The translations under genes and the position numbers were made by a program. Source: Gammaproteobacteria bacterium (GTDB lineage: Bacteria; Pseudomonadota; Gammaproteobacteria; Steroidobacterales; Steroidobacteraceae). Taken from it: 64,000 bases of DNA. The stretch covers positions 1-64,000 of the forward strand of contig PLAH01000040.1 of NCBI GenBank assembly GCA_003134045.1. Reading direction: 5' to 3'. Below the pieces are notes generated by a model. The model had not been told where the DNA came from. It saw nothing but the letters and a program-made list of their open reading frames with translations, and did no database searches. Position 1 is the first letter of the stretch. The number at the start of each line of letters is the position of its first letter. Positions 1-64,000 of the stretch are shown here, piece by piece.

Positions 1-447
1 CTCGCTCGGTGCGCCCGAGCCGGCCCACTCGCTCGACGCACTCGACGCGCCGGGCGCACCCGACTCGCTCGACGACGGACCGCACTGCTGCCGGTAGAGC
101 GCATCGATGCGCTCGAACAGGCGCGCATTCTGCGTGATCGCATCGCGAAACGCCGCGATTCTCGGCCCCATGTCTCGCTCGACTGCCTGAAACTCCCCGG
201 TGTTCATGGTCGACGACCAGATGTCGTAGATCGCGTTCACGCGGTTGAAGGCTTCACCCGCTCGCTCGAGCGCGACCAGCGTATTGTCGAAAGTCGGCGC
301 CGCCGGATTCCCGGCGATCTCCTCGACCTCGCGCAATTGCTCCGCCATCGCAGCCTCGAGCGCCGGTTTGAAATCGGCCACGCGCACGCGGTCGAATGGC
401 GGCGCGCCCCCGAACCGGCCCGCCCATGGAGCGAGCAACGCGCTCAC
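1..447 (-). CDS. M3 family oligopeptidase (OpdA/Dcp-like), N-terminal part, truncated by window edge
   Basis: Reverse-strand translation LLAPWAGRFGGAPPFDRVRVADFKPALEAAMAEQLREVEEIAGNPAAPTFDNTLVALERAGEAFNRVNAIYDIWSSTMNTGEFQAVERDMGPRIAAF matches the typical M3 N-terminus; a GTG at 447 is a possible start but there is no stop between it and the glnE C-terminal frame. Confidence 0.75.
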   Translation of the reverse strand, partial: MSALLAPWAGRFGGAPPFDRVRVADFKPALEAAMAEQLREVEEIAGNPAAPTFDNTLVALERAGEAFNRVNAIYDIWSSTMNTGEFQAVERDMGPRIAAFRDAITQNARLFERIDALYRQQCGPSSSESGAPGASSASSEWAGSGAPSE

Positions 448-457
448 CTCGAATGTC

Positions 458-3328
458 TCATGCCAGATGTCCTTTACTCGAGCGCGCGTCTCGACATAGG
501 GTGCCGCGTCGACCACCCGCTCGCCGCCCTCCAGCGACAGATGATGCAGTACCGTGCGATAACCGATGTTGACTTGAGTCAACCATCGAGCCACGTCCGC
601 ATCGACCACGCCGGCCGCCGCCAATCCTTCGAGCTGGCGAATATTGTCCGAATACATCAGCAACTGCGGCTGGTCGCCCGCCGACGCCAACACCCAATAT
701 TGCACCAGAAATTCGATGTCGGCCAAGCCACCCGCGTCCTGCTTGATGTCGAATTGACCCGCGTCGGCGTGCGACAGCTCGCGGCGCATGCGCAACCGCA
801 TCTCCGCCACGTCGGCGCGCAGCGTATCGCGATGCACGGCGGTACGCAGGGTGTGCCTGCGCACTTCTTCGAAACGGCGGCACAGGCGCGCATCGCCCGC
901 GACCGCGCGCGCGCAGCAGCGCCTGATGCTCCCAGGTCCACGCATCCTCCTGCTGATAGCGTTCGAATGCGTCGATGCCCGTCATGAGGAAGCCGCCCTT
1001 GCCGTTCGGCCGCAGGCGCATGTCGACCTCGTACAGGCGCCCCGCGGCAGAGTGCATCGTCAGCAGGTGTACTATGCGCTGACCGAGGCGCAGGAAAAAT
1101 ACACCGTTATCGATGGGACGATCGCCCCGCGTTTGTTGGTTCTCGCCGCTCGAATCGTGCAGGAATACCAGATCGAGATCCGATCCGTAACCAAGCTCCA
1201 GGCCGCCCAGCTTGCCGTAACCGGCGACCGCCACCCGGACGGCGCGCGGGATCCGCTCGCCGCCGCTGCAGTAGGGAACGCCGTACATCTGCGTCATTTG
1301 ATCCCACGCGAGATCCATGCATCGTTCGACGATGAGTTCGGCAATGTCGGTCAATCGGTCGCTCACTTTCATGAGCGGCAGGCGTCCGGTCAAATCCGCG
1401 AAGGCGACGCAGAACACCGCGACCTTTTGAAACTGTCGCAGTGCTTCCACCTGCCGCTCGGGATCGTCCGCCGGCAACCGCTCCGTACGGGCCGCAAGTT
1501 CGCTCACGAAGCCGGCGCGCGACGGCGGCTCGTCGAACGCGTTCGGATCGATCAGCTCATCGAGCAGCAGCGGGAAATCCGCGATCTGACCCGCCAGGAA
1601 ACCGCTGATCGCGCACACGTCGATCAGGCGATCCAGCGCGGGCGGTTGCTCCTTGAGCAGGGCAAGGTACGACGACCGCGCGCCGATCGCCTCCACGACG
1701 CGCAGAACCCGCTGCACCACGACAGCCGGCGCCGGGCGCGTGGCCGCGGCTTTGATGAGCCGGCCAAGGATCACGTGCACGCGCCGGCGCGCACCCTCAT
1801 CCAACCGACGGTAGGGCGCGGAGTGGCGATAGGTGTCGAGGAGCTGCGCGAGCGGTGCGATATCGTCCTTTGGAAATCCGGCGGCCGCCAGTTCCTCGCC
1901 CACATCGACGCCGTCCGCGGCGAGCCACCCCAGAGCGCCCTCGCTCTCCTTGTGCTGTGCGTCGGCGCCGCCGAATACCAACGCCGCGAATTGCCGCGCG
2001 ACATGGCGACGTGCCGCATCGATACGCGCCAGCGCGGCCGCCCAGTCGGATACTCCCATGTTCAATGCGACGCGCGCGCGATCGAGCGGATCGTCCGGCA
2101 GCGCGTGGGTCTGTTCGTCGCGAATCATCTGCACCGCGTTCTCGGCCTTGCGCAATACCAGGTAGGCCGCGTGCAATTCCTGCACGGCGGTCTTTGCAAG
2201 CAACTTCGAGCCCGTGAGCAACGGCAACACCTCCAGCAGCGCGGCGTTCTGCAGGCGCCGATCGCTGCCGCCGCGGACCAGCTGCATCGATTGGACGATG
2301 AACTCGAGTTCCCGAATGCCGCCGGCGCCGAGCTTCAGATGCTGGGTGAGATCGCGGCGGGCGACTTCGCGTGCGATCAGCGCCTTCATCTCGCGCAGCG
2401 AATCGAACACGCCGAAATCGAGATAGCGCCGATAGACGAACGGCCGCACGAAATCCTGGGTGGCCGCGGCATAGGCCGACTCGCCGACGACCGCGCGCGC
2501 CTTGATCCACGCATAGCGCTCCCAGTCGCGGCCATGCTCCTGCAGATAATCCTCCAGCGCCGCGAGGCTCACGACCAAAGCGCCGCTGTCGCCGAACGGA
2601 CGCAGCCGCATGTCCACCCGGAAGACGAAGCCATCGGCGGTCCGCGCGTCCAGCAGCCGGATCACGTCGCGGCCGAGGCGATTGAAGTATTCCGCATTGT
2701 CGATGCGCCGCGCGCCGTCGGTCTCCCCGGCTTGCGCGTAGAGAAAGACCAGATCCACGTCGGACGAGAAATTGAGTTCACGGCCGCCGAGTTTGCCCAT
2801 CGCGACGACGATGAACGGCACGGGCACCGAATCCGCGTTGCGCGCCGTGCCGAACGGCGCTTCGAGGTGCCGTCGCGCCGCCGCGGCCGCGGCACGAAGA
2901 CACGCATCGGCGAGATCCGACAGCGCGCGCAAGGTGTCCGTCACGCTCACCCGACCCGCGATGTCGCGCCACGCGATACGCAGCATCTCGCGCCGTCGCC
3001 ACTCGCGCAGCACCTGCTCGGCCTCGGGCGGCGTCGGCGCCGACGCGGCGCGCTGCTCGTAATCGGCGTTGGCGCGCAGCGCCGACTCGTCGTTCTGCCC
3101 AAGCCACGCAAGCGCGTCCGCATCCTGCAGCAAGGCCGATTCGACGAATTCGCTCGCGGCGGCGACGCGCGGCAACTCCTCGCGCAACCGGCTCGGCAGC
3201 GCGGCATAGTGATCGACCAGTGCCGGCAGCGCGCAGGCGCGCTCCCACCACTGCATCAATGGCGGACGCAACTCCTCGGGCACGCCGCCCAAGGGTAGAA
3301 CGGGAAGCGACACGTCGGGAGCGCTCAC
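458..3328 (-). CDS. glnE: Bifunctional glutamine-synthetase adenylyltransferase/deadenylyltransferase, apparently frameshifted near 904-914
   Basis: FSSDVDLVFLYAQAGETDG and GYGSDLDLVFLHDSS nucleotidyltransferase motifs; GTG start at 3328 in place of the longer ORF start at 3421; after LLRAR the homologous frame (VAGDARLCRRFEEVRRHTLR...) is in another register. Confidence 0.9.
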   Translation of the reverse strand: MSAPDVSLPVLPLGGVPEELRPPLMQWWERACALPALVDHYAALPSRLREELPRVAAASEFVESALLQDADALAWLGQNDESALRANADYEQRAASAPTPPEAEQVLREWRRREMLRIAWRDIAGRVSVTDTLRALSDLADACLRAAAAAARRHLEAPFGTARNADSVPVPFIVVAMGKLGGRELNFSSDVDLVFLYAQAGETDGARRIDNAEYFNRLGRDVIRLLDARTADGFVFRVDMRLRPFGDSGALVVSLAALEDYLQEHGRDWERYAWIKARAVVGESAYAAATQDFVRPFVYRRYLDFGVFDSLREMKALIAREVARRDLTQHLKLGAGGIRELEFIVQSMQLVRGGSDRRLQNAALLEVLPLLTGSKLLAKTAVQELHAAYLVLRKAENAVQMIRDEQTHALPDDPLDRARVALNMGVSDWAAALARIDAARRHVARQFAALVFGGADAQHKESEGALGWLAADGVDVGEELAAAGFPKDDIAPLAQLLDTYRHSAPYRRLDEGARRRVHVILGRLIKAAATRPAPAVVVQRVLRVVEAIGARSSYLALLKEQPPALDRLIDVCAISGFLAGQIADFPLLLDELIDPNAFDEPPSRAGFVSELAARTERLPADDPERQVEALRQFQKVAVFCVAFADLTGRLPLMKVSDRLTDIAELIVERCMDLAWDQMTQMYGVPYCSGGERIPRAVRVAVAGYGKLGGLELGYGSDLDLVFLHDSSGENQQTRGDRPIDNGVFFLRLGQRIVHLLTMHSAAGRLYEVDMRLRPNGKGGFLMTGIDAFERYQQEDAWTWEHQALLRARGRGRCAPVPPFRRSAQAHPAYRRASRYAARRRGGDAVAHAPRAVARRRGSIRHQAGRGWLGRHRISGAILGVGVGGRPAAVADVFGQYSPARRIGGGRRGRCGRGSMVDSSQHRLSHGTASSVAGGRRAGGRRGTLCRDARSSKGHLA

Positions 3329-3402
3329 GAGGCGATCAGGCCCCGCACCGGCCGGGTGCGCTGCTCCTCGAAGGCGACGTACTGCTTCGCCGACCAGCTC
3401 AT
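3325..3402 (-). pseudogene. 25-codon remnant or mini-ORF resembling the N-terminus of trans-aconitate 2-methyltransferase
   Basis: Translation MSWSAKQYVAFEEQRTRPVRGLIAS*; its TGA overlaps the glnE GTG start (GTGA). Confidence 0.5.
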
Positions 3403-3592
3403 CTTCTTTACATCCCCGCACAGCGTGTTGCCGACAGTTTAGATGAATGTGGTGTCGCTGTTACACTTGGCAATCGCGAACCGGTGGCTCGAAGGCCCGA
3501 GTAGGCGCCGGCGTACATGGCCTTGAGTCTCGGCGCTCCGCTCAGCACCCTGTCACGTCAGGCCGTTGCCAAGCTCTCCTTTTGAGCGCAAA

Positions 3593-3624
3593 AAAAGAGA
3601 GCGGACCGAAGCCCGCTCTCTTTT
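3593..3624. terminator. Rho-independent terminator downstream of groEL (potentially bidirectional)
   Basis: Perfect 12-bp inverted repeat AAAAGAGAGCGG/CCGCTCTCTTTT with 8-nt loop, flanked by A and T tracts. Confidence 0.9.
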
Positions 3625-3682
3625 GACTGTCACAGCCGGTGCCGACCCTAAGCCGGCACCGGCCCCTGCCTCGAGCAGGTTG

Positions 3683-5338
<1,656 letters not shown>

Positions 5339-5385
5339 CTAATTGAATTTGTAGCGGGAATGTTGAATGGATTGGGCGCGGAGGC

Positions 5386-5679
5386 TTACTTGCCTTCGAC
5401 CACGGCCATGACGTCTTCTTCACGCATGACAACCAGCTCATCGCCATCCATCTTCACTTCGGTTCCGCTGTACTTACCGAAAAGGATCTTGTCGCCGACC
5501 TTGAGGTCGAGCGGGCGAATTTCGCCGTTCTCTAAAATCTTACCCTTGCCGACGGCAACGACTTTGCCAAAGATCGGCTTCTCGGTCGCAGTATCCGGGA
5601 TCACGATTCCGCCTGGGGACTTACGCTCTTCTTCTTCTCGTTTCACGATCACACGGTCATGAAGGGGACGAATCTTCAT
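5386..5679 (-). CDS. groES: Co-chaperonin GroES
   Basis: [35 protein letters not shown]...; directly upstream of groEL. Confidence 0.98.
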
Positions 5680-5731
5680 AAGACAAGACTCCTGATGCTT
5701 GAGTAGGGTTGACAAAGGAGCGGAGGCGTTG

Positions 5732-5758
5732 TTAGCACTCTCTGCTCGAGGCTGCTAA
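5732..5758. promoter_or_regulatory. Degenerate CIRCE (HrcA-binding) element upstream of groES
   Basis: TTAGCACTC-N9-GGCTGCTAA; consensus TTAGCACTC-N9-GAGTGCTAA with two mismatches in the right half. Confidence 0.75.
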
Positions 5759-5857
5759 TCATAGCGGCAGATTCGGCCGATTCAAGGGGTGGCGGAATCT
5801 AATATTTGCCGCATCGCAGCATATTGTGGAGTGCGCGACGTACTATAATGACCGCCG

Positions 5858-6439
5858 ATGAACGCCTCCCGCCTCCTGATACTCGCTGCCCTCACCTTGG
5901 CCCTGCCTGGCTTCGCGTCCGCGAAACCCTGGTGGATACGCGGCGTGGACTCCAACGAAGCCGATTTCCTGCCCCCCGATGTGGCATTTCGCGTGTCATC
6001 GCGGGTCGACGGCGATGTGGTCCGCGTGCGCTGGGCCATCGCCGACGGCTACTACTTGTACCGACAAAAGATGGAGATCAAGGCGGAAAGCCCGGATCTC
6101 GTCGTGGCGGCGCCCTCGTTTCCACGGGGCACACTGAAAACCGATCCCTATTTGGGGACCCAGGAAATCTTCACTCAGCAGGTCGAAGGCACGGCAGCCT
6201 ATAGCCGCTTCGACGCCGGTGCCCATCCCATCCAGATCAAAGTGACCTATCAGGGCTGCGCCGAGGCGGGTTTGTGCTATCCCGCCATCGTCAAAGTGCT
6301 CTTCCCGAGCGCGAAGACGCAGGCGGTTCGCACCCCCGAGCACCCGTGGGAAGGCTATGCCATCGTTGGCGGCGCGCTGGCTTTTCTGCTTGCCGGCCTG
6401 TCGTTGCGAAAAGAGCGCCGCCTAGACACCCCAGCATGA
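5858..6439 (+). CDS. Stand-alone DsbD N-terminal (alpha) domain protein with signal peptide and C-terminal TM helix
   Basis: DGYYLYRQKMEIKAE and VTYQGCAEAGLCYPAIVKVLFP (paired Cys of DsbD-alpha); ends after one TM helix. Confidence 0.8.
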   Translation: MNASRLLILAALTLALPGFASAKPWWIRGVDSNEADFLPPDVAFRVSSRVDGDVVRVRWAIADGYYLYRQKMEIKAESPDLVVAAPSFPRGTLKTDPYLGTQEIFTQQVEGTAAYSRFDAGAHPIQIKVTYQGCAEAGLCYPAIVKVLFPSAKTQAVRTPEHPWEGYAIVGGALAFLLAGLSLRKERRLDTPA

Positions 6440-7170
6440 CCTCCGCGTCGCACCCCTCCTTGGCAATGCGAATTGCCGGCGCCATCGTGGTGGTGGTGTT
6501 CGGAATCTGGGCGGGGATGCGCGTGTATTCCAGCCGCGCGCTCCTGCATCCGGGTGGCGCTGGCTCGCCCTCGGCGGTGCGGGTTCCGGTGGGCGAAGCG
6601 AGCCCACCCACGATGAGCGATTTCAACGCCGGCTTCGATCCCGCGGTACCCACTCCGGCCAAAATCCCGGAACGGCTGCCCGACTTTTCCTTGGGCGATT
6701 CGGCCGGCAGGCCGACTCCCATTGCGAAATGGGCCGGCAAGTCGTTGATTTTGAATTTTTGGGCCACCTGGTGCGCGCCATGCCGCCGGGAGATACCCTT
6801 GCTGAAGGCGCTCAATAGTGAGTGGAACGGCCGCGACGTGGCAGTCGTGGGCGTCGCGGTCGACTATCGGGACAAAGTGCTCGCCTACGCCGACGAGCTC
6901 AAAATCGCCTATCCCCTGCTGATCGGGGAACAGGATGCGTTGGACGTGGCGGCCCGCCTGGGCGTGGACACACCGGTCTTCCCGTTCACCGTATTCACCG
7001 ATCGGCGCGGCGAGGTGGTGACGCTCTACCTGGGCGAGTTGCATAGGGCGCAGGCCGACCTCATCCTCGGCGTGGTACAAAACCTCAACGACGATCGCGT
7101 CGATCTGGCGGCCGCGCGGCGTACCATCGCGACGGGGTTGGGTGCGCTCGCGGGCCACGGTACGGGTTAG
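6436..7170 (+). CDS. Membrane-anchored TlpA/ResA-like thiol:disulfide oxidoreductase
   Basis: N-terminal TM, LPDFSLGDSAGRPTPIAKWAGKSLILNFWATWCAPCRREIPLL; start ATG overlaps upstream stop (ATGA). Confidence 0.9.
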   Translation: MTSASHPSLAMRIAGAIVVVVFGIWAGMRVYSSRALLHPGGAGSPSAVRVPVGEASPPTMSDFNAGFDPAVPTPAKIPERLPDFSLGDSAGRPTPIAKWAGKSLILNFWATWCAPCRREIPLLKALNSEWNGRDVAVVGVAVDYRDKVLAYADELKIAYPLLIGEQDALDVAARLGVDTPVFPFTVFTDRRGEVVTLYLGELHRAQADLILGVVQNLNDDRVDLAAARRTIATGLGALAGHGTG

Positions 7171-7299
7171 CGCAGCCGCGGTTTGCCGCCCGATTGTCGG
7201 CCATCCGGCGACGATCGCCGCCGAAGCTTGCCATATCTCCCCCATTTCTGGTTATTATCGCGGACCTTTTCAACGCGACAACGCTGGATCAGTGGGGAA

Positions 7300-7743
7300 A
7301 TGGCGCGAATCCTGCTGCTAAATGGTCCGAACTTGAACCTTCTAGGTGCACGCGAGCCGCAAATTTATGGCTCGGCCAGCCTGCCCGACATCGAGAACAA
7401 GCTCGTGGCTCTCGCCCGTGCCCGCGGCCACGAGTTGATCGCGGCGCAGAGCAACGCGGAGCATGAACTCATTGCCAGGATACAGGGGACGAAGCGCGAC
7501 GGCGTTGGGTTCGTCATCATCAACCCAGGCGCTTATACCCATACCAGCATTGCCCTCCGCGACGCATTCCTGGCCGTCGCGGTGCCGTTCATCGAGATTC
7601 ACATCACCAATATTTTTGCGCGCGAAGAGTTCAGACATCGCTCGTATCTGTCCGGCATCGCCGCCGGCTGCATCATTGGCTTGGGCGTCCACGGCTACGA
7701 GCTTGCGCTCGAATCCGCGTGCGCGCACCTGGCCGCCACTTAA
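7300..7743 (+). CDS. aroQ: Type II 3-dehydroquinate dehydratase
   Basis: [24 protein letters not shown]..., [30 protein letters not shown]. Confidence 0.97.
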
Positions 7744-7768
7744 CAAAGATTTCCTCGAGGGGTTCACG

Positions 7769-8218
7769 GTGGATATTCGCAAAGTTAAGAAATTGATCGA
7801 ATTGCTGGAAGAGTCGGGGATCTCCGAACTCGAGATCTCCGAGGGGGAGGAATCCGTGCGCATCAGCCGCCATCCGCGCCTGGCCATGCAAGCCCCGATG
7901 GTCGCGGCCGCGCCCATGGCCGCCGCGGCCGCGGCGCCGGCGACTCCGGCCACCGCCGCCGGCGAACACAAGCCGAAGAAGGATGAATCGACGGTCACCT
8001 CGCCCATGGTGGGCACGTATTACTCGGCCCCGGCACCCGGCGCCAAATCCTTCGTCGAGATCGGCATGGACATCAAGGTCGGCCAGATCCTCTGCATCAT
8101 CGAAGCGATGAAGATGATGAATCAAATCGAATCCGACAAAACAGGACGCGTCACCGCAATACTGGCCAAGAACGGCGAACCCGTCGAGTTCGGCCAACCC
8201 CTGTTCATCATCGAATAG
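7769..8218 (+). CDS. accB: Acetyl-CoA carboxylase biotin carboxyl carrier protein
   Basis: [24 protein letters not shown]-terminus, [15 protein letters not shown] biotinylation motif; GTG start. Confidence 0.97.
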
Positions 8219-8223
8219 CCCCG

Positions 8224-9567
8224 ATGATCGAAAAAGTCGTCATTGCAAATCGCGGCGAGATCGCGCTTCGCATATTGCGCGCCTGCCGCGAATTGGGCAT
8301 CAAAACGGTGGCCATTCATTCCACGGCCGACTTCAATACCAAACACGTGCTGCTGGCGGACGAAACCGTCTGTATCGGTCCGCCGCAATCGGCGCTGTCG
8401 TATCTGAACATGCCCGCCATCATCAGCGCCGCGGAAGTGACCGACTCGGTCGCCATTCATCCGGGCTACGGCTTCTTGTCCGAGAACGCGGATTTCGCGG
8501 AACGCGTCGAGAAGAGCGGTTTCATTTTCGTGGGTCCCCGCGCCGAGACCATCCGCTTGATGGGCGACAAAGTGTCGGCCATCAAAGTGATGAAGGCGGC
8601 GGGAGTTCCCTGCGTCCCGGGGTCGGACGGCCCGCTTGGGTCGGATGTCGACGAGAATTTCCGCATCGCCAAGGAAATAGGCTATCCGGTCATCATCAAA
8701 GCGTCGGGCGGCGGCGGCGGCCGCGGCATGCGCGTCGTACACACCGACGCATCGCTGCTCAACGCCATCAGCGTGACCCAGTCCGAGGCGCTTGCCGCCT
8801 TCGGCAACCCCCAGGTCTACATGGAAAAATTCCTGGAAAAGCCGCGGCACATCGAGTTTCAGGTGCTGGCGGACAACTACGGCAATGTGGTGCATCTGGG
8901 TGAGCGCGACTGTTCGATGCAAAGGCGCCACCAGAAAGTGATCGAGGAAGCGCCGGCGCCCGGCCTCACCGCCAAGCAGCGTAAAACCATGGGCGAGCGC
9001 TGTGCCCGCGCCTGCCGCGAAGTGGGCTATCGCAATGCGGGCACGCTCGAATTCCTGTATCAGGACAACGAGTTCTACTTCATCGAGATGAACACGCGCG
9101 TGCAGGTCGAACATCCGGTCACCGAACTGGTCACCGGAATCGACATCGTCAAGGCGCAGCTGCTCATCGCGGCGGGCGAACCGCTGCCGTACGAACAGAA
9201 GGACATCGAGATTCGCGGCCACGCCGTGGAATGCCGCATCAATGCAGAAGATCCGAAGACCTTCGCGCCCTCGCCCGGGCCGGTCAGGTTGTGGCACGCC
9301 CCGGGCGGTCCCGGCATCCGCGTCGACAGTCACGTGTACACGGGCTACAACGTCCCGCCGTTCTACGATTCCATGATAGGCAAGGTCATCGCCTACGGCG
9401 ACACGCGCGACACGGCCATTGCCCGGATGCGCAACGCGCTCGCGGAAATGGTGGTCGAGGGCATCAAGACCAACATCCCTCTGCACCAGGAAATATTCAA
9501 TCACTCCGCGTTCCGTCAGGGCGGCACCGATATTCACTACCTGGAGCGGCGCCTGGGATTGAAATGA
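8224..9567 (+). CDS. accC: Acetyl-CoA carboxylase biotin carboxylase subunit
   Basis: [33 protein letters not shown]; 447 aa. Confidence 0.98.
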
Positions 9568-9589
9568 AATCGTCGGGTCTTGCTCCCCA

Positions 9590-9669
9590 CGCTCGCTCCG
9601 CGAGCGATAGCGGTCGGGGGTGGCCGCACCCCCGTTGATAGGGTGCGTCAGCACTAGCGAGTCAGCACT
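9590..9669. repeat. REP-like intergenic element: two hairpins plus direct repeat GTCAGCACTA x2
   Basis: CGCTCGC-TCC-GCGAGCG (9590-9606), CGGGGGTG-GCCG-CACCCCCG (9615-9634), and GTCAGCACTA at 9647-9656 and 9661-9670. Confidence 0.7.
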
Positions 9670-10722
9670 ATGTATGAGATTGAATTTCCCCTGGGAGATC
9701 TCGACTCGGAAGCGGTCGAGGCCGCCCTCACCGAGATCGGTGCGAGTTCGATCACCTTCGTCGATCGCGGGGATGAGCCCGTGCTCGAACCCAAGCCCGG
9801 TGAAATCAGGCTGTGGAGCGACACGCTGGTGCGCGCGCTGTTCCAACAGGCCGCCGATCCCACAACGAATGTCGATGCGACGGCCGGTGTCGACGCCAAG
9901 GCCGCGGTCTATACGGTACCCGATGCCGCGGTCACGGCCAACGCCGACTCCATGCTGAATATCGAGGCCACGGCTCATGTCGAACATCTCGCTTCGCGCT
10001 TGGGGCCGCACATCGCGCAGACCGCCCGCGTGCGCCCGGTCGCGAACCAGGACTGGGAGCGAGTGTGGCTCATCGATTGGAAGTCGATGCGCTTCGGGCG
10101 GCGACTGTGGGTGTGCCCCACGGCGGCTGCGGCGCCCGAGGATCCCGAGGCCGTGGTCGTCCGGCTGGATCCGGGACTCGCGTTCGGCACCGGCACGCAT
10201 CCGACCACCGCCCTGTGTCTGCAGATCCTGGATGCGCTGCCGCTGTCGGGCCGCACGCTGATCGACTATGGGTGCGGTTCCGGAATCTTAGGTTTAGCCG
10301 CGCTGAAACTCGGCGCGGCGCACGTGATCGCGGTGGATCTCGATCCGCAGGCGCTGCTCGCGACCCGCGAAAATGCGATCCGCAACGACGTCTCGTCCGC
10401 CATCGAAGTTCAAGGCGTGCCGGCCACCCTGCGGCCCGTGAGTTGCGTCGTCGCCAACATTCTTGCCGGCCCGCTGATCGAATTGGCCCCTCTGCTGACT
10501 GCCGCCTGCGAACCCGGCGGCGATCTGCTCCTGTCAGGGCTCCTCAAGACTCAGGCCTACGCGGTTAAAGCCGCGTACACGTCCAGTTTTGATATGGTGC
10601 GAGTCGTCGGACGGGACGATTGGTGTTGCATCCATGCTCGCCGGATGGTCGAACCGGTCGGCGTCGGGATGGCTGCGCCCCCGATGGCCGGCCGCGGGAG
10701 CGTCCAGGGGAGTTCAACTTAG
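9670..10722 (+). CDS. prmA: Ribosomal protein L11 methyltransferase with internal low-complexity insertion and extended C-terminus
   Basis: MYEIEFPLGDLDSEAVEAALTEIGA, DPGLAFGTGTHPTTALCLQ, IDYGCGSGILGLAALKLGA. Confidence 0.95.
   Translation: MYEIEFPLGDLDSEAVEAALTEIGASSITFVDRGDEPVLEPKPGEIRLWSDTLVRALFQQAADPTTNVDATAGVDAKAAVYTVPDAAVTANADSMLNIEATAHVEHLASRLGPHIAQTARVRPVANQDWERVWLIDWKSMRFGRRLWVCPTAAAAPEDPEAVVVRLDPGLAFGTGTHPTTALCLQILDALPLSGRTLIDYGCGSGILGLAALKLGAAHVIAVDLDPQALLATRENAIRNDVSSAIEVQGVPATLRPVSCVVANILAGPLIELAPLLTAACEPGGDLLLSGLLKTQAYAVKAAYTSSFDMVRVVGRDDWCCIHARRMVEPVGVGMAAPPMAGRGSVQGSST
10655..10690. repeat. Possible diverged copy of the REP-like hairpin inside the prmA 3' end
   Basis: CGGTCGGCGTCGGGATGGCTGCGCCCCCGATGG resembles the 9611-9640 and 22855-22880 elements. 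Confidence 0.35.
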
Positions 10723-10723
10723 C

Positions 10724-11911
10724 GTGTTCACGCAGTGTTCAAAGTGCGAGACCGTGTTTCGCTTGTCCGCCGAGGCGCTGCGCGCCGCCGGCGGACAAGT
10801 GCGCTGCGGCCGGTGCGGCGAGGTGTTCAATGCCTTGTCGCGTCTCGCTGAGGATGCGACCGGCTTCAGCAAAGGCGAGTCGTCGCTCGATCTGGAGACG
10901 CGCGCCGAGGAGATCCTGGAATCCGACGCAATCGATTTGGCGGATGCGCCACAGGACCTGAACCCGGACGAGGAACCACCGGCCGCCAACGACATGGATG
11001 CGCCCCCCGGCGTCGAAATTGCCGAGCTTCGTTTCGTGAGGGACGTTCCGCCCGGCGTGGAGATCGCGCAGTTGCAGTTCGTGGATGCGCCCGACGACGA
11101 TCTGGCATCGGAGACCTCCCTGGAATTCACGCTGCCGCCCGGAGAGTTGGATCGAATATTCATCGAGACCCGGCCGAACCGTCGGCAACAGCTGGCGGCC
11201 GACGGCGTGGCCGCACTGCGGATTCGGAGCGACGCTGCGGCGCCGGCTGCCACGGACCTCGAAGAATTTCTGGCCATACCCGCGCCCGCATCCGGCCGCG
11301 CGGCCTCACCCGCAACGCCGTCACGGATTTCGGGCTTGGAAGTCTCGGAGAATGTGCGGCAGGAAATGTTGGCGAGCTACGCGCATGCCGAGTTGCCGCA
11401 GATCAACGCGTCGCGGCGCAGGCTGCCGTTCGCCGTGTGGCTTGCCGCTGCCATCGTGCTCGCGCTGCTGCTGGCAGCTCAGGTCGTGCGCGGCAATGGC
11501 GACTGGCTCGCGGCCCATATACCGTTCCTCGGCGGCGCGGGCCAGGGAGCCGCCAATCTCGCCTCCTATCAATTGCGTCAGTGGGGGGTCACCGGCGATC
11601 CGGGAGCCAAAGGCACGCTGCGGGTGCGCGCCAGCATCATGAATACGGCCGCACAACCACAGCCGTATCCCTTGCTGCGGGTGACACTGGTCAATCGCTT
11701 CGGCACTCGCGTCGGCGCGCGCGAATTCGTTGCGACCGAATACCTGGGCAAGACGACTGCTCGCATGCTCGCTCCCGGCGAGCGAGTGGACGCGACCTTG
11801 GATATTCTCGATCCCGGCAAGGACGCGGAAGGATTCGAGATCGACGTGTGCGTGCGCGGCGCCGACAAGAAAATAATTTGCGCCGGCGATGCTGCGGCGC
11901 AGCCCAAGTGA
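10724..11911 (+). CDS. MJ0042-type zinc-ribbon / DUF3426-like membrane protein
   Basis: VFTQCSKCETVFRLSAEALRAAGGQVRCGRCGEVFNAL zinc ribbon, a TM helix and a C-terminal domain; GTG start. Confidence 0.9.
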   Translation: MFTQCSKCETVFRLSAEALRAAGGQVRCGRCGEVFNALSRLAEDATGFSKGESSLDLETRAEEILESDAIDLADAPQDLNPDEEPPAANDMDAPPGVEIAELRFVRDVPPGVEIAQLQFVDAPDDDLASETSLEFTLPPGELDRIFIETRPNRRQQLAADGVAALRIRSDAAAPAATDLEEFLAIPAPASGRAASPATPSRISGLEVSENVRQEMLASYAHAELPQINASRRRLPFAVWLAAAIVLALLLAAQVVRGNGDWLAAHIPFLGGAGQGAANLASYQLRQWGVTGDPGAKGTLRVRASIMNTAAQPQPYPLLRVTLVNRFGTRVGAREFVATEYLGKTTARMLAPGERVDATLDILDPGKDAEGFEIDVCVRGADKKIICAGDAAAQPK

Positions 11912-11921
11912 TGCCCAAGTG

Positions 11922-12902
11922 ATGCCCAAAATCGGTCCGTATACGTTGCCGTCCAACGTCCTGCTCGCGCCGATGGCGGGGGTGACCGACCGGGCGTTTC
12001 GCGCCTTGTGCCGGCGCTTCGGCGCAGGCCTTGCCGCGTCGGAAATGCTCACCGCCGAAGTGCGGCTGTGGAACACACCCAAATCGCGGCGGCGCATGGA
12101 CCACAGCGGAGAACCCAGTCCACGTGTCGTGCAAATCGCGGGGTACGATCCGCAGATGATGGCCGAGGCGGCGCGCCGCAACGTCGATGCAGGCGCCCAG
12201 ATCATCGACATCAACATGGGATGCCCGGCAAAAAAAGTCTGCAACCGGCTGGCGGGCTCCGCGTTGATGCAGGACGAGGCTCTCGTTGCACGTATTTTGC
12301 ATGCGGTCGTGCGCGCCGTTGCGGTGCCGGTGATGTTGAAGACGCGCACCGGATGGGATCGAAACAATAAAAATGGCATGCAAATCGCCAAAACAGCGGA
12401 GGACTGCGGAATTCAAGCGCTGGCGATCCATGGCCGCACGCGCGCCGACATGTATCAGGGAAACGCCGAACACGAAAGCGTCGCCGCAATCAAATCGACG
12501 GTCAAAATCCCGGTGTTCGCGAATGGCGACATCGACTCGCCGGAAAAAGCGCGCGACATTTTGGCGCAGACCGGGTGCGACGGCGTCATGATCGGCAGAG
12601 CCGCGCAAGGCCGGCCATGGATCTTCGACGAAGTCAATTTTTTCCTCGCAACCGGTGAATTGCGCGGAGTGCTAGCGCTGGAAAAAGTCCGTGATATTAT
12701 GCGCGCCCACCTCGAAGACCTGTACGCCCTCTACGGCGATGAGACTGGAGTTCGAGTGGCACGCAAGCACTTGAGTTGGTATTTTCGGCAGCATCCCGGA
12801 CAGGAGGTATTGCGGAATCGTCTCGTGACGATCGAGACGCCACGCGAACAACTGTCCACGCTGTTGGAGCATTTCGATACAGGAGTGCATTGCACAGCGT
12901 AG
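11922..12902 (+). CDS. dusB: tRNA-dihydrouridine synthase B
   Basis: NVLLAPMAGVTDRAFRALCRRFGAGL, INMGCPAKKVCNRLAGSALM, upstream of fis. Confidence 0.97.
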   Translation: MPKIGPYTLPSNVLLAPMAGVTDRAFRALCRRFGAGLAASEMLTAEVRLWNTPKSRRRMDHSGEPSPRVVQIAGYDPQMMAEAARRNVDAGAQIIDINMGCPAKKVCNRLAGSALMQDEALVARILHAVVRAVAVPVMLKTRTGWDRNNKNGMQIAKTAEDCGIQALAIHGRTRADMYQGNAEHESVAAIKSTVKIPVFANGDIDSPEKARDILAQTGCDGVMIGRAAQGRPWIFDEVNFFLATGELRGVLALEKVRDIMRAHLEDLYALYGDETGVRVARKHLSWYFRQHPGQEVLRNRLVTIETPREQLSTLLEHFDTGVHCTA

Positions 12903-12954
12903 GCGTACATAGTTTAAAAAAAAGTAGAACGATCGGCAGTGAATTGGATGGGCT

Positions 12955-13266
12955 ATGGTCGCAAAGAAGAAATCGAAATCACGCAAAGATGTCTCGCCGC
13001 CGTTCAACGGCCGGGACTTGAAAGTCAATGGCAAGGGCGTGCCCCTGCGTTCGCAGGCGGAGGAAGCCTTGCAATGCTATTTCGAGACGTTGAACGGTCA
13101 CAAGCCCGCGCAGTTGTACGATCTCGTCATGCGCGAGGTTGAAGAGCCCTTGTTCAAAGTCGTGATGGGTCACGTGCAGGGAAATCAGAGCCGTGCGGCC
13201 ACCATCCTCGGCATCAATCGCGGGACGCTACGCAAGAAACTCCGCGAGTTCGGCATTACCGGGTAA
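12955..13266 (+). CDS. fis: DNA-binding protein Fis
   Basis: PLFKVVMGHVQGNQSRAATILGINRGTLRKKLREFGI HTH; dusB-fis synteny. Confidence 0.96.
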   Translation: MVAKKKSKSRKDVSPPFNGRDLKVNGKGVPLRSQAEEALQCYFETLNGHKPAQLYDLVMREVEEPLFKVVMGHVQGNQSRAATILGINRGTLRKKLREFGITG

Positions 13267-13272
13267 GGTCCG

Positions 13273-14838
13273 TTGCAAACTCCCGTACGCCGCGCACTGC
13301 TCAGTGTTTCCGACAAGACCGGAATCGTCGAGTTCGCGCGCGAACTGAAGGAGCGCGGCATCGAATTGCTGTCCACGGGCGGCACCGCCAAGCTCTTGAT
13401 ACGCCATGGCATTGCGCTGAAAGAGGTGGCCGAGCACACCGGCTTCCCGGAAATCATGGGCGGCCGGGTCAAGACGCTGCACCCGAAGATCCACGGCGGT
13501 CTGTTGGGGCGCCGCGGCATGGATGAGGACATCATGCGCGAGCACGGCATCGAGCCCATCGATTTGCTCGCCGTGAATCTCTACCCATTCGCAGCCACGG
13601 TGGCCCGCGCCGATTGCAGCTATGAGGACGCGGTCGAGAACATCGACATCGGCGGGCCCGCCATGGTGCGCGCTGCCGCCAAGAACCACGCGTCGGTCAC
13701 GGTGGTGGTGGACCCCGGCGATTACCGCAACGTGTTGGACGATCTGGCGGCGAATCAAGGCTCGACCCACGTCGTGATGCGGCAGAAGCTCGCCGCCAAG
13801 GCGTTCGCGCACACCGCGCAGTACGACGCCATGGTGTCCGCCTACTTCACGGGCGCCATCGGCGGGGAAGCGCCCACGTTCCCCGACGATCTGAACCTCT
13901 CCTTCCGCAAGCATCTCGACCTGCGCTACGGCGAGAACCCGCATCAACAGGCGGCGTTCTACAAGGATCCGCGCGCCATCGGCGCGTCGGTCACCACCGC
14001 CGGCCAGATACAGGGCAAGGAGCTTTCCTACAACAACATCGCGGACAGCGACACCGCGCTCGAATGCGTGCGTCAGTTCGAAAGTCCCGCCTGCGTCATC
14101 GTCAAGCACGCAAATCCCTGCGGTGTGGCGCTGGGCGAGAGCCTGGCCGCGGCCTATGCCCTCGCGTATCGCACCGATCCCACGTCCGCCTTCGGCGGAA
14201 TCATCGCCTTCAATCGCGAATTGGATGCCGAAACCACGCGGGCCATCCTCGAGCGCCAATTCGTCGAGGTCATTCTCGCACCCACGATCTCGAACGCGGC
14301 CAAGGCGTTGCTGGCCTCCAAAGACAACATTCGCGTGCTGCAGGTCGGCGACCTCACCAAGCCCATCGAGCAACTGCTCGAATACAAGAGCGTTGCCGGC
14401 GGCCTCTTGGTCCAGACGCGGGATGAAGGTGCGGTCCAGCCGCACGAACTTCGCGTGGTCACGAAACGCGCCCCGAATTCCCAGGAACTCGTCGATCTGG
14501 TCATGGCATGGCGCATAGCGAAGTACGTGAAGTCGAACGCGATCGTGTGCGTGAAGGATCGCGCGACGTTGGGGATCGGCGCCGGACAGATGAGCCGCGT
14601 GGTCAGCAGCAAGATCGCCGCCATGAAAGCCAAGGACGAGGGGCTTTCGATGGAATCGGCCGCCATGGCGTCGGACGCATTCTTTCCGTTTCGCGATGGA
14701 CTCGACGTGGTGGCCGAATTCGGCATCAAGTCGGTGATTCAGCCCGGGGGCTCGAAGCGCGACCCGGAAGTCATCGCCGCGGCCGACGAGCACGGAATCG
14801 CGATGGTGTTCACCGGGATGCGGCATTTTCGTCACTAG
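13273..14838 (+). CDS. purH: Bifunctional AICAR formyltransferase/IMP cyclohydrolase
   Basis: [37 protein letters not shown]...; TTG start. Confidence 0.98.
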
Positions 14839-14862
14839 TTTCCACGACGTGCACGGTTTTCC

Positions 14863-16146
14863 ATGAAGATCTTGATTGTCGGCGGTGGCGGCCGCGAACA
14901 TGCTCTCGCGTGGAAGTGCGCGCAATCGCCTCGCGTGCGGCATGTGTTCGTCGCGCCGGGAAACGCGGGCACGGCGCTCGAACCCCGTATGAGCAATGTC
15001 GACATCGCGGCCGACGACAGCGACGCACTGGTGGCGTTCGCGAACCGCGAGAGCATCGACTTGACCATCATCGGTCCCGAAGGCCCGCTGGTGGCGGGTA
15101 TCGTGGATCGCTTCAAGCTTGCGGGGCGCGCCTGTTTCGGCCCGACCCAGGCAGCCGCCCGACTCGAGGGATCGAAGGCGTTCACCAAGAATTTCCTGCA
15201 ACGCTACGGCATACCCACGGCGAGCTATGCGACGTTCAGTGCGGCGGACTTCGATGCCGACTACGTCAGGGCGCGGCGTTTGCCGCTGGTCGTCAAAGCG
15301 GACGGTCTCGCGGCCGGCAAGGGCGTGGTCATATGCGAAACGCACGAAGCGACCATCGAGGCGGCCGGCGCCATGCTCGGCGGCAGTTTCGGCGCCGCAG
15401 GCAACACCGTCGTGATCGAGGAGTTCTTACGCGGCGAGGAAGTGAGTTTCATCGTCGTGGCCCACGACTGCCAGGTGATCCCGCTCGCGACCTCGCAGGA
15501 TCACAAACGCCGCGACGATGGCGATCTGGGTCCGAATACCGGCGGCATGGGCGCTTACTCCCCCGCCCCCATCGTCACGCAGGTGTTGCATGACCGGATC
15601 ATGCGGGAAGTCATCGAACCCACGTTGCAAGGGCTGCGCAGCGACGGCAATCCGTACACCGGATTTCTGTATGCGGGGTTGATGATCGCCGAGGACGGCA
15701 CGCCCAACGTGATGGAGTTCAACTGCCGCTTCGGCGATCCTGAAGCGCAACCGGTGCTGATGCGGTTGAAGAGCGACCTGGTCGACCTCTGCGAAGCGGC
15801 CCTTGGCGGCGCGCTCGATGGCATCGAGCCCGAGTGGGATTCGCGCGCGGCACTCGGCGTCGTCATGGCAGCGGGAGGCTATCCCGAGGCTTACCGCAAA
15901 GGCGATCCGATCAGCGGACTCGACGTAGCCGCCCGGTTGCCGGGCAAGGTGTTTCATGCCGGCACACGGCAGAGCGGTTCGAGCGTCGTGACGGCGGGAG
16001 GCCGCGTGCTCTGCGCCGTGGGGCTGGGGGACACCGTCGCCGGCGCACAGCAGCACGCCTACGAGTTGGTACACGCCATTCACTGGAACCTGGTCCAGTA
16101 CCGGCGCGACATCGGCTACCGCGCCATCGAGCGCGCGGTACCTTGA
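14863..16146 (+). CDS. purD: Phosphoribosylamine-glycine ligase
   Basis: MKILIVGGGGREHALAWKCAQSPRV, LGPNTGGMGAYSPAPI. Confidence 0.98.
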   Translation: MKILIVGGGGREHALAWKCAQSPRVRHVFVAPGNAGTALEPRMSNVDIAADDSDALVAFANRESIDLTIIGPEGPLVAGIVDRFKLAGRACFGPTQAAARLEGSKAFTKNFLQRYGIPTASYATFSAADFDADYVRARRLPLVVKADGLAAGKGVVICETHEATIEAAGAMLGGSFGAAGNTVVIEEFLRGEEVSFIVVAHDCQVIPLATSQDHKRRDDGDLGPNTGGMGAYSPAPIVTQVLHDRIMREVIEPTLQGLRSDGNPYTGFLYAGLMIAEDGTPNVMEFNCRFGDPEAQPVLMRLKSDLVDLCEAALGGALDGIEPEWDSRAALGVVMAAGGYPEAYRKGDPISGLDVAARLPGKVFHAGTRQSGSSVVTAGGRVLCAVGLGDTVAGAQQHAYELVHAIHWNLVQYRRDIGYRAIERAVP

Positions 16147-16148
16147 GT

Positions 16149-16355
16149 TCACTCCACCGCGGGTCCCTCGCCCAACCGGCCTGCTCTCGCACGGCGCAGC
16201 GCGCCGCGGGCCTCGAGCAGGTTCTCCGCCACCGAATTCAGGCGCGCACAGTCAGCCAACCGCAGACCCGGCGTCTCAGGACCGGCGATGGCTTGGCACA
16301 GGCCACACCCAATGCACAACCCACCCGCTACGATCTCCTCCACGGTCAGCATCAT
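16149..16355 (-). pseudogene. Short ferredoxin-like fragment resembling the N-terminus of F420-hydrogenase/dehydrogenase beta subunit (FrhB-like), probably truncated
   Basis: 68 aa: MMLTVEEIVAGGLCIGCGLCQAIAGPE...; only one partial CxxCxxC motif and no downstream catalytic domain. Confidence 0.4.
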
Positions 16356-16413
16356 GGATCCAGTTTACCGTACCGGCCGCCGACGCCGTGTTCAGGTAAC
16401 GCCTGCCCGGCGG

Positions 16414-17679
16414 CTAGTGCATGCCGTAACTCTCCGCCGCGGTGCCGTCGGCGGTCATCGCCGCCGGGTGGTGATGTTTGAAGAGCCGACCTTTCTCGGC
16501 AAACAATACGAACACCAGGCCCATCAGGCCGCAGATCAACGAACCCGCCGCCAGGGGCGTGGCCGCTCCATTGAACTGCCGCCCGATGGCGGCGCCCATC
16601 AGTGCGCCCGCGAACGTCGATATGAAGCCCTGCAGCGATGCGCCGATGCCGGCCACCGCGCCGATGGGCTCCATCGCCATGGCGCCGAAATTGGAAACGG
16701 ACAGGCTGAAGCACGCCATCGTGGCGGCCTGGAACAGGACGAAGGTCCACAGCTGCTCGAGGCCCATCGCCGCGATCACGCAATGCAGCGCGGTGATGCC
16801 GATAAAGCACAGCAGCGCCGCATGGGAGATGTGACGCATCCCCAGACGCTCGACGAAACGCGAGTTCAGATAGGCACCCATCCCCATGGTGACCGCACAC
16901 AGCGCGAACATGCTCGGCATCAAGCTGGCGCGGTGAAAGACGTCGGAGAAGATCTGCTGCACCATGCCGACGTAAGCCATGATGGACCCGAACATCACCG
17001 TCAATGCGAGGGTGTAGCACAGCGAGGCGCGATCGCCGAGCACCAGCCGCACGGCGTGCGCGATGTGACTGCCGGTCAGAGTCATTCGGTATTCGGGATG
17101 CAGCGTCTCGTGCAGCCGCAGCCAGGCCCAGGTCCAGACGATCGCGGCGAACGTGCCGCAGACGATGAAAATATAACGCCAGGGAGCGAACAGCAAAATC
17201 ACCTGTCCTAGGCTTGGCGCGACGACGGGTACCATCAGGAACACGACGAAGGTCAGCGACATGACCCGCGCCATCGCCCGGCCCGAATAGAGGTCGCGGA
17301 TCACGGAACGCGACACCGTGACGCTGGCCGCCGCCAGACCATGCACGAAGCGCCAGATCAGCAATGCATGGAAGCTGTCGCTGAGCCCGCATAGCAGCGC
17401 CGCGCTGACGTAGACCCCAAGGCCGGCGAGCAGCACCGGGCGCCTGCCGAATCGATCCGACATCACGCCCCAGAACAGCTGGCCGCAGCCCAGGCCCGCC
17501 ATGTAGGACGTGAGTATCCATTGGCCGTGGTTCTCGTTCGCGACGTGCAGGGCGTGCACGATGATGGGAAACGCCGGCAGCATCGCATCGATGGCGATGG
17601 CCTGGCACGCCATCATCGACGCGACCAACACCACGAATTCCGTGAATCCGATCGGCGCGGCCGTAGACTGCATCGGCAT
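16414..17679 (-). CDS. MFS transporter, Bcr/CflA-type multidrug efflux
   Basis: 421 aa polytopic protein; AFPIIVHALHVANENHGQWILTSYMAGLGCGQLFWGVMSDRFGRRPVLLAGLGVY. Confidence 0.9.
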   Translation of the reverse strand: MPMQSTAAPIGFTEFVVLVASMMACQAIAIDAMLPAFPIIVHALHVANENHGQWILTSYMAGLGCGQLFWGVMSDRFGRRPVLLAGLGVYVSAALLCGLSDSFHALLIWRFVHGLAAASVTVSRSVIRDLYSGRAMARVMSLTFVVFLMVPVVAPSLGQVILLFAPWRYIFIVCGTFAAIVWTWAWLRLHETLHPEYRMTLTGSHIAHAVRLVLGDRASLCYTLALTVMFGSIMAYVGMVQQIFSDVFHRASLMPSMFALCAVTMGMGAYLNSRFVERLGMRHISHAALLCFIGITALHCVIAAMGLEQLWTFVLFQAATMACFSLSVSNFGAMAMEPIGAVAGIGASLQGFISTFAGALMGAAIGRQFNGAATPLAAGSLICGLMGLVFVLFAEKGRLFKHHHPAAMTADGTAAESYGMH

Positions 17680-17683
17680 GGCG

Positions 17684-18619
17684 TCAGGCCTGCGGCGAGC
17701 CGGCCGGCTTGCGGGCGATGCTGGTCGCCATGGTGACGATGGAGGCGAGATCCGTGAGATTTGCCGGCACCACGAGCGTCGTTCCTGCTTGTGCGAGTTT
17801 GCCGAACTGCTTCACATACTCCTCGCCGATCCGCAACTGCATCGCTTCGATCCCGCCGCGGTCGGACAGTGCGATCCCCACCTGGCGCAGTCCTTCCGCC
17901 GTGGCGGTCGCCACCGCGAGAATGGCTTGCGCCTGGCCTTCCGCTTCGTTGATCTGCTGTTGCTTGTTGGCTTCGGACTGCTTGATCACGCGCTGCTTGT
18001 CGCCCTCCGCCGAATTGATCTTGGCGTCGCGCTCGCCTTCCGATGTGAGCACCACCGCGCGCTTCTCGCGTTCCGCGCGCATCTGCTTCTCCATGGCCTG
18101 CAGCACGTCGCGCGGCGGGGTGATGTTCTTGATTTCGTACCGCAGCACCTTGACTCCCCAGGCCACCGACGCCTTGTCGAGTTCGCTGACGACATTGGCG
18201 TTGATGGTGCCGCGCGCCTCGAACGTGCGATCGAGCTCGATCTTGCCGATCTCGCTGCGCAAGGTGGTCTGCGCGAGCTGCGATATGGCGAAGCCGAAAT
18301 TGGTGATGCCGTAGGAGGCGAGATGCGGATCGAGCACTTGCATGTACAGCACGCCATCGACGCCGACCTGGACGTTGTCGCGCGTGATGCAGATCTGTTC
18401 GGCGATGTCGATCGCGATTTCCTTCAGGCTGTGTTTGTAGGCCACCTTTTCCATGAAGGGAATCAGAATGTGGAACCCGGCCGACAAGGTGCGGCTGTAC
18501 TTGCCCAGATGCTCGACCACGTAGGCGCTCTGCTGCGGCACCACCGTCGCGGTCTTGGCCACCAGCACGACGACGAGCACGGCCAGCGCAATGGCGCCGT
18601 AGCCTAGGGTCATGTCCAT
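17684..18619 (-). CDS. SPFH/stomatin-like membrane protein (QmcA-like)
   Basis: VVPQQSAYVVEHLGKYSRTLSAGFHILIPFMEKVAYKHSLKEIAIDI. Confidence 0.93.
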   Translation of the reverse strand: MDMTLGYGAIALAVLVVVLVAKTATVVPQQSAYVVEHLGKYSRTLSAGFHILIPFMEKVAYKHSLKEIAIDIAEQICITRDNVQVGVDGVLYMQVLDPHLASYGITNFGFAISQLAQTTLRSEIGKIELDRTFEARGTINANVVSELDKASVAWGVKVLRYEIKNITPPRDVLQAMEKQMRAEREKRAVVLTSEGERDAKINSAEGDKQRVIKQSEANKQQQINEAEGQAQAILAVATATAEGLRQVGIALSDRGGIEAMQLRIGEEYVKQFGKLAQAGTTLVVPANLTDLASIVTMATSIARKPAGSPQA

Positions 18620-18641
18620 GAGTCTCTCCTCATTCTTGCGA

Positions 18642-19079
18642 TCATAGCGGCTCGCCGTGGACGACCAGCGTCAGCCCGTCGACCCGCTCGATACGGGCGC
18701 GCGTACCGGCGGCGATGAGAAGCGGGCCGCCGTTGCGCGCACTCCACGAACTGCCGCGAAACTCGACTCGGCACGTTTCGCCCGGCGGCAACGCGTCGGG
18801 CAGCACCACCGTTTCCCCGGCCGGCCCTTGATTCATCCGGGGCAGATTGCGGCGCAGGCGATCGTAGATTCGGCGGCGAAACGCAAACATCGAAACGGCC
18901 GCCATACCCGCGAATGCGATCCATTGCAGCCAGACGGTTAGAATCCAGCCGGAGACGCCGAGAAAGCCCACGATCAGCGCCGCCAGCCCGAGAAACACCA
19001 GGTAGAACTGCGCATCGACGAAGGCCAGCTCCGACCCCAAGAGAATCGCGCCGACGGCTACCCACGCCCACCATTGCAT
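18642..19079 (-). CDS. NfeD-like membrane protein
   Basis: 145 aa, N-terminal TM helices and OB-like C-terminus (GPLLIAAGTRARIERVDGLTLVV); paired with SPFH gene. Confidence 0.88.
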   Translation of the reverse strand: MQWWAWVAVGAILLGSELAFVDAQFYLVFLGLAALIVGFLGVSGWILTVWLQWIAFAGMAAVSMFAFRRRIYDRLRRNLPRMNQGPAGETVVLPDALPPGETCRVEFRGSSWSARNGGPLLIAAGTRARIERVDGLTLVVHGEPL

Positions 19080-19114
19080 GAATGTCCGACCCCCGGCGTT
19101 GCTCTACGTCTGCT

Positions 19115-20620
19115 CTAACGCTTCATCGCGTCGAAGAAATCCGCATTGGTCTTGGTATCTTTCATCTTGTCCAACAGGAATTCGATCGCGGCCAATTCGT
19201 CCATCGGATGCAGGAGCTTGCGCAGAATCCACATCTTGGACAACTCGGCGGGATCCGTGATGAGCTCTTCCTTGCGCGTGCCCGAACGGTTGATGTTGAT
19301 CGACGGGAACGTGCGCTTCTCGGCGATGCGGCGATCCAAATGGATTTCCGAATTACCCGTGCCCTTGAACTCTTCGAAAATGACGTCGTCCATCTTGGAG
19401 CCGGTATCGACCAGCGCGGTGGCGAGAATGGTCAAGCTGCCGCCCTCCTCGATGTTGCGCGCCGCGCCGAAAAAGCGCTTCGGACGCTGCAGTGCGTTGG
19501 CATCCACGCCGCCGGTGAGCACCTTGCCGGAGCTCGGCACCACCGTGTTGTAGGCGCGCGCCAGACGCGTGATGGAGTCGAGCAGAATGACCACGTCTTT
19601 CTTGTGCTCGACCAGCCGCTTGGCCTTCTCGATCACCATCTCGGCCACTTGCACGTGACGGCTGGCGGGCTCGTCGAAGGTCGACGACACCACTTCGCCT
19701 TTCACGGTACGCGCCATCTCGGTCACTTCCTCGGGCCGCTCATCGATGAGCAGGACGATGAGGTACACCTCGGGATGATTGGCCGTGATGGCGGTGGCGA
19801 TGTTCTGCAGCAACATGGTCTTGCCGGCCTTGGGCGGCGAGACGATGAGACCCCGCTGACCCTTGCCGATGGGCGAAACCAGATCGATGGCGCGGGCCGT
19901 CAAATCCTCGGTCGAACCGTTGCCCCGCTCGAGCTTCAACCGCTCGGTGGGATGCAGCGGCGTCAGATTCTCGAACAGCACCTTGCCGCGCGAACTTTCC
20001 GGCGAGTCATAGTTGATCTCACCGACCTTCAGCAGCGCGAAATACCGCTCCCCGTCCTTCGGCGGGCGGATCAAGCCGGAAATGGAATCGCCGGTGCGCA
20101 GGTTGAAGCGGCGAATCTGGCTGGGCGACACATAGATGTCGTCCGGGCCGGCCAGGTAACTCGAGTCCGACGAGCGCAGAAAGCCGAAGCCATCCTGCAG
20201 AATTTCCAGCACGCCATCGCCGTAGATGTCCTCGCCCTTGCGGGCATGCGCCTTCAAGACACCGAAAATGATGTCCTGTTTGCGCGATCGCCCCATGTTC
20301 TCCAGGCCCATGGTCTCGGCCAGCTTGACGAGATCGCTGATCGGACGCTTCTTGAGCTCCGTCAGGTTCATCGAACTGCGGCTGCGAGCGAGGTCGTTCG
20401 GGGCGATGATTTCTAAGTCGTCGCCGCCCTCCGGCAGGTCACCGTAATCCTCCTGCGGAGGCCGCCCACCGTTGGTGTTGCCGTTGCGGTTGTCATTGCG
20501 CGGTCCGCGATTGGACCGATTGGAGCGCCCGCCCCCTTGGCCGCCGCCACCCTGTTGGCCGCCCTGTCCGCCGCCACCCTGGCCACCGCCGCGGGACTGG
20601 TTCCCTAGATAGCCTCTCAC
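19115..20620 (-). CDS. rho: Transcription termination factor Rho with Gly/Gln/Asn/Arg-rich N-terminal extension
   Basis: [61 protein letters not shown]; extension [34 protein letters not shown]. Confidence 0.98.
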
Positions 20621-20946
20621 AGGTTGCTGTCCAAAAAGGCCGCGAGCTGTGACTTCGTGACAGCGCCGACTTTTTGGGCCTCCACCGTGCCATTCTTGAA
20701 CAGAATCAGCGTCGGGATACCGCGGATATTGAATTTGGGGGGAGTCGCCGGGTTGTCATCGATGTTCAGCTTGGCGATCCGAATCTTGTCTTTGTACTGA
20801 TCGGCGATCTCATCGAGGATGGGAGCGATCATCTTGCAGGGGCCGCACCATTCAGCCCAAAAGTCGAGCAAAACGGGCTTTTCTGACTTGAGCACGTCCT
20901 TATCGAACGTGGCGTCACTGGTGTGGACGATACTTGGGTTACTCAC
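20617..20946 (-). CDS. trxA: Thioredoxin
   Basis: [45 protein letters not shown] start preceded by AAAGGAGG; overlaps rho start (ATGA). Confidence 0.97.
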
Positions 20947-21202
20947 TGCGGATATACCTCCTTTTGGAGATTCGTTTGAAGTTTTTTGCGGGGTAGTTTG
21001 ATTGAAATGCGGCGCCCGGTGCTCACGCGAAGATGACGATGCGCGGCCGTTCGGGCACAATACAGCGGCTTTAGAAGTCTTGATTACCTTAAAAGGGTAC
21101 CGATGATACGGTTGAGGGGAGCGGATAGACCAGCTCCGGAATGGCCGTATTGTTAACCGGTCCCTAACCATTTTGCAAGTTTCTGCAATCCAAAAAGCGA
21201 AA

Positions 21203-22837
21203 ATGTCAGACGCCCATCTCAGTCAGCTCACGTTCGAATCGTTAAACATTGCCGAATCCCTGAAGCGGGGTATCGCCGAACTCGGCTATACGCGCTGCAC
21301 GCCGATTCAGGCACAAACCCTGCCGGTGGCATTGGCCGGACGCGATGTCGCGGGCCAGGCGCAGACCGGAACGGGCAAGACGGCGGCTTTCCTCATCGCC
21401 TTGCTGAATAAGCTATTGACCGAACCCGCGGCCGCCGACAAACCGCTGAACGCACCCCGCGCCATCGTCATCGCACCGACCCGCGAACTGGCGGTGCAGA
21501 TTCATTCGGATGCCGAAGGCATCGCGAAGTACACGGGACTCGAGCTGGCCATCGTTTTCGGCGGCGTCGATTACGAAAAGCAGCGGCGCATCCTCGAGGA
21601 AGGCGTCGACGTCTTGATCGGCACACCCGGCCGGATCATCGATTACTTCAAGCAAGGGGTCTTCGACCTGCGCCACATTCAAGTGGCCGTGATGGATGAA
21701 GCAGATCGTATGTTCGATTTGGGATTTATCAAGGATATCCGCTTTATTTTGCGGCGTTTGCCGCACCCGAACCTGCGCCTCACCATGATGTTTTCGGCCA
21801 CTTTGTCGCACCGGGTCATGGAACTCGCGTACGAGCATATGAACAACCCGGAGCTGATCCGCATCGAGCCGGACAAGATGACGGTGGATCGCGTCAAGCA
21901 GGTGCTGTACTTCCCCGCCACCGAGGAAAAGATTCCGCTGCTGATGGGACTTCTGCGCCGCATCGACGCGCGCCGCACCATGGTGTTCGTGAACACCAAG
22001 CGCATCGCCGAGGTGCTCGAGCGCACGCTCACCGCGAACGGTTTCGTCGCCCAGGCATTGTCGGGCGACGTGCCGCAGAACAAGCGCTTGAAGATGATGC
22101 GCGACTTCCACAATGGCGAGATCGCCGTGCTGATCGCCACGGACGTGGCCTCGCGCGGCCTGCATATCCCCGATGTCAGCCATGTCTTCAACTTCGATCT
22201 GCCGAACGATGCCGAGGACTACGTGCATCGCATCGGCCGCACCGCGCGTGCCGGCGCCGAGGGCGATGCCATCAGCTTCGGCTGCGAGGAGTACGCCATC
22301 TCGCTGCCGGACATCGAGCGCTACATCGGCCACCAGATTCCGCGCGCCTCCATCGATGTGCTCGACCTGGCCGACGTGACCGCGCCACCCCCCGCCGAAT
22401 GGCGTGAGCGGGCGCCCCGGCCGGGACAGCGAGGCGGCCGGCCGCCTGGCGGCGGCGGTCGCCCCGGTGGCGGTGGCGGACGATCAGGCGGCTCGGGACG
22501 CTCCGGTGGTGGGTCTCACGGTGGACCCAATCGTTCGGCGGGCGGTCGCAGCAGCAGCAGCGGGCCCCGCCGAGCAGGCCCCTCATCGTCGCACCCGGCC
22601 ACAGCCCCGATACCGCGCTCCGCACCGGAAGGCGGCTCGGCCGGCCAGGCCAATTCCACGTCGGGCGGCGGCGCGCCGGGCAGTGGCAGTGCACCCGGCA
22701 GCTCGGGCACCTCACCCGCAGCTGCGGTCGGCAGCGACGCCGCGCCAGGCACGAATCCCGCTCGGCGGCGCCGGCGGCGCAACCGTGGCGGCGGCGGCGG
22801 TCCTGCCAATAGCAACGGCCCAGCCGCTGGGAATTAG
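21203..22837 (+). CDS. rhlB: DEAD-box RNA helicase RhlB-like with Gly/Arg/Ser-rich C-terminal tail
   Basis: [41 protein letters not shown]; divergent from trxA-rho. Confidence 0.93.
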
Positions 22838-22838
22838 T

Positions 22839-22904
22839 GTGCAGCGAGCGCACCCGGTCGGGGTGTCCGCACCCCGTAGGTTCGCGCGTCAGCGCTATAA
22901 CAAA
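22839..22904. repeat. Second copy of the REP-like element
   Basis: GCGAGCGCACCCGGTCGGGGTGTCCGCACCCCGTAGGTTCGCGCGTCAGCGCTATAAC; hairpin CGGGGTG-TCCG-CACCCCG at 22859-22876. Confidence 0.6.
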
Positions 22905-23566
22905 TCGGCGATTCGGTCGACCGCGGTGTAGCGCCCCGTCTTCTGCGCCGGCTGTGCGGAATCCGGCCGGCGCACGGCACGCAGCCAGCGAATGCCGAAA
23001 TCATGCGCTGCCTCGAGCACCGGCAGACTATCGTCGACGAATAGGGTACGGTCGGCGATGAATCCCTCCTTGGCTTGCAGACGCGGCCAGAATGCCGCAT
23101 TTTCCTTCGGCGCGTTGAACGCATGGGTCGAGTAGCACGCGTCGAAATGTGCCTCGAGCCCGACCTGCTCGTTCTTGATCGCCAACGTCACCGGATGCGC
23201 ATTGGTGACCAACACCCGCCGCTTGCCGCTCGCCCTGAGGCGCAGCAAGAAATCCTCGGCCCCAGGCAGATAGCCGATCCGCTGCAGAGCGGAGCGCTTG
23301 ATCTGGGCAATGTCGAGCCCGAGTTCCCGCGACCAGTGATCGATGCAATACCACTCGATGGTGCCGCGGGCCGCCAGGAACTTCGGTTTGATCATCTCCC
23401 AGGCGTCGGGAGCGCTCACCCCCATGGCGACCGCGTAACGGCTAGGAATCAATTCCTGCCAAAACCAATTGTCGAAACGCAGGTCGAGCAGCGTCCCGTC
23501 CATGTCCAGAAGAACGGTATCGATCTTCGACCAGTCGATCGCAGCTTTAGTGTCGCTAGTATCCAT
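22895..23566 (-). CDS. HAD-family nucleotidase (YrfG/YjjG-like)
   Basis: IDTVLLDMDGTLLDLRFDNWFWQELIP, VLVTNAHP, TLFVDDSLPVLEAA. Confidence 0.88.
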   Translation of the reverse strand: MDTSDTKAAIDWSKIDTVLLDMDGTLLDLRFDNWFWQELIPSRYAVAMGVSAPDAWEMIKPKFLAARGTIEWYCIDHWSRELGLDIAQIKRSALQRIGYLPGAEDFLLRLRASGKRRVLVTNAHPVTLAIKNEQVGLEAHFDACYSTHAFNAPKENAAFWPRLQAKEGFIADRTLFVDDSLPVLEAAHDFGIRWLRAVRRPDSAQPAQKTGRYTAVDRIADLL

Positions 23567-23583
23567 GTGCGTATGATACCGCG

Positions 23584-24369
23584 ATGAGAAATCTCACCGA
23601 TCTCGCCGAGTCCTTGATGCCGACGCTCGCCCGCGCGGGCGCCGCGATCATGCAGATATACGATGGCGGCTTCACGGTCCAGCGCAAGGACGACAATTCG
23701 CCGCTGACGCTGGCTGACCTCGAGTCGCAGCGCATCATCCTCGACAGCCTGTCCCGGCTTACAGCGGACATCCCCGTGCTTTCCGAGGAATCGGCGCAGG
23801 CGCCGTGGTCGGAACGCAAGAGCTGGAAGGAACTGTGGGTAGTCGATCCGCTCGACGGTACGCGCGAATTCGTCAAGCGCAACGGCGAGTTCACCATCAA
23901 TATCGCCCTGGTCGTGGACCACGAACCGCTGCTCGGACTGATTTCCGCCCCCGCCCAGGGACTGTTGTATTGGGGCGCCCGGGGAGTCGGCGCTTTCAGC
24001 CGGCACCGCGACGCCGCCGAGCGCCGCATCCAGGTCTCACCGCCCCACGATCCCATCCGGGTGGTAGGCAGCCGTTCGCATGCCAGCGTCGAGACCGCAA
24101 ACTATCTGGCGCGCCTCGGGCCGCACGTGGTATCCGGCATTGGGAGCTCGCTCAAATTCTGTCTGGTGGCCGAAGGCAAGGCCGAACTCTACCCGCGCTT
24201 CGGCCCCACGTCGGAGTGGGACACGGCGGCGGGACAAGCGCTGCTGGAGGCCGCCGGCGGCCACGTGACCCGCCTGGACGGCCACCGCCTGCGCTACAAC
24301 TGCCGCGAAACTGTCATCAACGGCGATTTTGTCGCTTTCAGCCATCCCAGCGTGTTACCGAGGGTTTAG
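23584..24369 (+). CDS. cysQ: 3'(2'),5'-bisphosphate nucleotidase
   Basis: LSEESAQAPWSERKSWKELWVVDPLDGTREFVKRNGEFTINIALV. Confidence 0.95.
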   Translation: MRNLTDLAESLMPTLARAGAAIMQIYDGGFTVQRKDDNSPLTLADLESQRIILDSLSRLTADIPVLSEESAQAPWSERKSWKELWVVDPLDGTREFVKRNGEFTINIALVVDHEPLLGLISAPAQGLLYWGARGVGAFSRHRDAAERRIQVSPPHDPIRVVGSRSHASVETANYLARLGPHVVSGIGSSLKFCLVAEGKAELYPRFGPTSEWDTAAGQALLEAAGGHVTRLDGHRLRYNCRETVINGDFVAFSHPSVLPRV

Positions 24370-24384
24370 GTGCGGCCGGCACGC

Positions 24385-24798
24385 TTAGGCGTTGCCGACC
24401 GGCTCGCACAGCTCCAACGTCGCATCCAGCAGCGTCGGAATATCGAAAACCACCTCATCCTCCGCCAGCGTCAACCGCGCAACGCCGGCAGCGGCGATCA
24501 GGGCGGCCGGCACGTGCAGCTGGTCGCGCTTGCGCGGCGAAGTCCAGGTGCTGACTCGGGAGTCGCCGAACGCCCGATTGAGGGCGCTCCAGCGGAGCTG
24601 GGCGGCACGGGCCAGCGCCGTGTCGCCGCCCCACTGGGCCTCGGCGACCGCCGCGGACTTGTCGACCGACGCTTTGCTGCGCGGCGCGGTCATCAGCTCG
24701 TGGACGTAGCGAACCATCTCGTTGGGGTCCACCCGCAATGTCAAATACGGCTGCACGTCGCTATTCATTCGGGGCCCTGCCTCACGGATAGTTGTCAT
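24385..24798 (-). CDS. Hypothetical protein
   Basis: ORF with plausible starts at 24798 or 24768; no family recognised. Confidence 0.5.
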   Translation of the reverse strand: MTTIREAGPRMNSDVQPYLTLRVDPNEMVRYVHELMTAPRSKASVDKSAAVAEAQWGGDTALARAAQLRWSALNRAFGDSRVSTWTSPRKRDQLHVPAALIAAAGVARLTLAEDEVVFDIPTLLDATLELCEPVGNA

Positions 24799-24889
24799 AC
24801 GGGATGTATGGGGTGCGTTCGAAGGAAATCCAGAGCCTGCCCGATGCTTAGGACCGCGCAGCGCAATGCAGGTGCGGTAAGCTTTGGGC

Positions 24890-25210
24890 ATGAACGAAGA
24901 CCTGTTGCTCCTGGTGTTGGTGGCGGCCAGCCTGGCGGTGGCCTACAAGGTATGGCATGTCGCGCTCGATGCGCGGGAATCGGCCAACCGGATTGCCAGG
25001 GAGACCTGTTCGGGAGCCGCGGTCCAGTTGCTGGACGATACCGTGGCGTTTGCCGGCTTTCGACTGGCCCGCGACCCCCGCGGCCGGCGCCGGCTGCTGC
25101 GAACTTACACCTTCGATTACACCGCCGATGGCTTCGAACGGGCCCAGGGCTTCATCGTGCTGGCCGGGCGGCATCTCGAGGCAGTAGGGCTCGCGGGCAG
25201 CCCCTCGTGA
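24890..25210 (+). CDS. DUF3301-like small membrane-anchored protein
   Basis: MNEDLLLLVLVAASLAVAYKVWHVALDARESANRIARETCSGAAVQLLDDTVAF...YTFDYTADGFERAQGFIVLAGRHLEAVGL. Confidence 0.8.
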   Translation: MNEDLLLLVLVAASLAVAYKVWHVALDARESANRIARETCSGAAVQLLDDTVAFAGFRLARDPRGRRRLLRTYTFDYTADGFERAQGFIVLAGRHLEAVGLAGSPS

Positions 25211-26049
25211 ACCCAGAGCCGGCCATCGATTTGCACACCCACTCGAATTGCTCCGACGGCTCCCTGACCCCAGCCGACTTGGTACGGCGCGCCGCGGCCG
25301 CGGGCGTGGGCGTGCTGGCTCTCACCGATCACGACACGATTGCGGGCTTGCAGGACGCACGGCAGGAGGCCCAACGGAGCGGAATTCGCATGGTGCCGGG
25401 AGTCGAACTGTCGGCCTCCTGGCGTGCGCAGGCCATCCACGTCCTGGGACTGTGGATAGATCCCGAGTCGCCCAAGCTGAAGGAACGGCTCGATTCGCAG
25501 GCCGAGCGGCGGCGCGTGCGGATGCGCAGGATCTGCGCACGCCTCGCCAAGGCTGGTTTACCGGGAGACGACCTGCTGGCAGCGGTCGAGGCGCAACCCG
25601 GTCTGCCGACGCGCGCGCATCTCGCGCAAGCACTGGTCGCAGGCGGCCACGTCGCCCGCACCGACGATGCCTTTCGCAAATACCTGGGCAAAGGCAAAGC
25701 CGCGCATCTCGCGGCCGAGTGGCCGCCGCTCGCGGACATCGTCGCCTGGATTCGCGAGGCCGGCGGAGTCGCCTCGCTGGCGCATCCGGCGCGCTATTCC
25801 CTCTCGTCCGGCGCTCGCCGCCAGTTGCTGACCGAATTCGTGGCCGCCGGCGGCGGCGCGCTCGAGGTCGTCACCGGCGGCAATGGAGCGCATCATGTCG
25901 AGGCGTCCGCGATGCTCGCCGTCAAGTTCGGTCTCGCAGGCTCGGTCGGCTCCGATTTTCACGATCCGCAACAGACTTGGAATCCCTTGGGCCGGTCCCT
26001 TGAGCTACCCGATTGCGTCATCCCCGTGTGGCGTGCCTATGGCTTATAG
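25207..26049 (+). CDS. PHP-domain phosphoesterase (RNase AM / nucleoside 3',5'-bisphosphate phosphatase-like)
   Basis: IDLHTHSNCSDGSLTPADLVRRAAAAGVGVLALTDHDTIAG; GTGA overlap with upstream stop. Confidence 0.93.
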   Translation: MNPEPAIDLHTHSNCSDGSLTPADLVRRAAAAGVGVLALTDHDTIAGLQDARQEAQRSGIRMVPGVELSASWRAQAIHVLGLWIDPESPKLKERLDSQAERRRVRMRRICARLAKAGLPGDDLLAAVEAQPGLPTRAHLAQALVAGGHVARTDDAFRKYLGKGKAAHLAAEWPPLADIVAWIREAGGVASLAHPARYSLSSGARRQLLTEFVAAGGGALEVVTGGNGAHHVEASAMLAVKFGLAGSVGSDFHDPQQTWNPLGRSLELPDCVIPVWRAYGL

Positions 26050-26085
26050 ATTCGAACGAGCAAGATCACAGAAGCAACGATCCCC

Positions 26086-26310
26086 GTGAGCGACGAAGAT
26101 AGCAACGTCAATACCGATCTGTTCAAGAACATCGAGCGCCTGCGCGGCTTACGCATCGAGCACCGCGACCTCGACGACGTGATCTCGCGCCTGAGCATGG
26201 ATTTCAAGGTCGACGAACTGCAAATGAAACGCTTGAAGAAACGCAAATTGATGCTCAAGGATCAGATCGCGCGCCTCGAAAGCCAGCTGATCCCGGACTT
26301 GAACGCATGA
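26086..26310 (+). CDS. YdcH/DUF465 family small protein
   Basis: LRIEHRDLDDVISRLSMDFKVDELQMKRLKKRKLMLKDQIARLE. Confidence 0.85.
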   Translation: MSDEDSNVNTDLFKNIERLRGLRIEHRDLDDVISRLSMDFKVDELQMKRLKKRKLMLKDQIARLESQLIPDLNA

Positions 26311-27623
26311 TGGAGTTCTGGCGGCACGTCGAAGGCTTCTTCGATATTCTGCTGACGCGCAACGTCATGACTGAGATCGCCGCGGTGACGGTGTGTCTGT
26401 GGGTGGGGTGGTTCGTAGGCGCCACGCTGCGCTCCCGCTATCAGCGCCGCGGCATCACCACGCCGACCGCGCTGACGTGGAAATACCTGGCCTCGCAAGG
26501 CATCGTCGAAGTGGCGCCGGTGGTGGTGGCGTGGATGCTGGTGATCCTGGCGCACGGCCTGCTGTTCACGGCGCACTTCGATGTGACCATCATGGACGCC
26601 GCGACGCGCCTCATCGGCGCCTACGTCGTCGTGCGCGTGGGCGTATTCCTGTTCACCGCCAGCCTCGGCAACAAGTCGTGGATGCAGCACTGGGAAAATC
26701 GCGTCACGTTGGCGCTGTGGCTGGCCATAGCCGCCGAGTATCTGGGCTGGCTCGAACCCATCATCAATGCGCTCGACAGCGTCGGAGTCGCCGCCGGCAA
26801 GAGCCGCATCACGGTGTGGTCGATACTCAAGCTGTTGTTCACGCTCACCCTGTTCGTGCTGGTGGCGGCCTGGATCAGCCGCTGGGTGGAACGCCGGCTC
26901 AAGAAGCTGAGCACGCTCGCCCCCTCGACGCGCATCGGCATCGCGAAGTTCGCCAACGCCTTCCTGATCGGCCTCAGCATTCTCATGGGATTGAACGCGG
27001 CCGGCGTCGATCTGACCGCCCTGACGGTGTTGACCGGCGCCATCGGCTTAGGGTTGGGATTCGGTCTGCAGTCGATCGCGGCGAACTTCGTCAGCGGATT
27101 CGTACTGTTGATGGACCGCTCGATCAAGCCCGGAGACGTCATCAGCCTGTCGGGCCAAGCCGGCACCAGCACGGAGAACTTCGGCTGGGTGCAGGAGTTG
27201 CGCGGCCGTTATGTGGTGGTGCGCGATCGCGACGGCGTCGAGATGCTCGTGCCGAATCAACAATTGATCTCCAATGCCGTCATCAATTGGAGCTATACCG
27301 ACCCGCGAATCCGGCTCAAGCTGCCCATCCGCGTGAGCTACCGCGACGATCCCGAAGCGGCGCTGCAAATCCTCTTGACCGCCTGCGAGGGACAAAAGCG
27401 CGTGCTGCGCGATCCGCCGCCCGTGTCGCGTCTCATGCATTTCAGCGACAGCGGCATCGAGCTGGAGTTGCGCTTCTGGATCTCCGACCCGCAGGACGGC
27501 GTCAACAACGTACGCTCCGACGTGAACCGCGCCATTTGGCGGCTCTTCAAGGAGCATCGGATCACGATCCCGGTCGCGCAGCACGAGGTCGTGCTGCACA
27601 ACGCGCTGGCCGATCTCGACTGA
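26307..27623 (+). CDS. MscS-family mechanosensitive channel
   Basis: LTALTVLTGAIGLGLGFGLQSIAANFVSGFVLLMDRSIKPGDVI; ATGA overlap with upstream gene. Confidence 0.93.
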   Translation: MMEFWRHVEGFFDILLTRNVMTEIAAVTVCLWVGWFVGATLRSRYQRRGITTPTALTWKYLASQGIVEVAPVVVAWMLVILAHGLLFTAHFDVTIMDAATRLIGAYVVVRVGVFLFTASLGNKSWMQHWENRVTLALWLAIAAEYLGWLEPIINALDSVGVAAGKSRITVWSILKLLFTLTLFVLVAAWISRWVERRLKKLSTLAPSTRIGIAKFANAFLIGLSILMGLNAAGVDLTALTVLTGAIGLGLGFGLQSIAANFVSGFVLLMDRSIKPGDVISLSGQAGTSTENFGWVQELRGRYVVVRDRDGVEMLVPNQQLISNAVINWSYTDPRIRLKLPIRVSYRDDPEAALQILLTACEGQKRVLRDPPPVSRLMHFSDSGIELELRFWISDPQDGVNNVRSDVNRAIWRLFKEHRITIPVAQHEVVLHNALADLD

Positions 27624-27664
27624 CCGCCGCGATTCACCACTCTTCAGTTTCGAAACGCTGCGCC

Positions 27665-28087
27665 GTGCCGCTCATCATCTCCCCCGAGATCGCCATTCCC
27701 GACGATGAGTTCGAATGGAAATTCATTCGCGCCTCGGGTCCCGGCGGCCAGAACGTCAACAAGGTCTCGAGCGCCGTGCAACTGCGGTTCCTGTTGCCGC
27801 AAAATACCAGCCTGCCGGTGGCCGCGAGAAATCGGCTGCGGCGCATCGCGGGACAGAAAATCAACGATGACGGCACCATCCTCATCAGCGCGCGCAGCGA
27901 GCGCAGTCAGGAACAGAATCGGCGGGAAGCATTGGATCGGCTTGCGGAACTCATCCGCACGGCCATGATCGAGCCCAAGATCCGCAAGAAAACGCGGCCG
28001 ACCAAGGCCTCCAAGGAGCGTCGCATCGATTTGAAAAAACGGCGCGGCACCACCAAGCAAGGGCGCGGCACCCAGCGCTGGGACTAA
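27665..28087 (+). CDS. arfB: Peptidyl-tRNA hydrolase / ribosome rescue factor ArfB (YaeJ)
   Basis: FIRASGPGGQNVNKVSSAVQLRF GGQ motif, basic tail KKTRPTKASKERRIDLKKRRGTTKQGR; GTG start. Confidence 0.93.
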   Translation: MPLIISPEIAIPDDEFEWKFIRASGPGGQNVNKVSSAVQLRFLLPQNTSLPVAARNRLRRIAGQKINDDGTILISARSERSQEQNRREALDRLAELIRTAMIEPKIRKKTRPTKASKERRIDLKKRRGTTKQGRGTQRWD

Positions 28088-28148
28088 AGCACGGGCGGTT
28101 GGCCCCGCGCTGGCCCCAAGGGCTGCGGCGGGGGTGGCCGCGGCAACA

Positions 28149-30635
28149 TCACTGCCCCAGCGTCACCTGCAGAATGCTGCGCCGGATCTGCTCCGACAGC
28201 ACGAGTTGCGCATCGGTCGCGACCCCCAGCAACGGTTCACCGTACTTAAGATTTCCGGCCGTCGATTTCTGCACGGCGTTTCGGCGCTGCAGTAAATCGA
28301 TGAAATTCCGAAACAGGCTCTTGTCGAAGAATTCGGGGGAGTCGAGCCCGTACAGCACCGACATGCGCTGCGCCATCAAGTGGCAGCGCTCTTCGAGCGC
28401 CTCCTGGCCGATCTGCCCCGAACCCGCCTGCAGCAACAGCGCGACGACCAGGTAGTAGCGCTCGATGGTCTGAATGGTCGCCTCGGCGAGCAACGACAGT
28501 CTGATGGCCTCCAGAGACGTGGGCGCCGGGCGGCGCCATTCGCTGCGCGCGGCATCGACCTCGAGCAGCTTCAGCTCGACGAAGGTATCGAGCAGCGCGT
28601 CGACCACCGCACCGATCTGCGACTCATCCCAGCGCAGAAACAATTCCGCGGCAATGTAAGGGTACACCCTCCACACGAGGCGCTGCAGGTCCACGGTGCG
28701 CATGCTCGCGTTGCCGATGAAACAGCAGGCGATCAGCGACGGCATGGCGAACAGGTGCAATGTGTTGTTGCGATAGTACGTCGCCAGCACCGCGTTCTCG
28801 GCATTCATGCGCATGATGTCGCCGAGCGGATGCTTTTGCCGCTCGAGCATCCCCATGTTTTCCGCATAACGCGTCATGGCGGCGCCGCTGTCGGTGGTGA
28901 TGGTGACCAGAGGCCCGTAGGGCGCGTCGCGCAGCAGCCGCTGGTATACCTCGAGCTGATTCACCAGCGCAGCTTCGGGCAGCGCCTGGCGCGGCGAGGC
29001 CAGCATCGCCGTCGCAATGAGATTGACCGGCGTCACCGCCGCCGCCGCGTTGATTCCCTGCGCGATGGACAACCCTAAGTCACCGATCGCATCGGTGATC
29101 CAGGCGGCCCTCGATTCCTCGTCCTCCAGCCGGCTGTCGCGCCACAGCGGATTGTGTCTTTGCAGCAGCGCCTCGAGCGCGATGGGCGTCCCTAAGTTGA
29201 CGTGCACCTTGCCGAAGCGGTTGCGCAGCACGGCGACCGACGCCCTCACCAACCCGAAGACGCTCTCCTTCTCCTTCGGCTGGCCGGACAACTCGCCGAT
29301 GTAGGTTCTGCCCTCGACGATGCGTTCGTAGCCGAAATACACCGGCATGAAGATGACCGGCCGTTTCGGATCCCGCAGAAAGCTGCGCACGGTCATCGAC
29401 AGCATGCCGGTGCGCGGCGACTGCAGACGGCCCGTGCGGCTGCGGCCGCCTTCGATGAAGTACTCGAGCGGATGGCCGCGCGCCATCATGAAACCCAGGT
29501 ACTTGGTGAACACCACCGAATACAGCAGGTCGCCCTTGAAACTGCGGCGCAGGAAGAAAGCGCCCCCCTTGCGCAGAAACCGGCCTATCACCGGCATGTT
29601 CAGGTTGACGCCGGCGGCGACGTGCGGCACGGCGAAGCCCTTGCGGTAGATCACATAGGACAGCAGCAGATAGTCCATGTGGCTGCGGTGGCACGGCACG
29701 TAAATGATTTCCGCACCGTCGCCCACCTCGCTCAAGTTTTCGACGTGCTCGAACTCCACGCCGTCGTACAGCCAGTTCCACAATCGGCCCAGCAACACCG
29801 ACATGAACGTGACGAAGGCCTGGGAGTAATTGGCTGCGATCTCCACCGCATGCCGGCGCGCCAGGATGAGCGCCGCACGGCGCGTCAGGGGACGGCCCGC
29901 GTTGCGGCGTGCCGCCATCTCCCGGCGCACGGCCTGGCGAACCGCCTGCGTTTTCAGGATTTGCGCGACCAGAGTGCGCCGATGCGAGAGATCCGGTCCG
30001 ATGGTCGATGCGCGCTGCGCCCGCAGCCCGCCGCGCAGGGAGCGCCACAGGCGCCGCACCGTGCGCGGCGGGCTCAAGTTCTCCTGCATCGCATCGCGCA
30101 GGCGCACCGGCTCGCCGAAATACACGAGCGTGTTGCGGCCGTTGAAGATCACGTTGAGCAGCTTGCGGAAGGGGCCCACCAAAGCCCAATCCTCGGTGAA
30201 CAGCAGCCGCCACAGACTCACTTCCTTATGCGGCGCCCTGCCCCAGAATATGGCCACGGGCACGAGATCCACGTCGAAATCCGGATGCGACGCCGCCGCG
30301 GCGACCAGCTGATCGAGATAGCGCGGTGCGCGCTCGATGGGCCGGCTGCCGAACGCGCTCGTTCGCCGGATGAGCTCGAAGTAAGCGCGTTCGGCGCGAC
30401 GAATGCCGACCCGCAGCCGGCGCTCGGGGCTCGGCAACCGCGCGTGAGCGCATGCCATGTTGAGCACGGCAAGATCCACCTGGCTCTCGCGCTCGAGCAC
30501 GTAGCACACCGGACGCGGCCGGGCCGCGATCTGGGCGGCCGCATCCTCGGGCTTGATGGCGATGCGCACCCATAACCCTAAGACTTTGCGGACGCTCCAA
30601 TGCCAAGCTTGGCCCAAGTCATCGAAGGGACTCAT
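28149..30635 (-). CDS. plsB: Glycerol-3-phosphate 1-O-acyltransferase
   Basis: 828 aa; YVPCHRSHMDYLLLSYVIYRKGFAVPHVAAG, FIEGGRSRTGRLQSPRTGML, FMPVYFGYERIVEGRTYIGEL. Confidence 0.97.
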   Translation of the reverse strand: MSPFDDLGQAWHWSVRKVLGLWVRIAIKPEDAAAQIAARPRPVCYVLERESQVDLAVLNMACAHARLPSPERRLRVGIRRAERAYFELIRRTSAFGSRPIERAPRYLDQLVAAAASHPDFDVDLVPVAIFWGRAPHKEVSLWRLLFTEDWALVGPFRKLLNVIFNGRNTLVYFGEPVRLRDAMQENLSPPRTVRRLWRSLRGGLRAQRASTIGPDLSHRRTLVAQILKTQAVRQAVRREMAARRNAGRPLTRRAALILARRHAVEIAANYSQAFVTFMSVLLGRLWNWLYDGVEFEHVENLSEVGDGAEIIYVPCHRSHMDYLLLSYVIYRKGFAVPHVAAGVNLNMPVIGRFLRKGGAFFLRRSFKGDLLYSVVFTKYLGFMMARGHPLEYFIEGGRSRTGRLQSPRTGMLSMTVRSFLRDPKRPVIFMPVYFGYERIVEGRTYIGELSGQPKEKESVFGLVRASVAVLRNRFGKVHVNLGTPIALEALLQRHNPLWRDSRLEDEESRAAWITDAIGDLGLSIAQGINAAAAVTPVNLIATAMLASPRQALPEAALVNQLEVYQRLLRDAPYGPLVTITTDSGAAMTRYAENMGMLERQKHPLGDIMRMNAENAVLATYYRNNTLHLFAMPSLIACCFIGNASMRTVDLQRLVWRVYPYIAAELFLRWDESQIGAVVDALLDTFVELKLLEVDAARSEWRRPAPTSLEAIRLSLLAEATIQTIERYYLVVALLLQAGSGQIGQEALEERCHLMAQRMSVLYGLDSPEFFDKSLFRNFIDLLQRRNAVQKSTAGNLKYGEPLLGVATDAQLVLSEQIRRSILQVTLGQ

Positions 30636-30648
30636 GGATGCCTCGAGT

Positions 30649-30894
30649 TTACGGTGGGTTGTCGCCGCGCTCTTGGTTGTCGACCGCTTTGCGCGTGTCG
30701 TCGGTGTTCCGATCCACGGTGTCCTGCACGCCGCGCGCGCGCTCGAGCTGCTGCGTGAGCGGATCGAATACCGTCTTCGGCGGCGCCGCGCCGGACGGCG
30801 CAGGTGCGGCGGGGGGCGCCCCGCTTTGGCCGGACGAGCATCCTAAAATGAACGAAAGCGGCAGCGCGGCGGTCAAAAGCTTCAGCACGTCCAT
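30649..30894 (-). CDS. Small putative lipoprotein
   Basis: MDVLKLLTAALPLSFILGCSSGQSGAPPAAP lipobox. Confidence 0.55.
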   Translation of the reverse strand: MDVLKLLTAALPLSFILGCSSGQSGAPPAAPAPSGAAPPKTVFDPLTQQLERARGVQDTVDRNTDDTRKAVDNQERGDNPP

Positions 30895-30974
30895 TGCACC
30901 CCCTCGTAACAACCAGCCCGCGGAGACCTTGAGTGTACAATCCTCGACGACAGCCAGTCACTCGGAGTTCGCGC

Positions 30975-31904
30975 ATGGTTCGATTCGTGTTGTTGATGTT
31001 CTTGACGGTCAATGCCTACGCAGCGGAATCGACCGTCGATATCGACACGGCGGCGAAGATATACCAAGGCGCGGCAATACGCGAACAAGTCCGGGCCTCG
31101 TTGGGCGCGATGCCCGAACACGTACGCCAGCTGTTCGCCGCCGATACTTCCGTCAGGCTCTCGGACCCGCAGCTCGCCGCGGTCACTGCGGCCGCCGTGC
31201 GCGGCTTTCGCATCGATGTATTCGAGGCGCCCGCGCTGCAGGTCTTCGCCGAGCACCTGGATACCGCCACCGTCAACAAGACCCAAGCCTTTCTCGGCAG
31301 CGACTCAGGGCGGCGCATGGTGGCCGCGGACTTGGCTCTCGCGACCCTCGGCGAGTCCAACATCGACAAAGTGATGAACGGCGAAACGACCGCGCCCTCG
31401 ACGCCCAAGCGCGACGTGATCTTCGACAAGCTCGAACGCGCCACGCGTTCCACCGAATCGACGGTGCAGATCTTCTTGAGCATGGGCCAGGCCGTGGCCG
31501 TGGGCACGGCGGTCGGATCCGGCTTGGACCGCGTCGCCGTCGAAGAACGGGCCCATAAGTCGGGCGAGGCGAGCCGCGCCGGATTGGAAGAGAACATGCG
31601 GCTTCCCATGCGCCGGTTCATGTCCTACGGGTATCGGGATCTGTCCGACTCGGACCTGAAGCACATCCTCGCGTTCATGGAATCCCCTGCCGGCAAGCGC
31701 TATGTGGCCGCCTACAACGCCGCCCTGGGAGCGGGATTCGACGCCATGGGACGGCGCACCGGCGAGCAACTCGGTGAAAGCCTGCGCGAACTGGCACTGG
31801 CGCAAATGTCGCGGCCGCCCGAGGATCTGCCGCCCGCCGGGATTGCGGCGCCGCCGGCGCTGCTGCCGCATACCACGAGGCCGTCGGCGGCGCCGAATCC
31901 TTAA
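30975..31904 (+). CDS. Secreted DUF2059-like protein
   Basis: Signal peptide MVRFVLLMFLTVNAYAAE; SDSDLKHILAFMESPAGKRYVAAYNAALGAGF. Confidence 0.75.
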   Translation: MVRFVLLMFLTVNAYAAESTVDIDTAAKIYQGAAIREQVRASLGAMPEHVRQLFAADTSVRLSDPQLAAVTAAAVRGFRIDVFEAPALQVFAEHLDTATVNKTQAFLGSDSGRRMVAADLALATLGESNIDKVMNGETTAPSTPKRDVIFDKLERATRSTESTVQIFLSMGQAVAVGTAVGSGLDRVAVEERAHKSGEASRAGLEENMRLPMRRFMSYGYRDLSDSDLKHILAFMESPAGKRYVAAYNAALGAGFDAMGRRTGEQLGESLRELALAQMSRPPEDLPPAGIAAPPALLPHTTRPSAAPNP

Positions 31905-32407
31905 GCCAGATCGACCAGGAAGGCGCGCAGCAGCCGGCCGATGGTGCGGATCTGATCTTCCAGCCGGTGATCCGAGTCGAGCACGTGCAGCGCCGCTGAG
32001 CGCTCCTGCGCCCAGCGCACGCTATTGGCGATGGGCACGATGTCGTCGTGCCAGCCATGCACGACGACCGTGGGGCACGGGACATCCTGGGGCGTATAAG
32101 CCTCGAAGCCGGGCATATAGAACGCCGGCGCCAACAGAAACACTCCACGGGGCCTGACTCGGGCGGCGGCGGCGGCGGCCACGTGCCCACCGAGACTGGA
32201 ACCTACCAGCACCACCGGACCCGCGATGGCGGCGGCCGTCCGCACCAGTTTCTCGACCCGGGCGGCGGGGTCGTCCATGCCGCGATAGTCGACGGATTCC
32301 ACCGCCAGCTCGAGGTCGCGCGCCACCGCCGCCATGGCGGTAATCTTCGCGCCCCACGGCCCGCTTTCCTTGCCGTGTGAAAACACCACCGTATCGGATC
32401 GACTCAT
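31901..32407 (-). CDS. Alpha/beta hydrolase
   Basis: VFSHGKESGPWGAKITAMA, VVLVGSSLGGHVAAAAAAR, VVVHGWHDDIVP, DSDHRLED. Confidence 0.88.
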   Translation of the reverse strand: MSRSDTVVFSHGKESGPWGAKITAMAAVARDLELAVESVDYRGMDDPAARVEKLVRTAAAIAGPVVLVGSSLGGHVAAAAAARVRPRGVFLLAPAFYMPGFEAYTPQDVPCPTVVVHGWHDDIVPIANSVRWAQERSAALHVLDSDHRLEDQIRTIGRLLRAFLVDLA

Positions 32408-32465
32408 TTTACCTCGCTTGCCGCAACGCGCAATCAAGAAACCCATCCGCGGCCGTTATAAGAAC

Positions 32466-34250
32466 ATGGCATTGGAGGAAGAACCGTCGAGCGCACTACA
32501 GGCTATGCGCCCCGCGCTCGACTGTCTCCGGGATTGTGCCGATTTGGCCGACGTGGACGCCCCCTGCCTCGAGATACTGGCGGCCGCCGCGATCCAGTTC
32601 TCCCTGCCGGCCGGCAGCCCCCTGTACCAAGCGGGATCCGCCGGCGAGGGAGTATATCTGCTCGTCGGCGGCCGTTTGGGGGTGGCCGTCGCCGGCGGCG
32701 GCCCGTGGGTCGCGGAAATCGCCCGCGGCGAACTGGTGGGCGAGACCGGCTGGCTGCTCCGGGAACCCCATGGCGCCACCGTGGTGGCGCTGCGCGACAG
32801 CGAACTGCTGCTGATCCCGAATTCCCGCCTCGACGCGGCGACCGCGACCTCGACGTCGCTGTCGCTGGCGCTGGCTCGTCTGGCGGCGCGCCGCTTGCTT
32901 CGCAGCAAGCGTCCGGACCGCACACTCGAGCGGGCACGGGTCTTCGTCATCGTTCCCAACAACGAAGAAATCGATGTCGCCGAATTGGCGACTCGGCTGG
33001 TCGCCGAACTGTCCCGCGGCGGCTCGACCGAACTGGTGTGGGACGTGCGCGCCCGCACGCACACCGCGGCGTGGTTCAACCGCATCGAGGAGCTGAACGA
33101 TTACGTCGTGTATGTGGCGGATCCCACCGAATCGGCCTGGACGCGCCAATGTTGCCGACAGGCCGACGTGATCCTGCTGGCCGCCCGGGCCCGCGCCGGC
33201 GCACGTCCCTGGCCGATGAGCATTTCCGGGGCGGCGGTGGCGCGCGCTGCGCGCATCGAGCTCGCGCTGCTGCACGACGGCAGCTTCGAGGCGGGCGCCG
33301 CCACCCGCTGGCTCGCCGAGCTGCCGGCGGCCTCGCATCATCACCTGATCGACGCCGCCGATTTGGGCAGGATGGCGCGTCTGCTGACCCGGCGGGGAGT
33401 GGGATTGGTGCTGTCGGGCGGCGGCGCGCGCGGCTTTGCGCATCTCGGGATCGTTCGGGCGCTGCGGGAAGCGCGAATCCCCATCGATTTCGTGGGCGGC
33501 GCCAGCATCGGCGCCATCATCGCGGCGGGCGTTGCCATGGGGTGGAGCGATGAGGAGATGCGGCATCGCTACCGCCGCGGCTTCGTCGACAGCAATCCGG
33601 TGAACGACTATACCTTCCCGCTGGTCGCCCTGACACGCGGCCGCAAGGTGTCGCGTCTGTTGCAGCGTGAATACGGGGATGTGTTGATCGAGGATTTGCG
33701 TCACCCGTTCTTCTGCGTGAGCTCGAACCTGACCACCGGCCGAGCCTTCGAGCACCGCGCAGGTCCCGTGTCGCAGGCGCTGCGTGCGGCGGTCGCCATT
33801 CCCGGCGTGATGCCGCCGGTGCCCTGGGGCGACGATCTTCTGGTCGACGGCGCCGTCATCAACAATCTGCCCGTGGACGTAATGCAGCGCCACGCGCCGG
33901 GACTGGTGATCGGCAGCGATGTCGGCGCGGACCGCAGCCACAACGCGCAACGGCGTATGAACATCTTCCAGATCCTGATGCACTCAGGCATGGTCAACAG
34001 CGCCGCAACCGCCGCCGCGCAGCGCACGCTCGCCGACGTCTTGCTCAAACCGCCGCTCCCCAATATCGATCTTTTGAACTGGCGCGCGTTCGACCGCGCC
34101 ATCGAGGCCGGCTACCGCTACGCGCGGCAGGCACTGGAAGAACTGGCGGACATCCCGCGATTGGTCGCCGAGGTCGCCGAAACGCCGCACTCGAGCTCGC
34201 TGGCCGCGGAACTCGAGCGACGCGCGGCCGCTATGGCAGCAGCTGATTAG
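32466..34250 (+). CDS. Cyclic-nucleotide-binding-domain patatin-like phospholipase (NTE/RssA family)
   Basis: N-terminal cNMP-like domain (AGSAGEGVYLLVGGRLGVAV), C-terminal GLVLSGGGARGFAHLGIVRALREA, GASIGA, DGAVINNLPVDVM. Confidence 0.9.
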   Translation: MALEEEPSSALQAMRPALDCLRDCADLADVDAPCLEILAAAAIQFSLPAGSPLYQAGSAGEGVYLLVGGRLGVAVAGGGPWVAEIARGELVGETGWLLREPHGATVVALRDSELLLIPNSRLDAATATSTSLSLALARLAARRLLRSKRPDRTLERARVFVIVPNNEEIDVAELATRLVAELSRGGSTELVWDVRARTHTAAWFNRIEELNDYVVYVADPTESAWTRQCCRQADVILLAARARAGARPWPMSISGAAVARAARIELALLHDGSFEAGAATRWLAELPAASHHHLIDAADLGRMARLLTRRGVGLVLSGGGARGFAHLGIVRALREARIPIDFVGGASIGAIIAAGVAMGWSDEEMRHRYRRGFVDSNPVNDYTFPLVALTRGRKVSRLLQREYGDVLIEDLRHPFFCVSSNLTTGRAFEHRAGPVSQALRAAVAIPGVMPPVPWGDDLLVDGAVINNLPVDVMQRHAPGLVIGSDVGADRSHNAQRRMNIFQILMHSGMVNSAATAAAQRTLADVLLKPPLPNIDLLNWRAFDRAIEAGYRYARQALEELADIPRLVAEVAETPHSSSLAAELERRAAAMAAAD

Positions 34251-35871
34251 CGAGGCTTTCGACCCACGCGATTTCTGCGGGGCTGTATTGCACGGAGTTC
34301 AGGCGATTGAGACTTGCGGGGACGATCCGGCTGCCGGACGCCGAATGCGAAATCCGAAAACTATGGAATTCGCGGCGCCGCGCGGCCGCGAATCCGATCA
34401 GCAGCTGGAAGTCGCTCGAGGTCGCGCTCTGCTCGGAATTCAGCCGCCCGTCGCAGATCACGAAAAACGACTCTTCCAAGGGCCGGTCCGCAAACGCGCC
34501 CGCCGCGTGCAGCCGCTCGAAGAATCTGCGCACCTGCAGGGCCGCAAGTTCTGCAACGTCCAGATGCGGCCTGGCGAGCACCACCCAGCGGGTGCCGCGC
34601 TCCACGCAGTTGAGAATGAACAGCGCCAGGCGCCGCGCCGCGAGATTCTGCCAATCCGCCGCGCCTGCCGTGCCCGCCGCCAGCGTCCGCAGCTGCACAC
34701 CGATCCGCGCGGCCGATCGCACCGCTTGAATGGTATTCACGCCGAGAGCGGCCAGCCGCATGCGCTTGTCCTCCGAAACCAGGCAACTGGGCCTGAAACC
34801 GGGGCGCAATATCGCGTCCTCGACCTTCGCCGGACCCCACACCGGATGCTGCTCGTCCGACCGCGCCAGCGTCCCCGCCACCGCACCGCCGGGCGCGAAC
34901 GACTCGAAGTGGCCACGCAACTTGTCGTGCGCGAGAATTCGGGGGAAATACATGAGCGCATTCTCGGTCGAGAGATTCCATTGGCGCATGCCCGCGAGCG
35001 CCTCATCCGCGGTGTGCCAGTGCGCCGGCGGATCGACGATGAGCAAGGCGCGGCGCTCCTTGCAGAAGCGCGCCGCCACCAGCAAGGTGCCGGGCCCCAC
35101 GTCCTGCTCGCGCGACAGCGGCGGAATGCACAGCAAATTGAAGTGCTCGCCGGTGTCGAGCGCGAACAATCCGGACTTGTCGATCTCGGAGCCGATCACA
35201 TCGTAGTCCGTGAGCGGCGCCCCGTCATCGCCGGCATTCGAACTGACGTAGCGGGTGGCGAGCCCGCTGGTGGCGTCCAGGGTGCGATCGGGACGCTCCG
35301 TGGGCACCTCCCCGGCCAGCTGCACGAGTTCCGACTCCGCCAGCAGCGCACCCACGTAGCGCTCGGCCTCGGGCGCGATCGAGGCCCGCAGAAATATCTC
35401 CTGGTCTTCGATCTGTTGCGTCCCTTGCACGCGCACCCGTTGCACGGTCAGATTGAATTCCGTCGCGCCGGCCACGGGCACATTGTCGTAGTCGACGCTG
35501 GCGCGCAGAAATTCCCGGGTCCCCGGGCGCATGGCCCGCAGACGCAAGCAACCGGCGCCGGCATGCAGCGTCAATGTGGCCGGCCGGGCTCCATTGGCCA
35601 CGCGTACGACCAGCGCTTCACGACCGCCATTGTCGAAGAACTGTTCCACGGCATATCCCAACGGGCTCGGCTGCCATAGGCCGCCGAACATGGATTGGAA
35701 TTCCGCGAAGCTGCGCAGAAAGAGGGGGCGGTTGACCGGCCCACGCAGCGTGCGGCCCACGAACGCGGTACGCGCAGTGCCTAGGCGCGCGATGTTCTGG
35801 TCAGGACCACGTTCTTCTTCGACCCGGATCCCCAGGCCGTTCGGCATCACCAAGCAATTCCCCTGGGACAA
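34231..35871 (-). CDS. Orphan phage-tail-sheath-family protein (contractile injection system sheath-like)
   Basis: 546 aa; N-terminal GIRVEEERGPDQNIARLGTARTAFVGRTLRGPVNRPLFLRSFAEFQSMFGG..YAVEQFFDNGGREALVVRVA, C-terminal ALFILNCVERGTRWVVLARPHLDVAELAALQVRRFFERLHAAGAF...FFVICDGRLN typical of tail sheath proteins. Confidence 0.88.
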   Translation of the reverse strand: MSQGNCLVMPNGLGIRVEEERGPDQNIARLGTARTAFVGRTLRGPVNRPLFLRSFAEFQSMFGGLWQPSPLGYAVEQFFDNGGREALVVRVANGARPATLTLHAGAGCLRLRAMRPGTREFLRASVDYDNVPVAGATEFNLTVQRVRVQGTQQIEDQEIFLRASIAPEAERYVGALLAESELVQLAGEVPTERPDRTLDATSGLATRYVSSNAGDDGAPLTDYDVIGSEIDKSGLFALDTGEHFNLLCIPPLSREQDVGPGTLLVAARFCKERRALLIVDPPAHWHTADEALAGMRQWNLSTENALMYFPRILAHDKLRGHFESFAPGGAVAGTLARSDEQHPVWGPAKVEDAILRPGFRPSCLVSEDKRMRLAALGVNTIQAVRSAARIGVQLRTLAAGTAGAADWQNLAARRLALFILNCVERGTRWVVLARPHLDVAELAALQVRRFFERLHAAGAFADRPLEESFFVICDGRLNSEQSATSSDFQLLIGFAAARRREFHSFRISHSASGSRIVPASLNRLNSVQYSPAEIAWVESLANQLLP

Positions 35872-35914
35872 TTCGAGCGGATTTTACCACACGGCGCTCG
35901 CCTCTCGCGCGCCG

Positions 35915-36601
35915 TCAAGGCGCGAACAGCGGCACCTCGCGGCGCTTGAACAGCGGCACGAGCAACATACCCGCCAGAAAGCCGCCGATGTGCGCGCGGA
36001 ACGCCACGCTCGACCCGCCGCCATGGACCGCAAGATCGCTCACCAGCTGCACTGCGAACCACAGCAGCAACAGCAGCATGGCAGGGAGCCTGAGCGTGGT
36101 GAAGAAGAACGGCAGCAGCACCAACGTGAGTACTTGGGCGCGCGGGAACAGCAGCAGATACGCGCCGAGCACGCCCGAAATCGCGCCGCTCGCGCCGATG
36201 ATGGGATAGGCGGAATGCGGCTGGGACAGCGCCTGGGCGCAGATCGCGGCCGCGCCGCACAGGACATAGAACAGCAAATAGCGTGCATGACCCATCGAGT
36301 CCTCGACGTTGTCGCCGTAGATCCACAGATACAGCATGTTGCCGAGCAGATGCAGCCAGCCGCCGTGGAGAAACATGGACGTGAACGGCGAGGCGTAGCG
36401 GGGTATCCATTGCAGATCGGGCGGCAAGCGTGCGTCGGTCAGCAGGACGGCGGGAATGGCCCCGAGCGCGGCGACCACGCGGCGGCTCATCGCCGCGTCC
36501 AGCGAGCGCTGCCAAAGGAACACGGCACAGCACACGGCGATGAGCGAGGTCGTCACATAAGGCCTGAGCGCCGACGGCGTGTCATCCTTCAGCGGAATCA
36601 T
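35915..36601 (-). CDS. Rhomboid-family intramembrane serine protease
   Basis: MFLHGGWLHLLGNMLYLWIYGDNVEDSMGH, IGASGAISGVLGAYLLLFP, AHIGGFLAGMLL. Confidence 0.95.
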   Translation of the reverse strand: MIPLKDDTPSALRPYVTTSLIAVCCAVFLWQRSLDAAMSRRVVAALGAIPAVLLTDARLPPDLQWIPRYASPFTSMFLHGGWLHLLGNMLYLWIYGDNVEDSMGHARYLLFYVLCGAAAICAQALSQPHSAYPIIGASGAISGVLGAYLLLFPRAQVLTLVLLPFFFTTLRLPAMLLLLLWFAVQLVSDLAVHGGGSSVAFRAHIGGFLAGMLLVPLFKRREVPLFAP

Positions 36602-36640
36602 GCGGCCATCTTCACGCCGCCGGCCCGCGCCTCGAGCGCC

Positions 36641-36784
36641 TCAAGAGTCGCGCAGCGGCGCGCTCGGTGCCACCGGCGCCTCGTGCTCGGTTCGACGGCG
36701 CTCCAGTTCGATCCGCTCCTGCTCGGCCTCGGTCTTCTTGCGCGCGATCTCATCGAGCATCACCTTCATCCATTCACTGCTCAT
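36641..36784 (-). CDS. Small hypothetical protein (47 aa)
   Basis: MSSEWMKVMLDEIARKKTEAEQERIELERRRTEHEAPVAPSAPLRDS; overlaps M1 peptidase stop. Confidence 0.5.
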   Translation of the reverse strand: MSSEWMKVMLDEIARKKTEAEQERIELERRRTEHEAPVAPSAPLRDS

Positions 36785-38708
36785 CGGACTCCTCGGACGG
36801 CGGATTGAGGATCGCATCGATGGCCGCAACCGTTTCCGGGTGGTACCCGGGACGCGCCAATGCATACACCCGCTTCGCCTGCGCGGCGCCGGCGGGCGTT
36901 TTCATCAATTCCTCGTACAGCGGGGCGATGAGTTTGCGGCGGCCGATCGTCTGCAAATAATCCTCGAGTCGACCGTAGCCCGGCTGATAGCGGCTGCGGA
37001 TCACCAACAGGAACCAGCTATGGCCGATTTCGGCATTGGCCGTGTGCGTGAATTCGAACCACTGGTCGAGCTCCTTCATCTGCGCCGTGCTCAAACTTGC
37101 CGGCATATTATCCAGGAAATACAGCCATTGCTGCGCCGCCCAACCGCTCGAATCCAGTTTCAGTCGCTTGGGGGCCAGGCCGCCGCCGAGCCACGCCGCG
37201 CGCGCCTGATCCACCGGCGCAAACTCGCCCGACACCGGCAGCACCGCATCGTCCGGCAGGCCGGGTGCGGACACCCAGGCCGTCACTTCATCGCGGCTGA
37301 CCACGCCGGGATAGCGGTCGAGCAAATTCTCCTGAAGATAGGCTGCGAATTGCTCGGTGGTAATGCTCTTGAAGGCAAAATGATCGAAATAGCCGCGCAG
37401 GAACGCGTCGAAATGGTCGCGTCCGAACTTGGCGTCGAGATAGGTCAGAAACAGCCGGCCCTTTTCGTAGGGTATGGCGCTGAACACCGCGTCCGGATCG
37501 CGGCCCCGCAGATCGATCGCGAGAATCTGATCCGCGGGCTCGAGCCTGGCCAAGTCGTCCCGCAACTCCCGCAGACCCAACACCCGCTCCATCATCTCGC
37601 GCTTCTCGCCGTACACCGCGCCGACGATGCGGCTCTCCAGATAATCGGTGAACCCTTCGTTGAGCCACAGGTCGCGCCAGGTGGCGTTGCTCACCAGATT
37701 GCCCGACCAGGAATGCGCCAACTCGTGCGCGATCACCGAGACCAGACTTTTATCGCCGGCGATCACCGTCGGCGTGATGAACGACAAGCGCGGATTCTCC
37801 ATGCCGCCCACGGGGAAACTCGGCGGCAGCACCAAGATGTCGTAGCGGTCCCAGCGATAAGGCCCGAACAGCTTCTCGCTGGTTTCGATCATGGACTCGG
37901 TGTCGGCGAACTCCTGGGCGGCGGCCTTCACCAGGGGCTTCTCCGCATAGACGCCGGTCCGGGGTCCGGTCTCCTTGAACGCAAGGTCGCCGACGGCGAG
38001 CGCGATCAGATAGGAGGGCACGGCTTCCGGCATGGTGAACGTGTACAGCCCGTTGCGCGGCGCCTTCGGATCGTTCTTGGCGCTCATCACCGCCACCACG
38101 TCCGTGGGAGTATGGATGGTGGCCGTATAGGTGACCCGAACCTGGGGTGTGTCCTGCAACGGGATCCAGCTGCGGGCACCGATGGGTTCGGACTGGGTGT
38201 AGAAAAAGCCGCGTTTCTTCCCGGCGGTTTGTCGCGGCGTCAGCCATTGCAGGGCGGGCGCGGTGGGCGAGGTCTCATAGTCGATGCGCACGAACAGCGT
38301 CGGCTTGGTCGACGGCGGCACTTCGATCACGAGCGCCTGGCCCAGGATGGGGTCCTTCTTCTGAAAATGAAACGGACGGCTCACCCAGGTGGTTTCGCTC
38401 TTGGAGGTCGCGCCGAGCACGTCCTGCGCCTTCACGGTGACATCGCTCACGTTCAAATCGCGCGTGTCGAGAATGAGCTCGGTCGCGTTCGGATCGAGGC
38501 GTTTGATCTGCAGTCCGACCACGCCGCGCAGGGTTTTGAAGTAAGGATCGACGCGCAGATCGAGTTCCAGACGCGTCACCCGAAACTGCTCGACGTTGGC
38601 GAAGGAATGGTAATCGAGTCCCGGCTGCATCGGCGCAAGGTCGGCCGCCGCAGCGCCGGCCAGACTCAAACCCGTGAGCACCAGGCCCGCGAGACAAGAA
38701 CGGAGCAT
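36774..38708 (-). CDS. M1 family metallopeptidase (aminopeptidase / LTA4-hydrolase-like)
   Basis: GGMENPRLSFITPTVIAGDKSLVSVIAHELAHSWSGNLVSNATWRDLWLNEGFTDYLE; signal peptide. Confidence 0.96.
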   Translation of the reverse strand: MLRSCLAGLVLTGLSLAGAAAADLAPMQPGLDYHSFANVEQFRVTRLELDLRVDPYFKTLRGVVGLQIKRLDPNATELILDTRDLNVSDVTVKAQDVLGATSKSETTWVSRPFHFQKKDPILGQALVIEVPPSTKPTLFVRIDYETSPTAPALQWLTPRQTAGKKRGFFYTQSEPIGARSWIPLQDTPQVRVTYTATIHTPTDVVAVMSAKNDPKAPRNGLYTFTMPEAVPSYLIALAVGDLAFKETGPRTGVYAEKPLVKAAAQEFADTESMIETSEKLFGPYRWDRYDILVLPPSFPVGGMENPRLSFITPTVIAGDKSLVSVIAHELAHSWSGNLVSNATWRDLWLNEGFTDYLESRIVGAVYGEKREMMERVLGLRELRDDLARLEPADQILAIDLRGRDPDAVFSAIPYEKGRLFLTYLDAKFGRDHFDAFLRGYFDHFAFKSITTEQFAAYLQENLLDRYPGVVSRDEVTAWVSAPGLPDDAVLPVSGEFAPVDQARAAWLGGGLAPKRLKLDSSGWAAQQWLYFLDNMPASLSTAQMKELDQWFEFTHTANAEIGHSWFLLVIRSRYQPGYGRLEDYLQTIGRRKLIAPLYEELMKTPAGAAQAKRVYALARPGYHPETVAAIDAILNPPSEESDEQ

Positions 38709-38723
38709 GACGATCTCGATTGC

Positions 38724-39947
38724 TTATTGCGTGGAGGGTTGCGACTGACTGACCGGCGGCGCCTTGGCCTGGCCGTTGACGAGGTCGTTGAAGGTCTTCT
38801 CGTCGACCAGCAGTCCCGTTTTGCCGTCCCAATTCGATCCTTCCGGCAGACTATTCTCGACCAGCAGGGACTGGGAAACCACGGCATCGACGCCGTCGTG
38901 GCCGCCGGTCACGGGCACCGGAACGGCGCGCGGCGAGTGGGCAAGATCGCCGACCCGCTGCCAGTCGATGTCGTTGTCCTGAGCCGACACTTCCTTTTGA
39001 TCCGAGGCTTGTTTGCGGGCCTTCGGGCTCAAGAGATGCGCGAGCAGCCGGTTGCGGTTCCTGCTCCAGTCGCGCGAATCGTCCTCCATGACCGCATACG
39101 CCTGAAAGTACAGCGTGCCCTCGCGCCGGCCGAACAGATACGGCTGATTGACCACCGTGACTTTCGTGCCGATCGGAATCAAGTCGAAGAACACGGCGAT
39201 ATCCTCCGGATACAGCCGCATGCAGCCGTGACTCGAGCGCATGCCCACCCCGTACGGTTTGTTGGTGCCGTGAATGAGGTAACTGGGCCAGCTCAAGCGG
39301 AACATGTACTGGCCCAAGGGATTGTCGGGGCCGGCGGGGACGGTCGCGGGCAGCTTCTCGCCGTTCTCGGCGTGCTCATCCCGCACGGATTTGGGCACCA
39401 CCCACACCGGATCCTTGGTGCGGCTGACGATTTTGGCGGTGCCTTCGGGGGTCCTCCAGCCCACTCGGCCGATCCCGATGGGATGGGTGTACACGACCGG
39501 CTGCTCGCCCTTCTTGTGCGGCGGGTAGTAGAAAATGCGCATCGCGGCCACGTCCACCACCACCCCCTCATGGGGCGCCGCCGGCAGAACGAACTGCGTC
39601 GGCACGACCACCTCGCGCCCCACTCCCGGCAGCCACGCATCGACGCCGGGATTCGCGAGCAGGATTTCTTCGTAGCCCACGTCGAACCGGCGTGCGATAT
39701 CGGGCAGCGTATCTTCCTTGCCGACCACGGTTTTTTGCACGTAGCCGACGACCTCGGTGTTCGCGTCGATCTCGAATCGGTGAGTGGCCACCGGCTTCGG
39801 CAATTCGGGGGCGGGAGGCGCTTCCTTCACGACGGGCGGCGGTTCATGAGACACGCGATGGAACAGCGAGCAGCCGGCAACACTCGATCCCAGCAGCAGC
39901 GCCGACAGCATCCGCCGGTGTGACCATTCGATTACAGCTTTTACCAT
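38724..39947 (-). CDS. L,D-transpeptidase (YkuD domain) with LysM-like region
   Basis: VGKEDTLPDIARRFDVGYEEILLANPGVDAWLPGVG, YLIHGTNKPYGVGMRSSHGCMRLYPEDIAVFF. Confidence 0.95.
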   Translation of the reverse strand: MVKAVIEWSHRRMLSALLLGSSVAGCSLFHRVSHEPPPVVKEAPPAPELPKPVATHRFEIDANTEVVGYVQKTVVGKEDTLPDIARRFDVGYEEILLANPGVDAWLPGVGREVVVPTQFVLPAAPHEGVVVDVAAMRIFYYPPHKKGEQPVVYTHPIGIGRVGWRTPEGTAKIVSRTKDPVWVVPKSVRDEHAENGEKLPATVPAGPDNPLGQYMFRLSWPSYLIHGTNKPYGVGMRSSHGCMRLYPEDIAVFFDLIPIGTKVTVVNQPYLFGRREGTLYFQAYAVMEDDSRDWSRNRNRLLAHLLSPKARKQASDQKEVSAQDNDIDWQRVGDLAHSPRAVPVPVTGGHDGVDAVVSQSLLVENSLPEGSNWDGKTGLLVDEKTFNDLVNGQAKAPPVSQSQPSTQ

Positions 39948-39955
39948 GCGCCTAT

Positions 39956-40468
39956 CTACAGCAAAGTCGGGCGGTCAGGCAATTGGTTGCGCGCGGCGAC
40001 AGGGTGACCGGGTACCGGCGGGAAGTGGCGGGCCAGCAACGTCCCGACCGCGTCGACCCCGGCGATCGCCCCGGCCTGGAAGCGTCCGGCCCGGAAATGT
40101 TCTTCCATGAGCCGGCAGACGGCCTCCCACTCGGCCGGGCTCACATGCCCCTGAAAACCGCGGTCCGCGACGATTTCCACGCCTCGATCCGCCAGCTGAA
40201 CGTAAATGAGCACGCCATTGTTGTGTTCCGTGTCCCACACCCGTAGCTGGGCAAATACGTCGAGCGCGCGGGCGCGGGCACTCATTTCGTTGAGGATGTG
40301 CAACGGCGCGAGCGAGGTCTCGATCGCGAAACGAATCTCGCCGGCATGCGTCCGCTCGGCGCGGCCCACGGCCGCTTCGATGGCATCCAGCGCGGTCTTC
40401 GGGAACAGCAGCCGCGTTCGCCAATGCGGCGCCACCACATGCCGCAGCAGACGCGTGAGGCGCATCAC
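39956..40468 (-). CDS. TPM-domain protein
   Basis: AERTHAGEIRFAIETSLAP...VWDTEHNNGVLIYVQLADRGVEIVADRGFQGHV. Confidence 0.82.
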   Translation of the reverse strand: MMRLTRLLRHVVAPHWRTRLLFPKTALDAIEAAVGRAERTHAGEIRFAIETSLAPLHILNEMSARARALDVFAQLRVWDTEHNNGVLIYVQLADRGVEIVADRGFQGHVSPAEWEAVCRLMEEHFRAGRFQAGAIAGVDAVGTLLARHFPPVPGHPVAARNQLPDRPTLL

Positions 40469-41352
40469 CAGCTACCCGAGGCGCCGCCGCCGCTGAAGCC
40501 GCCGCCGCCGCCGCCGAAACCGCCACCGCCGCTGCGGCCGCCGAAGCCCCCGCCCAATCCGCCCCCGAATCCGCCACCCCAGCCGCCGCCGCCCGCCGAC
40601 CAGCCGCGCGAGGACCCGAGCAACAGCGCGAACAAGAATCCGATCACCCCGGCCCCCACGCCGACGGGCAGCAGGTGACTCAACAACCACGCGATACCGC
40701 CCGCGAGACCGCCGGTCGCAATCGACCCGAACAGCCGTCCGAACAGGCTGCGCAACACGCCGCTGGCGACGAAAACGACGACCAGCAGCAGCGGCAACAG
40801 ATTGCCCAAGCCGCCGTGGCGCTCCCACTTCTTGTCGGGTTCCGGTAACGGTTCGCCATTGACCACGGCAACGATTTGATCGACGCCGGCCTCGATGCCG
40901 CCGTCGTAGTCGCCGAGCTTGAAATGCGGCGTGATGGTGTCGGTGATGATGCGATTTGCGATCGCGTCGGGAAGCGCGCCCTCCAATCCCCGGCCCACTT
41001 CGATGCGCACGCGGCGGTCGTTCTTGGCGACCAGCAGGATCGCACCGTCATCGACGCCCTTGCGGCCCAGTTTCCACTGGTCGGCGACACGGATGCCGTA
41101 CTGCTCGATTTCTTCCGGCTGGGTGGTGGGCACGATCAGAACGGCGATCTGGCTCCCCTTCTGAGCCTCGAAAGCCGCCAGCTTGGTCTCCATCCGGTTC
41201 ACCGTCTCGCCGGAGAGCGTGCCGGTCAAATCGGTCACCCGCGCCGTCAGCTGCGGCACCGCCACGTCGGCGCGGGCAAACAGCGCGACCAGCAGCAGCG
41301 CGCTGGTGGCAATCCGACCGAGGCGGTTCGACTGAATCACTCGGGAGGGAAC
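40465..41352 (-). CDS. TPM-domain protein (YgcG-like) with Gly-rich C-terminus
   Basis: VTDLTGTLSGETVNRMETKLAAFEAQKGSQIAVLIVPTTQPEEIEQYGIRVADQWKLGRKGVDDGAILLVAKNDRRVRIEVG; GGGFGGGGGGFSGGGASGSW tail; start inferred. Confidence 0.9.
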   Translation of the reverse strand, partial: VPSRVIQSNRLGRIATSALLLVALFARADVAVPQLTARVTDLTGTLSGETVNRMETKLAAFEAQKGSQIAVLIVPTTQPEEIEQYGIRVADQWKLGRKGVDDGAILLVAKNDRRVRIEVGRGLEGALPDAIANRIITDTITPHFKLGDYDGGIEAGVDQIVAVVNGEPLPEPDKKWERHGGLGNLLPLLLVVVFVASGVLRSLFGRLFGSIATGGLAGGIAWLLSHLLPVGVGAGVIGFLFALLLGSSRGWSAGGGGWGGGFGGGLGGGFGGRSGGGGFGGGGGGFSGGGASGSW

Positions 41353-41356
41353 CCTG

Positions 41357-42055
41357 CTAAGGAGCCCGCGTTCGGTCCGGCGCGGCGGGTGCGGCACCGG
41401 GTGTCGCCGCGGGGGGCGGTCCGTTCATGGCGGGAGCAGTCGCCGGCGGCAGCGCCCCGGCGGAAGGTCCGCCGAAGTCCACGGTGGGCGGCTTGGAGAT
41501 CACCGCTTCGTTCTCGACCGCAAAATTGGGTTTCGGTTTGTAGCCAAAGGCCATGGCCGTCAAATTGCCGGGGAAGGAGCGCACCGTGACGTTGTAGTTC
41601 TGCACCGCCTGGATGTAGCGATTGCGGGCCACCGTGATGCGATTTTCCGTACCCTCGAGCTGCGCCTGCAAATCGCGGAAATTCTGATCGGACTTCAATT
41701 GCGGGTAGTTCTCCGTGACCACCATGAGACGCGACAGCGCGCCGGACAGCTCGCCCTGCGCCGCTTGAAATTTGGCGAACGCAGCGGGGTCGTTGACCAG
41801 TTCGGGGGTCGCCCGGATCGAGCCGACCTTGGCGCGCGCGTCGGTCACCCCCAACAGAACGGTCTGCTCCTGGATGGCGAAACCCTTGACGGTGTTCACT
41901 AAATTCGGAATCAGATCGGCGCGCCGCTGATATTGGTTGAGGACTTCAGACCAGGCCGATTTGACCTGTTCATCCTGCGCCTGCATGGCGTTGTAACCAC
42001 AGCCCGACAAGAGCAAACCGGCGAACATCAGCAGGACCGAAGCGCGTTTTCCCAT
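41357..42055 (-). CDS. lemA: LemA family lipoprotein
   Basis: LLMFAGLLLSGCGYNAMQAQDEQVKSAWSEVLNQYQRRADLIPNLVNTVKGFA. Confidence 0.95.
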   Translation of the reverse strand: MGKRASVLLMFAGLLLSGCGYNAMQAQDEQVKSAWSEVLNQYQRRADLIPNLVNTVKGFAIQEQTVLLGVTDARAKVGSIRATPELVNDPAAFAKFQAAQGELSGALSRLMVVTENYPQLKSDQNFRDLQAQLEGTENRITVARNRYIQAVQNYNVTVRSFPGNLTAMAFGYKPKPNFAVENEAVISKPPTVDFGGPSAGALPPATAPAMNGPPPAATPGAAPAAPDRTRAP

Positions 42056-42110
42056 GATCGACCCCTTCGCCCCTCGAATTGGGAGCACGGTACGGAGTCT
42101 ACCACCGACT

Positions 42111-42141
42111 AAAAAAAAGCCCCGAGTGATGCACTCAGGGC
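42111..42141 (-). terminator. Rho-independent terminator upstream of lemA
   Basis: Minus-strand GCCCTGAGTG-CAT-CACTCGGGGC followed by T8. Confidence 0.85.
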
Positions 42142-42201
42142 GGAGATGCGGACTTCAATGAAGGGAAGTAAAGCCCGCTAGGGGATCCGAACCAGCCGCC
42201 T

Positions 42202-42399
42202 TTAGTGCAGTTGGTGCCATTGCAGGACTTGGATATCGGTCTCCTCCAAGTCGAAGCTCCGCGCCAGCATTTTGGCGATATCGCGGTTGCCCTGCACCTT
42301 GCCCGACTGACCGAGCAGTTCGACGACACCGCGATATTCGCTGTATTCGATGGCGTCTTCCGACTGTGCGATAAAGTGAGTGTAGTATTTGGCGCTCAT
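42202..42399 (-). CDS. Small hypothetical protein (65 aa)
   Basis: MSAKYYTHFIAQSEDAIEYSEYRGVVELLGQSGKVQGNRDIAKMLARSFDLEETDIQVLQWHQLH; followed by a terminator. Confidence 0.65.
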   Translation of the reverse strand: MSAKYYTHFIAQSEDAIEYSEYRGVVELLGQSGKVQGNRDIAKMLARSFDLEETDIQVLQWHQLH

Positions 42400-42510
42400 G
42401 GGTACGCAGCTTAAAGACATCGGGCACGGTCAATCTGTGAGCAAACGCTCAAACGTCCCTGACTGCATCAGAAGCGGTTCACGTCTTTAGCGATCCACGT
42501 ATATTGCACT

Positions 42511-43053
42511 GTGTCACGATACCGACCGCCCACCACGCCGGGCTCCAAATACATCACTCCGGAAGGTGCAAAGCGGCTGCGCGACGAACTCGATCGGCTC
42601 TGGCTCGACGAACGCCCCCGCGTCACGATCGCCGTATCCGAAGCGGCCGCGCAGGGCGACCGCTCGGAGAACGCCGAATACACCTACGGCAAGAAGCGCC
42701 TGCATGAAATCGACCGCCGAGTCCGATACTTACGCAAACGGCTCGAAGGCATGACCATCGTCGATCCGGATCCGGCCGCCGGCGGACCCGGCGCGGCCCG
42801 ACGCGACCCGCGGCGCGTTCACTTCGGCGCATGGATACGGCTCGAGCATGCCGATGGGAAGCTGCGCTGGTATCGCATCGTCGGCCCGGACGAATTCGAT
42901 ATGGCGAGCGACTACGTCAGCATGGATTCGCCGCTCGGCCGTAGCCTGCTGGGCAAGCGCATCGATGACGAGGTGTGGGTTGCGCTGCCGGGCGGGCCCG
43001 GCAGTATGGTGATCGTCGCGGTCAGCTACGGACCTCGTCCCCGAGATCCGTAG
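42511..43053 (+). CDS. greB: Transcription elongation factor GreB
   Basis: PGSKYITPEGAKRLRDELDRLWLDERPRVTIAVSEAAAQGDRSENAEYTYGKKRLHEIDRRVRYLRKRL. Confidence 0.95.
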   Translation: MSRYRPPTTPGSKYITPEGAKRLRDELDRLWLDERPRVTIAVSEAAAQGDRSENAEYTYGKKRLHEIDRRVRYLRKRLEGMTIVDPDPAAGGPGAARRDPRRVHFGAWIRLEHADGKLRWYRIVGPDEFDMASDYVSMDSPLGRSLLGKRIDDEVWVALPGGPGSMVIVAVSYGPRPRDP

Positions 43054-43068
43054 CGCCGCCGGCCGTTG

Positions 43069-44487
43069 CTAGACGACTCGAACGTTCTTGAACTGCCAAG
43101 GATCCGACTTGTCCAGATCCTCGTCGAACAATTCGCCGCGCTGATACAACGGCGTCCAGTCCGTGTACTCGCCGACGACCGTGCCCAGGTAGGGCATGCA
43201 GATGCCGAGCGGCCTCGCGAAGTCCATGTCGTCCGGCTCGACCACACCGCGAGTCGGATTTTCCATCGCCCAGATCATGCCGGCCAATGCCGCCGAGGTG
43301 ACCTGCAAGCTGGTGGCGCTGTTGAAGGGCGCCAGTTTTCGCGCCTCGCCGATGGACAGTTGCGACCCGTACCAATAGGCGTTTTTCCGGTGCCCCGCGA
43401 GGAGCACGCCGAGTTCGTCGATCCCCTGGCTGATCTCATTCATCATGATTCGCTTCTTGTCCTGCAGATGCCAGTTGCGGCCGGCAAACTCATGCACGGA
43501 CAGCACGGCGTTGTCGCAGGGATGATAGGCATAGTGCGTCGTTGGCCGGTAGACGACGCGGTCGCCGTCTTGCACGGTGTAGTAGTCGGCGAGCGAGATG
43601 GCTTCGGAATGCGTGATCAAAAAACCGTGGAAGTAACGCGCCTGCGGGGTCCACGTGCGAACCCGAGTGCTCGCCCCGGGCCGGTTCAAGTAGATGGCGC
43701 AGCCCGATCCGGCCGAGTGGCGGCCGCCGTCCGCGGGGAAATGCCTTTCGTGAGTGCCCCAACCGAGCTCCGCCGGTTGCGCGCCTTCGCTCACGAAGCC
43801 GTCGACCGACCAGGTGTTGACGAACTCGTTCGGGGCCTTAGGGATGTTGGCCACCTGGGTGTCGCGTTCGGCGATGTGGATGACTTTGATGCCGAGCGTT
43901 TGCGCAAGTTTGGCCCATTCCTCGCGGCTGCTCGGCGCGCCGGGATCCACCGCGGTGTCCTTGGCGATATTGAGCAGCGCTTGCTTCACCAAATGCGAAA
44001 CCAAACCGGGATTCGCCCCGTGGGTCAGCACCGCGGTCGGCGCATTCTTGCTCCAGTTGCGAAGCTTCAACGCCCCCAGACGCATGGTGTAATTGCTGCG
44101 CGACTCCACCGTTGCGTTCGGATCCGTATAGCCGCCCGCCCACGGCTCGATGCAGGTGTCCAGATACAGCGCGCCCCGTTCACGCGCCAGTTCGATCAGC
44201 GCGACGCTCGACACATCGACCGATAGGTTCAGCAGGAAATCGCCCTCTTTCAGGAGGGGTTCCAAGATCTTGCGATAATTGTCGCGCGTCAGCGCGCTGC
44301 GAACGAACTTCACCCCGAATTGGTCGGCTTCCGCCCGTCCGGCATCTTCGGCGCTGACGATGGTAATGCGATCCGCCGAAGTGCCTATGTGACGCAAGAT
44401 CAGTGGCAAGATACCCTGTCCGATGCTGCCGAAACCCACAAATACGATCCTGCCCGCAAAATTCACATGCACTTCGTGTTGGCTCAT
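43069..44487 (-). CDS. hss: Homospermidine synthase
   Basis: 472 aa; FAGRIVFVGFGSIGQGILPLILRHI, CIEPWAGGYTD, LTHGANPGLVSHLVKQAL, AYHPCDNAVLSVHE. Confidence 0.93.
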   Translation of the reverse strand: MSQHEVHVNFAGRIVFVGFGSIGQGILPLILRHIGTSADRITIVSAEDAGRAEADQFGVKFVRSALTRDNYRKILEPLLKEGDFLLNLSVDVSSVALIELARERGALYLDTCIEPWAGGYTDPNATVESRSNYTMRLGALKLRNWSKNAPTAVLTHGANPGLVSHLVKQALLNIAKDTAVDPGAPSSREEWAKLAQTLGIKVIHIAERDTQVANIPKAPNEFVNTWSVDGFVSEGAQPAELGWGTHERHFPADGGRHSAGSGCAIYLNRPGASTRVRTWTPQARYFHGFLITHSEAISLADYYTVQDGDRVVYRPTTHYAYHPCDNAVLSVHEFAGRNWHLQDKKRIMMNEISQGIDELGVLLAGHRKNAYWYGSQLSIGEARKLAPFNSATSLQVTSAALAGMIWAMENPTRGVVEPDDMDFARPLGICMPYLGTVVGEYTDWTPLYQRGELFDEDLDKSDPWQFKNVRVV

Positions 44488-44594
44488 AATTTTCTTCCCA
44501 ATTTGTTTTTTCCTAAGGTTTTGATGACAAATACAGCTCGAGTGCGGCTCGAACTACCGGCGCCAGCCTACCTGGCGCTACACCCCACAACCGG

Positions 44595-45275
44595 TCAATT
44601 TCCCGGTGCGGAAGTACTGCGCCAATGGGGCGGATAGGTGCGTTCGTACCCGGGCAACGACTCGATGCGATGAATCCAGCGCGCGAGCGCGGGATAATTG
44701 CGCTCCATCGGCAGAAAGCGGGCGCCGAGTTCGGCCGCCGCCGCCTGGTCCAAAGCGCGCCGCAACAGTTGAATCCAGGGGAAAATCACCATATCGAGCG
44801 CGGAGTAATGCGTGCCCACGATCCATTCCTCCTTGCTCAAGCGGCCTTCGATGGTTCGCGCCTCGCGCGCGACCACGTGCATGGCATCGGTGAGCGCGTC
44901 GATATCCTCGGCCACCCGATCCGCGAAGATCGCGTTGATGATCTTCTGCACGGAGGGCTCGGCGTAGGCCTGGAATTCGCAGATCACCCGCATGATGACG
45001 CCCGCCTCCTCGGCATTCAGCCCGAAGATCGGCGGCTGCGGATACTTGAGGTCGAGATAATAGAGCACGGCAACCGACTCGAAGACCACGTAATCCCCGT
45101 CCTTCAACACCGGCAGCCGGCCGCGCGGGTTCATTTTCAGCATCTGCGGCGATTGGTGCTCCTGCTTGTCGAAATGCAGCAACTGCGATTCGTAAGCGAG
45201 CTTCTTGTGCTCCAGTGCCAATAGCACACGCCACGAAAACGGACTGCCGCTGCCCCAATAGAGAGTGAGTGCCAT
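44595..45275 (-). CDS. Glutathione S-transferase family protein
   Basis: MALTLYWGSGSPFSWRVLLALEHKKLAYESQLL...MNPRGRLPVLKDGDYVVFESVAVLYYL. Confidence 0.93.
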   Translation of the reverse strand: MALTLYWGSGSPFSWRVLLALEHKKLAYESQLLHFDKQEHQSPQMLKMNPRGRLPVLKDGDYVVFESVAVLYYLDLKYPQPPIFGLNAEEAGVIMRVICEFQAYAEPSVQKIINAIFADRVAEDIDALTDAMHVVAREARTIEGRLSKEEWIVGTHYSALDMVIFPWIQLLRRALDQAAAAELGARFLPMERNYPALARWIHRIESLPGYERTYPPHWRSTSAPGN

Positions 45276-45323
45276 GCGGCAATTGTAACGGATGCAGTCC
45301 TGTCGGCATCGCGATAAGCTCGA

Positions 45324-46214
45324 ATGATGAGTTTCACCACCCTGATCGATGTCGATTCGCTGGCCGGGTTGCTCGCGCAGCCGGGCAAGCCGCCGTCGGC
45401 GGTCGTCATATTGGATTGCCGTTTCGATTTGTCCGCGCCCGCCGCCGGCCGGCAAGCCTACTCGAGCGCGCATATTCCGGGCGCTCGCTATGCGGACCTC
45501 AATGAGGTCCTGGCAGGGCCGGTCTCTGCCGCCAGCGGCCGCCATCCCTTGCCTGCCCCCGAAGCGCTGGCCGAGCACTTCACCGCGCTCGGTGTGGGCC
45601 GCGAGTCGCAGGTCATCGCCTATGACGATGCGAACGGCTCCTTCGCCGCACGCGCATGGTGGCTGCTGCGCTGGCTTGGGCACGCCCGCGTCGCCGTGCT
45701 CGATGGCGGGTTCAAGGCCTGGCTGGCACGCGACGGCGCGATCGCGTCCGGCGAGCCCGAAACCGACGCCGTGCGACCCGCAATCCCCCTGCAGGTGAAC
45801 GTCGACGCCACGGCGGTGGCCACCGCCGCGGAAGTCTTGCGCGGCTTGCAGCAGCCCGCGCGATTGTTGGTGGACGCGCGGGCGGCCGAGCGCTACGCCG
45901 GTTCCGTCGAGCCTATCGACCCGGTGGGCGGCCACGTGCCGGGCGCCGTGAATCATCCCTTCACTCGCAACTTGAGAGCGGACGGCCGGTTCCTCGCCGC
46001 GCCGGAGTTGCGCCGGCTCTGGCAGGAAACCCTCGGCGGCCATGCGCCGGCGCAAGTCACCGTCATGTGTGGATCGGGGGTCACCGCCTGCCACGACCTG
46101 CTGGCCATGGAACTCGCCGGTCTACCCGGAGCGAAACTCTATGCAGGCTCATGGAGTGAGTGGATCCGCGATCCGGATCGTCCGGTCGCCCGCGGCAGCT
46201 CGCCCGGGCCCTGA
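45324..46214 (+). CDS. Two-domain rhodanese sulfurtransferase (SseA-like)
   Basis: AYSSAHIPGARYADLNEVLAG, HVPGAVNHPF, VTVMCGSGVTACHDLLAMELAG. Confidence 0.93.
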   Translation: MMSFTTLIDVDSLAGLLAQPGKPPSAVVILDCRFDLSAPAAGRQAYSSAHIPGARYADLNEVLAGPVSAASGRHPLPAPEALAEHFTALGVGRESQVIAYDDANGSFAARAWWLLRWLGHARVAVLDGGFKAWLARDGAIASGEPETDAVRPAIPLQVNVDATAVATAAEVLRGLQQPARLLVDARAAERYAGSVEPIDPVGGHVPGAVNHPFTRNLRADGRFLAAPELRRLWQETLGGHAPAQVTVMCGSGVTACHDLLAMELAGLPGAKLYAGSWSEWIRDPDRPVARGSSPGP

Positions 46215-46292
46215 GATTCCTACACTTTTATTACAGCGGCCGGCACCGGCCATCATTTACATGCAGCCCCAATTTGCTATCGTGCGCGCCAC

Positions 46293-48245
46293 ATGAATAC
46301 ACCCATCAAAGTGCCGTCGGCGAATCACGCGTGGAAGATCGGCGAGTCCTTGGACTTGTACCAGGTCGAGGCGTGGGGCAAAGGTTACTTTTCGATCAAC
46401 GCCGCGGGTCACGTGGTCGTCAGACCGAGCATGGATCCGAGCCGGGAAATCGATCTGTACGACGTCGTCCAGGGATTGAAGGCGCGCGACCTGCACACGC
46501 CCGTGGTCATTCGCTTCTCCGATATCCTCGCGCATCGACTGCGCCACATCGCGGAGGCCTTCGGCACCGCGATAGCGGAGAACGGCTACAAGAATCGCTA
46601 CGCCGCGGTGTTTCCCATCAAGGTGAATCAACAACGCCTGGTGGTCGAGGAAGTCTATCGCTACGGCAAGGAGTTCGGCTTCGGACTCGAGGTGGGGTCG
46701 AAGCCCGAGTTGCTGGCGGTGATGTCGATCACGGAGAATGCGCCGGACCGCATCGTCGTGTGCAACGGCTTCAAGGACGACAGCTACATCGAAGCGGTCA
46801 TTCTTGCCACCAAACTCGGCCGCACCATCATTCCGGTGGTGGAGAATTACGAGGAGATTCACCTCATTCTGAAACACGCCGAGCGTTACGGCGTGCGGCC
46901 GAAAATCGGTGTGCGCGTGAAGCTCGCCAGCGAGGGCGCCGGCCGCTGGCGTGAATCCGCGGGCGAGAAGTCCAAATTCGGATTGTTCATCAGCGAAATA
47001 CTCGATCTGTACGCGCTGCTCAAGGAGCGCGACATGTTGGATTGCCTGCAACTCGTGCACTGCCACCCCGGCAGCCAGCTGCAGGACATCCGGCGCGTCA
47101 AAGACGCCATCAACGAGCTCTCGCACGTGTACGCCGAACTCAAGATCATGGGGGCCGGGCTCCAGTACATCGACATCGGCGGCGGCCTCGGCGTCGACTA
47201 CGACGGCAGCGGCACCAACTACGAATCCTCGATGAACTACACGCTCAACGAGTATGCCAGCGACGTGGTGTACCGCATCAAGAGCGTCTGCGACGCCCGC
47301 GGCGTGCCGCATCCCATGATCGTGAGTGAATCCGGGCGCGCCATCGCCGCGCATCACAGTCTGCTGGTCTTCGACACGCTGGGCTCGTCCAAACTCGATC
47401 AATTCCAGGTGTCGGGGCAGCCGGACCAGGATTACCACGGCGGTCAGGAGCTGCCGCAGCCCGTGCGCGATCTGTTCGACAGCTACAAGTCGGTCAATGA
47501 ACGCCGGCTCGTCGAGTGCTATCACGATGCCCTGCAGGCCCGGGAGCAGGCGCTGCAAATGTTCAATCTCGGCTATTTGAGTCTCGAGTTTCGCGGGCTG
47601 GCGGAGAAGCTGTACTGGGCGACGTGCACCAAGATTCGCGACTTCTGCCGCAAACTCGATCGCGTGCCCGAAGAGCTCGAGAACCTCGAGGACATGCTGA
47701 GCGACATCTATTTCTGCAACTTTTCCATATTCCAATCCCTGCCGGACAGCTGGGCCATCGGCCAGCTGTTCCCCATCATGCCCATCCAGCGACTGGCCGA
47801 GAAGCCGACGCGCAACGCCGTGCTGGCCGATATCACCTGCGACTCCGACGGCAAAATCGACCGCTTCGTGCATCCGCGAATCACCAAACGCACTCTTGAG
47901 GTGCATGAACTCACCGCCGGCGAGCCTTACTACCTCGCTGCCTTCCTCGTGGGGGCTTACCAGGAAACGTTGGGCGACCTGCACAATTTATTCGGCGACA
48001 CCCATGTCGTACACATCCGGCTGCAGGATGGGGGCGGCTGGTGGATCGAAGAGATCGTCAAGGGCGACACTGCCAACAAGGTGTTGGAATACATGGAATA
48101 CGATACCGACGAACTGTATCCGGGCATCGCGCGGGATTGCGAGCGGGCGGTGCAGGAAGGTCGCATGACCCTGTCGGAAGCCCAGGCGGTCAAACGCTTC
48201 TACGAGAACGAACTCAACGGCTACGCCTACCTCGAAGTCGAGTAG
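46293..48245 (+). CDS. speA: Biosynthetic arginine decarboxylase
   Basis: 650 aa; NRYAAVFPIKVNQQRLVVEEVYRYGKEFGFGLEVGSKPELLAVMS, CHPGSQLQDIRRVKDAI. Confidence 0.97.
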   Translation: MNTPIKVPSANHAWKIGESLDLYQVEAWGKGYFSINAAGHVVVRPSMDPSREIDLYDVVQGLKARDLHTPVVIRFSDILAHRLRHIAEAFGTAIAENGYKNRYAAVFPIKVNQQRLVVEEVYRYGKEFGFGLEVGSKPELLAVMSITENAPDRIVVCNGFKDDSYIEAVILATKLGRTIIPVVENYEEIHLILKHAERYGVRPKIGVRVKLASEGAGRWRESAGEKSKFGLFISEILDLYALLKERDMLDCLQLVHCHPGSQLQDIRRVKDAINELSHVYAELKIMGAGLQYIDIGGGLGVDYDGSGTNYESSMNYTLNEYASDVVYRIKSVCDARGVPHPMIVSESGRAIAAHHSLLVFDTLGSSKLDQFQVSGQPDQDYHGGQELPQPVRDLFDSYKSVNERRLVECYHDALQAREQALQMFNLGYLSLEFRGLAEKLYWATCTKIRDFCRKLDRVPEELENLEDMLSDIYFCNFSIFQSLPDSWAIGQLFPIMPIQRLAEKPTRNAVLADITCDSDGKIDRFVHPRITKRTLEVHELTAGEPYYLAAFLVGAYQETLGDLHNLFGDTHVVHIRLQDGGGWWIEEIVKGDTANKVLEYMEYDTDELYPGIARDCERAVQEGRMTLSEAQAVKRFYENELNGYAYLEVE

Positions 48246-48592
48246 CAGGCCTCGAAGCGTCGCCGACCCGAGTTCGCGTGCCGCAGGTGCGGCGACGGTC
48301 GCTCCCGCCGGGGGGCGAGATCGAGCAGCCGCCGGGCGAGCTTGCTGCGAATCTCATACCGCAGGTTCGCCAACAGCCAGCGATTAATGGCCGCGAAAGC
48401 ACAGTTTCTGGCGTTTGCCAACAATAAATCCCTGGCGTAGCATCGGTACGTAGGGTCGGCCCCTAAGCTTGAACAGGCGAAGTGCACGACCGAGGTACAG
48501 GCCGGGATGCGAGTGGATTGCGGATCGGTCTGCGTGTCGAAACCGCGTGCTAGCGGCCAGTGGCAGCGCGCACTGTTAGTGAGACCAGTTGA

Positions 48593-48904
48593 ATGACGAC
48601 GATTTACGTTGGCAATCTGCCCTTCACCGCCACAGAAGACGAAGTCCGCAGCTTGTTCGAGCGCTACGGCAAAGTTGATTCGGTCAAACTCATCAACGAT
48701 CGCGAGACCGGGCGTCCCCGGGGATTTGCGTTCGTCGACATGGGTGCCGGTGAAGCACAAAACGCGATCCAGCAAACGAATGGCTTTCAGATGGGTGGCC
48801 GGCCGCTACGGGTGAACGAGGCGCAGGAGCGGGCGCCGCGCTCTAAGCCGTCAGGTGGCGGTGGTGGTGGTGGTGGTGGTGGCGGCGGGCCGCGCCGCTG
48901 GTGA
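48593..48904 (+). CDS. RRM-domain RNA-binding protein with poly-Gly tail
   Basis: MTTIYVGNLPFTATEDEVRSLFERYGKVDSVKLINDRETGRPRGFAFVDM; G12 tail. Confidence 0.95.
   Translation: MTTIYVGNLPFTATEDEVRSLFERYGKVDSVKLINDRETGRPRGFAFVDMGAGEAQNAIQQTNGFQMGGRPLRVNEAQERAPRSKPSGGGGGGGGGGGGPRRW
48854..48889 (+). repeat. (GGN)12 trinucleotide repeat, mostly GGT, encoding poly-Gly
   Basis: GGT GGC (GGT)x7 GGC GGC GGG within the RRM gene. Confidence 0.9.
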
Positions 48905-49008
48905 CGTAGTCGTCGGATTGGCGCCCGCACCGAGCGGCTATTGACGCCAAGCAAAGCGGTGCGCGCGCGGCGCGGCGTCAACTCGTACGCGGCGCCATCT
49001 CAACGCGG

Positions 49009-49032
49009 GCTTAGGCGCTTCGGCGCCTAAGC
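49009..49032. terminator. Perfect 10-bp hairpin with TTCG tetraloop between RRM gene and convergent helicase gene
   Basis: GCTTAGGCGC-TTCG-GCGCCTAAGC; no T-tract on either side. Confidence 0.5.
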
Positions 49033-49069
49033 ATCGTGCCCCCTGCCGTTGTGATCGGCGCCTCTGCGC

Positions 49070-51157
<2,088 letters not shown>

Positions 51158-51386
51158 GAAAAACTATAACAAGCTGCTGTATGCATATCCAGATCGCGGC
51201 ATCCTGCCACAAAACCGCGTCGCACCCGCGAGAATCGCCCAGGGATGCCCGCCCGGGCAAGGAGCCGCATCACACGGTGTGTTGTCGCCGGGCGGATGCG
51301 GGCCGCAGCGCGGGCCGCGTCGCCGGGCCGCTTGCGGTTCCGCCCGCAATTATCATCAAATCGCTTTTTCACCATCAAGGCCGACC

Positions 51387-51920
51387 ATGCTCAAACCGAC
51401 CCCGATCGCGAGTCATCCCATCCATCGAGGCCGCGTCATCGCGGTATCCACCGAAATTCTGCGCTATGCCAACGGCCGTGAGCACGAATTGGATTTCGTG
51501 CGCCACCCCGGTGCCGCGGCCGTGGTAGCGGTGGATGAGGCGAATCGGGTCTGCGTCGTGCGCCAGTACCGTCACGGTGTCGCCGACTTTCTATGGGAGG
51601 TTCCTGCCGGCAAACTCGACCCGGGCGAAGCGCCGGCAGCCTGCGCGGTGCGCGAACTGGCGGAGGAAACGGGGGTAACGGCGCGAACTTGGACGCCCCT
51701 GGGCCTATTCCTTCCCGCGCCCGGCATCTTCACCGAAGTGATCCATCTCTATCTTGCCCAGGGGCTTGAGATCGGCGCGCCCGCACCCGATGTGGACGAG
51801 GAATTGGAACTGCAATGGCTGCCCTTCGACGAGGCCGTCGCACGGGTTCAGCGCGGCGAATGGAACGACGGGAAAACAGCCATGGCGCTGATGCGTGCCC
51901 AATATCTCCTGCAATTGTGA
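51387..51920 (+). CDS. NUDIX hydrolase, ADP-ribose pyrophosphatase-like
   Basis: VPAGKLDPGEAPAACAVRELAEETGVTARTWTPLG. Confidence 0.93.
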   Translation: MLKPTPIASHPIHRGRVIAVSTEILRYANGREHELDFVRHPGAAAVVAVDEANRVCVVRQYRHGVADFLWEVPAGKLDPGEAPAACAVRELAEETGVTARTWTPLGLFLPAPGIFTEVIHLYLAQGLEIGAPAPDVDEELELQWLPFDEAVARVQRGEWNDGKTAMALMRAQYLLQL

Positions 51921-51983
51921 CGCCTCGCTGACTTTGGGAGGTTCCGGGTTGACTTGCACCGGCCATGCCCTAAAAAGGTAAGG

Positions 51984-52394
51984 GTGAGCAAAGATAACTC
52001 GAAACCGGCGGTTGACGCGCAGAACGGCGGCGGCGCGCCTGCGTCGAAACGCGAGGAGTCGGTGACCACCAACGTGTCCGGCCGGGTCAAACACGACGAT
52101 CGCGGCAACGCCATCTGGGAATGGGCCATGGCGACGGGCACGTTCGGCACCGAAGGCACGACGCAGCGGCTGAAGAAGCTGGACAACCCGATGCTGTCCC
52201 TGGCCGAGGACGCACCGTCGCCGCTCGACATCGTCAAGAAGAATCCGCACGGCGCGGTCAAGGGATACAGTCCCTACGACAGCGGACTTCTCGCCAAGAA
52301 GGAGGCGGCTCCTCGCAAGAAGGACCTCCGGAAGCTGGGCGAATGGCTCAAGCTCAAGAAGCAAGTCGACGGCAATGAGGTGGGCGAGGACTGA
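51984..52394 (+). CDS. Hypothetical protein
   Basis: VSKDNSKPAVDAQNGGG...GRVKHDDRGNAIWEWAMATGTFGTEGTTQRLKKLDNPMLSLAED; GTG start. Confidence 0.7.
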   Translation: MSKDNSKPAVDAQNGGGAPASKREESVTTNVSGRVKHDDRGNAIWEWAMATGTFGTEGTTQRLKKLDNPMLSLAEDAPSPLDIVKKNPHGAVKGYSPYDSGLLAKKEAAPRKKDLRKLGEWLKLKKQVDGNEVGED

Positions 52395-52433
52395 TATTCG
52401 GCGCTGTGATGGCGACCGGTTCGCGGCTCGCCC

Positions 52434-53093
52434 TCAAGCGAGCGCATGGCGCAGCTTTGCCGCCGACCCCAGCCGATAGAACTTGCGCAATTCCCGCAGC
52501 AGCGCCTCGGTGCGCGCCGCGCCGCGCTGCACGAAGCGGCGCTCCAATCGCCGGCAATACTGGGCCGCGCAGCGGTGCGCCGTGCGGTAACGCGCGTATT
52601 GCTCCGGCTCCAGACGCGAATCGAACCTCACCCGGTCGAACAGCCGGCCATGCACCTGGGCGGGAAAAACGCCGCCTTGCTGGTGGGCGACCAGGAAAAC
52701 CGTCGCCGCGTACTTATCGACCTCCGCCTGCGTCTCCAATTCCAGCAGCGACACCGGCGCATCCCCATCCAGCCGCCACGCGGCGTAGACGAAATGGCTG
52801 ACCCCCTCGAGAGCCGTGCAATAGTCGGCCAGGTTCGTCTCGGTCAGCGAGCCCAGCGGATCGGCCTTTTCCAGGCGCTTCAGCAAACTCGGATCGAGAT
52901 ACAGCGACACGCCGGCACCATCCGCGGTCTCGGCAACCAGCAATTCCTCGTCCAGTATCCGCGTCTCGTTGCTGCGGGTGATGCCGCCCAACGCGCGCCG
53001 GTCGGTCACCAGAAAATCGTAGACATCGTACTCGACGTTGACGTCGTAGAGTTTGCCCAACAGCGATTGCATCCCGCGCAGCACCGTGCTCAA
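52434..53093 (-). CDS. Conserved-looking hypothetical protein
   Basis: 219 aa; MSTVLRGMQSLLGKLYDVNVEYDVYDFLVTDRRALGG; co-directional with 53104-53733. Confidence 0.75.
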   Translation of the reverse strand: MSTVLRGMQSLLGKLYDVNVEYDVYDFLVTDRRALGGITRSNETRILDEELLVAETADGAGVSLYLDPSLLKRLEKADPLGSLTETNLADYCTALEGVSHFVYAAWRLDGDAPVSLLELETQAEVDKYAATVFLVAHQQGGVFPAQVHGRLFDRVRFDSRLEPEQYARYRTAHRCAAQYCRRLERRFVQRGAARTEALLRELRKFYRLGSAAKLRHALA

Positions 53094-53103
53094 GGCAAGG
53101 CTC

Positions 53104-53733
53104 CTAGTGCTCGCGCCGGCAGCCGCCCTGCTTGACCGCCTGCACTCCGAGCTTGTTCAACAGACCGTACGCCCGGGGACTGCCGGTCTTCATCCACACC
53201 TCGTAGAGCCTCAAGATATCCGCGTCGGTGTGCCGATACGACATCTCGCTGACTTCGTTGAGCGCATCGACCAGCCGCTGAAATTTTTGCGCCAATTGCG
53301 CGTAGATGGACGCCACGCAGCGGCCCGACAGCGAACGCTGCATGGTATCCGCGAGCGAACTGTAGGCATTGCCGCCCATGGCGATGTGGTAGTCGATGTC
53401 GATCAGCTTGCGGGCGAAGCTGCGCGCGAAGAATCCGGCGATGAACAGCGACACGTCGCCGAGGCGCTGCAGACTGCGCTGCCGGGCGAGCGCGGTCGGC
53501 GCTTCGAGCGCATCCGCCAGCATGTGCGCGAGCGGCTTGATGCGCAGACCTTCCGCGGTGCGTTCGTAGAGCGCGTCGGCGCGCGAGAACATGGTCAGCA
53601 GATTGACGACGTACTGTTCGGCCTGCTCGTCGATGCCCAGTCGTTGACGTTCGCTCGCGGCGTGAAATGCGTCACGAAAGAACTCGCGCAGCGAACTGAC
53701 CGCGACCAAGGATCCTGCAGACATCGCTTGCAT
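53104..53733 (-). CDS. Conserved-looking hypothetical protein
   Basis: 209 aa; SLREFFRDAFHAASERQRLGIDEQAEQYVVNLLTMFSRADALYERTAEGLRIKPLAHMLADALEA. Confidence 0.75.
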   Translation of the reverse strand: MQAMSAGSLVAVSSLREFFRDAFHAASERQRLGIDEQAEQYVVNLLTMFSRADALYERTAEGLRIKPLAHMLADALEAPTALARQRSLQRLGDVSLFIAGFFARSFARKLIDIDYHIAMGGNAYSSLADTMQRSLSGRCVASIYAQLAQKFQRLVDALNEVSEMSYRHTDADILRLYEVWMKTGSPRAYGLLNKLGVQAVKQGGCRREH

Positions 53734-53887
53734 GATGGCGTCCTTTTTGTGACCGATACCATCCTATCGACATTGCGGCAATGAAGTGAAGTGGGAAAGG
53801 CACTGATAATTCCAGGTTTTTTCAATCAGCAGTCGACCCCGTAGGCTGCCAATCGACTTGAGCGGGCGGCGGCGCATCTCAATGGTG

Positions 53888-54586
53888 CTAAAGAATTTCC
53901 GCGAGCGTCGAGATGGTGCGTAGAGGCGGTGCGAACTGCGGCGGCCACAGGCGCGCCTCTCGATTGAGCCACGCCGCCTGCATGCCGGCCTGGGTCGCGC
54001 CGACCACGTCCGCAAGAGGATCGTCGCCCACGTGCAGCACCTCGATCGGTTCCACCCCCGCGACACGCAGCAGATGCGCGAAGATTCTGGCGTCCGGTTT
54101 GGCCGCACCGGCCGCCGCGGCCGTGACATGGCCGTCGAACAGATCATCGATGCCACAGCGCCGCAGATCGGCGTTGCCGTTGCTCACGGCAAACAGTCGA
54201 TACTTGCCGCGCAGCCGATGCAGCGCGGGCCGCACGTCGTCGTAGAACTGCACGCGGTTGCGCGCGGCGAAAAATATTTCCATTGCCGCATCGACCGGCC
54301 CAACTGCCGCATCGATCGGCCCATCCGCATCCGCATAACCGGCCGCCGCGAACTGCTCGTCGAGCGCGCGTCGGCGCAGAAACGTCATGTCGTGGCTCTG
54401 TTCCGGGAACTGCGCGGCAACGCGAGCGCGCATCGCCCGCATGCTGTCGACATCGTGACCTAGGCTCACGCGCGGATGACGCGCACGAAGCCAGCTCAGC
54501 AACGCACTTTCCGCGGCGGCGATGACCGGCCCCACGGGCCATAGGGTGTCGTCCAGATCCAGGCTGATGACTCGCGGCGTGATCAT
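53888..54586 (-). CDS. HAD-family phosphatase
   Basis: VISLDLDDTLWPVGPVIAAAE, LFAVSNGNADLRRCGI, AAKPDARIFAHLLRVAGVEPIEVLHVGDDPLADVVGA. Confidence 0.92.
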   Translation of the reverse strand: MITPRVISLDLDDTLWPVGPVIAAAESALLSWLRARHPRVSLGHDVDSMRAMRARVAAQFPEQSHDMTFLRRRALDEQFAAAGYADADGPIDAAVGPVDAAMEIFFAARNRVQFYDDVRPALHRLRGKYRLFAVSNGNADLRRCGIDDLFDGHVTAAAAGAAKPDARIFAHLLRVAGVEPIEVLHVGDDPLADVVGATQAGMQAAWLNREARLWPPQFAPPLRTISTLAEIL

Positions 54587-54650
54587 GTCGGAAGATTCTA
54601 CCTTGCTCGGCTACAATGCCGGGCGATGGGATTTAAGGGAGACCAAAGGT

Positions 54651-56810
54651 ATGCGCGTCGATCGGTTGTCGGCTTGGATGGCGGTTGCGGCCTGCACCCT
54701 GGGATCGATGTTTGCCGCCGCCGCTGCCGCGCCCGCCGATGCGAGCCAGCCCTTCGGCATTCGAGACCTGGTTCGGTTGGAGCGCCTGTCCGACCTCGCG
54801 GTCTCCCCCGACGGCAAGCGGGTGGCGTACACGCTTCGCGGCACCGACATGGATGCGAACAAGGGCCGCACCGGGATCTGGTTGCTCGACACCCAGAAGC
54901 GCAACGCGGCGGCCGCGCGGCTCACCGATCTCGCGGCCAATGCCAGTTCGGCCGAATGGAGCGCGGACGGCCGGTATGTGTATTTCCTGTCGAACCGCAG
55001 CGGCTCCAGCCAAGTATGGCGCGGCGACGCCCGCTGGCTCGACGTTCGCTCCGGCGATTCCCGCCGGAACGACGCCCGGCATGGCGACGTCGCGCGCGAT
55101 GACGCCGAGCCCTCCGATGCGCAGCAGATCACCAATCTGCCGCTCGACGTCGGCAGCTTTCGCGTGTCCCCGTCCGCCGATCGGCTGCTGGTGAGCATGG
55201 AGGTGTTCATCGATTGCACCGACCTCGCGTGCACCAAGCAACGGCTGGATGCGCTTGCGCTCGCGCCGGCTCACGGCGTGCTGTACGACAAACTCTTCGT
55301 GCGGCATTGGGATACCTGGAGCGATGGCCGGCGCTCGCAGCTGTTCAGTGTCGCCCTCGATGCGTCCGGCCTCGCCAACGGCACGCCGCTCAACTTGAGC
55401 GGCGGCATGGACGGCGATGTGCCAGGCAAGCCTTTCGGCGGGCGTGAAGATTACGCATTCAGCCCGGACGGCCGCAACGTCGCCTTTTCCATGCGCTTAG
55501 GGTCAGCGGGCGAGCCTTGGTCGACCAACTTCGACATTTACGAGGTCGCCGCCGGCGGCGGGAAGCCGCAGAACTTGACCGGCGAGAATCCCGCATGGGA
55601 CGGCCAGCCGGCATTCTCTCCGGACGGCACGCAACTCGCCTATGTGGCGACGGATCGTCCCGGATTCGAGGCGGACCGATTCCATCTGGTGCTGTTGAAC
55701 CTCGCATCCGGCATCAAGCGCCCGCTCACGCAAGGTTGGGATCGGTCGATCTCGAGCTTCGCCTGGTCGCCCGACGGCAAGACGCTGTTTGCCACCGCAG
55801 ACCATCTGGGGCAGCACCCGCTGTGGGCGATCGATGTCGGTACGGGACACGCCTCCGCGATCACCGGCGACGGCGAAGTGGAAGGCTTCGCCGTGGGACC
55901 ACGGCAACTGTTCTTCACCTCGAGCGACCTTAGGGATCCGGCCGACATGTACTCGGTGGGCTTCGCCGGCGGCAAGGCACGCCAACTCACGCATCTGAAC
56001 CAAGCGGCCCTGGCGCAACGCAAACTGGGCGACTACGAGCAATTCGAGTTTCCCGGCTGGAACGACGAGAACGTATTCGGCTACGTGGTCAAACCCGTCG
56101 ACTTCAAGCGCGACGGACATTATCCGGTGGCGTTCGTGGTGCATGGCGGCCCGCAAGGAAGCATGGCGAACCTGTGGCACTATCGTTGGAACGCGCAGAG
56201 TCTGGCGGGGGCAGGCTACGGCGTCGTGATGATCGATTTTCACGGATCGACCGGTTACGGGCAGGCGTTCACCGATTCGATCAGCGGCGACTGGGGCGGC
56301 AAGCCGCTCGAGGATCTGAAACTTGGGCTGGCGGCCGCGCTGAAGAGATACCCCTGGCTGGACGGCGATCGCATGTGCGCCTTGGGCGGCTCGTATGGCG
56401 GTTACATGATGAATTGGATCGCGGGTCAGTGGCCCGATCGCTTCAAATGCATCGTCACGCACGACGGCATCTTCGACAATCGCAGCATGTACTACTCCAC
56501 CGAGGAATTATGGTTTCCCGAGTGGGAGAACGGCGGTCCCGAATTTCTGAATCCGGCGGCCTACGCGAAGCACAATCCCGTCGATTTCGTGAATCGATGG
56601 AAGACGCCCACCCTGGTCATCCATGGCCAGCTCGACTATCGCGTTCCCTACGAACAAGGCCTGGCGGTCTACACCGCACTGCAGCGGCGCGGGGTGCCGA
56701 GCGAACTGCTGTACTTTCCCGATGAGAATCACTGGGTGCTGAAGCCGGCCAACAGCATCCAATGGTATGACAGCGTCATCGCCTGGATGGATCGCTGGAC
56801 GCGCCGGTAG
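54651..56810 (+). CDS. S9 family (prolyl oligopeptidase / acylaminoacyl-peptidase-like) secreted peptidase
   Basis: Signal peptide, WD-like propeller repeats (LAVSPDGKRVAYT), GGSYGGYMMNWIAGQWPDRFKCIVTHDGIFD catalytic Ser, DYRVP, DENHWV. Confidence 0.95.
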   Translation: MRVDRLSAWMAVAACTLGSMFAAAAAAPADASQPFGIRDLVRLERLSDLAVSPDGKRVAYTLRGTDMDANKGRTGIWLLDTQKRNAAAARLTDLAANASSAEWSADGRYVYFLSNRSGSSQVWRGDARWLDVRSGDSRRNDARHGDVARDDAEPSDAQQITNLPLDVGSFRVSPSADRLLVSMEVFIDCTDLACTKQRLDALALAPAHGVLYDKLFVRHWDTWSDGRRSQLFSVALDASGLANGTPLNLSGGMDGDVPGKPFGGREDYAFSPDGRNVAFSMRLGSAGEPWSTNFDIYEVAAGGGKPQNLTGENPAWDGQPAFSPDGTQLAYVATDRPGFEADRFHLVLLNLASGIKRPLTQGWDRSISSFAWSPDGKTLFATADHLGQHPLWAIDVGTGHASAITGDGEVEGFAVGPRQLFFTSSDLRDPADMYSVGFAGGKARQLTHLNQAALAQRKLGDYEQFEFPGWNDENVFGYVVKPVDFKRDGHYPVAFVVHGGPQGSMANLWHYRWNAQSLAGAGYGVVMIDFHGSTGYGQAFTDSISGDWGGKPLEDLKLGLAAALKRYPWLDGDRMCALGGSYGGYMMNWIAGQWPDRFKCIVTHDGIFDNRSMYYSTEELWFPEWENGGPEFLNPAAYAKHNPVDFVNRWKTPTLVIHGQLDYRVPYEQGLAVYTALQRRGVPSELLYFPDENHWVLKPANSIQWYDSVIAWMDRWTRR
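55020..55124 (+). repeat. 15-nt (pentapeptide) tandem repeat insertion in S9 peptidase
   Basis: RGDAR-WLDVR-SGDSR-RNDAR-HGDVA-RDDAE-PSDAQ, Asp at position 3 of all 7 units. Confidence 0.8.
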
Positions 56811-56813
56811 CCG

Positions 56814-57848
56814 CTACGACTCGACGCCTCGCCACGCGGCCGGGTAGTTCGTGCCCAGCTGCAGGATGCGGTTCAGAACGTCGCGATAGCGCATGCCGGC
56901 GGTGAGCGCCGACTGTGAAAAATCCTCCGCCATGGAGATGTTGGGATTGGCGTTCGCCTCCAGCACGTACAGCGCACCGTCCGCGCGCAGACGGAAATCC
57001 ATACGCGCATAGCCCGTCAGGTACAGGGCGCGAAAGATTCTCTTCGTGAGCTGCTCGAGCCTGGCCGTCGTGCCCTCAGGCAGGCCGGCCGCCGCCGCGG
57101 TGGTGATGCCGTACTTTTCTTGATATCGCCGGTCCCATTTGACCTTGCGGGTGGCGATGGCCGGCAGGCTCTCCGGCAGCGACCCGAATCTCATCTCCCA
57201 CACCGGCAGCACTTTCAGCCGATCGTTGCCGATGACGCCCACGTAGAGTTCCCGGCCTTCGATGTACTCCTCGACCAAGGCGTCGGAGTGCGTTTGATCG
57301 TGTATGAACGCAATGCGCTCCGCCAGCTGCTTCGGGTCCGTCACCACGGATGCGTGCGCGATGCCGAGCGAGGCGTCCTCGGTGGAGGACTTGACGAACA
57401 ACGGAAAGTTCAGCTTCTTCGGAATCCGCGGTTTACGGCCGCGGGGGAACACCAGGAACTGCGGGGTGGGAATGCGGTGATAGGACAGGAGCTGCTTCGA
57501 CAGCACCTTGTCCCGCGACAACAGCATTCCTCGCGGATTGCAGCCGGTGTACGGCTGGCGCATCAATTCCAGGAAAGCGACCACATGCTGGTCGTAGGTG
57601 CCGATGCCGTCGAACTCCTCGAGCAGATTGAAGACGATATCGGGCTTCCAGTCGATGATGGCGCGGCGCAGCTCCGAGAGGCTGTCCGACATTCCCAGCG
57701 GCATGACTTCGTGGCCCGCCGCTTTCAAATGGGTGATCACGTCGTATTCGGTGCGCCATTCGTCGATCTCCTTCTCGGTGGCCCCGACCAGCGAGTCGGG
57801 CGGCACGAGGGTGGAGTGCACCAGCACCAGCGCGCGCTGTTTCTTCAC
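56814..57848 (-). CDS. D-Ala-D-Ala-ligase-like ATP-grasp enzyme
   Basis: PYTGCNPRGMLLSRDKVLSKQLLSYHRIPTPQFLVF, FPLFVKSSTEDASLGI, LVEEYIEGRELYVGVIG, YARMDFRLRADGALYVLEANANPNIS; GTG start overlaps upstream TGA. Confidence 0.9.
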   Translation of the reverse strand: MKKQRALVLVHSTLVPPDSLVGATEKEIDEWRTEYDVITHLKAAGHEVMPLGMSDSLSELRRAIIDWKPDIVFNLLEEFDGIGTYDQHVVAFLELMRQPYTGCNPRGMLLSRDKVLSKQLLSYHRIPTPQFLVFPRGRKPRIPKKLNFPLFVKSSTEDASLGIAHASVVTDPKQLAERIAFIHDQTHSDALVEEYIEGRELYVGVIGNDRLKVLPVWEMRFGSLPESLPAIATRKVKWDRRYQEKYGITTAAAAGLPEGTTARLEQLTKRIFRALYLTGYARMDFRLRADGALYVLEANANPNISMAEDFSQSALTAGMRYRDVLNRILQLGTNYPAAWRGVES

Positions 57849-58906
57849 AGCGCGACCCGCGGCAGCTGCCGTTCTTCGTAGGATTCCGCGAGTCTCGCAA
57901 TCACCCATATCAGATGAGGCTTCAATTCGCGGCGTGATCCGCGCAGGTACAGGTTCTGCGATTCGCAGCGCTCGATCATCAATCGCAATACCTGGTGTAC
58001 GAGATATTCACTGAACGCTCCGGCGCGGACGAACTGCTGGCGCAACGGATTGCGCAATTCGCGCAGCACGCTCGCGGCCTTGGGCGCCGACGCGCGGCGC
58101 GGGGTTGCAGTGAATATTTTGAGCAATAACTCATCCGCGCCGGAGCGGCGCGGCATCCGATAACGCGCCAGCTTCTTCTCGTAGTGCTGGCGCAGCGTGC
58201 CCGCCTCATCGGCGATGTCCTCGATATGCGTGCGGTCGGTGACCGGCGGCTTCGCATCGCCGATCTGCGCGGCCAAGCCGTCGATGTATTCGAGTTTGGC
58301 ATAGGCAGGCCACCCGCGATATTCCCGCCGCCACGCCGAGTTCGGTTTGAGCCAGACCGCAAAGGTTTCGGCAAAATCCTCGGTCGGGTGTGCCTGTGCA
58401 TACCATGAGCCCAAATGTTGTACGAACCGACGGCTTCCCGGACGCGGACGGTAGGTGTCGGGATACGGCAGCGATGCCGGGCCGAACACCTCGCGCCATA
58501 CCCGGCGTCTCCTCAGGCGGTAGGCGGAATCGATCGCATGCCCCGCCTCATGGCGCAGGATACGCATCAACCAGTTACGATTGCCGCCTTCGACTTCCCG
58601 CATGAACCGGCGCTCGATGCTCATCAAGCGCCGGTGCGCAAGATAGAAGGGAATCGCGATGCCGGGAATCCCATCGGGCGAGAACCATTCTTGAGCCAGC
58701 CAACAATGGGGTCTAAACCTGATACTACGGGTCGCCAATTCACGGTATAAACGATCAATGGCCTGTTCGAGGTCGGTACCATCGATCGTGAGTTTCAGAT
58801 CGCAAAAGCGCAGACTAAGCAATTGATCGTCGGACAGCGTTTCCCACGCGTACTGCGGGTGCCGTGACGGTCGTGAGCGAGCAGCAGCGGGACGGACTTG
58901 GGACAT
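57845..58906 (-). CDS. Putative zinc-binding metallopeptidase
   Basis: LMRILRHEAGHAIDSAYRL (HExxH-like HEAGH) and AHPTEDFAETFAVWL. Confidence 0.85.
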   Translation of the reverse strand: MSQVRPAAARSRPSRHPQYAWETLSDDQLLSLRFCDLKLTIDGTDLEQAIDRLYRELATRSIRFRPHCWLAQEWFSPDGIPGIAIPFYLAHRRLMSIERRFMREVEGGNRNWLMRILRHEAGHAIDSAYRLRRRRVWREVFGPASLPYPDTYRPRPGSRRFVQHLGSWYAQAHPTEDFAETFAVWLKPNSAWRREYRGWPAYAKLEYIDGLAAQIGDAKPPVTDRTHIEDIADEAGTLRQHYEKKLARYRMPRRSGADELLLKIFTATPRRASAPKAASVLRELRNPLRQQFVRAGAFSEYLVHQVLRLMIERCESQNLYLRGSRRELKPHLIWVIARLAESYEERQLPRVAL

Positions 58907-60164
58907 GGACGTGAAAACCCATATTGAGTCAGCGGAAATGGTACATTTAAAATCCGATAAAGGGGACGGTAGCGGCTCCGATAGTGCGGCAGCCGGCTTC
59001 TCACGCGCCCGCGACGCTCGGGAGCTGACGGTCGATGTGATTCGCAGCGTCGCCGGCGTGGCCGGCCTACAGCGCGACTTCGCGCAATTACAGGCGTCCA
59101 CCGGCAATACGCTGCCTTTCGCCTGCTACGAATGGCAGTTGACCTGGTGCCGGCACTTCCTGGACCAGGACCTCGGCATTCTCGATCAGCCCATGTTCTA
59201 TGTCATCCGGGACGGCGGTACCTGCGTCGGAATGATTCCCCTGATCCGGACCACCCGCCGGTTGGGCGGCTTGAATGTGTCGTCCGTCGGCCTGCTGGGC
59301 GCCGATCCGGCGATCACCGAAATTCGCACATCGTTGGTGCAGCCCGGCTATGAAGAGAGCGTCGCCATGGCGGTCGACGCCCGCCTCAAAGGCGCCCGCG
59401 ACTGGGACTGGATCCAATGGATCGCCACCGGCGGCGCTTTCGGCGCGGCGCTCGGCCGCGCGCGCGAACTGCGCTGGCAGCCTCTGGCGGCGAGTTATCT
59501 GCTGGATTTACCGCCGACCTGGGAGGAATTTCGAGCCGGCCTCAAGCGCAATATCCGCGAATCGCTGCGCCACTGCTACAACTCGCTGAAGCGCGACGGC
59601 CATCGGTTCGAGTTTCGCATCGTAACGGAAAAAGCCGCGGTGCCCGCTGCGCTGGATCGATTCTTCGAGTTGCATGTGCAGCGCGCCGCCATGCGGGGCG
59701 CCGTTGCACACCCGAATCGCTTCGCAAGTCCCGTCGTGCGCAATTTCGTCTACGATGTCTGCGCGCAGTTCGCGGAGCGCGGCAAGTTGCGCGTGTTCCA
59801 GCTCGAGATCGCCGGCCAGGTCGTGGCCTCGCGTATCGGGTTCGTGGTCGGCGAGAGCTTGTATTTGTACTATTCCGGCTTCGATCCGCACTGGTCGCGC
59901 TATAGCGTCATGACCACGACCGTTGCCGAGACCATCAAGTATGCGATCGCGCAAGGCATCACGACGATCAACTTATCGCCGGGAAACGACGTCTCCAAGA
60001 CTCGCTGGGGCCCGCGCGAAGTGAGCCATCAAACCGCCTACGAACACAGCGGGCGCCTGCGCTCGCGGCTGGTGCGCCACGCCTATATCAAAGCAAGTTC
60101 GGGGCAAGGGCTTCAGGGATGGCTGTTGCAGCGGTTGATGCCGGGGCGGCGAACCTGGAATTGA
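58905..60164 (+). CDS. GNAT/FemAB-like (BioF2-type) acyltransferase
   Basis: [99 protein letters not shown]. Confidence 0.85.
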
Positions 60165-61086
60165 CCGGGTGCGGCTCCGTACGGAGCGCCACCACCCCCA
60201 GGGGCGTCTCCTCACGCAGCAACTCCCCCAATGGCATCCCCCCAAGGAACGTGTCTCCCGAGGGCATCTCGCCACGGAGCGCCTCTTTACGCAGCGTCTC
60301 CAGCCCCGCGAAATCGAACAGCGTCGGATCGGCCAATTGCGATGCGGACGCATTGCAGATGCCCGAGAAAATCGACTCGATTCGACCGGGAAATTTTTCC
60401 TCCCAGTCGCGCAGCATGTTCTTGACCACCAGCCGCTGCATATTGGTCTGCGACCCACACAGCGTGCAGGGGATGATGGGGAATTCCCGCGCCGTCGCGT
60501 ACCGTGCGATCGTCCTCTCGGCCACGTAGGCCAGGGGCCGAATCACGATATGCCGGCGGTCCTCGCTCAGCAGCTTGGGCGGCATCGCCTTCAGCCGTCC
60601 GCCGAAAAACATGTTCAAGAACAACGTCTCGACGATGTCATCGCGATGGTGGCCCAACGCGATCTTGGTGATGCCGTTCTCCGCGGCGTACCGATAGAGC
60701 GCGCCGCGCCTGAGGCGCGAACACAACCCGCACATGGTCTTGCCATCGGGAATGACGCGCTTGACCACCGAATAGGTGTTCTGCTCGATTATATGAAATG
60801 GCACACCGAGACCGGTCAGATACTCCGGCAGAACGTGCGCGGGAAACCCCGGTTGTTTCTGATCCAGATTGACGGCGATCAGATCGAAGCGGATCGGCGC
60901 GCTGCGTTGCAAGCTCACCAGCACATCGAGCAGGGTGTACGAGTCCTTGCCTCCCGACAGACAGACCATCACGCGGTCGCCATCGGCGATCATTGCGTAA
61001 TCGCCGATGGCCTTGCCCACCGAGCCGCGCAGTTGCGCCTGCAGCTTCTTGAAATTATTCGAATGCCGGACGGCCGTGTTCGGCAT
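60088..61086 (-). CDS. ttcA: tRNA 2-thiocytidine biosynthesis protein TtcA with repeat-containing C-terminal extension
   Basis: [18 protein letters not shown]-loop, [17 protein letters not shown]; extension [31 protein letters not shown]. Confidence 0.95.
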
Positions 61087-61088
61087 GG

Positions 61089-62588
61089 CTACGGTGCTTC
61101 CAGGTACTTGGCTTCCAGGTAGCGCAGATAAGCAGCCGCGGTGAGCGGCTTGCCGGTGGCCTGCTTCATGAGTTCCTGCACCGGTAGTCGTGCGCCCACG
61201 CCGTGCACGTTGTCGCGCAGCCAATCCATCACGCCGCCGAATTGTCCCGCGGCAATCTCGCTGTCCAGCGAGGGTCGCTCGGCGCGCAGCGCCTCGTTCA
61301 ACTGCCCGGCAATCACCGCGCCCAACGCGTAGGACGGGAAATACCCAAAATGTCCCACCGCCCAGTGGATGTCCTGCAAGCACCCCTCAACGTCATTGGT
61401 CGGGCGGATGCTCAGGCGCTGTTCGAGATTGGCGTTCCAGGCTTCCGGAATGTCGGTCACGCTCAGCGCGCCCTCGAGAATCTTCTTCTCGAGTTCGTAA
61501 CGCAGCATGATGTGCACCGGATACGTCAATTCGTCCGCGTCCATGCGAATCAAACTGCGCTTCACGCGGGTCAAATGCCGGTATAGGTTGTCTTCGCTCC
61601 ATTCCGGACCGTTCACCTGCAGGTATTTCTCCAACAGCGGCTTCAAGTAGCTCACGAAGGAACGGCTGCGGCACAGATTCATCTCGAACAATAACGACTG
61701 GCTCTCTTCCAGCGCGAGTCCGCGGTCGCGGCCCACCGGCTGGTCGCGCCATTTGAGCGGAAGGCCCAAATCGTACATGGCATGTCCGGTTTCGTGGACC
61801 GCGCCCAGCAACCCCGAAAACGGATCGTTCGCATCGAAGCGCGTGGTCACCCGGATGTCGCCGGGAACGCCCTCGGTAAAGGGGTGCTCGCTCTCATCGA
61901 GGCGTCCGCGATCGAAGGGGAAGCCGAGCGCTTTGAGAACGTCCACGGCCAGCGAACGCTGCCGCGACACGCTGAACTTGCCCACCAGCGGCAGGGGGGC
62001 CCGGCTGGCCTGCACTTCGATGGCCTGATTGATGAGTCCGGGAAGCTTGCGCGACAGCGCCTTGAAAATCGTATCGATGTCGGCCGTCGAAATGCCGGGA
62101 GTGAACCCGTCCACCAAGGCGTCGTACGGCGCCAGTCCGCGGGCCTGCCCCAGAAGCGCCGCCTTGTCGCGTACCAGGTGCACCACCTCCTCGAGGTGCG
62201 GGGCAAATATCTTGAAGTCGTTCGCCTTGCGTGCTTCGACCCAGAAAACTTCAGCTCTTGCCGTGGCCTTCGCCAGGCGCGCGATCAGCGACGGCGGCGT
62301 CGCGATGGCGTGATCGCGCTGGCGCCGCATTTCACGCAGATTGGCGAGCGGCCAATCCTCCAGCTGCGACGAGGCAGCCTCGGCACGCTCGAGCAGACGA
62401 GCCACTTTCGGCGTCGTCAGCAGGGCGTGGTGCTCGGTCTCGAGCGCCGCGAGCTGCTCGCCGCGCACATCGGCGCTGCCGCGCGGCATCATCACCGCCG
62501 CATCCCAGCGCAACAGCGACAATGCCCCGCGAAACGCATGCAGGCGGCGAAACTCTTGTTCCAGTTGTTCGTAGGGCGAAGCGGCCAT
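61089..62588 (-). CDS. M32 family (Taq-type) carboxypeptidase
   Basis: [14 protein letters not shown] HExxH-like motif, [22 protein letters not shown]; 499 aa. Confidence 0.95.
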
Positions 62589-62650
62589 GTCTCAAGTCTA
62601 CCAGATGGACGGCAAAACCGCCCACGCGGTCAGCTTAAAATCGTTCTAAT

Positions 62651-63136
62651 TCAATGGGTTGGTTGCAGCAGCGGGGGCAGCGAGCCGTTCTGGCGGAACG
62701 GCAGATCGCGCAGGAACGGCAGGTCGATGCTGGCCGCGCCGGTCAACTCATACTCCACGGAATCCGCATGCTTGTCCGAGTGGCTGGCCAGTTTCAACAG
62801 CACCAAAGCCATGTTGGCCGTGATCGTCATGTCGAACTGCGTCGCGCCTTGCGCCGGAACCACGAAAGCCCGGGTGTTGACGCCGCTCGCGATCCGCTCC
62901 CCCGCCACGTTCAACTCGGCATGCAAGCTCGTGACCGGCAGTGCACGATCGTTGGGATTCTGGATGTTGAATTTGACCAGAAAATTCTGCTGCAGCAGAT
63001 TGCCGCTGACCATCTCGATGCTCACCACCGACAAAATCGGCTTCTCGAATTTCGGCGCCACCAGCGAACAGGCCGCCAGCGACGACCACAATCCCAACAG
63101 CAACAGGAGGCGCATCAGCATTCGCAATGCTCGCAT
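62651..63136 (-). CDS. LEA14-like/WHy-domain lipoprotein
   Basis: LLLLLGLWSSLAACSLVAPKFEKPILSVVSIEMVSGNLLQQNFLVKFNIQNPNDRALPVTSLHAELNVAGERIASG. Confidence 0.85.
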   Translation of the reverse strand: MRALRMLMRLLLLLGLWSSLAACSLVAPKFEKPILSVVSIEMVSGNLLQQNFLVKFNIQNPNDRALPVTSLHAELNVAGERIASGVNTRAFVVPAQGATQFDMTITANMALVLLKLASHSDKHADSVEYELTGAASIDLPFLRDLPFRQNGSLPPLLQPTH

Positions 63137-63150
63137 GGCAACATAGCCAA

Positions 63151-63897
63151 ATGATACCGGTTATCCCAGGAGGCAGGTTTTTGCGCACCCGCTGCCCATC
63201 CCGTCCGGCAGCACCATCCAGCGTGGCAGCACAATCGCGTGTGGCGGCGCTATCCAGCGTGGCTGCGCTGGGGCTGGCCGTGGGCGCGGCGGCAGCGACG
63301 CCCAACACATCCATCGCGGGCGCCGCAGGAGCGCCCGGCGCGGCCACGCCGCCGGCGGCCGCAGGCATTTCTGTCGCGGCCAGCGCCGGCCCAGTCACGC
63401 CGACTGCCCCGCCCACCGGCTGCCTCACCTCCGGCGACGGCTACTTTCGCGCGCGGGTCCGCGGCGCCATCGATGCCACCATCGATTGGCCGAACAGCGG
63501 CACGCGCTGTCAGGGGGAACCCAAGGGCGTCCCGCCCGGCGTCCGTTTGAGCTTTCAGCGCGCGGCCGCCGGCAAACCGAACTTGTTGTTCGTATTCGGC
63601 CTGACCGGTATCCGCGAGGGGCTGCCGGCGCATGCCACGGGCGTGAACCTGACAGTCATCCTGCAGGGCACGAACCGCATATTCGGGACGCTCGGCGACT
63701 CACGCTGCACCATCGATTCACTCAGCCAGAAGCCTCTGCCCAGCCCCGGATCCTACCGCGTCGAAGCGCGCGGTTTCTGCACGCAGCCTGCTCACGCCGT
63801 GCGCGGCGACGGCGATCTGTTGGTCAGCACATTCGAGTTTGCCGGACCGGTCAGCTATACGACCGATGCCGCCGCCGTGAGCGCACCGGCGAAGTAA
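63151..63897 (+). CDS. Secreted hypothetical protein with repeat-built N-terminal hydrophobic segment
   Basis: PSSVAA-QSRVAA-LSSVAA-LGLAVGAAAA; mature part with 4 Cys; start codon uncertain. Confidence 0.6.
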   Translation: MIPVIPGGRFLRTRCPSRPAAPSSVAAQSRVAALSSVAALGLAVGAAAATPNTSIAGAAGAPGAATPPAAAGISVAASAGPVTPTAPPTGCLTSGDGYFRARVRGAIDATIDWPNSGTRCQGEPKGVPPGVRLSFQRAAAGKPNLLFVFGLTGIREGLPAHATGVNLTVILQGTNRIFGTLGDSRCTIDSLSQKPLPSPGSYRVEARGFCTQPAHAVRGDGDLLVSTFEFAGPVSYTTDAAAVSAPAK

Positions 63898-64000
63898 CAG
63901 GGGACTTCGGCACCGGGGACGGGATGGGGCGAGCTACCCAAGGCGCGGGCATGCGCGTCGGGCGCTGCTACCGAGCCGGGGCTCGAGGCAGCACCGTGGC

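Follow-up and report, generated by a model that had tools for sequence, protein, structure and literature searches.

A solitary homologue of contractile sheath proteins at a conserved chromosomal site in Steroidobacterales

The sheath gene and its chromosomal site

The window, by which we mean the whole stretch of 64,000 nucleotides analysed, encodes on its reverse strand a homologue of the sheaths of contractile injection systems. The open reading frame (34231-35871) is intact. Translation probably starts not at the TTG at 35871 but at the ATG at 35847, where close relatives also begin and just ahead of which there is an AGGGGA-like ribosome-binding sequence. The gene then occupies 34231..35847 and encodes 538 residues plus a stop codon; the in-frame stretch upstream of it (35848..35871, reverse strand) is probably untranslated and contains the likely ribosome-binding site. 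A scan for promoters and terminators returned nothing promoter-like, and no more terminators than chance would give.

Residues 1-24 (35776..35847, reverse strand, as are the regions that follow) form the N-terminal linker, or arm, in which the motif (M)P..YPGVY..E..SG.R...GV of extracellular contractile injection system (eCIS) sheaths is mostly lost. The protrusion part, residues 25-330 (34858..35775), is the most conserved region of the solitary clade, whose members keep the motifs AFVGRTLRGP, FGGLWQPS, PGTREFLRASVDYDN, EDQE and DGDDG..LTDYD.IGS. Residues 331-505 (34333..34857) comprise the handshake domain, which forms the mesh and faces the tube, together with the C-terminal arm. This region is relaxed, and the eCIS motifs R-G-V-x-K-A-P-A-G, W-G-A-R-T-L and P-L-x-P-A-E-F-V are degraded in it. 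An extra C-terminal tail, residues 506-538 (34234..34332), is poorly conserved and has a predicted helix at 523-536.

Directly upstream of the sheath gene, at a distance of 67 bp, is a rhomboid intramembrane protease (35915..36601). Beyond it on the same reverse strand lie an M1 aminopeptidase (36774..38708), an L,D-transpeptidase with LysM and YkuD domains (38724..39947), a TPM-domain protein (39956..40468), a TPM-domain membrane protein (40465..41397) and a LemA family protein (41357..42088, start uncertain). On the other side, a convergent phospholipase gene on the forward strand (32334..34250) encodes Patatin, NTE P-loop and cNMP domains, and the 3' ends of the two genes overlap by 20 bp (34231 versus 34250). 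The initial annotation had described this overlap and had named a cNMP-domain patatin and a rhomboid protease as flanking genes; Pfam domains bear out both identities. Its statement that the neighbours are cellular genes also holds: among the genes called, which were tested in part against Pfam, no phage structural or integrase gene occurs nearby, and the site is a syntenic chromosomal one.

Gene calls in relatives came from a simple caller backed by tblastn. They place the sheath at a conserved site that follows lemA-TPM-TPM-L,D-transpeptidase(-M1)-rhomboid. The L,D-transpeptidase is the most conserved neighbour, found upstream on the same strand in 58 of 61 Steroidobacteraceae loci and in 10 of 20 loci of other families, and TPM and LemA genes lie beyond it in 48-49 of the 61. 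The M1 aminopeptidase occurs no more than 1.2 kb upstream of the sheath in 25/75 family loci. In other families, genes for an M48 peptidase, a SohB-type S49 peptidase and a lipA-like protein are found upstream of the transpeptidase; several families have lost the transpeptidase adjacency, some of them having PALP and EamA genes divergently upstream instead. The rhomboid adjoins the sheath in the genus of the window, in the small-genome genus g12 and in two other families, a recurrence across lineages which suggests that the order L,D-transpeptidase, rhomboid, sheath may be ancestral. Small-genome g12 species have lost the sheath and retain the LemA-TPM-TPM-L,D-transpeptidase(-rhomboid) block, along with plsB, so the neighbours do not depend on the sheath; a larger g12 genome, G089, keeps the sheath in place.

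The patatin-sheath-rhomboid order singled out in the initial annotation thus recurs on its rhomboid side; the patatin is downstream of the sheath in only 22 of 81 family loci and is probably not part of the unit. Two further candidates for membership, a hydantoinase A/B fusion and a cobalamin adenosyltransferase, were rejected because each varies between genera. The fusion is a protein of about 1200 residues (L034:3790-7371 and similar loci), and its gene converges on that of the sheath at 38/81 loci in the family and at 7/21 in other families.

Sheath identity and the search for injection machinery

The window protein is a sheath protein, with an identity far above chance. It matches the tail sheath family PHROG_23 over residues 14-497 (1.3e-21), sheaths of contractile injection systems solved in the PDB (7.5e-25 to 2.6e-22), and, in a profile search, a sheath at 3.5e-52. 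A profile of 59 sequences reaches both T4 gp18 (9.5e-06) and the pyocin sheath PA0622 (2.7e-12), distant homologues that are virion or tailocin parts with their own tube and baseplate. Profile-profile comparison of solitary with eCIS sheaths gives 2e-82. Pfam and NCBIfam searches with the window protein itself found no match; among 59 relatives (E<=0.01), Phage_sheath_1C is recognized in 33 and Phage_sheath_1 in 17. The AlphaFold model (pLDDT 86.7, pTM 0.84) retains the whole sheath fold. The sheath call of the initial annotation is therefore confirmed by family, structure, profile and fold matches; as to its sheath-like N- and C-terminal segments, the homology stands and the terminal hallmark motifs have been lost.

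Foldseek matches listed as best for the model are sheaths of contractile injection systems and phages, the top one being a contractile injection system sheath at 8.3e-29. The sheath of H. borinquense (9ezm, 8e-29) and Cis2, from the cytoplasmic contractile injection system of Streptomyces coelicolor (8bky, 8bl4, 9gtp; 1e-17), share the fold and also match in sequence. Both are functional contractile sheaths around a tube, whereas the solitary protein has a degraded N-terminal linker and no tube in its genome. The contractile sheath superfamily also includes TssB/TssC, the two-subunit sheath encoded with the type VI secretion (T6SS) cluster; the searches listed here gave no match to it.

The closest relatives outside the order lie on replicons of Rhizobiaceae, Novosphingobium and Streptomyces, beside tube, cap, ATPase, eCIS_core and spike genes. 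The eCIS sheaths of Rhizobiaceae and Streptomyces plasmids are 32-33% identical to the window protein over about 90% of its length, and share with the solitary sheaths the motifs AFVGR..RG, FGGLW, GDDG, RRLALFI and GAF. In the clusters used for comparison (Ciceribacter NZ_CP059897.1, Ensifer NZ_CP030264.1 and S. europaeiscabiei NZ_CP109155.1), the sheath gene adjoins genes for a PF06841 tube, an AAA ATPase, a Pvc16_N cap, eCIS_core and Phage_base_V; the solitary gene does not. Four eCIS-type clusters on Rhizobiaceae and Novosphingobium megaplasmids (L003, L005, L006, L007) are without annotated features in the plasmid collection.

The initial annotation had allowed for a tube or baseplate encoded elsewhere as a partner for the sheath, a proposal that the genome searches contradict. 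The genome of the window has no PF06841 tube, no Baseplate_J and no Phage_base_V spike. Since this assembly is fragmented (197 contigs, 96.8% complete) and contaminated (6.3%), the argument for missing machinery rests on relatives, several of them single-contig genomes. The tube family PF06841 (Phage_T4_gp19) occurs in 8/200 genomes of the family and 8/196 of the order and is absent from 96%; genomes with a strong tube match mostly show extra sheath matches elsewhere. In 12 genomes, of which six are single-contig, neither Baseplate_J nor the Phage_base_V spike OB domain was found. Across 79 loci no eCIS marker, the AAA+ ATPase and the DUF4255/Pvc16 cap included, occurs within 10 kb of the sheath. 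In two genomes that show no obvious injection system, PF06841 gave weak or partial tube-like matches, at L178 (G073:C52) and L177 (G032:C8).

Distribution and ancestry

Orthologues of the solitary sheath are present in 171 of 200 Steroidobacteraceae genomes and in each of the 25 genera sampled, almost always as a single copy and at 45-74% identity. Across the order, a large group living in soil and water, matches occur in 143 of 196 genomes, of which about 141 reach E<=1e-60. Elsewhere in the class, the strong matches whose surroundings were inspected are in eCIS clusters only, with tube, cap and ATPase genes. Scans of genome contigs returned no matches with a single sequence as query and 174 with an alignment. 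The genome of the window has no second convincing sheath. Phage records gave no match to the window sheath, and a scan of viral contigs (IMG/VR) gave three only, at 36-37% identity. These contigs, L219, L220 and L221, are classed as viral and are perhaps misclassified eCIS fragments.

In a maximum-likelihood tree of 60 sheaths, all orthologues from the order form one group apart from the eCIS sheaths, with a branch of length 0.63 and support of 100/100 between the two. The Steroidobacteraceae sheaths are monophyletic (100/99). The tree is rooted at its midpoint, so a single origin, though the simplest reading, is not proven. The closest copies, compared in pairs, have dN/dS of 0.06-0.32, values that mark purifying selection and are not those of a pseudogene, and none of the copies sampled has an in-frame stop. 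A recent phage insertion was considered and rejected in view of near-universal presence in the family, the single clade, purifying selection and clean loss in small genomes.

The gene thus has its ancestry in an eCIS-type sheath; it is solitary across the order, inherited vertically at a fixed site and held under purifying selection, with no tube, spike or baseplate alongside. It is a domesticated cellular gene, one of the two readings that the initial annotation had offered for an orphan sheath kept intact.

Inverted constraint and proposed function

A sheath subunit consists of a handshake domain, which forms a mesh around the tube together with the linkers of neighbouring subunits, and a protrusion domain (PMC8195476); contraction is controlled by the N-terminal linker (PMC10066040). 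We took residues 1-24 and 331-505 of the window protein as the handshake part and residues 25-330 as the protrusion, a boundary set from sequence and the literature and not by superposition of coordinates. The ratio of handshake to protrusion tree length is 1.68 in Steroidobacteraceae, 1.51 in other families and 0.33 in 13 eCIS sheaths. In eCIS sheaths, that is, the handshake evolves about three times slower than the protrusion, and in solitary sheaths 1.5-1.7 times faster. Ratios of p-distances agree, at 1.46 (1.33-1.61) for solitary against 0.51 (0.44-0.58) for eCIS sheaths. The inversion, a pattern new here, is robust to column bootstraps and to boundaries shifted between 280 and 345.

At equal overall divergence, arm identities are 29-36% in solitary and 71-76% in eCIS sheaths. 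The eCIS sheaths have retained the motifs of both linker arms, and their handshake domain evolves slowly. In solitary sheaths, unlike these, the eCIS-invariant P-G-V-Y, S-G-x-R and G-V residues of the N-terminal arm are mostly lost, as are the R-G-V-x-K-A-P-A-G loop, the W-G of W-G-A-R-T-L and P-L-x-P-A-E-F-V in the handshake and C-terminal arm. Judged from the alignments, the solitary sheaths appear to lack intact arms of the kind that complete the handshake beta sheet of a neighbouring subunit. Conversely, E112, Y120, D121, Q136, R137, Q149, Y215 and D216 of the protrusion are invariant or nearly so in the solitary clade and not in eCIS sheaths. R405, R406, W421, G450 and others in the handshake core are still conserved, which indicates that the handshake fold is kept and that some self-assembly could persist.

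The explanation we favour, with some confidence, is a domesticated sheath that no longer acts as a contractile spring and in which the protrusion does the work, perhaps in maintaining the envelope. A sheath of an eCIS-type contractile system would have become a solitary, vertically inherited gene of the order; release of the mesh-binding handshake domain and the linker arms from constraint suggests that the contractile, tube-gripping function is gone. The outward-facing protrusion would be the part conserved, its clade-specific invariant residues marking a functional surface. Most likely the protein would be soluble, or of low-order assembly, in the cytoplasm, with the protrusion serving as a binding scaffold. 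That the protein would help to maintain the envelope, together with the L,D-transpeptidase, rhomboid protease and LemA/TPM genes that run in the same direction, is a more weakly drawn step, and the link, taken from genomic context, is speculative. We are evenly divided on the full history: one capture in the ancestor of Steroidobacterales, loss of spring and tube grip, and then a near-core protein whose outer domain has a new job, plausibly envelope maintenance alongside the L,D-transpeptidase and rhomboid protease.

Sheaths can assemble without a tube, T4 gp18 forming polysheath. The new role proposed as an example in the initial annotation, a cytoplasmic filament in which the sheath still polymerises and serves as a structural tubule without a tube, would fit the retention of the whole fold and of several invariant handshake core residues. 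A filament would, however, be expected to conserve its interfaces; the linker motifs that complete the beta sheet between subunits are lost or variable and the handshake is the fastest-evolving part, a pattern that counts against the filament. We regard it as unlikely, so that of this proposal domestication stands and the filament is disfavoured.

More doubtful still is a ligand-binding or catalytic protein in which the beta domain of the protrusion has become an active site. The polar residues (near-)invariant in solitary but not eCIS sheaths would suit one, several of them on the adjacent predicted strands 113-119, 130-138 and 146-156. Foldseek of the protrusion domain, however, gave significant matches to sheaths only and no enzyme fold, so no activity is indicated; C2- and fibronectin-like matches at E>=0.29 were set aside as evidence.

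It seems improbable that the protein is a decoy or inhibitor, co-polymerising with sheaths from infecting phages or from injection systems and so spoiling their assembly. Homology to functional sheaths would permit it, and one-sided loss of a linker arm could end polymer growth, but the part touching foreign sheaths would then be the least constrained part. The gene also differs from most defence genes in being ancient, vertically inherited and syntenic among housekeeping genes, and no diversifying selection is seen (dN/dS at most 0.32).

That the gene belongs to a functioning contractile injection system or tailocin, with tube, baseplate and spike encoded elsewhere in the genome, is very improbable. 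Some family genomes do carry a separate injection-system or phage tube, and the clusters that hold its eCIS relatives are complete; against this stand the rarity of the tube gene, the extra sheaths that usually accompany it and the lack of Baseplate_J and spike in all 12 genomes. Inverted constraint and loss of both arm motifs argue against a hidden injection system and a classical sheath polymer alike. The loss of every other eCIS gene from the locus and the dispensability of the sheath in small-genome species might suggest a functionless, decaying relic of a lost eCIS, a reading refuted by the open copies present in every genus sampled from the family, on which purifying selection has acted for as long as the order has existed.

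To our knowledge, no sheath has been described outside a contractile machine. Our search of the open-access literature in PMC found no description of such a solitary sheath. If the domesticated, machine-free reading is true, the solitary sheath would clearly exemplify the exaptation of a structural protein of phage origin to a role without its machine, and hundreds of carrier genomes would gain a testable core gene of unknown function. For surveys there is a warning: annotation as "phage tail sheath" in such genomes does not imply an injection system.

Two individual sheaths deserve mention. L197 (G583:C3:385211-386725), the second sheath of a genome of family f2, groups with the eCIS sheaths and keeps both canonical arms; it has no eCIS markers nearby and no tube match reported for its genome, and is perhaps an independent, younger orphan. 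Among solitary sheaths, L184 (f188; G571:C5) lies closest to the eCIS side in the tree. Its ends are more eCIS-like (DTGIYVA..., VKCDRETTTEED...), and it may be an intermediate in the loss of handshake function.
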